From positions 1-38,022 of the forward strand of contig JAICQO010000067.1 of assembly GCA_025937835.1 (NCBI GenBank): a DNA stretch of 38,022 bases, in the 5' to 3' direction. The translations under genes and the position numbers were made by a program. Positions 1-38,022 of the stretch are shown piece after piece. Position 1 is the first letter of the stretch. Every line of letters begins with the position of its first letter. The notes under the pieces were generated by a model. The model made no database searches, was not told the origin of the DNA, and was given only the letters and a program-made list of their open reading frames with translations. Origin of the DNA: Polyangiaceae bacterium. GTDB taxonomy: Bacteria > Myxococcota_A > Polyangia > Polyangiales > Polyangiaceae.

Positions 1-1
1 G

Positions 2-913
2 ATCAAGCCGACGCTCGCGATGCGCAACCTGGTCGCGGACATCGCGCCGACGGTGCTCGTGATTAGCCTGGTGTTGGGGGCGGCTGCGGCGTTGGCGGCC
101 GCCTTCATCGGGCGCGCGATCGCGGAGCCGATCGAGGCGCTCACGGCGTTCAGCGAGCGGGTGAGCGCCGGCGAGCGCACGGCGGCGCCGCCGTTGGCCT
201 TCGGTCGCGAGGTGACGCGCCTGTCCCGGTCGCTCGACTCGATGCGCCGGCAGCTCGAAGGCCGCCCTTTCGTCGAGACGTTCGCGGCGGATCTGTCGCA
301 CGAGCTGAAGAACCCGGTCGCGGCTATCCGCGCCAGCGCCGAGGTCCTGGAAGAGAGCGCTCTCGACGAGCCCGTCGAGGCGCGCCGCTTCGTCGCGCGT
401 ATCCGCGAGGCGGCCGAACGCATCGAGCGCTTGTTGTCGGAGCTCTTGAGCCTCGCGCGCATCGAAGCCCGCGGCGCGGAGGTGTTCGCGCCGGTGGAGC
501 TCGGCGCGGTCGCGCAACGAGCGCGTGCGACGCTCGGCGACACCGCGAGCCGCGTCGAGCTCGTCCAGGACGGAGACCTGCACGTGCGCGGCGACGCGAT
601 CTGGCTCGGGCGGGCCGTCGCCAACCTGGTCGAGAACGCTCTGGTGCACGCAGCCAGCGGCTCGGCCGTGCGCGTTTCGCTGGCGCGGACCTCGCAAGAA
701 GTGGAGCTCCGCGTCAGGAACGCCGGCGAGATCCCGCCGTACGTCCGGGACCGGTTGTTCCGAAGGTTCGTGACCACCCGCGCCGACAAGGGCGGAACCG
801 GGCTCGGCCTGGCGATCGTGCGGGCCGTCGCGGAGGCCCACGGCGGGCGGGTCGAGCTCGTCAGCTCGGGTCCCCCGGACGTCGAATTCCGGCTTTCTCT
901 GCCCACGGCCTGA
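2..913 (+). CDS. Sensor histidine kinase, 5'-truncated by the window edge
   Basis: The reading frame is open to the first base, so the true start lies upstream and the extracytoplasmic sensor is missing. What remains begins near the last membrane helix (hydrophobic, Ala/Leu-rich, about positions 50-115), followed by a HAMP-like linker. Then comes a HisKA dimerisation domain with the phospho-acceptor histidine in the motif DLSHELKNPVAA (His codon at 299-301), and a HATPase_c domain with an N-box (NLVENALVH) and a G2 box (KGGTGLGLAIV). The G1 box reads NAGEIPP rather than the usual DxGxG, a mild departure. Family knowledge: it autophosphorylates and passes phosphate to a response regulator, probably encoded just upstream. 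It ends at a TGA and is followed by a GC-rich hairpin. The signal is unknown. Confidence 0.9.
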   Translation: MKPTLAMRNLVADIAPTVLVISLVLGAAAALAAAFIGRAIAEPIEALTAFSERVSAGERTAAPPLAFGREVTRLSRSLDSMRRQLEGRPFVETFAADLSHELKNPVAAIRASAEVLEESALDEPVEARRFVARIREAAERIERLLSELLSLARIEARGAEVFAPVELGAVAQRARATLGDTASRVELVQDGDLHVRGDAIWLGRAVANLVENALVHAASGSAVRVSLARTSQEVELRVRNAGEIPPYVRDRLFRRFVTTRADKGGTGLGLAIVRAVAEAHGGRVELVSSGPPDVEFRLSLPTA

Positions 914-959
914 CGCGCGGCACCATCCAGAAGGGTGATGTGACGCTTTCCGAGCACTT

Positions 960-975
960 GGGGGCTATGGCCCCC
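960..975 (+). terminator. GC-rich hairpin after the histidine kinase gene
   Basis: A perfect 6-bp stem, GGGGGC / GCCCCC, closes a 4-base loop (TATG) 46 bases after the kinase stop. There is no T-tract after it, so it may slow or end transcription only weakly. The rest of the gap to uppS shows no other clear feature. Confidence 0.35.
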
Positions 976-1111
976 GCGATTTCGGGTCCGGTTTCCTCGA
1001 AACCTCCTCAATGGCGCGGCCGTCTTCGTGGGAAGACATCACCGGAAACGCGCGACGGTCGACCTTGGAGTAGATCGACGCGGTCACCTTGGATTTGCGG
1101 AGCTCTGACAC

Positions 1112-1897
1112 GTGAAGAACGGCATCAATGGTCTCGTGCGCATCCCCCGTCACGTAGCGATCATCATGGACGGCAACGGCCGCTGGGCGAAGAGCCGCGG
1201 CCTCGAGCGCATCGAAGGACACGCTGAAGGCGCGCGCGCGGTGCGCGATGCGGTCGAGACGGCGAGCCGTAACGGCATCCAGTACTTGACCCTGTACGCG
1301 TTCAGCGTCGCCAACTGGGCGCGCCCGCGTGCCGAGGTGGAAGCGCTGATGGGGCTGCTCGTCGAGTTCGCGCAGAAAGAGCGCGCCGAGCTGCGCCAGC
1401 AAGGCATCCGCGTGAACGTGATCGGCACGCTCGAAGATCTGCCCACCGCCACGCGCCACGCCGTCGAAGACCTGATCCGCTACACCGCGGAAGGCGATCG
1501 CATGACGCTGACGCTCGCGCTGTCGTACGGCGGCCGTCAGGACATCGTCGAAGCGGCTCGTTCGCTTGCCGTGCGCGCCAAGGCCGGCCTCGTGCTTCCC
1601 GAAGAAATCGACGAGACCTTCTTCCACCGTCACATGACGACGCACGAGCTGCCGCAGGTGGACCTCTTGATCCGCACCGGCGGCGAGACGCGCGTCAGCG
1701 ACTTCCTGCTATTCGAGTCGGCCTACGCCGAGCTCTTGTTCCTCCCGATCATGTGGCCCGAGTTCCGCCCCGAGACCCTGCTCGCCGCGATCGAAGCCTA
1801 CGGCGGCAAAGAGCGCCGCTTCGGCATGATCTCCGAACAAGTCCAGGGCCTGCTCCCCATCCAAGCCTTCGACCCCCTCGACCGCATCCAAAGCTAA
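1112..1897 (+). CDS. uppS: Isoprenyl transferase (undecaprenyl diphosphate synthase)
   Basis: A 261-residue cis-prenyltransferase, normal family length. It condenses isopentenyl diphosphate onto farnesyl diphosphate to make the C55 carrier lipid for peptidoglycan and polysaccharide assembly. Motifs visible: HVAIIMDGNGRWA (catalytic Asp and the first substrate loop), YLTLYAFSVANWARP, SYGGRQDI, LLIRTGGETRVSDFLLF, and AYAELLF carrying the second Mg-binding Glu. Oddities: the usual FSxENWxRP reads FSVANWARP, with Ala replacing a normally conserved Glu, and SNFLLWQ reads SDFLLFE. The ATG start gives the expected short N-terminus. Its TAA stop sits at the outer edge of the inverted repeat bounding the next gene. 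Confidence 0.93.
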   Translation: MKNGINGLVRIPRHVAIIMDGNGRWAKSRGLERIEGHAEGARAVRDAVETASRNGIQYLTLYAFSVANWARPRAEVEALMGLLVEFAQKERAELRQQGIRVNVIGTLEDLPTATRHAVEDLIRYTAEGDRMTLTLALSYGGRQDIVEAARSLAVRAKAGLVLPEEIDETFFHRHMTTHELPQVDLLIRTGGETRVSDFLLFESAYAELLFLPIMWPEFRPETLLAAIEAYGGKERRFGMISEQVQGLLPIQAFDPLDRIQS

Positions 1898-1900
1898 CCC

Positions 1901-1970
1901 CCCCCGACGGCCTTGACGACTTCTGTCGCCAAGGCGCCAGGAGACGCCAAGAGTCGCCAGGTTTTTGGGG
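1901..1970. repeat. Left inverted-repeat arm of GxxExxY cassette 1
   Basis: About 70 bases built from short related units (CGCCAAGG, CGCCAGG, ACGCCAAGAG, TCGCCAGG), ending in GGTTTTTGGGG. It is the reverse complement, with about seven substitutions and two small gaps, of 2416-2487 on the other side of the gene. The similarity extends outward to a CTAACCCC block at 1894 that contains the uppS stop codon. Confidence 0.85.
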
Positions 1971-2018
1971 GTTGCGGTGCGTGCGCAACCACGGCTTGGG
2001 GCGCGCCGAGAGGGGGGC

Positions 2019-2414
2019 ATGCTGCATGAACCGGGTGAGAGATTGGATCGGCTGGCTCGGGATGTGATCCGGGCGGCGTTGGAGGTCCACCGAAACCTCG
2101 GGCCTGGCTTTCCCGAAGGGGTCTACGAGCGCGCGCTGGCGCTCGAACTAGCGGAGCGGCGCGTTCCCTTCGAGCGACAGGTATCTCTGGCGGTGCAGTA
2201 CAAAGGGAAGTGCGTGGGCGAATGGCGTGCGGATTTGCTCGTCGGAGGCGCGCTCGTGGTCGAGCTCAAATCAGTGGAGCAACTCGCTGCGGTCCACGTG
2301 GCCCAGCTCGTTGCGTATCTGAAAGCAATCGACTGCCGCTTGGGACTACTCATCAACTTCGACGTCCCCCTGCTTCGTGATGGGATCCGCCGCGTCGTCC
2401 AATCGAGCCACTAA
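2019..2414 (+). CDS. GxxExxY protein (PD-(D/E)XK nuclease-like fold), cassette 1
   Basis: A 131-residue member of the GxxExxY family (PDDEXK_3). The name motif is present as GFPEGVY, preceded by AALEVHRNLGPG. The nuclease-fold core follows as RADLLVGGALVVELKSV, giving the D...ExK set, and the C-terminal part has QLVAYLKAIDCRLGLLINF. The ATG at 2019 follows AGGGGGGC, a plausible ribosome site; an in-frame GTG/ATG further upstream would lie closer to the repeat and lacks family similarity. The family's biological role is not established; nuclease activity is inferred from fold motifs only. The gene is bracketed by inverted repeats that begin within two bases of its stop. A distant paralogue lies at 16285-16692 on the other strand. 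Confidence 0.88.
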   Translation: MLHEPGERLDRLARDVIRAALEVHRNLGPGFPEGVYERALALELAERRVPFERQVSLAVQYKGKCVGEWRADLLVGGALVVELKSVEQLAAVHVAQLVAYLKAIDCRLGLLINFDVPLLRDGIRRVVQSSH

Positions 2415-2415
2415 A

Positions 2416-2487
2416 CCCCAGAAAAATCTGGCGGCTCTTGGCGTCCCCCTGGCGCCTTGGCGACAAAAGCCGTCAGGGCCGTTGGGG
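2416..2487. repeat. Right inverted-repeat arm of GxxExxY cassette 1
   Basis: Reverse complement of 1901-1970. It starts immediately after the GxxExxY stop codon. Beyond it an extra copy of the AGGGCCGTTGGGG unit occurs (about 2492-2504), ending in GGTTAG, which contains the TAA stop of the convergent lipoprotein gene. Confidence 0.85.
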
Positions 2488-2505
2488 AGGTAGGGCCGTT
2501 GGGGG

Positions 2506-3027
2506 TTAGAAGTTGTATTCGATGGTGTTGAGGGACTTCACCTTTTTTTCCCAGGTGATTTCTCGGAGCTTGCCTCTGATGCAGTCGGCGAGCTTGTCGT
2601 TCTTGGGTGTGACGGTGAGGTCGATGCCGACGGCTTTGCCGTCCCAGACGGCGATGCGCATTTTGACCTTGGCTGCGCCGGGCTTGCACGACTCGTAGAG
2701 CGACAGGTCTTGGAGTGGCTTGGCGAGCGTCTCGGGGTCGATGTTGCGGCGCTCGACGCCCTGCGGCACGGCCTTGATCGCGTCGTCGACCGAGGCGTTC
2801 TCGGGGAAGGTCGGCTCGGGCGTCGATGTCGCGGGCGCGGGCTCGCTCGGCGGCTCGTCCGTGGCAGTGCTCTCCGCAGGCGGGGGCGGGGGCGGCGGCG
2901 GTGCCGCTTCGGTCGCTTCGGGCAGAGGTTCTGCTTCCGGGCTCTCAGCCGCGGGGGTTGTGCCACCGCACGCAATCAACAGAGTAGCCAACCCAAACAC
3001 TGGAAATGAAATGCGAGACACCGCCAT
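2506..3027 (-). CDS. Lipoprotein with Pro-rich linker and TonB/AgmX-like C-terminal domain
   Basis: A 173-residue protein. The N-terminus is a lipoprotein signal with lipobox LLIAC (Cys at residue 20). A low-complexity linker rich in Pro, Ala and Glu follows (about 21-75, with a run of eight prolines). A compact C-terminal domain (about 80-173) includes LYESCKPGAAKVKMRIAVW and two Cys that could form a disulphide (SCKP and DCIRG). This layout resembles the small AgmX/PglI C-terminal or TonB-like domains common in myxobacterial envelope proteins; that comparison is tentative. Expected location is the periplasmic face of a membrane. It converges on the GxxExxY cassette, and its stop codon lies in the outer end of that cassette's repeat. 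Confidence 0.8.
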   Translation of the reverse strand: MAVSRISFPVFGLATLLIACGGTTPAAESPEAEPLPEATEAAPPPPPPPPAESTATDEPPSEPAPATSTPEPTFPENASVDDAIKAVPQGVERRNIDPETLAKPLQDLSLYESCKPGAAKVKMRIAVWDGKAVGIDLTVTPKNDKLADCIRGKLREITWEKKVKSLNTIEYNF

Positions 3028-3110
3028 GTCGGGAGTCTACTCACGTCTCCCTCGACGCGACTAGTGCCCTCGAAACACGCGGGTGACGGAGCGGACTAGG
3101 GAGAACCGGA

Positions 3111-3770
3111 CTACGGCTGAGGCGGCGTGGTCGGATCGACGGCGGGTGCGGCGGGTGCGGCGGGTGCGGCGGGTGCGGCGGGTGCGGCGGGTGCGGCGGG
3201 TGCGGCGGGCGCGGTCTCGGGCGGCGCCGGGGTGTCGGATGGTGCGGCGGTCGGCGGGGGCGCGGCTTCGGCGGGCGGCGGCTCCGGCGGGATCACCGGC
3301 GCCAGGCCGCGGGGGATGCCGGTCGTGTCCGCGGGAGCGGGAGCAGGGGGCTCTCGGAGCTGGGCGGTCACGTCGCGGAGCAGTGCGTCGCTGCCGCGGT
3401 CGACCTCGAAGACTCGAGCGGCGGCCGGAGCGACCACGGCGCGGTACACGCGACCCGCCTGGGCGTCGAACTCCACGCGAAAGGAGCCGGCTTCGGGCGA
3501 GGCGGTGCCGGCGACGCGAAGGGCGTGCCGCCCGGGCAAGAGCTCGATGTGCAGGCGCGTGTCGTCGGCGATGCGCGGGTCCGCGAGCTCACCGTCGAGG
3601 CTGACGACACGCGTCGTGTCCGCGCCATTGATGCGCAAAATCGCGATCGTCTCCGAATCACGAACAGGCCCATCGTACTGCTGAACAATGAACACCTGCG
3701 GACCGCACCCAACAACGCCCAAAGCGAAAATGCAGGAAAACACCAACATCGCCCGCAGTCTTGCCCCCAT
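3111..3770 (-). CDS. Putative lipoprotein with (PAA)n C-terminal tail
   Basis: A 219-residue protein of unknown function. The frame is open further upstream to 3899, but the ATG at 3770 places a clean lipoprotein signal (MLVFSCIFALGVVGC) at the N-terminus, so I chose it. The mature part has a globular region of about 120 residues with features of a PEGA-like surface domain (ELLPGRHALRVAGTA and GSFRVEFDAQAGRVYRA). A Pro/Ala-rich tail follows that ends in repeated Ala-Pro-Ala units encoded by a 9-bp tandem repeat. It is likely anchored in the envelope. Confidence 0.7.
   Translation of the reverse strand: MGARLRAMLVFSCIFALGVVGCGPQVFIVQQYDGPVRDSETIAILRINGADTTRVVSLDGELADPRIADDTRLHIELLPGRHALRVAGTASPEAGSFRVEFDAQAGRVYRAVVAPAAARVFEVDRGSDALLRDVTAQLREPPAPAPADTTGIPRGLAPVIPPEPPPAEAAPPPTAAPSDTPAPPETAPAAPAAPAAPAAPAAPAAPAAPAVDPTTPPQP
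3142..3213. repeat. 9-bp tandem repeat, eight units
   Basis: Seven perfect copies of GCGGGTGCG followed by one GCGGGCGCG, in register with the coding frame of the minus-strand lipoprotein. It encodes the Ala-Pro-Ala tail. The unit is a multiple of three, so copy-number change would keep the frame. Confidence 0.97.
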
Positions 3771-3883
3771 CAGATCACGATCGCCCCAAGCAGCCACAAC
3801 CCCAGAAAAAAACCGGCGAGACCGGCGCGGTCTGTTCTCGGTGCGCGAACGACGCGAGGCCTTACTGACACCGAAACCGAACA

Positions 3884-5629
3884 TCAGATAGTATCCCAAG
3901 CAAACCGTTCGGCGTCGAAGGCGTGATCCGCCAGGGACTTGATCTGTTCGTCTTCGTTGGCGTCGATTTCCGACACGTTATTGCGGATGCGGCGGCGGGC
4001 CTGACCGGCGAAGGTGTGGACGATCTCGAGCTCGTGCGCCGCGGCTTCCGGGCTGGATTTGCGGATCGAGGCGTCTACCCGGGACAGTACGCAGGCCAGC
4101 ACGAACAGGTCGATCATGATGTCGCCGAGGCGCTTGGTGGCGAACTGCTTGTCGATGATGTTCCGGCCGTGCTTGCGCAGGATGCGGTCTACCGCCGCGG
4201 CGAGGTCGCGCGTGCCGTCCTCGAACAGGGAGGCGTACTTGGCGAGGGCAGGGTGCAGGCGCGTGAAGTTGGTGCCTTCGCGGCGAATGCCGGTCGCGAT
4301 CGCCGCGCGGCGGGCCGCGTATTCGCTGATCACGCCGAAGCCCTTGATCGGGTCGTTGAACACGCCCTCGAGCGACTTCGAAAGCTCGCGCAGGTGCTGG
4401 CCGACGTCGTTCATCGCGTTGAGAGCGATGAACAGCCGCAGGATCTCGTTCGTGCCCTCGAAGATGCGGTTGATGCGGCTGTCGCGCACCACCCGCTCGT
4501 AGGGGTACTCGGTCATGAAGCCGTTGCCGCCCGCGATTTGCAGGGCTTCGTCGGCGGTGCGGTTCAGGGCTTCACTGGCGAAGACCTTGCTGATCGCGGC
4601 CTCGACCGCATAATCCTCGTACTTCTGGTCGATCAGGCCCGCGACCATCGAGACGGCGGCTTCGGTCGCGTAACAGTCGACCACCATCTGGCCGACCTTC
4701 TGCTTGATCAAACCGAACTCGGAGATCGACTTTCCGAACTGGACGCGCCCCTTGGCCTGGAGCGTGGCGAGGGCGATCAGCCGCTTCATCCCGCCGACGG
4801 AGCCGCCACCCAGGCCGGTCCGGCCGGAGTTCAGGATCATCATCGCGATCTTGAAGCCCTTGCCCTCCTCGCCGAGCAGGTTTTTCGCGGGGACCCGCAC
4901 GTTTTCGAGCGTGATCGTCGTGGTCGAGCTGGCGCGGATGCCCATCTTGTCTTCGTGCGGGCCCGAGGACACGCCGGTCATGTCGCGCGTGACGAGGAAC
5001 GCGCTGAGATGCGCGCGCTGATCCTTACCGCCGGTCTTGGCGAACACCGTGAAGAAATCGGCGATCCCGCCGTTGGTGATCCAGATCTTGTCGCCGTTCA
5101 GGATCCAATCGTCGCCATCCTTGACGGCCGTGGTGCGGATCGACGCGGCGTCGGAGCCGCTGCCGGGCTCGGTCAAGCAGAAGGCGGCGATCATCTCGCC
5201 CGTGGCAAGCTTCGGGTAGTAGCGCGCGCGCTGCTCTTCGGTGCCGAACAGGAGCAGGCCGCGCATCCCGATCGAGCTGTGGGCGCCGATCGTGACGGCC
5301 GCCGACGCGTCGTACTTGGCGACCTCTTGGAGGGAGCGTGAGTAGGCCGCGCTGCCGAAGCCCATGCCGCCGTGCTCTTCGGGGATCACCAGGCCGAACA
5401 GGCCGAACTGGCGGAGCTCCTCGACGAACTCGGGCGGGAACTCGCCCTGCCGGTCCCAGCGGCGGAAGTCCTCGGAGTGCGGGCGGAACAGCTGCTCGAG
5501 CGACGAGATCACGCCTTGCAACGTCTCCTTCTCGGCGCTCGAGATCTCCGGGAACGGCAGCAGGATGTCTTCCTCGATTTGCCCCATGCACAGGGAACGC
5601 ATGAAGCTCGCGGTCTTCTTGTCGATCAC
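3884..5629 (-). CDS. Acyl-CoA dehydrogenase, very-long-chain type
   Basis: A 581-residue FAD-dependent acyl-CoA dehydrogenase that introduces the trans-2,3 double bond in beta-oxidation. The size exceeds the 380-residue short/medium-chain enzymes and fits the VLCAD/ACAD9 group with an extra C-terminal helical domain. Motifs: AFCLTEPGSGSDAAS and WITNGG (FAD/substrate loops), LGGGSVGGMKRLI, and FEGTNEILRL, whose Glu occupies the catalytic-base position of the VLCAD group. The start is GTG at 5629, chosen because AGGAGG lies 7 bases upstream; the frame continues to 5719 without a ribosome site. An electron-transfer flavoprotein partner is not in the window. Confidence 0.93.
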   Translation of the reverse strand: MIDKKTASFMRSLCMGQIEEDILLPFPEISSAEKETLQGVISSLEQLFRPHSEDFRRWDRQGEFPPEFVEELRQFGLFGLVIPEEHGGMGFGSAAYSRSLQEVAKYDASAAVTIGAHSSIGMRGLLLFGTEEQRARYYPKLATGEMIAAFCLTEPGSGSDAASIRTTAVKDGDDWILNGDKIWITNGGIADFFTVFAKTGGKDQRAHLSAFLVTRDMTGVSSGPHEDKMGIRASSTTTITLENVRVPAKNLLGEEGKGFKIAMMILNSGRTGLGGGSVGGMKRLIALATLQAKGRVQFGKSISEFGLIKQKVGQMVVDCYATEAAVSMVAGLIDQKYEDYAVEAAISKVFASEALNRTADEALQIAGGNGFMTEYPYERVVRDSRINRIFEGTNEILRLFIALNAMNDVGQHLRELSKSLEGVFNDPIKGFGVISEYAARRAAIATGIRREGTNFTRLHPALAKYASLFEDGTRDLAAAVDRILRKHGRNIIDKQFATKRLGDIMIDLFVLACVLSRVDASIRKSSPEAAAHELEIVHTFAGQARRRIRNNVSEIDANEDEQIKSLADHAFDAERFAWDTI

Positions 5630-5633
5630 TCGC

Positions 5634-5642
5634 TCTCCTCCT
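5634..5642 (-). promoter_or_regulatory. Strong Shine-Dalgarno fixing the acyl-CoA dehydrogenase start
   Basis: On the minus strand the sequence reads AGGAGGAGA followed by GCGA and the GTG start. Its spacing supports GTG at 5629 over the longer upstream frame. Confidence 0.8.
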
Positions 5643-5763
5643 GGCTCTCCCGAGACCGCCGCTCGCGCGGGATCCGCAGAATATCGGGGGACTATGCGGG
5701 GCGGCCCGCTGCGGCGCAAGGGGGCTCGACAGCCAGGGCTCCCGGGTCAATCATGGGCGGTGC

Positions 5764-6828
5764 GTGTCCCCGTCCGTGCTCGCGCCGCCGCCGACGAAAG
5801 GGCATACGTCGATCGCGCGGCTCCATCGCTACTGGTACGTGGCGTGCCGTAGCAGCGAGCTTTCCAACCGGCCGCTCGCGCGCACCTTGCTCGGGGTGCC
5901 GCTGGTGCTGTTCAGAGACGGCGAGGGGCGCGCCGGGGCGCTGCTCGATCGCTGCCCGCACCGCAACGTGCCGCTCTCGCTCGGCCGCGTGGCGAGCACC
6001 GGGCACCTCGAGTGCGCGTACCACGGCTGGCAGTTCGACGGCTCGGGGCAATGCCGGCTCGTGCCCGGGCTGCAGGGCGGCGGCGAGAAAGAGCGGCGCT
6101 GTCCGAGCGCCGCGCTGCGCGAGCAGGAAGGCCTGGTGTGGGTGTGCCCGGCGCTCGGAGAGGAGCCGGACCAGCCGCCGTTCCGGATCGGCCTCGAAGC
6201 GCTGTCGGGCCACTCGATCGTGGAGCACGAAGTCGAGGCGCGCGGGACGCTGCACGCGACGCTGGAGAACGCGCTCGACGTGCCGCACACCGCGTTCCTG
6301 CACCGCGGCTTGTTTCGCGGAAAAAAACCGAACGAGATCCGGGTGCGGGTCAAGCGCACGCCGACCTCGGTCGAGGCCGAGTACATCGGCGAGCCACGGC
6401 CGGACGGGCTGGTCGGCAAGCTCCTGTCACCGAGCGGCGGCATCGTCGAACACTGGGACCGCTTCTTTCTGCCGTCGGTGGCGCAGGTCGAATACAAGCT
6501 CGGGACCGAGTCGCATTTTCTGGTGACCGCGTTGTGCACGCCGGTCACGGATTTTCTGACCCGGCTGACGGCGGTCGCGGCGTTTCGCACGCTCTTGCCG
6601 AGCTTCCTGCTGCGGCCCATCCTGCAGCGCGTCGCTCTCCGGATCTTCGCGCAGGACGCGGTGATGCTGAAGGCGCAGAGCGACAACGTGGAGCGCTTCG
6701 GCGGCGAGCAATACATGTCCACCGATCTGGATTTTTTGGGACCGCAGATCTGGCGCCTACTCCGCCAGGCGGAACGCGGCGAGCCCGGGGAAAATGTAGT
6801 CGAGCGCGAGCTGAGGTTCTTCGCTTGA
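5764..6828 (+). CDS. Rieske 2Fe-2S oxygenase (aromatic-ring-hydroxylating type)
   Basis: A 354-residue Rieske non-haem iron oxygenase alpha-subunit-like protein. The Rieske cluster ligands are clear: CPHRN (Cys64, His66) and CAYHGW (Cys84, His87). The mononuclear iron site follows as ALDVPHTAFLH, with His175 and His180 and the bridging Asp172; the third ligand is probably an Asp in AQDAVML. The size and ligand spacing resemble vanillate O-demethylase, pheophorbide a oxygenase and cholesterol-desaturase relatives; the substrate cannot be told. Start is GTG. The stop overlaps the next gene's start (TTGA), so the two are probably translated together. A reductase partner is not adjacent; the ferredoxin at 10743 is one possible electron donor (inference). 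Confidence 0.9.
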   Translation: MSPSVLAPPPTKGHTSIARLHRYWYVACRSSELSNRPLARTLLGVPLVLFRDGEGRAGALLDRCPHRNVPLSLGRVASTGHLECAYHGWQFDGSGQCRLVPGLQGGGEKERRCPSAALREQEGLVWVCPALGEEPDQPPFRIGLEALSGHSIVEHEVEARGTLHATLENALDVPHTAFLHRGLFRGKKPNEIRVRVKRTPTSVEAEYIGEPRPDGLVGKLLSPSGGIVEHWDRFFLPSVAQVEYKLGTESHFLVTALCTPVTDFLTRLTAVAAFRTLLPSFLLRPILQRVALRIFAQDAVMLKAQSDNVERFGGEQYMSTDLDFLGPQIWRLLRQAERGEPGENVVERELRFFA

Positions 6829-7595
6829 ACGCGGAGGAGCCGAAGAGCTCGAAGGCGCGCGGCCCCCTGCCGGAGCGCTACGCGGCGGTGCTGTTCGGGG
6901 CCGCCGCGCTCGTGTTGTTGGTCCTGCCGTGGCTTCCGGGGAAGCTGCGGCCCTGGCTCTCGCTCTTCGGCGGAGCTTCGGCTGCGGCGACGCTGGCGTT
7001 GTTCGCGTTTCAGCAGCGGCAGTTCGCCGCGCAGCGCGTCGAAAAGCGCGGCGGCATCGATCGCGGCGGGATCGTCGAGCGGATCGACGGCGAGGGCCGC
7101 GTCGTGCTGGAGTTGCCGGGGCGAGGTCTCGAGCCGTGGGGCTCGGACGCCTGGGCGATGCTGCTGTTCACGCTCACGCTGGTCGGGATCGCGCTCTCGC
7201 TCGATGCCTGGAGCTTCGCGTTTTCGGTGTTGATCGGCGGGCTGATCGCGGCGCTCGGCCTCAGGCTGCGGGCGGCCGTGCGCGACGTGATCCGGATCGA
7301 GCTCGACGATCAGAGCTGGTCGATCTTCGCCCTCGAGGGCGGACGCAGCGTGAACATCCAGGGTAAGGCGGCGCTGTTGCCGGAGCTGCTTCCGGAGGCG
7401 CTGTTGCTCTGGTCCGATCAGGGGCGGATCGGCACGATCCGCTGGGAGCTCGCCGCCGAAGAGCGAGCCTGGCTCGCCGAGCGTTTGCTGTCGCTCGCTG
7501 CCGAGCGCCGCTCACTCGGCGAGGCTGGCCACGAAGTGGATCAGGCCGAGCCCGATCACGACCGGCAGCGCCAGCAGCGCGAGCACACACAGTAA
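6825..7595 (+). CDS. Uncharacterised membrane protein coupled to the Rieske oxygenase
   Basis: A 256-residue protein I do not recognise. The TTG start overlaps the oxygenase stop by four bases (TTGA), which suggests translational coupling. Two hydrophobic segments lie near the N-terminus (VLFGAAALVLLVLPWL and LSLFGGASAAATLALFAF). Another pair follows around AMLLFTLTLVGIALSLDAW and FSVLIGGLIAALGL. A soluble tail of about 100 residues is rich in Leu, Glu and Trp. The last 28 codons run antisense to the end of the DUF4112 gene, and the terminal peptide is Gln/His/Asp-rich and unlike the rest, so the natural protein may be only loosely constrained there. Confidence 0.65.
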   Translation: MNAEEPKSSKARGPLPERYAAVLFGAAALVLLVLPWLPGKLRPWLSLFGGASAAATLALFAFQQRQFAAQRVEKRGGIDRGGIVERIDGEGRVVLELPGRGLEPWGSDAWAMLLFTLTLVGIALSLDAWSFAFSVLIGGLIAALGLRLRAAVRDVIRIELDDQSWSIFALEGGRSVNIQGKAALLPELLPEALLLWSDQGRIGTIRWELAAEERAWLAERLLSLAAERRSLGEAGHEVDQAEPDHDRQRQQREHTQ

Positions 7596-8021
7596 CGCGA
7601 AGCCGACCACCAGATAGTCGACCGGGCGCGGCGTGAGCGGCGCCGTGCCGCCGTGGCGCTGCAAGAGCTCGAGGTTCTTGCGCGCAGCGCGGTGGAAGGC
7701 ATCGAACACATCGCCGAGCACGGGGATCGAGCCGATGACGGCGTCGATCGTCAGGTTCAGCAACATGCGCAGCAAGATCACCGTCGGCACGCGGCGCTTG
7801 AAGCCTTCGAGGATCAGCATGGCCGTGGCGATGCTGGTGAGCGCGTCCCCGGCGCCGGGCGCGACCAGGCCCAAGATCGCGTCCATCCCGACGCGCACGC
7901 CGGTTCCGGGGATCACGAAGGCGTCGTCGAGCAACCGCGCCAGGGCATGCGTCCACTGCGGCAGCGGGGCGCGCGTGTCGAGCGGGAGATCGGTGCGGTG
8001 ATCGGAGTTCGAGCGGGGCAT
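7512..8021 (-). CDS. DUF4112 domain protein
   Basis: A 169-residue protein of the DUF4112 family, function unknown. Family hallmarks: LLDDAFVIPGTGVRVGMD near the N-terminus, LLRMLLNLTIDAVIGSIPVL in the middle (an amphipathic or membrane-associated helix, then the conserved G-x-I-P-x-L-G-D turn), and a C-terminal hydrophobic segment (VVGFALLCVLALLALPVVIG). I chose ATG 8021 because the upstream ATG at 8072 would overlap the divergent dtd start. The 3' end overlaps the membrane-protein gene by 84 bases tail to tail. Confidence 0.8.
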   Translation of the reverse strand: MPRSNSDHRTDLPLDTRAPLPQWTHALARLLDDAFVIPGTGVRVGMDAILGLVAPGAGDALTSIATAMLILEGFKRRVPTVILLRMLLNLTIDAVIGSIPVLGDVFDAFHRAARKNLELLQRHGGTAPLTPRPVDYLVVGFALLCVLALLALPVVIGLGLIHFVASLAE

Positions 8022-8070
8022 CGGGTCGTGGGGCTGGTCGGAGCGGCGAGAGTCTGACACGCTCCGGGCC

Positions 8071-8514
8071 ATGCGTGCCGTGGTTCAGCGGGTGAGCCGT
8101 GCTTCGGTCACGGTCGACGGCGCCGTGGTAGGCCAGATCGCTCGCGGATTGTGCGTGCTGATCGGCGTCGGGAAAGACGACACCGAAGAGGACGCCGCGG
8201 CGCTTTCGGACAAGCTCATCGGCCTCCGGATCTTCGAAGACGACGCCGGCAAGATGAACCGCGCGCTGCCCGAGATCGGCGGCGGGCTCCTGTGCATCTC
8301 GCAGTTCACCCTGTTCGCAGACACGAGCCGTGGCCGTCGCCCGAGCTTCATCGGCGCGATGGAACCGGGTGAGGCGCAGCGCTTGTTCGAGCTCGTGTGC
8401 GAAGCCGCTCGCGGCCGTGGTGTCCCGGTCGAAACCGGAAAATTCCGCGCGCACATGGATGTCGAGCTCGTGAACGACGGCCCCGTGACGCTCTGGTTGG
8501 ACACCAAGGCCTGA
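8071..8514 (+). CDS. dtd: D-aminoacyl-tRNA deacylase
   Basis: A 147-residue DTD, normal family length. It hydrolyses D-amino acids (and glycine) mischarged on tRNA, a proofreading step in translation. Both active-site signatures are intact: SQFTLFAD (residues 77-84) and NDGPVT (135-140, the cross-subunit Gly-Pro motif). The N-terminal MRAVVQRVSRASVTVDG is typical. It is a homodimeric cytoplasmic enzyme. It is divergent from the DUF4112 gene with about 50 bases between the chosen starts. Confidence 0.97.
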   Translation: MRAVVQRVSRASVTVDGAVVGQIARGLCVLIGVGKDDTEEDAAALSDKLIGLRIFEDDAGKMNRALPEIGGGLLCISQFTLFADTSRGRRPSFIGAMEPGEAQRLFELVCEAARGRGVPVETGKFRAHMDVELVNDGPVTLWLDTKA

Positions 8515-8541
8515 TCCGCCCGCGAGCGGCCGCGCGCAGCG

Positions 8542-10629
8542 CTACTCACTCGGCTTGGTCGAGATTTCCCTGAGCTTGCTGACGGCCGTGAATCCGAAGG
8601 CCACGTCGCGCGCCTGGAGCCGGCCGTTCTCTTGCAAGATCTGGTGGCACTCGGCGGTCCAGCCCGTGGTTTGGTAGCTGGTCTTGAGCTTGCGGCGGAC
8701 GCGCTTCTTCACCTTTTGCGCCTGGACCGAGACGCTGCAGCTCTCGTTGGTTTCGAGCAGGCCGGACGCAGCTTTCAAGCCTTCACCAACCATCTTCGAG
8801 AGCTGGGCCGCGGTCTTGGTCTGGCCGTCGACGAGGATCTTGGGCTCTGAAAGAGCCTCGAAGCCGCTGGCGTCGCGTTGGTTGATCACGCGCTCGAGCG
8901 CCAGGATGCGCTCCGCCGTGGTCTGCAGGTAGGCCTTCTGCAGGTTGTCGGTGGTCATGGCGATCGCGCGCTCGCAACACAGGCCGTAGCGGCTGGGCTG
9001 GCGTTCGTCGAGGCGTGCCGACAGTTTGTCTCCGCAGACCTTGCCGCCGCGCACGCTTGCACCCTCCGCCGTGGAGCTGGTGGTCCAGCTCGCGGCGCCG
9101 GCGATCTCCGGGAAGGCCGCGCAGGCTCGCTCCCACTGGAGCTCGGTGCACAGGGCGAGGCCCACGTCGGCGCAGATCGCGGTGGCGCCCTGGTAGTCCT
9201 CGCCGAACGAGCCGTCGCGGGCGAGCACGCGAAACGCGCCGAATACGAACTCGCCGTGCGCACCGGCGGGGACGTCGCGCTGCGGCACGCCGCTCAGAGG
9301 GACGGGACGCGCGTGCGCAGGGCGCGCTGGAGCCGTTGCGGGCGCGTCGGCAGCGGGCTTCGGAGAGCCCTCGGCGTTGGCGCCCGCGGGCTCGCCCTCG
9401 GCGACTGCGGAAGAAGCCGGTTCGCCCGTCACATCGGGCTCGTCCTTGGGCTTCATCACGATGAAGACCGTTGCAGCCGCGCCGATCGTGAGCGCGCCGA
9501 TGCCCACCGCCAGCAGCGAGCGCATTTGCGAGCTCCGCGGGCGGGCGGAGCCGAGCGCGGTGCTGGAGTTGAGCTCGGTCGCGGGCGGCGCTTCCAGACG
9601 CGGCGCTTCGGCGCGCGGCGCGCTCTCTGCGTGGATCGTGGAGGCGTGCGCGGGATCGGCCGTCAGCGATTCGAGCCGGGGCCGCATCGGTAAGCCCGAT
9701 TCGCGAGCCACGGATTCGAGCGCGTCCCAGAAATCGCCGGCGTTGGCGAAGCGCTCGCGTGGATCCACCGCGAGCGCGCGGCGGAGCACCGTTTCGATGC
9801 CGTCCGGGGTGGGGACGCCGAAGGCCGCGAGCGTCGGCCGGTGATCGGGATCCGCCGATTGGACGAAGAGCTGTGCGGCGTCGGCGCCTTCGAGCGCGGG
9901 ACGACCCGCGACCACCTCGACCAGGACCAGCGCCAGCGCGAACACGTCCGTCCAGGGGCCGGTCGCGCCGTAGCGACGGCTGAATTGCTCCGGGGCGCCG
10001 TAGCGCGCGGTGAAGGCTTGCAACGACGCGCCCGTCTCTTCGAACGCGCGCGTCACGCTCTCGGTCTCCGCCATGACCTTGGCGATGCCGAAGTCGAGGA
10101 CCTTCAGCACGTCGCGGTTGCCGATGCGCGCCAGAAACAGATTGGGCGGCTTGATGTCTCGGTGTGCCACGCCCTGCGCGTGGGCGACCGACAGGGCACG
10201 CGCGGACGGCTCGAGCAGCGCGATCGCCTCGGCGAGCGGTAACCCACCTTGACCCGCGGCGCGCCGCGCGGCCAGAACTTGCGAGAGCGGCTCGCCTTCG
10301 AGCCACTCGAGCACGAGGTACGGCGTCCAATGCTTGTTCGGCGACACGGCCGCGCCGAGGTCGAGCGCCTGCACGATGCCGGCCGTGGCGCGCGAGAGCT
10401 GGTGGAGCAGCCGGCCCTCGGCCAAGAACATCTCGCGGAAGTGCTCTCGCTCCCCGCTCGTGAGCTGCTCGGGCACGCGCAGACACTTGAGCGCGACCTT
10501 CTGCTCGAAGCCGAGGTGGTGTGCGCGGTAGACGACGCCGAAACCGCCCGAGCCCACGACCGCGTCGACCCGGTATTTACCGTCGACCGTACCTCCCACC
10601 CAGCCGAAGCGATCGGGCTCGTCGCGCAT
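8542..10629 (-). CDS. Transmembrane Ser/Thr protein kinase with extracytoplasmic Cys-containing domain
   Basis: A 695-residue PknB-type kinase. Residues 1-310 form the kinase domain: glycine loop GSGGFGVV (25-32), Lys48, HRDIK (156-160, catalytic Asp158) and DFG (179-181). A Pro/Ala/Glu-rich juxtamembrane linker leads to one membrane helix (about 371-392). A low-complexity Ala/Pro/Glu stalk follows, then an outer domain with paired Cys (DVGLALCTELQWERAC and YGLCCERA) that loosely resembles the formylglycine-generating-enzyme/sulfatase-modifying fold. The terminal 150 residues contain a basic KVKKRVRRKL stretch and a further Cys pair. The frame runs open to 10998, but ATG 10629 sits just before the conserved kinase start. 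Divergent from the ferredoxin gene. Ligand and targets unknown. Confidence 0.9.
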   Translation of the reverse strand: MRDEPDRFGWVGGTVDGKYRVDAVVGSGGFGVVYRAHHLGFEQKVALKCLRVPEQLTSGEREHFREMFLAEGRLLHQLSRATAGIVQALDLGAAVSPNKHWTPYLVLEWLEGEPLSQVLAARRAAGQGGLPLAEAIALLEPSARALSVAHAQGVAHRDIKPPNLFLARIGNRDVLKVLDFGIAKVMAETESVTRAFEETGASLQAFTARYGAPEQFSRRYGATGPWTDVFALALVLVEVVAGRPALEGADAAQLFVQSADPDHRPTLAAFGVPTPDGIETVLRRALAVDPRERFANAGDFWDALESVARESGLPMRPRLESLTADPAHASTIHAESAPRAEAPRLEAPPATELNSSTALGSARPRSSQMRSLLAVGIGALTIGAAATVFIVMKPKDEPDVTGEPASSAVAEGEPAGANAEGSPKPAADAPATAPARPAHARPVPLSGVPQRDVPAGAHGEFVFGAFRVLARDGSFGEDYQGATAICADVGLALCTELQWERACAAFPEIAGAASWTTSSTAEGASVRGGKVCGDKLSARLDERQPSRYGLCCERAIAMTTDNLQKAYLQTTAERILALERVINQRDASGFEALSEPKILVDGQTKTAAQLSKMVGEGLKAASGLLETNESCSVSVQAQKVKKRVRRKLKTSYQTTGWTAECHQILQENGRLQARDVAFGFTAVSKLREISTKPSE

Positions 10630-10742
10630 TTTCCCGGGCTCCCAGCATCCCACAAAACACACGGCGTCGCACGCCTCGGTCCGCGCGGGCGACCGGTATT
10701 TCTGGTTGCGAAGCCGGGCGCAGGGCGCTATCCGAGCGCAGA

Positions 10743-11051
10743 GTGCCCACGATCGAATTTTGTGCGAACACCATCGGCCGCATGAAGCGCGTGGAAGCTC
10801 CCGAGGGCGGTGAGCTCGTGGACATTTGCGATCACGTGCTGGCGCCGATTCCGTTTTCTTGCCGGTCGGCGAGCTGCGGCACCTGTCACGTCGAGGTGCT
10901 CGAGGGCGCGGACTCGCTCGAGCCGCCGAAGCCCGAGGAACAAGAGCTGCTCCGGCTCCTGGGTGGTGAAGGAACCTACCGCCTCGCGTGTCAGGCACGA
11001 GTCCGGCCAGGGCCCGGCCTGATTCGCCTGCGCGCGGTGCTCTCGCCGTAG
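10743..11051 (+). CDS. 2Fe-2S ferredoxin
   Basis: A 102-residue ferredoxin of the beta-grasp type. Cluster ligands are CRSASCGTC (C-x4-C-x2-C) and a distal Cys in YRLACQARV. Small soluble electron carrier; partners are not coded next to it. GTG at 10743 is chosen because the peptide from there (VPTIEFCANTIG) matches the first strand of the fold; the open frame upstream encodes Arg-rich non-family sequence. The 113-base gap to the divergent kinase must hold both promoters. It could serve the Rieske oxygenase 4 kb upstream, but that is only inference. Confidence 0.88.
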   Translation: MPTIEFCANTIGRMKRVEAPEGGELVDICDHVLAPIPFSCRSASCGTCHVEVLEGADSLEPPKPEEQELLRLLGGEGTYRLACQARVRPGPGLIRLRAVLSP

Positions 11052-11064
11052 CGTGATTTCCCGG

Positions 11065-12045
11065 CTACGCGACTCGGAGCACGATCTTGCCGAGGTTCTC
11101 GTTCTGTTCCATGCGCTCGTGGGCGAAGCGCACCTCGGCGAGCGGGAAGACGCTATCAATCCTCGGCGTGAAGCGACCCTCGTCGAACCAGCCTAAGAAG
11201 TCGCGCCGAAACGCTCGGACAATCGCCGCCTTTTCCGTCAACGGGCGCGAGCGCATCACGATGCCGCGCACGGTTTGTCTCTGCCCGAGCAGCCGGGCGA
11301 AGTCGAGCGTACCGCGCGTGCCGCCGAGCAGCCCCACCACGATCCAGCGCCCGGCCGTCGCGAGGACGCTCTGGTTTCGTTCCGACAGGCTCGCACCCAC
11401 GAAGTCCACGATCACGTCGGCGCCGCGCCCGTTGCTGGCCGCGCTCACGACCGCTGCGAAATCCTCGCGCGAGGTGTCGATCACCTGGTTCACGCCTAGC
11501 TCCGTCAGCCAGGTCAGCTTGTTTGGATTGCGGGTGGTCGCGAACACGTACGCCCCGAGCTCGCGTGCCAGCTGGACCGCGGCAGAGCCCACGCCACCCG
11601 CCGCGCCGTGGATCAGCACGCGTTCCCCGGGTGCGAGCTCAGCGGCGCCGATCAGCGCTTCGTGCGCGGTGAGGAACGCTTCCGGGATCGCCGCCGCCTG
11701 TTCGAACGAGAGCGCTTCCGGGATGGGCAGCACCAAGCTCTCGTGGACCCGCGCGCGCTCGGCGTAGCCACCGCCCGGCAACAGCGCCATCACGCGCTCA
11801 CCTGCGGCGAGCGTGGTCACTCCGGCGCCGAGCTCTTCGACGATGCCCGCGCATTCGAGGCCGAGGATCTCGGTTTCTCCGGGCGGCGGCGGGTAGAGCC
11901 CGCGGCGCTGCAGCAAGTCGGCGCGGTTCAGCGCCGTCGCGTGCACGCGGATCACGACGTCGTGATGGGAGGCTTTCGGGTCGGAGACCTGCCGGAGCTC
12001 GAGCCGTTCCGGCCCTCCCGGCTCGCTGACGACGACGGCCAACAT
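11065..12045 (-). CDS. NAD(P)H quinone oxidoreductase, PIG3-like MDR family
   Basis: A 326-residue medium-chain dehydrogenase/reductase of the zinc-free quinone oxidoreductase (PIG3/TP53I3) group. Motifs: ATALNRADLLQRRGLYPPPP at residues 37-56 (diagnostic of this subgroup), LGLECAGIVEELG, and the dinucleotide loop GAAGGVGSAA (148-157). The structural and catalytic zinc Cys clusters of alcohol dehydrogenases are absent, as expected. It reduces quinones or similar carbonyl compounds with NADPH. It lies 12 bases downstream of the DUF1554 lipoprotein gene on the same strand, so the two are probably co-transcribed, and it converges on the ferredoxin gene with a 13-base gap. Confidence 0.92.
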   Translation of the reverse strand: MLAVVVSEPGGPERLELRQVSDPKASHHDVVIRVHATALNRADLLQRRGLYPPPPGETEILGLECAGIVEELGAGVTTLAAGERVMALLPGGGYAERARVHESLVLPIPEALSFEQAAAIPEAFLTAHEALIGAAELAPGERVLIHGAAGGVGSAAVQLARELGAYVFATTRNPNKLTWLTELGVNQVIDTSREDFAAVVSAASNGRGADVIVDFVGASLSERNQSVLATAGRWIVVGLLGGTRGTLDFARLLGQRQTVRGIVMRSRPLTEKAAIVRAFRRDFLGWFDEGRFTPRIDSVFPLAEVRFAHERMEQNENLGKIVLRVA

Positions 12046-12057
12046 TTGCCGACCAGA

Positions 12058-13881
12058 CTACCTCTGGATGCACACGATCGGTGCGCGGATTTCGCAGTAG
12101 CCTTCGTCCTCCGGCGCTGAAACGCCGCACGAGCGGTCCCAGTCCGGTGCGCTCCAATCGCAAAACGAAGCGCCGAGCGCCCCCGTGGACTTCGAGAAGT
12201 CGGAGCAGGTGTTCTTACCCACGCCGGTGACGGGCGCATTGCACCACACCAGCGACTTCAGCCGGCGTTCGCGGCAATTCTCGACGAGCTCGGCGCGCCC
12301 CGCGTCGCTCAGCGCATCGAGGTCGGGCTCGCGCGGAGAGCTGCCGAGCTCGGTCAGGTCGAGGGCGCCGAGCGCATTGCCGAGCTCTTCGAAGTGGTTC
12401 GCGACGATCGTGCCGTCGGTGAGCTGGTAGGGGCCGCCGTCGCCGTCGAAACGGTCGAAGATCGTGCGCCCCGGCTCGTTCACGAGCGCCAGGAATTGCC
12501 CGGAGATGCCGGCGCGGTCCGCGAGCTCCTGACATTTTTCGTCGGCGCCGGACACGCCGCCCAGGTTGCCGTCGAAGAGCTCGGACGTGACGAAGATCAC
12601 CTTCGGGAAGGCGTCGCACGTACCGTCCGTGCAGGACTGCCCGCGCCCACACTGGTTCGTGACGAACACGCCCTGGTCGTTACAGGTCTTTTGACTCGGC
12701 TTGCCGCTGCCCGTGCACAGGCGAGCACCGGGCGCGCATTCGCCCGTGCATTGCGTCCCGACGCACGCGTTGGGGCAGGACTCGGGCGGCCCCCACTCGT
12801 TGTTCGAGCCGCAGGTCTTGAGCGTGGTTGGCGAGGCGCACACGGTCGCGCCCGTGAGACAGGTGACGCAGGCGTCGCCCGAGCAGGCGCCGCCTCCCGG
12901 GCACGCTGACGCGACCCACTGACCGTCGGCGCTGCACACTTCGAGATCGCTGTCCGTGCTGCCGCAGCGCCGCGCACCCGGACGGCATTCGCCGCCGCAG
13001 TTGCGCTCGACGCAGGCGTTCTCGCAAGTCGTCACGCGGTTCCACTCCCCGGTCGTCGAGCACTCCTCGAGGTCGGCCCCCGCGCAGCGCTTTTCGCCGG
13101 GTTTGCACTCCCCAGCGCAGACCCCGTCCCGGCACACGTGCTCGCAGGCGGTTCGCGCTCCGAAGCTGCCGGAGCTGCCGCAGAGCTGCACTTCCGTCTC
13201 GCTCGCGCAGCGCGCCGTCCCGGGTTCGCATTCTCCGCCGCAGGCTCCGTCGATGCACGTGAACGCGCAGGGGGTCGGGGCACCCCACAGATTGTCGGCG
13301 CAGGTCTGCTCGGCGTTCGCGGACACGCATTGCTTGTCGCCATCGCTGCACGTTCCCGTGCAAGCCCCGCGCTGGCACATCACGCTGCACGCCTGGCCGT
13401 CGGTGATCCACGCGCCGAGGTCGTTGCAGCGCATCGGTTGCATGCCGTCGCAGCGACGCTCGCCGGGTTGGCAATCGCCCGCGCACGCGCCCGCGCGGCA
13501 CACGAACGGACAGGTCTCGGTTTGCCAGCTGCCGGAGTCGTCGCAGGTACGAAGCACCGCGGCGACGGCGTCGCAGCGCGCGCTCCCCGGCTGGCAGCCG
13601 CCCGGGCTCGAGGTGCCTGAACCCGACGCAGCCGCGCCGTCGCGACCTCCGCTCGCGCGCGTTGCACCGCCGCTGCCAGAGCTCGCAGCGCTCGCGCTCC
13701 GCCGCCCCGACCCCGATTTGGCCGCGCTCGCAGCGTCGTCCCCGCCGGAGCCCGAGGAGCCGGCCTGGCTCGCGCCGAAGATCACCGGCACGGGGCCGTT
13801 CAGCCCCTCGTCTCGTTCGTAGCTGCAGGCGCCCCCTGCGAGCACCGAGCCAAGAACCCACAACACCGGCGTGCGCGACAT
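12058..13881 (-). CDS. Lipoprotein with eight Cys-rich repeats and a DUF1554 domain
   Basis: A 607-residue surface lipoprotein. Signal and lipobox LAGGAC lead into a Ser/Gly/Ala linker (about 20-95). Then come eight repeats of about 40 residues of pattern CxPGxxRC...C...G.W...C...C..G.C.G, with roughly six Cys each (about 95-425). The C-terminus (about 428-607) is a DUF1554 domain, recognised by KVIFVTSELFDGNLGGVSGA and the terminal Cys-rich WCNAPVTGVGKNTCSDF. DUF1554 has a C-type-lectin/endostatin-like fold and is widespread in myxobacterial and leptospiral surface proteins; ligand unknown. The Cys count is very high and points to an oxidising, extracytoplasmic location. It is first in a probable two-gene unit with the quinone oxidoreductase. 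Confidence 0.87.
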   Translation of the reverse strand: MSRTPVLWVLGSVLAGGACSYERDEGLNGPVPVIFGASQAGSSGSGGDDAASAAKSGSGRRSASAASSGSGGATRASGGRDGAAASGSGTSSPGGCQPGSARCDAVAAVLRTCDDSGSWQTETCPFVCRAGACAGDCQPGERRCDGMQPMRCNDLGAWITDGQACSVMCQRGACTGTCSDGDKQCVSANAEQTCADNLWGAPTPCAFTCIDGACGGECEPGTARCASETEVQLCGSSGSFGARTACEHVCRDGVCAGECKPGEKRCAGADLEECSTTGEWNRVTTCENACVERNCGGECRPGARRCGSTDSDLEVCSADGQWVASACPGGGACSGDACVTCLTGATVCASPTTLKTCGSNNEWGPPESCPNACVGTQCTGECAPGARLCTGSGKPSQKTCNDQGVFVTNQCGRGQSCTDGTCDAFPKVIFVTSELFDGNLGGVSGADEKCQELADRAGISGQFLALVNEPGRTIFDRFDGDGGPYQLTDGTIVANHFEELGNALGALDLTELGSSPREPDLDALSDAGRAELVENCRERRLKSLVWCNAPVTGVGKNTCSDFSKSTGALGASFCDWSAPDWDRSCGVSAPEDEGYCEIRAPIVCIQR

Positions 13882-13940
13882 CGCTCGTCGCTTGGTTTAG
13901 AGCGACGGCGCTCGGCGGTATTGTACGTTCGTGCAGCCCG

Positions 13941-14828
13941 TTACAGCGTCGTGAGGTAGGCCGCGCCGATGATCCCGGCTCGCTCCCCGAGGCCGCTCAC
14001 GAGCAGCGGAACCTCCGAGAGCGGCGGAGCGAACGTGTAAGTCTTGAGAGCTTTGCGCACGTACGGCTCGATCAGATCGAAGGACGCTGCGACACCGCCC
14101 GAAAACACGATCGCGTTCAGGTCGAGCAGGTTTTGCACCGCCGCGACGCCACGGCCGAGCCCCTCGCCGAGCATCTCGAAGGTCTGGACCCCGGCGGGTT
14201 CGCCCTTGCGCGCGCTGATCGAGATCGCGAGCACCTCGTCCGTCTCGCCGCCGCCGAGCTCCTTGAAGCGGCGCACGAGCGCCTTGGTGCCGGCGAACGA
14301 TTCGACGCAGCCGCGCTGACCGCACGCGCAGAGCGGTGCGTCCGAGCCGCGATCGACGTTGAGGTGCCCGAACTCCGCGGCGAAGCCGTTGGCGCCCGGA
14401 TACAACATGTGACCGAGCACGAGCCCGCCGCCGATGCCCGTGCCCAGCGTCACCATCAGGAAGCTCGGATGTTCGCGGCCGTGGCCGTACAAGCGCTCGC
14501 CGAGCGCAGCGCTGGTCGCGTCGTTCTCGACTGCGATCGGGCAGCCGCCGAGCCGTCGCGACAGCTCGCGCGCTACGTGAATGCCGGCGAAGCCGGGCAC
14601 GTTCGTGAGCCGCCAGCAGCGACCTTCGGAATCGACCTCGCCGGGGATCGCGATCCCGACGCCCTGGGGCGTGGGTGAAAGCGCGAGCACGGCCCCAGCC
14701 AATACGTCGAGAATCTCCTCGGGCGCCGAGCCCGCGCGGGTTGCGGCAGACGTGGAACGGATCACTTCGCCGCCCTCGACCACTCCCGCCTTGACGTGGG
14801 TGCCCCCGAAATCCACTCCGATCAACAT
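13941..14828 (-). CDS. ROK-family sugar kinase (glucokinase-like)
   Basis: A 295-residue ROK protein without the N-terminal helix-turn-helix of ROK repressors, so it is an enzyme rather than a regulator. Phosphate loop GVDFGGTHVKAG (4-15), ENDA with catalytic Asp103, GTGIGGGLV, EFGH (152-155), and the zinc motif CACGQRGC (Cys167, 169, 174 with His155). It probably phosphorylates glucose with ATP. ATG 14828 gives the canonical MLIGVDFGGT start; the frame upstream to 14993 encodes no family sequence and overlaps the divergent gene. Glycogen phosphorylase and transaldolase lie 2-5 kb away, so a sugar-phosphate role is consistent. Confidence 0.92.
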   Translation of the reverse strand: MLIGVDFGGTHVKAGVVEGGEVIRSTSAATRAGSAPEEILDVLAGAVLALSPTPQGVGIAIPGEVDSEGRCWRLTNVPGFAGIHVARELSRRLGGCPIAVENDATSAALGERLYGHGREHPSFLMVTLGTGIGGGLVLGHMLYPGANGFAAEFGHLNVDRGSDAPLCACGQRGCVESFAGTKALVRRFKELGGGETDEVLAISISARKGEPAGVQTFEMLGEGLGRGVAAVQNLLDLNAIVFSGGVAASFDLIEPYVRKALKTYTFAPPLSEVPLLVSGLGERAGIIGAAYLTTL

Positions 14829-14887
14829 TGCTTGGACCGCTCCAGTCGTGAGCTCGATCGACGATGAGCCTAGCATTCCTCTTCGCA

Positions 14888-14918
14888 CGTCACGAACGAA
14901 CTTCGTCGACTCGTGACG
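14888..14918. promoter_or_regulatory. Nested dyad in a divergent promoter region
   Basis: CGTCACGA at 14888-14895 and TCGTGACG at 14911-14918 form a perfect 8-bp inverted repeat. Inside it, ACGAACTTCGT (14896-14906) is itself palindromic about its central C. It lies midway in the 124-base gap between the divergent ROK kinase and phosphatase-family genes, a natural operator position. The binding protein is unknown. Confidence 0.45.
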
Positions 14919-14952
14919 CTCTCGTGAAGGACGAAAGAGTATAGTTGCGCAC

Positions 14953-15807
14953 GTGAGCACACTGCGCATCGCCACCCTGAACGTCTGGAACAAATCGGGC
15001 CCTTGGCCCGCGCGCCTGGAGATGATCCGGTCCGAGCTGTCGCGCTTACAGCCCGGGATCCTTGGACTTCAAGAAGTGCTGCGTTTCGCTCCCAACGGAC
15101 TCGACGCATTCGACGGGCGCACCGAGCACTGCCAGGCGCTGCAGATCGCCGAGGGCTTCGGCTACGAAGCCGTGTTCGTCGAAGCTTGTGACTACTCGGG
15201 CGGCTTGCGGTTCGGAAACGCGCTGCTCACCCGCTGGCCGATCCTCGAGAGCCGCTCGTTCCCTCTACCTTCGCTGGACAGCGGCGAATCCCGTGCGCTC
15301 CTCTACGCATTGGTCGAGACGCCCTACGGCCCGTTGCCCACGTTCGTCACGCACCTCAACTGGAAGCTGCACCATGGCTCGGTCCGGCTCGAGCAGGTGC
15401 GCTACATCGTGGAGCGGATCTTCGAGCTTTCGCCGGTGCAAGGCTCGCTGCTGCCGCCGCTGTTGATGGGCGACATGAACGCGGATCCGGACTCGGACGA
15501 GATGCGCTATCTCCGCGGGTTGAAGGTGTTGGACGGCAAGAGCGTGTACTTCACGGACGCCTGGCTGTACGCGGGCGACGGGAGCTTCGGCGCGACGTTC
15601 GATCGCAAGAACCAGTTCGCGCGCCGCTCTCACGAGCCCTCCCGGCGCATCGACTACGTGTTCGTCCGCGGGCCCGACAAGCTACTGCGGGGCGAGCCGA
15701 TCCGCACCGAGCTTGCCTTCGATCGCGCCGACGCGAGCGGCTCGATCTGGCCCTCGGACCATTTCGGTCTCGTGACGGATCTATTTTTCGAGCCCCGCAG
15801 TCCCTAG
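14953..15807 (+). CDS. Endonuclease/exonuclease/phosphatase family protein
   Basis: A 284-residue EEP-fold protein. Motifs in order: IATLNVWNKSG (metal-binding Asn), GILGLQEVL (catalytic Glu), TFVTHLNWKLHH, LLMGDMNADPDSDE (Asp/Asn pair), RRIDYVFVRGPDK and WPSDHFGLVTDLFF (catalytic Asp-His). All metal-site residues appear present. The family covers nucleases, sphingomyelinase-type and inositol-phosphate phosphatases; no signal peptide is obvious, and the substrate cannot be assigned. GTG start at 14953, followed directly by the conserved first strand. Divergent from the ROK kinase gene. Confidence 0.88.
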   Translation: MSTLRIATLNVWNKSGPWPARLEMIRSELSRLQPGILGLQEVLRFAPNGLDAFDGRTEHCQALQIAEGFGYEAVFVEACDYSGGLRFGNALLTRWPILESRSFPLPSLDSGESRALLYALVETPYGPLPTFVTHLNWKLHHGSVRLEQVRYIVERIFELSPVQGSLLPPLLMGDMNADPDSDEMRYLRGLKVLDGKSVYFTDAWLYAGDGSFGATFDRKNQFARRSHEPSRRIDYVFVRGPDKLLRGEPIRTELAFDRADASGSIWPSDHFGLVTDLFFEPRSP

Positions 15808-15880
15808 CCGGGCCGCGGCGCGAGGTGCGCGTTTTTGCCGCACGCTACCGGGCTTCCCCATTGCCGCGGGATGCGCCAAG

Positions 15881-16204
15881 ATGGGCGCCAGCATGAAGCA
15901 CCTCGTTCATCACGGCCTCGGCCAGGATCGCGCCAAGCAGGTCGCCGAGTCGGCGATCAAGAGCTACGAAGCCAAGTTCGCCGAGTACTCGCCGCGGTCG
16001 ACTTGGAAGAGCGCCACGCACGCCGACATCTCGTTCAGCGTGAAGGGCATGACCTTGAACGGAGCGCTCGACGTCGGCGAAAAAGACTTCGAGCTCGACC
16101 TCGACGTCCCGTTCTTGCTCCGCCCCTTCAAGGGCAAAGCCCTGTCCGTGATTGAAGACGAAATCAAAAAGTGGGTCGAGAAGGCCAAAACCGGCCAAGT
16201 CTAA
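15881..16204 (+). CDS. Polyhydroxyalkanoic acid system family protein
   Basis: A 107-residue protein matching the PHA-granule-region small-protein family (PF09650): MKHLVHHGLGQDRAKQVAES at the start, then the conserved pair SFSVKGMTLNGALDVGEKDF and LDVPFLLRPFKGKALSVIE. Members are linked by location to polyhydroxyalkanoate metabolism, but their biochemical role is unclear. No other PHA gene is nearby. ATG 15881 and ATG 15893 are both possible starts; the second begins exactly at the conserved region. Confidence 0.82.
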   Translation: MGASMKHLVHHGLGQDRAKQVAESAIKSYEAKFAEYSPRSTWKSATHADISFSVKGMTLNGALDVGEKDFELDLDVPFLLRPFKGKALSVIEDEIKKWVEKAKTGQV

Positions 16205-16231
16205 CCACCCCCATCCCGTCGGGGCGAGGGG

Positions 16232-16250
16232 GCCCCGCGCGGCGCGGGGC
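16232..16250. terminator. Very stable GC hairpin after the PHA-system gene
   Basis: GCCCCGCGC at 16232-16240 and GCGCGGGGC at 16242-16250 are perfectly complementary about one central base. It lies 28 bases after the stop of the PHA-system gene and before the GxxExxY cassette, so it may end transcription from either side. There is no T-tract. Confidence 0.45.
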
Positions 16251-16254
16251 GGGC

Positions 16255-16286
16255 GCAACAGGGAGACAGAGAGACAGGGAGTTTTC
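16255..16286. repeat. Left inverted-repeat arm of GxxExxY cassette 2
   Basis: 32 bases of GGGAGACA-type 8-bp units, starting GCAACAGGGAGACAG and ending GGGAGTTTTC. It is the reverse complement of 16658-16690 with one substitution and one single-base gap. It abuts the gene's stop codon at 16285-16287. Confidence 0.92.
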
Positions 16287-16692
16287 ATTTTCTGAGCGTT
16301 AGGCGGCGAAGCCCTCGTCGCAGAGGAGCTGCGTTGAAGTTGACCAAGAGGCCGGTACCGATGCCTGTCAGCTTCAGGTAGGTGAGGAGCTGCGCCTGGT
16401 GCAAGGGAAGCAGGGTCTCGACCGATTTGAGCTCGACTATGAGCTCGCTGCGCACGACGAAGTCCAATCGGTAGCCGCACTCGAGCGTCACGCCTCGATA
16501 CGCGATTGGTAATGGTCGTTCGCGCTCGTATTGCACACCGCGCGCCTCGAACTCGTACGCCAGGCAAACCGCGTACGCGGATTCGAGCAGTCCCGGTCCC
16601 AGTTCACGGTGCACGGCAATGCACGCGGCGATGACCTCACCCGAGCAACCCCCCAAAGAAAACCTCCCTGTCTCCCTGTCTCCCTGTTGCAT
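16285..16692 (-). CDS. GxxExxY protein, cassette 2
   Basis: A 135-residue GxxExxY family member, paralogue of the gene at 2019. The name motif is GLLESAY, preceded by CIAVHRELGPG. The nuclease-fold core is YRLDFVVRSELIVELKSVE (D...ExK), then QAQLLTYLKLTGIGTGLLVN. The longest start, ATG 16692, puts about 11 residues translated from the inverted repeat (MQQGDRETGRF) at the N-terminus; a TTG at 16656, just inside the arm, would remove them. Function is unestablished for the family. Both this gene and cassette 1 run from one repeat arm into the other with no transposase. Confidence 0.87.
   Translation of the reverse strand: MQQGDRETGRFSLGGCSGEVIAACIAVHRELGPGLLESAYAVCLAYEFEARGVQYERERPLPIAYRGVTLECGYRLDFVVRSELIVELKSVETLLPLHQAQLLTYLKLTGIGTGLLVNFNAAPLRRGLRRLTLRK
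16658..16690. repeat. Right inverted-repeat arm of GxxExxY cassette 2
   Basis: 33 bases complementary to 16255-16286. In the gene's direction it reads three GGGAGACA-type units ending in GGTTTTC and then TTTGGGGGG. It lies inside the 5' end of the open frame, so it may be part of the translated or leader region. Confidence 0.92.
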
Positions 16693-16940
16693 CCCCTCTC
16701 ATCGACGCATTGCGACTTCAGTTGCGCCGAACACGGCGACCAGGACGGAGTGGGTTGAGCCGAAGTGGCGCACACTGAACAGAAGAGCGGGACGTTCGAC
16801 GACGGTGGAAGCGGCGGCGTTGCAGGGGTTTCTTCGAACGGAAACCTGTGGGTGCGTGCGTGCGAAAGATTCGCTTTTCGCGCGATACAGCAGGCGTTGT
16901 GAGCGGCAAAGAGCTCTATCGAAGCGGCGCTCGAGCTGAT

Positions 16941-19541
<2,601 letters not shown>

Positions 19542-19642
19542 ACCGCGTCAACCGTCATGCGGCGGCTTGCGGGGGGCGGGCCCAGGTGGAAGGATTGCCC
19601 CACGCCGTCGCCGCTGTGCGAGGCGCCAATCGGAGCCGCAAA

Positions 19643-20617
19643 ATGAATGCCCTGGAGCAGCTGAAGAAGTTCACCGTGGTCGTTGCCGACACCGGCGATA
19701 TCGAGGCCATCAGCAAGTACCGTCCGCAGGATGCGACCACCAACCCGTCGCTGCTGTTCAAGGCCGCCCAGCTGCCGCAGTACCGCCCGCTGGTCGAAGA
19801 GGCGATGACCTTCGCCACCGCGAACTCGCCCGAGGGCGCGGCGCGCACCGAGCTGTTCATGGACAAGCTCGGCGTGAACTTCGGCACCGAGATCTTGAAG
19901 CTGATCCCCGGTCGCGTCTCGACCGAGGTCGACGCGAGCCACAGCTTCGACACCGAGGGCACGCTGAAGAAGGCCAAGGAGCTGATCGCGCTCTACGCCA
20001 AGGCCGGCGTGGACCGCGAGCGAGTGCTGATCAAGATCGCCAGCACCTGGGAAGGCATCCGCGCCGCGGAGCGTCTCGAAAAAGAGGGCATCCACTGCAA
20101 CCTGACGCTGCTGTTCAGCTTCGCTCAGGCCGTCGCGTGCGCCGAGGCCAAGGTCACGCTGATCTCGCCCTTCGTCGGACGCATCTTCGACTGGTACAAG
20201 AAGTCGAAGGGCGTGGCCGACATCTCGATCGACGAAGATCCGGGCGTCGCGAGCGTCTCGCGGATTTACACGTACTACAAGAAGTACGGCTACGCGACGC
20301 AGGTGATGGGCGCGAGCTTCCGCAAGGCGGAGCAGGTGCTGATGCTCACGGGCACGGATCTGGTGACCGTCAGCCCCGAGCTGCTCGAGAAGCTCGCGGG
20401 CTCCGAGCAGTCGGTCACGCCGCGGCTCACGGTCGAAAGCGCGCGCGCGGCCGACGTGCCGAAGATCACTCTCGACGAGAAGGCCTACCGCTTCCTGCAC
20501 AACGAAGACGCGATGGCGGTCGAGAAGCTGAGCGAAGGCATCCGGCTCTTCTACGCCGACGCGCGCAAGCTCGAGAAGTGGGCGCAGACGACGCTCTCCA
20601 AGGCGAACGCCGCCTGA
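19643..20617 (+). CDS. tal: Transaldolase
   Basis: A 324-residue type I (TalB-like) transaldolase that transfers a dihydroxyacetone unit between sugar phosphates in the pentose phosphate pathway. Schiff-base lysine Lys131 in [13 protein letters not shown]; other motifs [62 protein letters not shown] and [17 protein letters not shown] 19643 ([10 protein letters not shown]) is chosen over the upstream in-frame start because the family begins here. It follows glgP by 101 bases on the same strand. Confidence 0.97.
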
Positions 20618-20713
20618 CGGGTGTCCTGCGCGAGAGCGCGCGCCCGCGACATTTGCGCAAAGAATAGCGCTCGACTTGGCCTCCCGAGGGGGTAAGCCTG
20701 GTTTCCCCTCGGA

Positions 20714-21844
20714 ATGTATCGCCGCTTCATCAAGCCGCTTCTTTTCTTGATGCCCGCTGAGCGGGCCCATCGGATCGCCTTCGGCCTGCTCCGGGCGTTG
20801 ATGGCGCTGCCGTTCGTGGCAGCGCTGGTCCGCCGTTGGGCCTCGCGCGGCGTGCCGCCGCTCACCACGCGCGCGCTCGGTCTCGAGTTCCCGAACCCGA
20901 TCCTGCTCGCAGCCGGCTTCGACAAGAACGCCGAGGGGTTCGAAGCCCTCGGCGCGCTCGGCTTCGGCGGTGTGGAGGTCGGAACGGTGACGGCGGAGGG
21001 GCAGCCGGGTAACCCGTTACCGCGCCTGTTCCGGCTACCGGCCGATCGCGCGCTGGTGAACCGCATGGGCTTCAACAACGACGGCGTGGAGCGCGTCGCT
21101 GAACGCCTGGCGCGGCCGCGGCGCACGCTGGTCGGCGTGAACCTCGGCAAGACGCGCAAGGTCGACGACGAGCACGCGATCGAAGACTACGTGAAGAGCG
21201 CGCTGCGGGTCGGACCTTACGCGGACTACGTGGTCGTCAACGTGAGCTCGCCGAACACGCCGGGCCTGCGCGGCCTGCAAGCGACGGAGCGGCTGCGCCC
21301 GCTCTTGCTCGCGGTGCGCGAGGCGCTGACTCAGGCTCGCCCGGAGCGGCCACCGGCGCTGCTCGTGAAGATCGCGCCGGATCTGGGCGAGGACGCGATC
21401 CTGGCGATCGGCGACATGGCGCTCGAAATCGGGTTGGACGGCATCATCGCCACCAACACCACGACCTCGCGCGAGGAGCTACGCACCGACGCGCGCTCGC
21501 TCGAAGCCATCGGCGCGGGGGGCCTGTCCGGTGCGCCGCTCAAGGCGAAATCGCTGACGGTGCTCGAGCTCTTGCGCGCGCGCGTGCACGATCGCGTCGT
21601 GCTGATCGCGGCCGGCGGCATCGAGACCGAGGACGACGTGTGGGATCGGATCCGCGCGGGCGCGACGCTCGTGCAGGTGTACACCTCGTTCGTCTACGAA
21701 GGGCCCGGCCTGCCGCGAAAGCTCGCCAAAGGGCTCGCAGACCGGCTCTCGGCCTACTGTACGACGCTCGAGGAGGCCGTCGGCAGCGGGCGGAGCTTCG
21801 ATCCGCGCAGCGTGCGCTCCTCACGGCCGCCGAGCGCCGCGTAG
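20714..21844 (+). CDS. pyrD: Quinone-dependent dihydroorotate dehydrogenase
   Basis: A 376-residue class 2 dihydroorotate dehydrogenase, which oxidises dihydroorotate to orotate in pyrimidine synthesis and passes electrons to membrane quinone. The N-terminal amphipathic helix pair typical of class 2 is present ([20 protein letters not shown]). Motifs: [61 protein letters not shown] (catalytic Ser), [24 protein letters not shown] and [13 protein letters not shown] (FMN phosphate). A short Ser/Arg-rich tail follows. The antiporter gene begins 28 bases downstream. Confidence 0.97.
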
Positions 21845-21872
21845 GCCGGCGGGTTTCGGGTAGACTGCGGCG

Positions 21873-23195
21873 GTGGACAGCCCCGTCGCCCTGTTTCTGT
21901 TGTCCGTGGCCGGGATTTGCCTGACCGGTGCGATCGGGGAGATCGTGTTCCGCAAGACGCAGATCCCGGACGTGCTGTGGCTGTTGGCCGTCGGGGTCGC
22001 GCTCGGACCAGTCACCGGTATCGTCCACCGCGACCAGCTGATGGCGATCGCGCCCTACTTCGCGGCGCTGACGCTGGTCGTGGTGCTGTTCGACGGCGGC
22101 AGCCAGCTGAAGCTCGGCGGCCTCTCGAGCGTCGGGGGACGCGTGGCGGGGCTGGCGCTGTTGTCGTTCCTGCTCTCGGTCGTGGCCGTCACCGGAGTGA
22201 GCTTCTTGCTCGGGCAGCTCGGGGTGTTGCCCGCGAGCTGGACGCTCAACCACGGGCTCTTGCTCGGGTCGATCCTCGGCGGGTCGAGCTCGGTGATCGT
22301 CATCCCGTCGATGGCGCTGGCGCGGGTCGAGCCCCGGACCGCGAACCTGGTCGGGCTCGAATCGGCCTTCACCGACGCGCTGTGTGTGGTCGGTGCGAGC
22401 ACGATGATGAGCATCCTGACCTCGGCGGAGGCCGCGAGCGAGCCGCTTCACCTGGCGTTGACGCGCTCGTTCGGGGTGGGGCTCGGTTTCGGGCTGGCCG
22501 CGGGCGCCTGCTGGATCCTGATGCTCCGCGCGCTCAAGGGGTCGAGCCACGCCTACCCCGTGACGCTCGCGGCCTTGCTCGCTTTGTACGTCGTGATCGA
22601 GCGTTGGCGCGGGAGCGCGGCGCTCGGCATCCTGGCGTTCGCCGTCGTGGTCGGCAACGCGGGACCTATCGCGAAGAAGCTCGGCGCGACCGGGGAGATC
22701 GATCTCGGGCCGGGCGTGCGCGGAGTGCACGCTCAGATCGCCTTCTTCATCAAGTCCTTCTTCTTCGCCTTCATCGGCGCGATGCTGGGGCCGCCCTGGG
22801 GTCTGTTTGCGCTCGGCGCGGCGCTCTCGCTGGTGCTGCTCGGTGCGCGCTGGCTGTCGGTGCGCGGCGCCCTGTGGAAGAGCAGCATCGACGCCGTTCA
22901 CCGCCGGTTGGTCGTCGTGGCGCTGCCGCGCGGGATGGCCGCGGGCGTGCTCGCCACGCTGCCCGCCGCGCTCGGCATCGCCGGCACGGCAGAGCTCTCG
23001 GCGATCGTGTTCGCGACCGTGCTGTTCACGATCCTGATCTTCAGCGTCGGGTTCCCCGTGCTGCGACGCAAGGCGCCCGTATCGGAAGTGCAGCTGCCGC
23101 TCGATCAGATCCCGCTATCCGGGCCGATCCCGAGCGAGAGCCCGAGCGCGAGCCCGAGCCCCAGCCGCAGCGAGACCTGGATTTCGGGGCAATAG
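21873..23195 (+). CDS. Cation/proton antiporter (CPA family)
   Basis: A 440-residue integral membrane protein with about 12 predicted helices of the monovalent cation:proton antiporter superfamily. Recognisable pieces: EIVFRKTQIPDVLWLLAVGV, LTLVVVLFDGGSQL, LGSILGGSSSVIVIPSMA, and the ion-site helix NLVGLESAFTDALCVVG, with the acidic residue where NhaP/CPA1 proteins carry theirs. The cytoplasmic tail is short and ends in a run of Ser-Pro/Ser-Glu dipeptides, encoded by short imperfect GAGCCC-type repeats. No TrkA-C or regulatory domain. GTG start. Co-directional with pyrD, possibly one transcript. The transported ion is not determinable. Confidence 0.88.
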   Translation: MDSPVALFLLSVAGICLTGAIGEIVFRKTQIPDVLWLLAVGVALGPVTGIVHRDQLMAIAPYFAALTLVVVLFDGGSQLKLGGLSSVGGRVAGLALLSFLLSVVAVTGVSFLLGQLGVLPASWTLNHGLLLGSILGGSSSVIVIPSMALARVEPRTANLVGLESAFTDALCVVGASTMMSILTSAEAASEPLHLALTRSFGVGLGFGLAAGACWILMLRALKGSSHAYPVTLAALLALYVVIERWRGSAALGILAFAVVVGNAGPIAKKLGATGEIDLGPGVRGVHAQIAFFIKSFFFAFIGAMLGPPWGLFALGAALSLVLLGARWLSVRGALWKSSIDAVHRRLVVVALPRGMAAGVLATLPAALGIAGTAELSAIVFATVLFTILIFSVGFPVLRRKAPVSEVQLPLDQIPLSGPIPSESPSASPSPSRSETWISGQ

Positions 23196-23210
23196 GCCGA
23201 GCGCCTGTGC

Positions 23211-24524
23211 TCACTCGTACGCGTGGCGCGACAGCGTGATGCGGAAAGCACTCCACGGGCGGGGCCCATCGGGGAGGGGCGCATCCTCGAGGTTGACCGG
23301 ATTGAGCGGATACCCGTGCCCGACGATGACGAGACCATCGTCCGACATGGCGGTCACCGAGAAGCTGTGGAACGGCAAGTTCGCGCCGTCTTCTACCAGG
23401 ACGTGGCGCAGGACTCGAAGCCCGTGCCGCTTGGTCCACACGAGAGGCCTCCGCGCGTTCAGAAGCAGGATGTTGCCGCGAGAGCTGATGTCCACGACCT
23501 CGCAGGGGTCATCGGGCGGGCAGGCCACCTCGGTCAGCCCGGAGCTCGGCCGGTAGATGCGCGCGAAAGACAGGGGCTGCATGCCATTGGGCTGCGGGAC
23601 CAGGCGCGTGTCTGCAAATGTGCTTCCATCGGAGCTCATCAGCTTGGCTGGCGCGCCGGGGTAGATGGTTTCGTTGGGCCGCCCCGTGGACGTGAAGAGG
23701 TGCTCCTGGACCCCGCAGTTGGCGGCTGCGGCCGGGTAGTTGCAGTGGTCGGTCAGTCCCGCAATCAGCCCGCCGTCGAAGGTGATGTGGAGCGCCATGC
23801 GCGGCTCTTTCGGCCACAGGTAACTGGCGACACCGAGATCCGTCCAGACCACCGGATCCATTCCGAAACCGTTCCAGGTGTCACCGCGGTAGGCCAGGTT
23901 GCCGACCACGCGTGTGCCGTCCGCTGAAATGCCGCTGGGTTCCGTGGCCCAATTGCCTTTGCCAATCAAGATCACGGGAGCGTGCCCCGCCCGTTTGATG
24001 AAACCGTGCAGGCGATCGTAGCCGCCCGCGACGACGGTCCCGTCGCAGTTGATGACAGCCTTCGTCGAGACCGCCTCCGGCACCACAGTCTGCCAGTCCG
24101 AACCGTCGGTTACCACCGGTCGACGCAGGTAGTCGTCGGTCACTAGATCCCATACCGTCGTGTAGCCGAGGACGACTTCGCCGTTCGCGCTCACACCGGT
24201 CACGAACTCGGGCCAGTAAAGGCGCTCCCACGGCAGGGTTTCGGACGTGCCATGCTCGGGCCGAACGCCCGCGTCGCAGCCTAGAACGGGCTCGTTCGCC
24301 GGATCTTCCGGATCGCCGTCATTGCCGCCCGTGCTGGCTCCCCCGGTCGCGCTCCCGCCGGTTTGGTTGGCGGTTCCGCCCGTTGCGCTCGCGGTTCCGC
24401 CGGTTTCCGAGCTCTCGCCCGCCACGCCGCCGCTCTCGTCGGGCGGCCACGGCGTTCCGTCGCACTGAGGTGGAAGGAAACCGCTGACGGCAAGTGGCCA
24501 CGCGATCAGGATCCGGCTGCTCAT
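23211..24524 (-). CDS. HAF-like repeat surface protein, divergent paralogue
   Basis: A 437-residue paralogue of the two genes starting at 24761 and 26079. The N-terminus is a short hydrophobic segment ending FLPPQCDG, then a Gly/Thr/Ser/Ala linker (about 35-75). The rest is a repeat domain with units like VSANGEVVLGY, INCDGTVVAG, ISADGTRVVGN, ISSRGNILLLN and MSDDGLVIVGHG, separated by about 45-60 residues. This resembles the HAF extracellular repeat pattern and suggests a beta-propeller; the fold is inferred. The lipobox is non-canonical, with Pro before Gln-Cys, so lipid anchoring is uncertain. AGGAGG lies 6 bases upstream of ATG 24524 and fixes the start. Confidence 0.78.
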   Translation of the reverse strand: MSSRILIAWPLAVSGFLPPQCDGTPWPPDESGGVAGESSETGGTASATGGTANQTGGSATGGASTGGNDGDPEDPANEPVLGCDAGVRPEHGTSETLPWERLYWPEFVTGVSANGEVVLGYTTVWDLVTDDYLRRPVVTDGSDWQTVVPEAVSTKAVINCDGTVVAGGYDRLHGFIKRAGHAPVILIGKGNWATEPSGISADGTRVVGNLAYRGDTWNGFGMDPVVWTDLGVASYLWPKEPRMALHITFDGGLIAGLTDHCNYPAAAANCGVQEHLFTSTGRPNETIYPGAPAKLMSSDGSTFADTRLVPQPNGMQPLSFARIYRPSSGLTEVACPPDDPCEVVDISSRGNILLLNARRPLVWTKRHGLRVLRHVLVEDGANLPFHSFSVTAMSDDGLVIVGHGYPLNPVNLEDAPLPDGPRPWSAFRITLSRHAYE

Positions 24525-24573
24525 GGGGGACCTCCTCGGCAGCGCCAACGCGCCGTCGCCAACCTGTTTATCA

Positions 24574-24596
24574 GAGTTCGAATTTGTTTCGAACTC
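24574..24596. promoter_or_regulatory. Perfect 9-bp dyad in the divergent HAF-gene promoter region
   Basis: GAGTTCGAA at 24574-24582 and TTCGAACTC at 24588-24596 are perfectly complementary across TTTGT. It lies in the 236-base gap between the divergent repeat-protein genes, the most AT-rich stretch nearby, and is a likely operator for both. It is close enough to the minus-strand start (50 bases) to affect that promoter directly. Confidence 0.5.
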
Positions 24597-24729
24597 AAAT
24601 GGCAATTGGCGAAGTACAAAGCACTCGAAGCGCAGCGTGGAATTAGACCCAGGATGCGTCGCAATCCTGGAAGGCGACTATGACAATTCCCCCGTCGACG
24701 CTGACGTCGAATTGCTATAGCGATGATGG

Positions 24730-24749
24730 CGCGACGCTGAGTCGCGGAG
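24730..24749 (+). promoter_or_regulatory. Leader hairpin and ribosome site, copy 1
   Basis: CGCGAC at 24730 and GTCGCG at 24741 form a 6-bp stem around GCTGA, followed at once by GAGG, which serves as the Shine-Dalgarno of the gene starting at 24761. The block recurs identically at 26049. A hairpin touching the ribosome site could modulate initiation (inference). Confidence 0.6.
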
Positions 24750-24760
24750 GTGACTGCAAC

Positions 24761-26059
24761 ATGTTGCGAGGACTTTCTATGCGCGCGGCCCCGCTGGCGT
24801 TGGCCGTGATGTGGCCGCCGTTCTGCGATCTCCCTCCGCTGCCCGGTGGTGGAAGCGGCGGCGGGCATACGGGCGGCAACTCGAGCCAGGGCGGCGCGAC
24901 CGGCGGTGGCGGCGCAGACACTGGCGGAAGCTCCGGCGAAACGGGCGATCCCGTGCTCGGCTGTTCCGCGCCGGAGTGGCCGTCGAAAGCCGAGCTATTG
25001 CCGCTGCCACCGGTCGCGTTCGACGACGGCGTGGGCGAAGCAGACCTGCGGAAGCTCAGCGCCAACGGCGAGGTAGTGATCGCCGACTACCTCATTGCCC
25101 GCGGCGACCTCTATAACGAGCCCGACGGCCACCGTCCCATTTTCTGGAACGGCGGCGACTGGCAGCGGGTCGATGCCGACACGACCGGCATCTCGACTGC
25201 GGTCAACTGCGACGGGAGCGTGATTGCCGGACGTCGGTCGCGCCTCGACGGGTTCATCAAGACGCCCGGCACGCCGCTGGTCGTTCTACCTGGCGAAGAA
25301 CCGTGGGCGCCGATTCCGGAAGCCATGTCGGCGGACGGGAAGCGCATTGGCGGCAACCTGACCAAGGTCGAGGATGGGCCACGGGACGGCGAAACCATTC
25401 CCGTGTGGTGGACGCTTGCGGGCGAAATGTGGTTTCTCGATCCGCCAGAGCCGCGGACCCTGCGCCACGTGAGCTACGACGGCTCGCTGGTCGCTGGGCA
25501 CCGAAATATCTGTTTGCGGAAGGTCTGCGACTCGCTCGCGAGCTTGTTCGTCTGGTCCCCGACTTCCGACGGGACGTTGTACCAGGACATGCCCTGGGGC
25601 GTCATGAGCTCCGACTTGTCGACGTCGACCGGCGCCACTTTGCCGCCGCGTTACCACTGGCCCTTGGAGTCGAACGAGATGTCGTTGTTTCGGATTCCCG
25701 ATCAGCTGACCCAGCTGCCTTGCCCGATGGGAGCGGCGTGCGACGCGGTGGCACTCAGCTCGCGAGGCAACATCGTGCTCGTGAACACTTATTCGCACGC
25801 GTACGTGTGGACTGCCGAACGCGGTTTCCAAGATATCGCCGAGTTGCTCGCCGCGGACGGCGTTCCCTTCAGCGAGCTCAGCTTCAACGCCGTCGACATG
25901 TCCGACGACGGCCGCGTCATTCTCGGTTCAGGCACGATTACCCACGAAAACGGCGAGCAGGAGAGCGGGTGGTTCCGCGTTTTGCTGCCGCGCCGGGTTT
26001 ACGAAATCCCGGAGGGGATCAGCGACTCGGGTTCGACGGACGTGAACGCGCGACGCTGA
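24761..26059 (+). CDS. HAF-like repeat surface protein, single domain
   Basis: A 432-residue paralogue of its neighbours. N-terminus MLRGLSMRAAPLALAVMW, then PPFCDLPP (same pattern as the next gene), a Gly/Ser/Thr linker (about 28-60), then the repeat domain. Repeats include LSANGEVVIADY, VNCDGSVIAGR, MSADGKRIGGN, VSYDGSLVAGH, MSSDLSTSTGA, LSSRGNIVLVN and MSDDGRVILGSG. Conserved Cys pairs occur in NICLRKVC and PCPMGAAC. ATG 24761 is chosen over an upstream in-frame ATG because the next gene starts with the same MLRGLS peptide and the same leader. The stop codon lies in the loop of the next gene's leader hairpin. Probably secreted or surface-attached; role unknown. Confidence 0.8.
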   Translation: MLRGLSMRAAPLALAVMWPPFCDLPPLPGGGSGGGHTGGNSSQGGATGGGGADTGGSSGETGDPVLGCSAPEWPSKAELLPLPPVAFDDGVGEADLRKLSANGEVVIADYLIARGDLYNEPDGHRPIFWNGGDWQRVDADTTGISTAVNCDGSVIAGRRSRLDGFIKTPGTPLVVLPGEEPWAPIPEAMSADGKRIGGNLTKVEDGPRDGETIPVWWTLAGEMWFLDPPEPRTLRHVSYDGSLVAGHRNICLRKVCDSLASLFVWSPTSDGTLYQDMPWGVMSSDLSTSTGATLPPRYHWPLESNEMSLFRIPDQLTQLPCPMGAACDAVALSSRGNIVLVNTYSHAYVWTAERGFQDIAELLAADGVPFSELSFNAVDMSDDGRVILGSGTITHENGEQESGWFRVLLPRRVYEIPEGISDSGSTDVNARR

Positions 26060-26068
26060 GTCGCGGAG
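26049..26068 (+). promoter_or_regulatory. Leader hairpin and ribosome site, copy 2
   Basis: Identical to the block at 24730: stem CGCGAC/GTCGCG, loop GCTGA containing the stop codon of the upstream gene, then GAGG. ATG of the next gene follows at 26079. Translation of the upstream gene would run through the hairpin, which suggests coupling between the two genes. Confidence 0.6.
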
Positions 26069-26078
26069 GAGAGGGAAC

Positions 26079-28517
26079 ATGTTGCGAGGGCTTTCGATTC
26101 AGGCGGCGCCGTTGGCGATGCTCGGTGTGCTGTGGCCTCCTTTCTGTGACCTTCCAGACTGGCCCGGCGGCGGTGGGGGCGGCGGCGGAGCGCCGAGCGG
26201 CGGGGCGACCACGGGTGGCGTCGCGGGGGGCGTGGCGGGAGAGGGCGGAGACGGGGGATCGGGAGGAGCGGTGCCCGAGGCAGGCGACCCCGTGCTGGGT
26301 TGCGCCGGCGGCAAGTGGCGGTCGTCGCAGGCGCGCCTCGAGATCCTGACGAGTATGGGCCCCGGCGGGGCGCAGCTGTGGAAGCTGAGCGCCGACGGTG
26401 AGGTGGTGATCGCCCACTACGTCGTCGACGAGGACCCCGCGTCCGAACCCGAAGGCCACCGCCCTGTCGTCTGGAAGGACCGCGCCTGGCACCAGCTGGA
26501 CTCCGAAACCCTCGGCATCCCCACGGCCGTCAATTGCGACGGAAGCGTGATCGCCGGGCAGGCCACGTCCGTGGATGCCTTCATCAAGCGGGCGGGCGAG
26601 CCGCCGCTGATCGTGCCCGGGAAAGCGCCGACCTGGGCCGCCATTCCGTCGGACCTTTCAGCGGACGGAACCCGCGTCCTCGGTAACTACACCACGATCG
26701 AGCCTGGGCCGGACGCCGGCCAAACCATACCCGTGCTGTGGACGAGTGACGGCGACGAAACGCTCCTCGAGCCACCCGGCGAACCGCGTACCGCTCGCCA
26801 TCTGCGCTACGACGGCTCGCTGCTCGCCGGGCACAGGAACGTCTGTTGGTCCTCGATGTTCTGTGCGGACCTGGCGGGTCTGTTCGTCTCGCCCGTTCCC
26901 CTGGACGAGACGCTGTATCCCGGCATGCCCTGGAGCATCATGAGCTCCGATCTGTCGACGTCGACCGGCGCTCGCCTGCCGCCAGGATTCTACTACGCCG
27001 AAGGCGAGCACGAGATCGCGCTGTTTCGACGACCCGATCAGCTCACGCTGCTGCCGTGTCCGACCTCGAGCCCGTGCGAGGCAGTGGCGATCAGCTCGCG
27101 CGGCAACATCGTGCTCGTGAACGATAACTCCACTCTCCCGCAGACATACATTTGGACGGCCGAGCACGGCTATCGAGATGTCGGCACGTTGCTGGCCCAA
27201 AACGGCGTCCTCACCCAGGACTTCGTGTTCATCGGCCTCGACATGTCCGACGACGGGCGCGTGATCCTGGGTCATGGAGAGATCACGCGCGAACCGAACA
27301 GCTCTCCAGAATCCCACCGATTCCGTATCGTCTGGCCCAGGAGCGTCTACGAGACGCCAGAGTCGCCAGGCGGCGATGGTGGCAGCGGCGGCGCCGGGGG
27401 CGCGGGCGAAGGCAGCGGCGGCGAAGCCGGGGCGGGCGGAGCGGAGCCTGAAGTGGGCGAGCCCGTGCTCGGTTGTGCCGCCGGGGAATCGCCGTCCCAA
27501 GCCCGCTTCGAGCGGCTGCCGGAGCTGCCTTTCGACGACGTCGCAGGACAGTTCGCGTCGTGGAAAGTGAGCGCGGACGGTGAAGTGGTGATTACCGACT
27601 ACACCATCGACCCGGCGCTCTCTGGCGAGCCCGACGGCCATCGCCCCGTGTTCTGGAAAGGCGGCGTCTGGGACTGGGTAGACGCGGAAACCACCGGTAT
27701 CCCGACCGCCGTCAGCTGCGACGGGTCGGTGATTGTCGGGCGGAAGGCGGGTCTGGATGGCTTCATCAAGAAGGCCGGTACGCCGCTCGTCGTCTTGCTC
27801 GGCGAAGAACCCTACTGGGCCGCCACTCCGTACGCCACGTCCGCGGACGGTACCGTCATTGCGGGCGATCTGCGGCGTGCCGAAGCCGGGACCGATGAGG
27901 CTCGGCCCGTCGTGTGGGCGCCCGACGGAGAGGACAACTACCTCGCGACCTACGAGCTGCGCTCGCTTCGCCACGTGCGCTACGACGGTGAGCTACTGGG
28001 TGGGGCGCTGAACCATTGCTACACGGGTTTAGGGTGCCCTGGCACCAGCGGCTTGTTCTTCACGCGCCTGCCTTTGAGCGTGCCATACGAAGAGACCGTG
28101 TACTCGGAGGCACCGTGGGAATTCATCAGCTCCGACTTCTCGACCGCGGCGGGCCACAACGCGCCTCCGCACTACAGCCATAGCTCCCTGGATTATGAAG
28201 TCCCAATCTTCCGACCGCCTCATGACCTCACCGTAGTGCCCTGTCCAGTTTCGGAGTTTTGCGATGTGGTGGCCATCAGCTCGCGCGGCAACATCGTGCT
28301 CGTGGACGACCACGTGTGGACTGCCGAGCACGGCTATCGAAGCCTCGTCGACTTGCTCGCCGCCGACGGAGTTCGGTTTCAGGACTTCAGCTTTTTCCCC
28401 GACGACATGTCCGACGACGGTCGCGTGATCGTGGGCTCCGGCTCGCTCACGTACGAAAATGGGGAGCACGAAGAGGGCCACTTCCGGTTGCTCGTGCCCC
28501 GCGACTTCTACGAATGA
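26079..28517 (+). CDS. HAF-like repeat surface protein, two fused domains
   Basis: An 812-residue protein made of two copies of the neighbouring gene's domain. Domain 1 is about residues 65-425 and domain 2 about 455-812, joined by a Gly/Ala/Glu-rich linker like the N-terminal linkers. Both begin with the phrase PVLGCA and both end with a DDGRVI..G repeat. Matching blocks: GHRPVVWKDRAW and GHRPVFWKGGVW, TAVNCDGSVIAG and TAVSCDGSVIVG, LSADGTRVLGN and TSADGTVIAGD, LRYDGSLLAG and VRYDGELLGG, plus ISSRGNIVLV in both. Each domain keeps Cys pairs at the NxC...C and PCP...C positions. N-terminus MLRGLSIQAAPLAMLGVLWP then PFCD. It looks like an in-frame fusion or duplication of a secreted module. Confidence 0.82.
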   Translation: MLRGLSIQAAPLAMLGVLWPPFCDLPDWPGGGGGGGGAPSGGATTGGVAGGVAGEGGDGGSGGAVPEAGDPVLGCAGGKWRSSQARLEILTSMGPGGAQLWKLSADGEVVIAHYVVDEDPASEPEGHRPVVWKDRAWHQLDSETLGIPTAVNCDGSVIAGQATSVDAFIKRAGEPPLIVPGKAPTWAAIPSDLSADGTRVLGNYTTIEPGPDAGQTIPVLWTSDGDETLLEPPGEPRTARHLRYDGSLLAGHRNVCWSSMFCADLAGLFVSPVPLDETLYPGMPWSIMSSDLSTSTGARLPPGFYYAEGEHEIALFRRPDQLTLLPCPTSSPCEAVAISSRGNIVLVNDNSTLPQTYIWTAEHGYRDVGTLLAQNGVLTQDFVFIGLDMSDDGRVILGHGEITREPNSSPESHRFRIVWPRSVYETPESPGGDGGSGGAGGAGEGSGGEAGAGGAEPEVGEPVLGCAAGESPSQARFERLPELPFDDVAGQFASWKVSADGEVVITDYTIDPALSGEPDGHRPVFWKGGVWDWVDAETTGIPTAVSCDGSVIVGRKAGLDGFIKKAGTPLVVLLGEEPYWAATPYATSADGTVIAGDLRRAEAGTDEARPVVWAPDGEDNYLATYELRSLRHVRYDGELLGGALNHCYTGLGCPGTSGLFFTRLPLSVPYEETVYSEAPWEFISSDFSTAAGHNAPPHYSHSSLDYEVPIFRPPHDLTVVPCPVSEFCDVVAISSRGNIVLVDDHVWTAEHGYRSLVDLLAADGVRFQDFSFFPDDMSDDGRVIVGSGSLTYENGEHEEGHFRLLVPRDFYE

Positions 28518-28535
28518 GCTCTCGCTCTCTCTCGC

Positions 28536-29300
28536 TCAGGGCGCGTTGCAGGCACGGAGCTCTCGGGAGGCGATCTCGGTCAGCTTACCGTCGGTCGCCG
28601 TCAGCAGGTCGACGAGACGCTGGCCCGAGCAATCCCCGCCGTCGTTCGCGCGAGTCACGCGCAGCGCGGTTCGCCCGTCGGGCAGGCGTACGAAGCCGGC
28701 GAGCTGGGTCGTGGCCGGCGACTCCTCGCCCGGGACTTCGAAGCCGTCGTAGCCGATGAGCCCCAGCAAACGCCATCCCGCTGAATCCGGAGTCGGCGGC
28801 ACGAACGCCAACAGCGCCCGCGTGGACGTCACACCGCGGCGGCGGGCGGCCGCGCATGGCTCGGTCCCGGCGATGTAACGGATCTCGCCGACGACCTCGT
28901 CCCCCGCCTTGCCGTCGAGGTCGGTGGCGCACGAAATGCTCACCTGCTCGACGCAACCGCTCGGGGCCATCCAGTCCGCCACCGGGTCCCACGCAGCCCG
29001 CGCGGCCTCGAGCAGCGGTGCGCGCTCGGTCGCCGACAACACGCGCCGCACCCTGCCGCGCCCGACCGCAGCGCACGGCGCCGGCTTCACCGACGGCAGC
29101 GCCAGTGGATCGAGCGGCTCCGGACTCGGGCTCGCGCTCGAGCTCGAAGGCGGAGCCGGCGCTGCCGAAGGCGGGCGTAGCGGGGCCGACGAGCTCGACG
29201 ACGCGCTGGGCCGCGTACCCGCGGTGGGCGCCGAGCGGCAGCCGAGCACCAGCAAGGTGCAGCACACGCCCAGAGCCGCTATCGCTTCCTGAATCCGCAT
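28536..29300 (-). CDS. Putative lipoprotein with Ser/Pro linker
   Basis: A 254-residue protein of unknown function. Lipoprotein signal with lipobox LLVLGC (Cys at 21), then a low-complexity Ser/Pro/Ala linker (about 25-70). The globular part has three to four Cys (APCAAVGRG, GCVEQVSISC, EPCAAARR, GGDCSGQR) and the acidic phrase ATDLDGKAGDEVVGEIRY. ATG 29300 is chosen for the signal peptide; the longer frame to 29702 is antisense to the regulator gene. It ends tail to tail with the repeat-protein gene 18 bases away. It lies downstream of the sigma-54 activator on the same strand with a 40-base gap, so the two may share a transcript. Confidence 0.72.
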   Translation of the reverse strand: MRIQEAIAALGVCCTLLVLGCRSAPTAGTRPSASSSSSAPLRPPSAAPAPPSSSSASPSPEPLDPLALPSVKPAPCAAVGRGRVRRVLSATERAPLLEAARAAWDPVADWMAPSGCVEQVSISCATDLDGKAGDEVVGEIRYIAGTEPCAAARRRGVTSTRALLAFVPPTPDSAGWRLLGLIGYDGFEVPGEESPATTQLAGFVRLPDGRTALRVTRANDGGDCSGQRLVDLLTATDGKLTEIASRELRACNAP

Positions 29301-29340
29301 CCAACCCCGAGTATGACGAACCTTGCCCGCGGACGCTCGC

Positions 29341-30972
29341 TCAACGTGGCCCGGCGGACTCGTACTTTCGCAGCTTGCGGTACAGCGTGGCCACGCCGAT
29401 CTGGAGCTGCTCGGCCGCCGCGGCCTTGTTGCCGCGATTCGATCGGAGGACGGCCAGGATGTAATCACGCTCGACGTCCTCCAGCGTACGCACCTCGCCC
29501 GGTGCGTACGCGCTCGGGATGGCATGCCCGACTTCTTCGGGGAGGTCGTCGACATCGATGCGGCTGCCCCGGGCGAGCACGACGGCCCGCTCGATGGCGT
29601 TCTCGAGCTCGCGAACGTTTCCCGGCCACGCGTACCGCAAGAGCTGGTTGGCCGCCGCAGGGGTGATCCCGGTGACCTTCCGGCGCATGCGCTCTGCCGC
29701 ACTTGCGAGGATGGTGCGCGCGAGTGCCAGGACGTCTTCGCGCCGTTCGCGCAGTGGCGGCACCCGCAGCTCCACGACGCGGAGGCGGTAGTACAGATCT
29801 CGTCGGAATCGCCCGGCTTGAACCTCGGTCGGGAGGTCGCGGTTGGTTGCCGCTAGCACTCGGACGTCGATGTTCCGGGTCTTGCTTTCCCCAACGCGCC
29901 GAACCTCGCGCTCCTGCAAGGTGCGTAGCAGTTTGACCTGCATGGTGTGAGGGACCTCGCCGATTTCATCGAGTAAGAGCGTGCCGCCGTTCGCGGCTTC
30001 GAAGATGCCGACTCGATCCTGGGTAGCACCGGTGAAAGCGCCCTTTGCGTGACCGAAGAGCTCCGATTCGAGCAAACCCTCGGGCACCGCGCCGCAGTTG
30101 ATCGCGAGGAATGGTCCATCTGGTCGCGCAGACTCATCGTGGATCAGCCGCGCGATGCGCTCCTTTCCGACCCCGCTCTCGCCCGTGACGAGCACGGTCG
30201 AGTCGACTCGTGCAACGCGGCGCGCGAGGTCCAGGACGCGCAGCATGGCTGCGCTGCGGGCGACGAGCCCCGAGCGGTCGAGCTCCGGAGCTTCGCGACC
30301 GAGCTCCATTTTTCGAGCCCGCAGGCGTCGCTCGACGCGCTTGAGCTCCGTCGTCACTTGGCGGAGTGACTCCTCGAGCGGCTCCTTGTCGTAAAAATGC
30401 AGATGCGCCGCTACTTTTCCGGTCCAGTGCTCACGCAATCGACCGACGAGAGAACAGACGGCATCCCCTTTGCCCACGCAACGCTCCTCGAGGCAGAGGA
30501 CCTCGCGACCGTGGCAGAACGAGAGATAGCCGCTAGCGAAACCCGTGAGGGTCCAGCACACCGGCTCCTCTGCGCGCCCGAGGTGGAGCAAGTGCTGCTC
30601 GGCCTCGTACGAGTCGTGCCAGACCGCTTCGACGAAAGGCTGCCGCCCGGAGGAGTCGTTCCGACGAGAAGCTTCGGCCACCACCATGCCTTGCAAGCTG
30701 TGTAGACGCGCACCCGCGTCTTGCCACTCGGACTCGTTGTCCCACGGAAAGGCGCTCTTCAGAGCCTCCGCGGTACGCCAGCCGTGTGCGTACCCGAAAC
30801 GCGTCAGAACGCCGTGCGCTCCTGCCACGCCCAGGAGCTCGACGAGCTCGCGTCGCAGAATCCCGAGTGCGACCGCGTCCAAGAGCAGCGCGCGCTGCCC
30901 CGCGAAGCGCAGCACGCCTCCGAGGGGTTCGAACTGCAGCAGCTCGCGCAAGTCGAGATCGGAAGCTTTCAT
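29341..30972 (-). CDS. XylR/DmpR-type sigma-54-dependent activator
   Basis: A 543-residue regulator with three parts. Residues 1-175 form the XylR_N plus V4R sensor: the zinc site Cys139, Glu162, Cys165, Cys173 matches the spacing in the phenol sensor MopR/DmpR, and His91 and Trp118 lie where the phenol-contact His and Trp are expected. Residues about 235-470 are the AAA+ domain with Walker A GESGVGK (264-270) and GAFTGA (311-316), which contacts sigma-54. The C-terminus (about 500-540) is a Fis-type helix-turn-helix ([20 protein letters not shown]). Family behaviour: ligand binding relieves repression by the sensor domain and allows ATP-driven promoter opening. It is divergent from a sigma-54 promoter at 31069. 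The ligand is unproven. Confidence 0.95.
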
Positions 30973-30981
30973 GGTGGTCCA

Positions 30982-31016
30982 CTATCAATTCGAGAATAAA
31001 CTTATCACTTTGATAG
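30982..31016. promoter_or_regulatory. Possible enhancer site for the sigma-54 activator
   Basis: CTATCAA at 30982-30988 and TTGATAG at 31010-31016 form a 7-bp inverted repeat with 21 bases between. It is AT-rich relative to its surroundings and lies about 50 bases upstream of the sigma-54 promoter. XylR/DmpR upstream sites are also TTGAT/ATCAA-type dyads, so this is a reasonable activator site; it would also overlap the regulator's own promoter. Confidence 0.45.
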
Positions 31017-31068
31017 CGGAGGCCGCGATCCGTTCGCATAAGTAACTGAATTTACAGAGCGTCTCCGG

Positions 31069-31084
31069 TGGTACGGTGCTTGCT
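31069..31084 (+). promoter_or_regulatory. Sigma-54 (-24/-12) promoter
   Basis: TGGTACGGTGCTTGCT matches the consensus TGGCACG-N4-TTGCW at every defined position except one (T for C). GG at -24 and GC at -12 are 10 bases apart, the required spacing. It points away from the sigma-54 activator gene toward the small gene at 31258 and the phospholipase-D-like gene. Confidence 0.75.
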
Positions 31085-31257
31085 TTAGCCTGTATAAACG
31101 CCGGACGACGTCGCGCTGAAGGGAGACGGTCGCGCCGCGCAGGACCTCGATCGTTTGCGCGATCGCCTGCTGACCGGGTGTTCGTTGCCTCCGCCGCACT
31201 ATCACGCAGTCGTGGCAGTGGCGCCTGAGTTCACCGACAGACGGAAGGAGAGAACAA

Positions 31258-31434
31258 ATGGGATCATGGAAGGAGAGCATGGAGAGTGACCGCACCAGAC
31301 AGAACGGCAGTGCAGACCGCGCTGCCCTCGCGCGCTGGGAGGGTGAAGGCGGCCGTACCCTCGACGAAGACCGCTTGCCGGCCAACGACGGACGAGCAAA
31401 AGACGAGCGTGCGCCTGCTCGACCGGGCCGTTGA
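31258..31434 (+). CDS. Small basic/acidic protein, 58 residues
   Basis: An open frame starting MGSWKESMESDRTRQNG and ending in PARPGR before TGA. It is preceded by GGAAGGAGAG with a 6-base spacer, one of the best ribosome sites in the window. The sequence is highly charged, with no membrane helix or Cys; the block ALARWEGEGG resembles a phrase I associate with small uncharacterised bacterial proteins. It lies about 160 bases downstream of the predicted sigma-54 start point and 63 bases before the phospholipase-D-like gene, so the three would form one transcript. Function unknown; coding status rests on the ribosome site and context. Confidence 0.5.
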   Translation: MGSWKESMESDRTRQNGSADRAALARWEGEGGRTLDEDRLPANDGRAKDERAPARPGR

Positions 31435-31497
31435 CCGGCGCTGCTCAGGTGACGAAAGGCATCGCGCAGCCTGCGATGCCGGTTGGATGAGTTTCGC

Positions 31498-32955
31498 ATG
31501 CCTATCGAACGTCCCGAAAATTCTACGCCGCAGCTGCGCGAGCTCGCCGATCGCATGTTCTCGCGCGCCGCGGGCGCCGCGCTCATCGCTGGCAACCACG
31601 TGCGCCTCTTGGAGGATGGCCGCGAAAACTACCCGGCGTGGCTCGCGGCCATCCGCTCGGCACAGAAGCAGGTTCACTTCGAGAACTACTTCGTTCTGGA
31701 CGACGAGGTCGGGAACGAGTTAGCAGAAGCCTTCACCGCCAAGGCGCGTGAAGGGGTTCGCGTACGCGTCCTCTACGACTGGCTGGGCGGTTTGGGCAAA
31801 ACTTCCCGGGCTTTTTGGCGGAAGCTTCGCGCCGCTGGCGTGGAGGTCCGGGTCCACAACCCAGCGGTACTCTCGAGCCCGCATCGCTGGCTATCGCGCG
31901 ACCACCGAAAGACGCTGACCGTCGACGGCGCCGTAGGGTTCGTGAGCGGCCTCTGCGTGGGACGAATGTGGGTCGGGGATCCGGCGAGGAACGTCCTTCC
32001 GTGGCGTGACACCGGCGTCGAGATCCGCGGGCCCGCCGTGGCCGAGATTGCGAGGGCCTTCGCGCGCAGCTGGGCGCTCGCGGGCCCTCCGCTACCAGAA
32101 GGCGACGGTGTCCTCGAGCCGCCGCCCCCGGCAGGGGACGTGAGCCTGCGTATCGTCTCGAGCGACCCCGCTACCGCCAGCATGCTGCGCCTGGACCAAC
32201 TCGTCGCGTCGATCGCGCGCCGTCGCCTCTGGCTGACGGACGCCTACTACAGCGGCATTTCGTCGTATGTCCAGGCCTTGCGCGCCGCGGCCCTCGACGG
32301 CGTCGACGTGCGACTTCTCGTCCCTGGTGCGACCGATATCCCAATCCTCCAGCCGTTCTCGCGAGCAGGCTACCGAACGCTCCTCGAGGCCGGAGTCCGT
32401 GTCTTCGAGTGGAATGGCACCATGCTGCACGCCAAGACGGCCGTCGCCGACTGCCGCTGGGCGCGGGTTGGCTCCACGAACCTCAACGCCGCGAGCTGGC
32501 TCGGAAATTGGGAGCTCGACGCGGTCGTCGAGGACACCGCCTTCGCGACTCGGATGGAGGAAGCGTATCTGCGTGACCTCGAGAACTCGACCGAGCTCGT
32601 GTTGGACGAGCGACACAAGCTGTGCGCGCCCGGCCGTTCGCGAAAGCCGCGCGCCCCGATCAGACGCGGCTCTGGCAGCGCTGGTGCCGTCACGGCAGGT
32701 GCACTGCGCATCGGAAACGCGGTTGGCACCGTGCTGACCAGCCGCCGCGTGCTGGGCCCGACCGAGTGGCGGCTGACGAGCGGTGTGGGGCTGGCGCTGT
32801 GTGCGCTGTCGCTCTTGATTGCACTGTTCCCTCGCGCCTTCGCCTATCCAGTCGCCGCGCTGGGTCTGTGGGGAAGCGTCTTGTTACTCTGGAAGGCCAT
32901 CCGCTTGCGGCAGGCACCAAAGCCACCTGCGCCCGTCAGCCAGGGCGCGAAGTGA
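31498..32955 (+). CDS. Phospholipase D / cardiolipin synthase-like protein
   Basis: A 485-residue protein with two HKD motifs: HRKTLTVD (136-143) and HAKTAVAD (311-318). The second is followed by the usual GSTNLN. The N-terminal part (HFENYFVLDDEVG, then VRVRVLYDWLGG) is typical of ClsB-type cardiolipin synthases. Unlike ClsA it has no N-terminal membrane helices; instead the C-terminus has a hydrophobic pair (VGLALCALSLLIALFP and PVAALGLWGSVLLLWKAI, about 425-470) after an Arg-rich linker. Likely reaction: transfer of a phosphatidyl group to make cardiolipin or a related lipid. ATG 31498 is preferred over TTG 31483. Predicted to be under the sigma-54 promoter upstream. Confidence 0.9.
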   Translation: MPIERPENSTPQLRELADRMFSRAAGAALIAGNHVRLLEDGRENYPAWLAAIRSAQKQVHFENYFVLDDEVGNELAEAFTAKAREGVRVRVLYDWLGGLGKTSRAFWRKLRAAGVEVRVHNPAVLSSPHRWLSRDHRKTLTVDGAVGFVSGLCVGRMWVGDPARNVLPWRDTGVEIRGPAVAEIARAFARSWALAGPPLPEGDGVLEPPPPAGDVSLRIVSSDPATASMLRLDQLVASIARRRLWLTDAYYSGISSYVQALRAAALDGVDVRLLVPGATDIPILQPFSRAGYRTLLEAGVRVFEWNGTMLHAKTAVADCRWARVGSTNLNAASWLGNWELDAVVEDTAFATRMEEAYLRDLENSTELVLDERHKLCAPGRSRKPRAPIRRGSGSAGAVTAGALRIGNAVGTVLTSRRVLGPTEWRLTSGVGLALCALSLLIALFPRAFAYPVAALGLWGSVLLLWKAIRLRQAPKPPAPVSQGAK

Positions 32956-33037
32956 CAGAGCCGGCTTGCTCGAAGGCCAAGACTCGCGGAAGCTTGAGCG
33001 TCGGGCTTCCGCCACGCAACGCCCTGATAGAAGAGAC

Positions 33038-33580
33038 ATGCCTTCACCTGCTACCCCGCCTCGACGCCGCTTTCATGCCGTGGTCACGCTGTCGCTCGTG
33101 CTCTCCGCGGCGTCCGTGGGCAACGCGGAGCAGGCGCGCGGCTTGTCCTTGTTCACGATCTCGAAGAGCGAGAACAAGAACCAGGTGCAGTACGCGGTGC
33201 GCACGGACAAAAACTGTGCCCCTGCGTCGGCCGCGCCCGTGTTCGCCTACTGGCGCATGTTGGAGCAAGGTCCCAGTCGTGTGGCGCCGCTACTGCCGCG
33301 GGAAGAGCGCGCCTATGGCATCGCGAGTCAGAGCGTCGACGACAAGGGACGGATACGCTTGGTGCTCCGCGCGGTGCCGAACCGCGCGATCGTCGTGGAA
33401 ACCGGCCGCGCCGAAGACGGTTCGTGCCAGGCCCTCGCGAACATGCCCATCAGCGGGTCCCCTGCGTACCTCTTCGACGTGTACGTCAAACTGAAGTGGC
33501 CTGCCACCGTCGAGTACTTGCTTCTACGCGGCTGGTCACGGGATCGCAGCCACGTGCTGACGGAAAAGCTGAAACGTTGA
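33038..33580 (+). CDS. DUF4833 protein, exported
   Basis: A 180-residue protein of the DUF4833 family. A signal peptide lies at the N-terminus (RRRFHAVVTLSLVLSAASVGNA). The domain is marked by SKSENKNQVQYAVRTDKNC, APVFAYWRMLEQG, and a C-terminal Tyr/Leu/Lys-rich region (VKLKWPATVEYLLLRGW). Two Cys (DKNC and GSCQA) could pair. Family function is unknown. It lies 82 bases after the phospholipase-D-like gene, so it may be the last gene of that sigma-54 transcript. Confidence 0.82.
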   Translation: MPSPATPPRRRFHAVVTLSLVLSAASVGNAEQARGLSLFTISKSENKNQVQYAVRTDKNCAPASAAPVFAYWRMLEQGPSRVAPLLPREERAYGIASQSVDDKGRIRLVLRAVPNRAIVVETGRAEDGSCQALANMPISGSPAYLFDVYVKLKWPATVEYLLLRGWSRDRSHVLTEKLKR

Positions 33581-33606
33581 GCGCGGGGGGTGTCCAAGAC
33601 CGAAAG

Positions 33607-35106
33607 TCACAGTCCGAATTCTGACTGTGGCTCAGGTTCGGGGAGTGCCCCAGAGCCGCTGCCCACGAGGCGGCCCACCGTCGCGCCACCACTTGGGCCG
33701 TGTGCGTCGTCCTCGATGCGACGGACGATGCGGGCCCGCGCGATCTCGGTGCGGGTCATGGGGCCGCGCAGGTAGGACATGGCGTGGCGCGGGCGCATCA
33801 GGACGGGTTGGGCGGACGCATGCGCGTTGCGGATCACGAACCAGCGGGGAGCCAGGCGCTGCAACGTGGTGCCGATGTCGGCCGAGGCCGGATCGGAGCT
33901 GTCGCGCAGGGCCAGGCCGTCGAGCACGCGCGCGCGGTCGGCGTCGGTTTGCAAACGCCCTAGACACCAGACGCCCGCGTTCGAGAGCGTGCGGTAGTCG
34001 AGATCCATCGGGTTCTGCGTGGCGACCACGACTCCGACTCCGAACGCGCGCGCCTGTTTCATGAGGGCGACCAGCGGGCGCTTGGTAGGCGGATTGGCCG
34101 GATGCGGCGGCAGAAAACCATAGACCTCGTCGAATACCACCAGCGCGCGCAGCCGCTGCGTGCCCGGCAGCGTGCGCACCCACGACAGCACCTCTTCGAG
34201 CAGTACGCCCAACACCAGCGCTCGCTCCTCGTCATCCAGGTGTGCGACGCTGACGACGACGATCGGCGTCTTTTCTGCTTTCTTCAGCCAATCGCCCACG
34301 TCGAGCGTGGTGCCGCGCCGCCAAGCGGCGAACGTGGGCGACGCCAGCAGCGTGTTGAGCGCGGCCGCGAGCGCGCGCCGCTCGGTCTTCTTCATGAACG
34401 AATCGACGGGCAAGGCGCCAATCCGAGAGATCGGGGGCTCGAGCACGTCTTGCATCAGGGCGGCGAGCTCGGCGGTGTCGCCCGCGGCGAGACGGCGCTC
34501 GGCGAGCACGCTGAGCAGCACATGCTCGCGGCTCTTCGCGGGGTCCGGCTCGCGCCCGAGCAGCCGCAGCACCAGCGATACGGCGGCGCTGAGCGCGTCC
34601 CGGGCAGACTCCGGATCCGCGCTCCAGCGCTCCGAGCGGCGCTCGAGCGAGGAGAGCATGTGCAACGCTTCCCCGGCGGAGCCGCCCGGCGTGAGCACGC
34701 GCACGTCGATGCCCGCGGCGTAGGCCGAAAGCTCGCGCTCCCCGATACCCGCCTCGGCCAGGGCCGAGCGGCGCTCCTCGGTGCGGTCGCGGCACAGCGC
34801 CTCGATCGCCTCGGGGCTCATTGTGTCCCGATCGATCTCGAGCCAGGGCTCGAGCCGAGCGGGCTCGAAGTCGGGGAACGCGAGCAGCAGGTTCGGCAGA
34901 TCTCCTTTCACGTCGATGACCAGCGTGGGCACGCCGGCGCGGGCGGCTTCTTCGATCAGCACCGTGACGAAGCCGGTCTTGCCGCTGCCGGTCATGCCCA
35001 CGACTACGCCGTGCGTTACGAGGTGATGAGCCGGCAAGCCCAGGTTGCGCCCGCCTTCGGTGCCGTTCAGGTGGCGCCACTCTCCCAGGTTCAATACCGG
35101 CTTCAT
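33607..35106 (-). CDS. HerA/FtsK-type ATP-binding protein
   Basis: A 499-residue ATPase of the DUF87/HerA-like group. Walker A GMTGSGKT (37-44), then LVIDVKGDLPNLLLAFP, a phrase common to this group. Walker B is LVVFDEVYGFLPP, followed by LVALMKQARAFGVGVVVATQNPMDLD (sensor region with Thr-Gln-Asn). Such proteins are hexameric motors on DNA or other polymers; specific function here is unknown. ATG 35106 with AAAGGAGA upstream gives the first strand LNLGEWRHLNG; the frame upstream is not conserved. No NurA-type nuclease is adjacent. It follows the helical-protein gene by 45 bases, and the two clearly form an operon. The 3' end overlaps a bidirectional terminator. Confidence 0.88.
   Translation of the reverse strand: MKPVLNLGEWRHLNGTEGGRNLGLPAHHLVTHGVVVGMTGSGKTGFVTVLIEEAARAGVPTLVIDVKGDLPNLLLAFPDFEPARLEPWLEIDRDTMSPEAIEALCRDRTEERRSALAEAGIGERELSAYAAGIDVRVLTPGGSAGEALHMLSSLERRSERWSADPESARDALSAAVSLVLRLLGREPDPAKSREHVLLSVLAERRLAAGDTAELAALMQDVLEPPISRIGALPVDSFMKKTERRALAAALNTLLASPTFAAWRRGTTLDVGDWLKKAEKTPIVVVSVAHLDDEERALVLGVLLEEVLSWVRTLPGTQRLRALVVFDEVYGFLPPHPANPPTKRPLVALMKQARAFGVGVVVATQNPMDLDYRTLSNAGVWCLGRLQTDADRARVLDGLALRDSSDPASADIGTTLQRLAPRWFVIRNAHASAQPVLMRPRHAMSYLRGPMTRTEIARARIVRRIEDDAHGPSGGATVGRLVGSGSGALPEPEPQSEFGL
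33608..33629. terminator. Bidirectional hairpin between convergent genes
   Basis: CACAGTC at 33608-33614 and GACTGTG at 33623-33629 form a 7-bp stem, extendable by about three pairs, around an 8-base loop. It lies 28 bases after the DUF4833 stop and overlaps the stop codon of the convergent ATPase gene, so it can act on both transcripts. Confidence 0.55.
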
Positions 35107-35151
35107 CGTCGGTCTCCTTTCAGTTCGGGGTCCTCTTCGGGTCAATCGGCG

Positions 35152-36039
35152 TCAGGTCACGAACGGGCCTCGGTCATCCACGACGCGCGGCGCGGGCGCC
35201 GGTGGCAGGTCGGTCGCGGGCGAGAGAGGAGCGGTGCTCGAGCTCACCGGAGGAGCGGCCGGTTCCGGCGACGGCGTCACCACCTCCTCATCCACTCCGC
35301 GACGGCGCGCCTTGCCCGTGTACAGCGACGGCGCGATCGAATCGACGTCGCCCTCGTGCCTCCGCAAGTAGGCGATGGCGTTTCGCGCCTCTTCATAGGT
35401 GCGGATCAGCACCGTGAACGCCCGCGTCCGGAGCTCTGCCGCGGCGGAGAGCCGGGCCGGCGATTGCTCGCGAAGCCCCACGAGGCGCGTCAGACGCGCC
35501 GCGACCTGGTACGCCGTGGTCACTTCTTCCAGCGTCGTGTGGGCGTGGTCCGAGATCCGCGGCCATTCCTCGGTCAGCGTGTGGCAGAGGATGTCGAGAT
35601 CGACGGCCAGGTTGTTGTAGCCGACACCGCCTTTCAGGTTCTCGAGCGCCTTCGCACCGATCAGCCCGAAAGTCTGGAGCGCCTTGATGTCCGCCAGCAT
35701 TCGCTCGCGCAACCGCAACCCTTCCGCCGTCACCTCCTCGAGATCATCCGGCGGGTGCGTGGCCACGTTGTGCGAAGCTTGCGCGTACCGAAGAGCCCAC
35801 ACGTAGTCTTCGAGCTTGTCGAAGGCATCCGCGTCGAACTCGGGCAGCGCCTCGACGAGCCGCTCGCGCAGCGCCTGAATCTCCGGCAACGACCCCAGAA
35901 TCGTGCGCGTCGCTGCTTGCACCTCCACGTTGAGCTGCCTCAGCTGCTCAGCAGGCACGGCCTCGAGATCCGCCCTCACCCGCGCGAAGGCCTCGGCCAC
36001 GAGCGCTTCGTTCCTCAGCTTCTCCTGGATCGTAGTCAT
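35152..36039 (-). CDS. Unrecognised helical protein in operon with the ATPase
   Basis: A 295-residue protein I do not recognise. Residues 1-235 are rich in Leu, Ala, Glu and Arg and look wholly alpha-helical (for example LRNEALVAEAFARVRADLEA and TTLEEVTTAYQVAARLTRLV), with no membrane segment and no signal. The C-terminal 55 residues are a disordered Pro/Ser/Thr/Val tail after a basic KARRRGVDEE patch. ATG 36039 is fixed by AAGGAGGAG 5 bases upstream; the open frame upstream of it runs through the palindrome-rich region and is not credible. It is probably an adaptor or filament-type partner of the downstream ATPase (inference from gene order only). Confidence 0.8.
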   Translation of the reverse strand: MTTIQEKLRNEALVAEAFARVRADLEAVPAEQLRQLNVEVQAATRTILGSLPEIQALRERLVEALPEFDADAFDKLEDYVWALRYAQASHNVATHPPDDLEEVTAEGLRLRERMLADIKALQTFGLIGAKALENLKGGVGYNNLAVDLDILCHTLTEEWPRISDHAHTTLEEVTTAYQVAARLTRLVGLREQSPARLSAAAELRTRAFTVLIRTYEEARNAIAYLRRHEGDVDSIAPSLYTGKARRRGVDEEVVTPSPEPAAPPVSSSTAPLSPATDLPPAPAPRVVDDRGPFVT

Positions 36040-36690
36040 CGCATCTCCTCCTTCGTCGGCACCCACTTGACCGCCGACATGACTGCCATGTGTCGCCCAC
36101 TCCCGATCTGCAACCCTTGCGATGTCGATTGATTCCGATCGCTGTCCGATTTTTCTCTCGACGAGATCCGCCAAGAATCTCCTCGAAATCTCCTCAATCC
36201 AAAGCGCTCGCGATGTGCAATGTTTGCTGCTTGTCCATCGGCCCGCGACGCACGACTCGCTGCGATTCGAAGCGCGATTCGAATCAATAGGAGTGCTTGC
36301 CAAGGCGGCTGACCCCCTCCAAACCGTTTCGAAAACCCTTTGGGGGGGGCGACAGTCCCGATGAAGGTTTCGAAAACCCTTTCGGCACGGTCGCACCCCC
36401 TCTTCGTGACGACTCGACGCGAAACCGAGGGGGGTGAACCCCCTTCGGACCCTTCCAAAAACCGTTTCGAGGGGGGATCGACCGCACGAAATCGATCTCG
36501 AAATCACTTTTCAAGCGGTCGACCCGCCCCAGACTCGCTTCCGAGCAGGGGGACGAAGGGGTCGAACCCCTCCCAGTGGTGCCGAAGCACGTCTCGAGGG
36601 GGTCTGACCGCTCTCACGCTCCGATCCGATTCTCTGCCTGCCCCGTACGAAGGAGGCGGCCGCGCCGGTCGCCCCAACCAGGATCGGATC
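36040..36690. repeat. Gene-free stretch with a cluster of palindromes
   Basis: No credible gene. Four strong hairpins lie at about 36313-36349 (CCCCC..CCAAA / TTTGG..GGGGG), 36358-36385 (CCGA..AAGG / CCTTTCGG), 36425-36447 (CGAGGGGG / CCCCCTTCG) and 36549-36574 (AGGGG / CCCCT). The first two share the exact 16-mer GTTTCGAAAACCCTTT at 36326 and 36367, 41 bases apart. The last two share a GGGGT.GAACCCC core. The left third (36040-36300) is lower in GC and shows nothing clear beyond the ribosome site and upstream region of the helical-protein gene. Confidence 0.75.
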
Positions 36691-36879
36691 ATGAGCGAGA
36701 AAGACAACATTGCCCGCGTCACCCAGCTCTACGAAGCCTGCCCCCGCGGCGACTACCGCTCCCGCACCCACGGCACCGCCGCCGTCTCCAACTGGGTCTT
36801 CATCTGGAAGCTGCGAGAGGGCCGAGTGTACAGCTACGAGCAATTCCACGACGCGGAGCTGGCGGCGCTGTTTCGGTGA
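36691..36879 (+). pseudogene. SnoaL-like (NTF2-fold) gene remnant with internal deletion
   Basis: A 62-residue frame whose first 17 residues (MSEKDNIARVTQLYEAC) match the first helix of SnoaL/ketosteroid-isomerase-like proteins, and whose last 30 (NWVFIWKLREGRVYSYEQFH, then DAELAALFR) match their C-terminal strand and helix. The intervening 60-80 residues that form the binding pocket are missing and the join keeps frame. The full family is about 120-140 residues. It cannot fold as the family does, so I call it a decayed gene. Its stop overlaps a GTG of the recombinase frame. Confidence 0.7.
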
Positions 36880-36917
36880 GTGGTGGGCGCGAATTATCGG
36901 TGCGCGACGGCAAGCAG

Positions 36918-37754
36918 ATGCAACCGGTTCTCGAGCAGATGAGCTCCGACCTCGCGCTTGCCGGCTACGCGATCAGAACTCGAGCGACCTACCTGCACGC
37001 GGCACGCGACTTCGCTGCGTTTCACCGCCGTTCACCCGACGAGCTCGATCGCGCGGCGCTGCGCGAATGGGTCAGACACCTTTGTGCGCGCGGACTCAGC
37101 GCCCAGCGCCTCCGTCAGCACTACGCGGCCCTGCGCTTCCTGTTTGCGCGAACTCTAGGTCGCGCCGACGCAGTCAGTTTTCTCTCATGGCCGAAGGAGC
37201 CCGACCGGCTCGCTTCGGTACTTTCCCCCGAGGAAGTCTATGCGATCCTGAACTCCTTCCGAGAACCCAAGTATCGGACCTTCTTCACCGTCCTTTACGC
37301 CACCGGATTGCGCCTGCGCGAAGCCTGCTTGCTCGAGACGCGAGACGTCGACGCCACGCGCGGCGTGATCCGCGTCCGCAACGCCAAGGGCGGGCGAGAA
37401 CGCCTCGTGATGCTCGGCCCGAGGCTCCTCGTGCTCCTTCGGCGGTACTGGAGCATCGTTCGCCCGCCCGCTCCGTGGCTGTTCGCGTCGTCTCGCGGTA
37501 CCCCATTGCACCCCGAGGTCGCCCGCTCCGCGCTGACCGCGGTAGTCTCAAGCCTGTCCCTACGGGTCCCCGTCACCCCCAAGACCTTCCGCCACAGCTT
37601 CGCGACCCACCTTCTCGAGCAGGGAGTGAACCTGCGCGTCATACAGGTGCTGTTGGGCCACCGAAGCATCCGCACGACCGCCCGCTACACGCGCGTGTCG
37701 GCCGACGTGATTGCTCGAACGCCAAGCCTAATCGAACGCTTCGGTCCGCTCTGA
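36918..37754 (+). CDS. Tyrosine recombinase/integrase
   Basis: A 278-residue tyrosine recombinase. The N-terminal SAM-like DNA-binding domain (about 1-90) includes MSSDLALAGYAIRTRATYLH. The catalytic domain has Arg132 (YATGLRLREA), Lys157 (RNAKGGRERLV), Arg225 in TFRHSFATHLL, His248 (LLGHRSI) and nucleophile Tyr257 (TTARYTRV). The His of the usual HxxR box is Lys222 (KTFR), a substitution known in some family members. The C-terminal wording (GHRSIRTTARYTRVSADVI) resembles integrases that accompany IS91-type elements. Start uncertain: ATG 36918, GTG 36900 and GTG 36876 are in frame. Four iterons and a CRISPR edge follow downstream. Confidence 0.9.
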   Translation: MQPVLEQMSSDLALAGYAIRTRATYLHAARDFAAFHRRSPDELDRAALREWVRHLCARGLSAQRLRQHYAALRFLFARTLGRADAVSFLSWPKEPDRLASVLSPEEVYAILNSFREPKYRTFFTVLYATGLRLREACLLETRDVDATRGVIRVRNAKGGRERLVMLGPRLLVLLRRYWSIVRPPAPWLFASSRGTPLHPEVARSALTAVVSSLSLRVPVTPKTFRHSFATHLLEQGVNLRVIQVLLGHRSIRTTARYTRVSADVIARTPSLIERFGPL

Positions 37755-37786
37755 TGTTCGCGGCGGCACGAGCGGCCGCTCGGTTC

Positions 37787-37877
37787 GGCGTTCGAGGGCG
37801 TCGGAACCGGCGTTCACGTGCTTCCGGAATCGCCGTTCAAGTCGTTGCGGAATCAGCGTTCAGGCGCGTCCGGAATA
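37787..37877. repeat. Four 22-23-bp direct repeats (iterons)
   Basis: Units begin at 37787, 37809, 37832 and 37855. Each has a G/A-G/C-CGTTC head and a CGGAA tail separated by 8-9 variable bases; reading the other strand, the shared core is TTCCG...GAACG. The regular spacing of two helical turns suggests protein binding to one DNA face. Similar tandem end repeats occur at the ends of some insertion sequences (IS21-type), so this may be a decayed element end, or the site array of the adjacent recombinase. Confidence 0.8.
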
Positions 37878-37910
37878 CGCATCCTCGACGAGCGGATCGC
37901 GGGGCCTCAC

Positions 37911-38019
37911 GGCTTCAATGGGGCCACCGCGCGAACGCGGTGGAACGGCCCGCCGTTTACGCGGCGCGCGCTCGCGAAAACAGGCTTCAATGGGGCCACC
38001 GCGCGAACGCGGTGGAACG
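37911..38019. CRISPR. Edge of a CRISPR array (two repeats, one spacer)
   Basis: Two identical 37-base copies at 37911-37947 and 37983-38019, separated by 35 bases of unrelated sequence; the 72-base period is typical. Each copy contains CCACCGCG-CGAA-CGCGGTGG, an 8-bp stem. On the minus strand the loop becomes TTCG and the repeat ends in CCCATTGAAGCC, close to the ATTGAAAC-type 3' handle of many type I and III repeats. So the array is probably transcribed on the minus strand with its leader beyond the right edge, making 37911 the distal end. No degenerate copy lies to the left. No cas gene is in the window. Confidence 0.85.
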
Positions 38020-38022
38020 CGC

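Follow-up and report, generated by a model that had tools for sequence, protein, structure and literature searches.

The window analyzed here, a stretch of 38,022 nucleotides (positions 1 to 38,022 of contig JAICQO010000067.1 of a Polyangiaceae bacterium), contains two genes of the GxxExxY/PDDEXK_3 family, and a third, truncated where a contig stops, is present elsewhere in the same genome. GxxExxY proteins occur in many bacterial phyla and in some archaea and, to our knowledge, have no assigned function. The gene of cassette 2 is an ORF of the minus strand (16285-16692, 135 aa as listed), which matches TIGR04256 (GxxExxY) with 140 bits (cut-off 35) and PF13366 (PDDEXK_3) with 136 bits (cut-off 22); the GxxExxY profile match covers 16303-16644 on the minus strand, and its product has the catalytic residues E, D, ExK and QxxxY. 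A repeat search of the window identified two inverted arms around this gene, of 36 nt each, 89% complementary and separated by 364 nt: a 5' arm (16655-16690, minus strand; GCAACAGGGAGACAGGGAGACAGGGAGGTTTTCTTT on the gene strand) and a 3' arm that is its inverted copy (16255-16290, plus strand), whose inner end overlaps the stop codon at 16285-16287. Each arm is composed of three tandem units (CAGGGAG three times in the 5' arm; CAGGGAG-CAGAGAG-CAGGGAG in the other), and the pair has a local score of 27, compared with a maximum of 17 among 2,000 dinucleotide shuffles. The inverted arms, their tandem-unit composition and the contact of one of them with the stop codon, all claimed in an earlier note on this DNA, are thus borne out; the GG(A)TTTT sequence followed by a run of G, which the same note had ascribed to the gene-side end of both arms, is clear only in the 5' arm (GGGAGGTTTTCTTTGGGGGG), the 3' arm ending in GGGAGTTTTCATTTTCTGA.

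Cassette 1 has the same design. Its gene (1965-2414, plus strand, as the ORF is listed, with an in-frame ATG further in; TIGR04256, 136.5 bits; PF13366, 135.4 bits; GxxExxY profile match at 2049-2396, plus strand) is flanked by a 5' arm with four CGCCARG units (1899-1973, plus strand) and by a 3' arm, an inverted copy with three CGCCARG units that begins at the stop codon (2414-2490, minus strand). This arm pair, of approximately 75 nt, is stronger than that of cassette 2. The arm sequences of the two cassettes had been described as unrelated, a wording that is too strong, since CGCCAAG and CGCCAGG on one side and CAGGGAG on the other are all instances of a single degenerate pattern, CRSVRRG, repeated every 8-11 nt.

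The listed start of the cassette 2 gene (16692) falls within the 5' arm. A TTG codon at 16656-16654, located directly after GGGAGGTTTTCT, seems to be the likelier start and would give a product of approximately 123 aa, and the final GGGAGG of the 5' arm may act as a ribosome-binding site ahead of it. The transcript of cassette 2 is predicted to fold into a single long arm-to-arm stem (z -6.2). A search of the window against Rfam gave no match at the gathering score, and a known structured RNA family was rejected on this basis.

The residues expected at the active site are nearly invariant among the 138 family members analyzed (Glu21 in 136, Asp61 in all 138, Glu71 and Lys73 in 135, Gln85 and Tyr89 in 133). 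GxxE, D, ExK and QxxxY together form the active-site pattern of the RecB/Cas4 nuclease group. A structure model of GxxExxY (pLDDT 95) has as its top fold match in VIA-align the Cas4-like protein SSO0001 (4ic1, Z 9.2), ahead of Hjc and XisH, which score near 6; a Foldseek search with the same model returned nothing below E 0.001. As modelled, fold and motifs therefore place GxxExxY among the PD-(D/E)XK nucleases of the RecB/Cas4-like type, and it is this similarity that favours DNA as the substrate, perhaps in single-stranded or structured form.

We investigated the generality of the arms in 144 distinct full-length GxxExxY genes, 138 of which had enough flanking sequence to be analyzed. These were collected from the genome of the window, its genus, family and phylum, from two viral contigs and from 80 loci of named bacteria and archaea, the last being the best 80 of more than 580 matches and so a non-random sample. 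Inverted arms within 250 nt of the gene were detected, at a score of 14, for 100 of the 138 genes (72.5%), compared with eight of 414 control spans of equal size at the same loci (1.9%), in agreement with the expectation that most GxxExxY genes carry arms. True pairs of upstream and downstream flanks reached this score in 77% of the cases and a score of 20 in 51%, compared with 9% and 1.6%, respectively, for mismatched pairs; when flanks of 400 nt were considered, arms were present in 59 of 73 genes from named genomes and in 45 of 63 genes from the same phylum. The shuffles, the mismatched flank pairs and the control spans together rule out a chance origin of the arm repeats. The theme common to the arms is the degenerate unit CRSVRRG spaced by 8-11 nt: runs of at least three such units were observed beside 80 of the 138 genes and in none of 276 shuffled flanks, and they point inward in 127 flanks vs. 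outward in 33. The median distance of the arms is 24 nt to the start codon and 7 nt to the stop codon. Some deep branches of the GxxExxY family have other arm units. The deep-branching L078 (G201) and L076 (G129) have a pyrimidine-rich 5' side, CCTCCACGG and CTTTTCGCTC, with units quite different from the theme, and the arm units of L081 (G103), also deep-branching, resemble TCCTAAGGA and are likewise quite different.

The arm unit was then compared with the protein tree, which is built from few columns and has many open forks. On this tree the unit requires 43 changes, compared with a mean of 60.5 for shuffled labels, and none of 500 shuffles was as low, as predicted if arm sequence tracks protein clade. 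The correlation persists within phylum, within GC strata, within the phylum of the window alone and within named genomes alone, and a Mantel test between genomes of different phyla gave r 0.27 (0.26 with GC removed; 0/300 permutations as high), by which GC bias and host relatedness were rejected as its source. The cassette 2 gene groups with L009, L011, L012 and L042, whose units are CAGGGAG and CGGGAAG, with one exception in L084 (CGCGGAG); the cassette 1 gene groups with L022, L021, L057, L027, L028, L020 and L049 (CGCCAAG, CGCCAGG and CGCAAGG). For these two clades, which were picked by eye, a G at the third position of the unit is present in all five cassette 2 relatives (xGG units) and in none of nine cassette 1 relatives (CGCCARG-like units; p 0.0005), and one other genome, G065, has genes of both kinds (L012, L021 and L027), each with matching arms. 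The earlier proposal that each GxxExxY lineage carries its own cognate repeat holds with respect to the correlation between unit and clade. Recognition by the protein is a possible reading of it: the pattern fits cognate recognition, but a gene and arms passed on together as a single unit would produce the same correlation.

Arms are also found away from any GxxExxY gene. The genome of the window has the cassette 1 arm pattern at 45 places and the cassette 2 pattern at eight, counts that include the cassettes' own arms, and the reversed patterns used as controls gave none in either case; arms are absent from six of seven sister genomes, with a maximum of two places in any one. The gene-free arms of this genome occur as single arms, as short tandem arrays and as inward pairs, the latter often mixed, with one arm of the cassette 1 type and one of the cassette 2 type (C34, C44 and C205). 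Mixed inward pairs are located at L194 (995-1138 and 1212-1363), L196 (1133-1275, 1332-1467 and 1524-1667) and L209 (787-928), and some of these are tandem copies that resemble GI-GIII REP arrays. Outside this genome, gene-free copies take the shape of a two-arm hairpin with a short loop, which sometimes flanks the gene on both sides. Across the phylum (379 genomes), both strands carry repeated arms in 15 of 46 gene-bearing genomes and in three of 333 gene-free ones (p 1e-12), where repeated means at least two arms per strand, a threshold chosen post hoc; the pattern applied to the phylum was restricted to CRCVRAG at period 8, so that this count of arms is too low, also for the genome of the window. 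Arms were present in 41 of 50 named gene-bearing genomes, at 1705 places compared with 104 for the control pattern, and the highest count is an extreme expansion in G455 (L150, Verrucomicrobiales), with 453 exact three-unit matches in 3.0 Mb compared with 14 for the control. The dispersed units sometimes differ from the arms of the sampled gene (G456/L151 and G047/L009). Two genomes of one genus, G200 and G400, have many arms on both strands and no detectable GxxExxY gene, and a search for a gene remnant in both found none that was convincing; gene loss could explain their arms, and so could another mover.

The distribution of the gene itself is patchy, with GxxExxY present in three of eight members of the genus, 15 of 60 of the family and 46 of 379 genomes of the phylum, and phyla are intermixed on the tree, although many of its forks are open. 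A viral or plasmid origin was rejected, the records comprising no phages, eight plasmids and two IMG/VR contigs. One recent duplicate within a single genome (L050/L082) is 95% identical over approximately 580 nt; it stops almost precisely where one arm has its outer end, and it runs approximately 90 nt past its left arm. Cassettes are located directly downstream of carA in five genomes, with flanks conserved on both sides, in Alphaproteobacteria (L098, L109, L140 and L156) and in Deferrisomatales (L157), and the nearest GxxExxY relatives of L109 and L157 are at other loci, L157 having also a different arm unit; such comparisons point to repeated insertion or replacement at this site, a possible insertion hotspot. 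Other cassettes keep their locus between related species (L102/L150, L112/L122 and L088/L119). In G104, broken GxxExxY fragments at several loci (L264 and L266-L273) are decayed copies of a once-multicopy gene. Comparison of G126 with G216, two species of one genus, gave no clean empty site: at one of the sites the difference, of 853 nt, holds other sequence in addition to the hairpin, and synteny is lost at gene ends at the remaining sites; at L226/L248, L234/L244 and L239/L250 synteny tends to end near arm clusters, where rearrangement via arm repeats is possible. No target-site duplication was found in these comparisons or in L050/L082, and a search of sister species for an unoccupied cassette 2 locus showed partial conservation of the upstream synteny, with no glgP found beside it. 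Weighing the patchiness, the intermixed phyla, the duplicate and the reoccupied carA site against the lack of a clean empty site, we consider mobility of the GxxExxY cassette to be likely.

We hypothesize that the cassette belongs to a system of dispersed repeats of the REPIN/RAYT kind and is the copy that bears the enzyme, here a nuclease in place of a RAYT, a reading towards which we lean with some reserve. A small RecB/Cas4-like PD-(D/E)XK nuclease, encoded between inverted arms of lineage-specific 7-mer arrays, would recognize the unit of its own arms in DNA, most likely in an extruded or single-stranded hairpin, and would nick or trim it, so that arm-bounded segments could be copied or moved, the gene-bearing segment by its own product and gene-free segments in trans. 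More tentatively, and with rather less conviction, such cassettes may represent a new class of mobile or repeat-spreading element, whose sole protein is a small nuclease acting on its own arms and whose gene-free copies spread in trans. The arms could instead be dispersed repeats that some other enzyme mobilizes, such as a RAYT or a transposase encoded elsewhere, with GxxExxY being cargo or a host gene caught between copies. In many genomes there are indeed more gene-free arms than genes, arms occur in G200 and G400 with no detectable gene, and the REP/RAYT layout is very similar (Bertels and Rainey, 2011; PMC3116915). We nevertheless regard this passenger role as unlikely, given that the arms adjoin one gene family across many phyla and not spans of the same size at the same loci, follow gene presence between genomes and have units that follow the protein clade even across phyla.

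Regulation at the RNA level seems to us somewhat less probable still: the arms would pair in the transcript and hide the ribosome-binding site of the 5' arm, and the hairpin would be a target of the protein or of a host RNase, resulting in autoregulation or in protection from read-through. The predicted stem of cassette 2, the short median distances of arms to start and stop codons and the GGGAGG ahead of the TTG are consistent with such a role, but a regulator in cis has no need of gene-free arms dispersed on both strands, singly or in arrays, and the motifs are those of nucleases that act on DNA; fold-back repression can, besides, coexist with mobility. We give least credence to a domesticated or inert relic, inherited vertically, with arms diverging by tandem slippage and gene conversion and no present movement. 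It would accommodate the cassettes at conserved loci in related species and the decayed copies of G104, but not the patchy presence of the gene, the phyla intermixed on a partly open tree, the near-identical L050/L082 duplicate, the hundreds of arms in some genomes or the conserved catalytic residues.

The association of GxxExxY with flanking and dispersed cognate repeats gives this family a testable job, and it provides a widespread class of intergenic repeats with a candidate enzyme. Recognition is directly testable, as the units are clade-specific. If the proposed system is real, it would suggest that repeat-enzyme pairs of the REPIN/RAYT type have more than one origin and that their enzymes are unrelated; many intergenic repeats of the CTCTGTGTCTCTGTGG type in environmental bacteria would be explained by a new element class.

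Among known systems, the RecB/Cas4 nucleases (SSO0001, Hjc and XisH) share with GxxExxY the core fold and the E...D...ExK...QxxxY motifs, whereas GxxExxY is a stand-alone core of approximately 115 residues, encoded in a cassette without helicase or Cas partners and tied to dispersed repeats. By score, the cassette genes are members of TIGR04256 and PF13366; the published papers found on these families include neither arms nor dispersed copies, and literature searches on GxxExxY, PF13366, TIGR04256 and the arm sequences, in which subscription journals were sparsely covered, retrieved nothing relevant. The cassettes resemble insertion sequences with MITE derivatives in having a gene between terminal inverted arms and short gene-free versions elsewhere, but they have no known transposase, their sole protein being a nuclease of approximately 125 aa, their arm units are not constant even in a single family of elements, and no target duplication or clean empty site was found in G126/G216 or L050/L082. 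REP sequences and REPINs, with their RAYTs, occur as dispersed extragenic singlets, inverted-doublet hairpins and tandem arrays, with repeat types that pair with the enzyme gene by group and with arrays (GI-GIII) in which two types of repeat are mixed (Bertels and Rainey, 2011; PMC3116915). GxxExxY arms are, in the same way, scattered singly, in inverted doublets and in tandem arrays, with a group-specific pairing of repeat and enzyme, and the mixed arrays of cassette 1 and cassette 2 types parallel those of GI-GIII. Unlike REPIN/RAYT, where the enzyme is an HUH Y1 transposase and the repeats are palindromes, the only gene of the cassette is a PDDEXK_3 of the PD-(D/E)XK nuclease type and the arms consist of a purine-rich 7-mer repeated in tandem. 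The GxxExxY system is outside the REPIN/RAYT family, though it would work like it, and the cassette design together with the gene-free repeats suggests a small system, mobile or repeat-spreading, of a kind so far undescribed.
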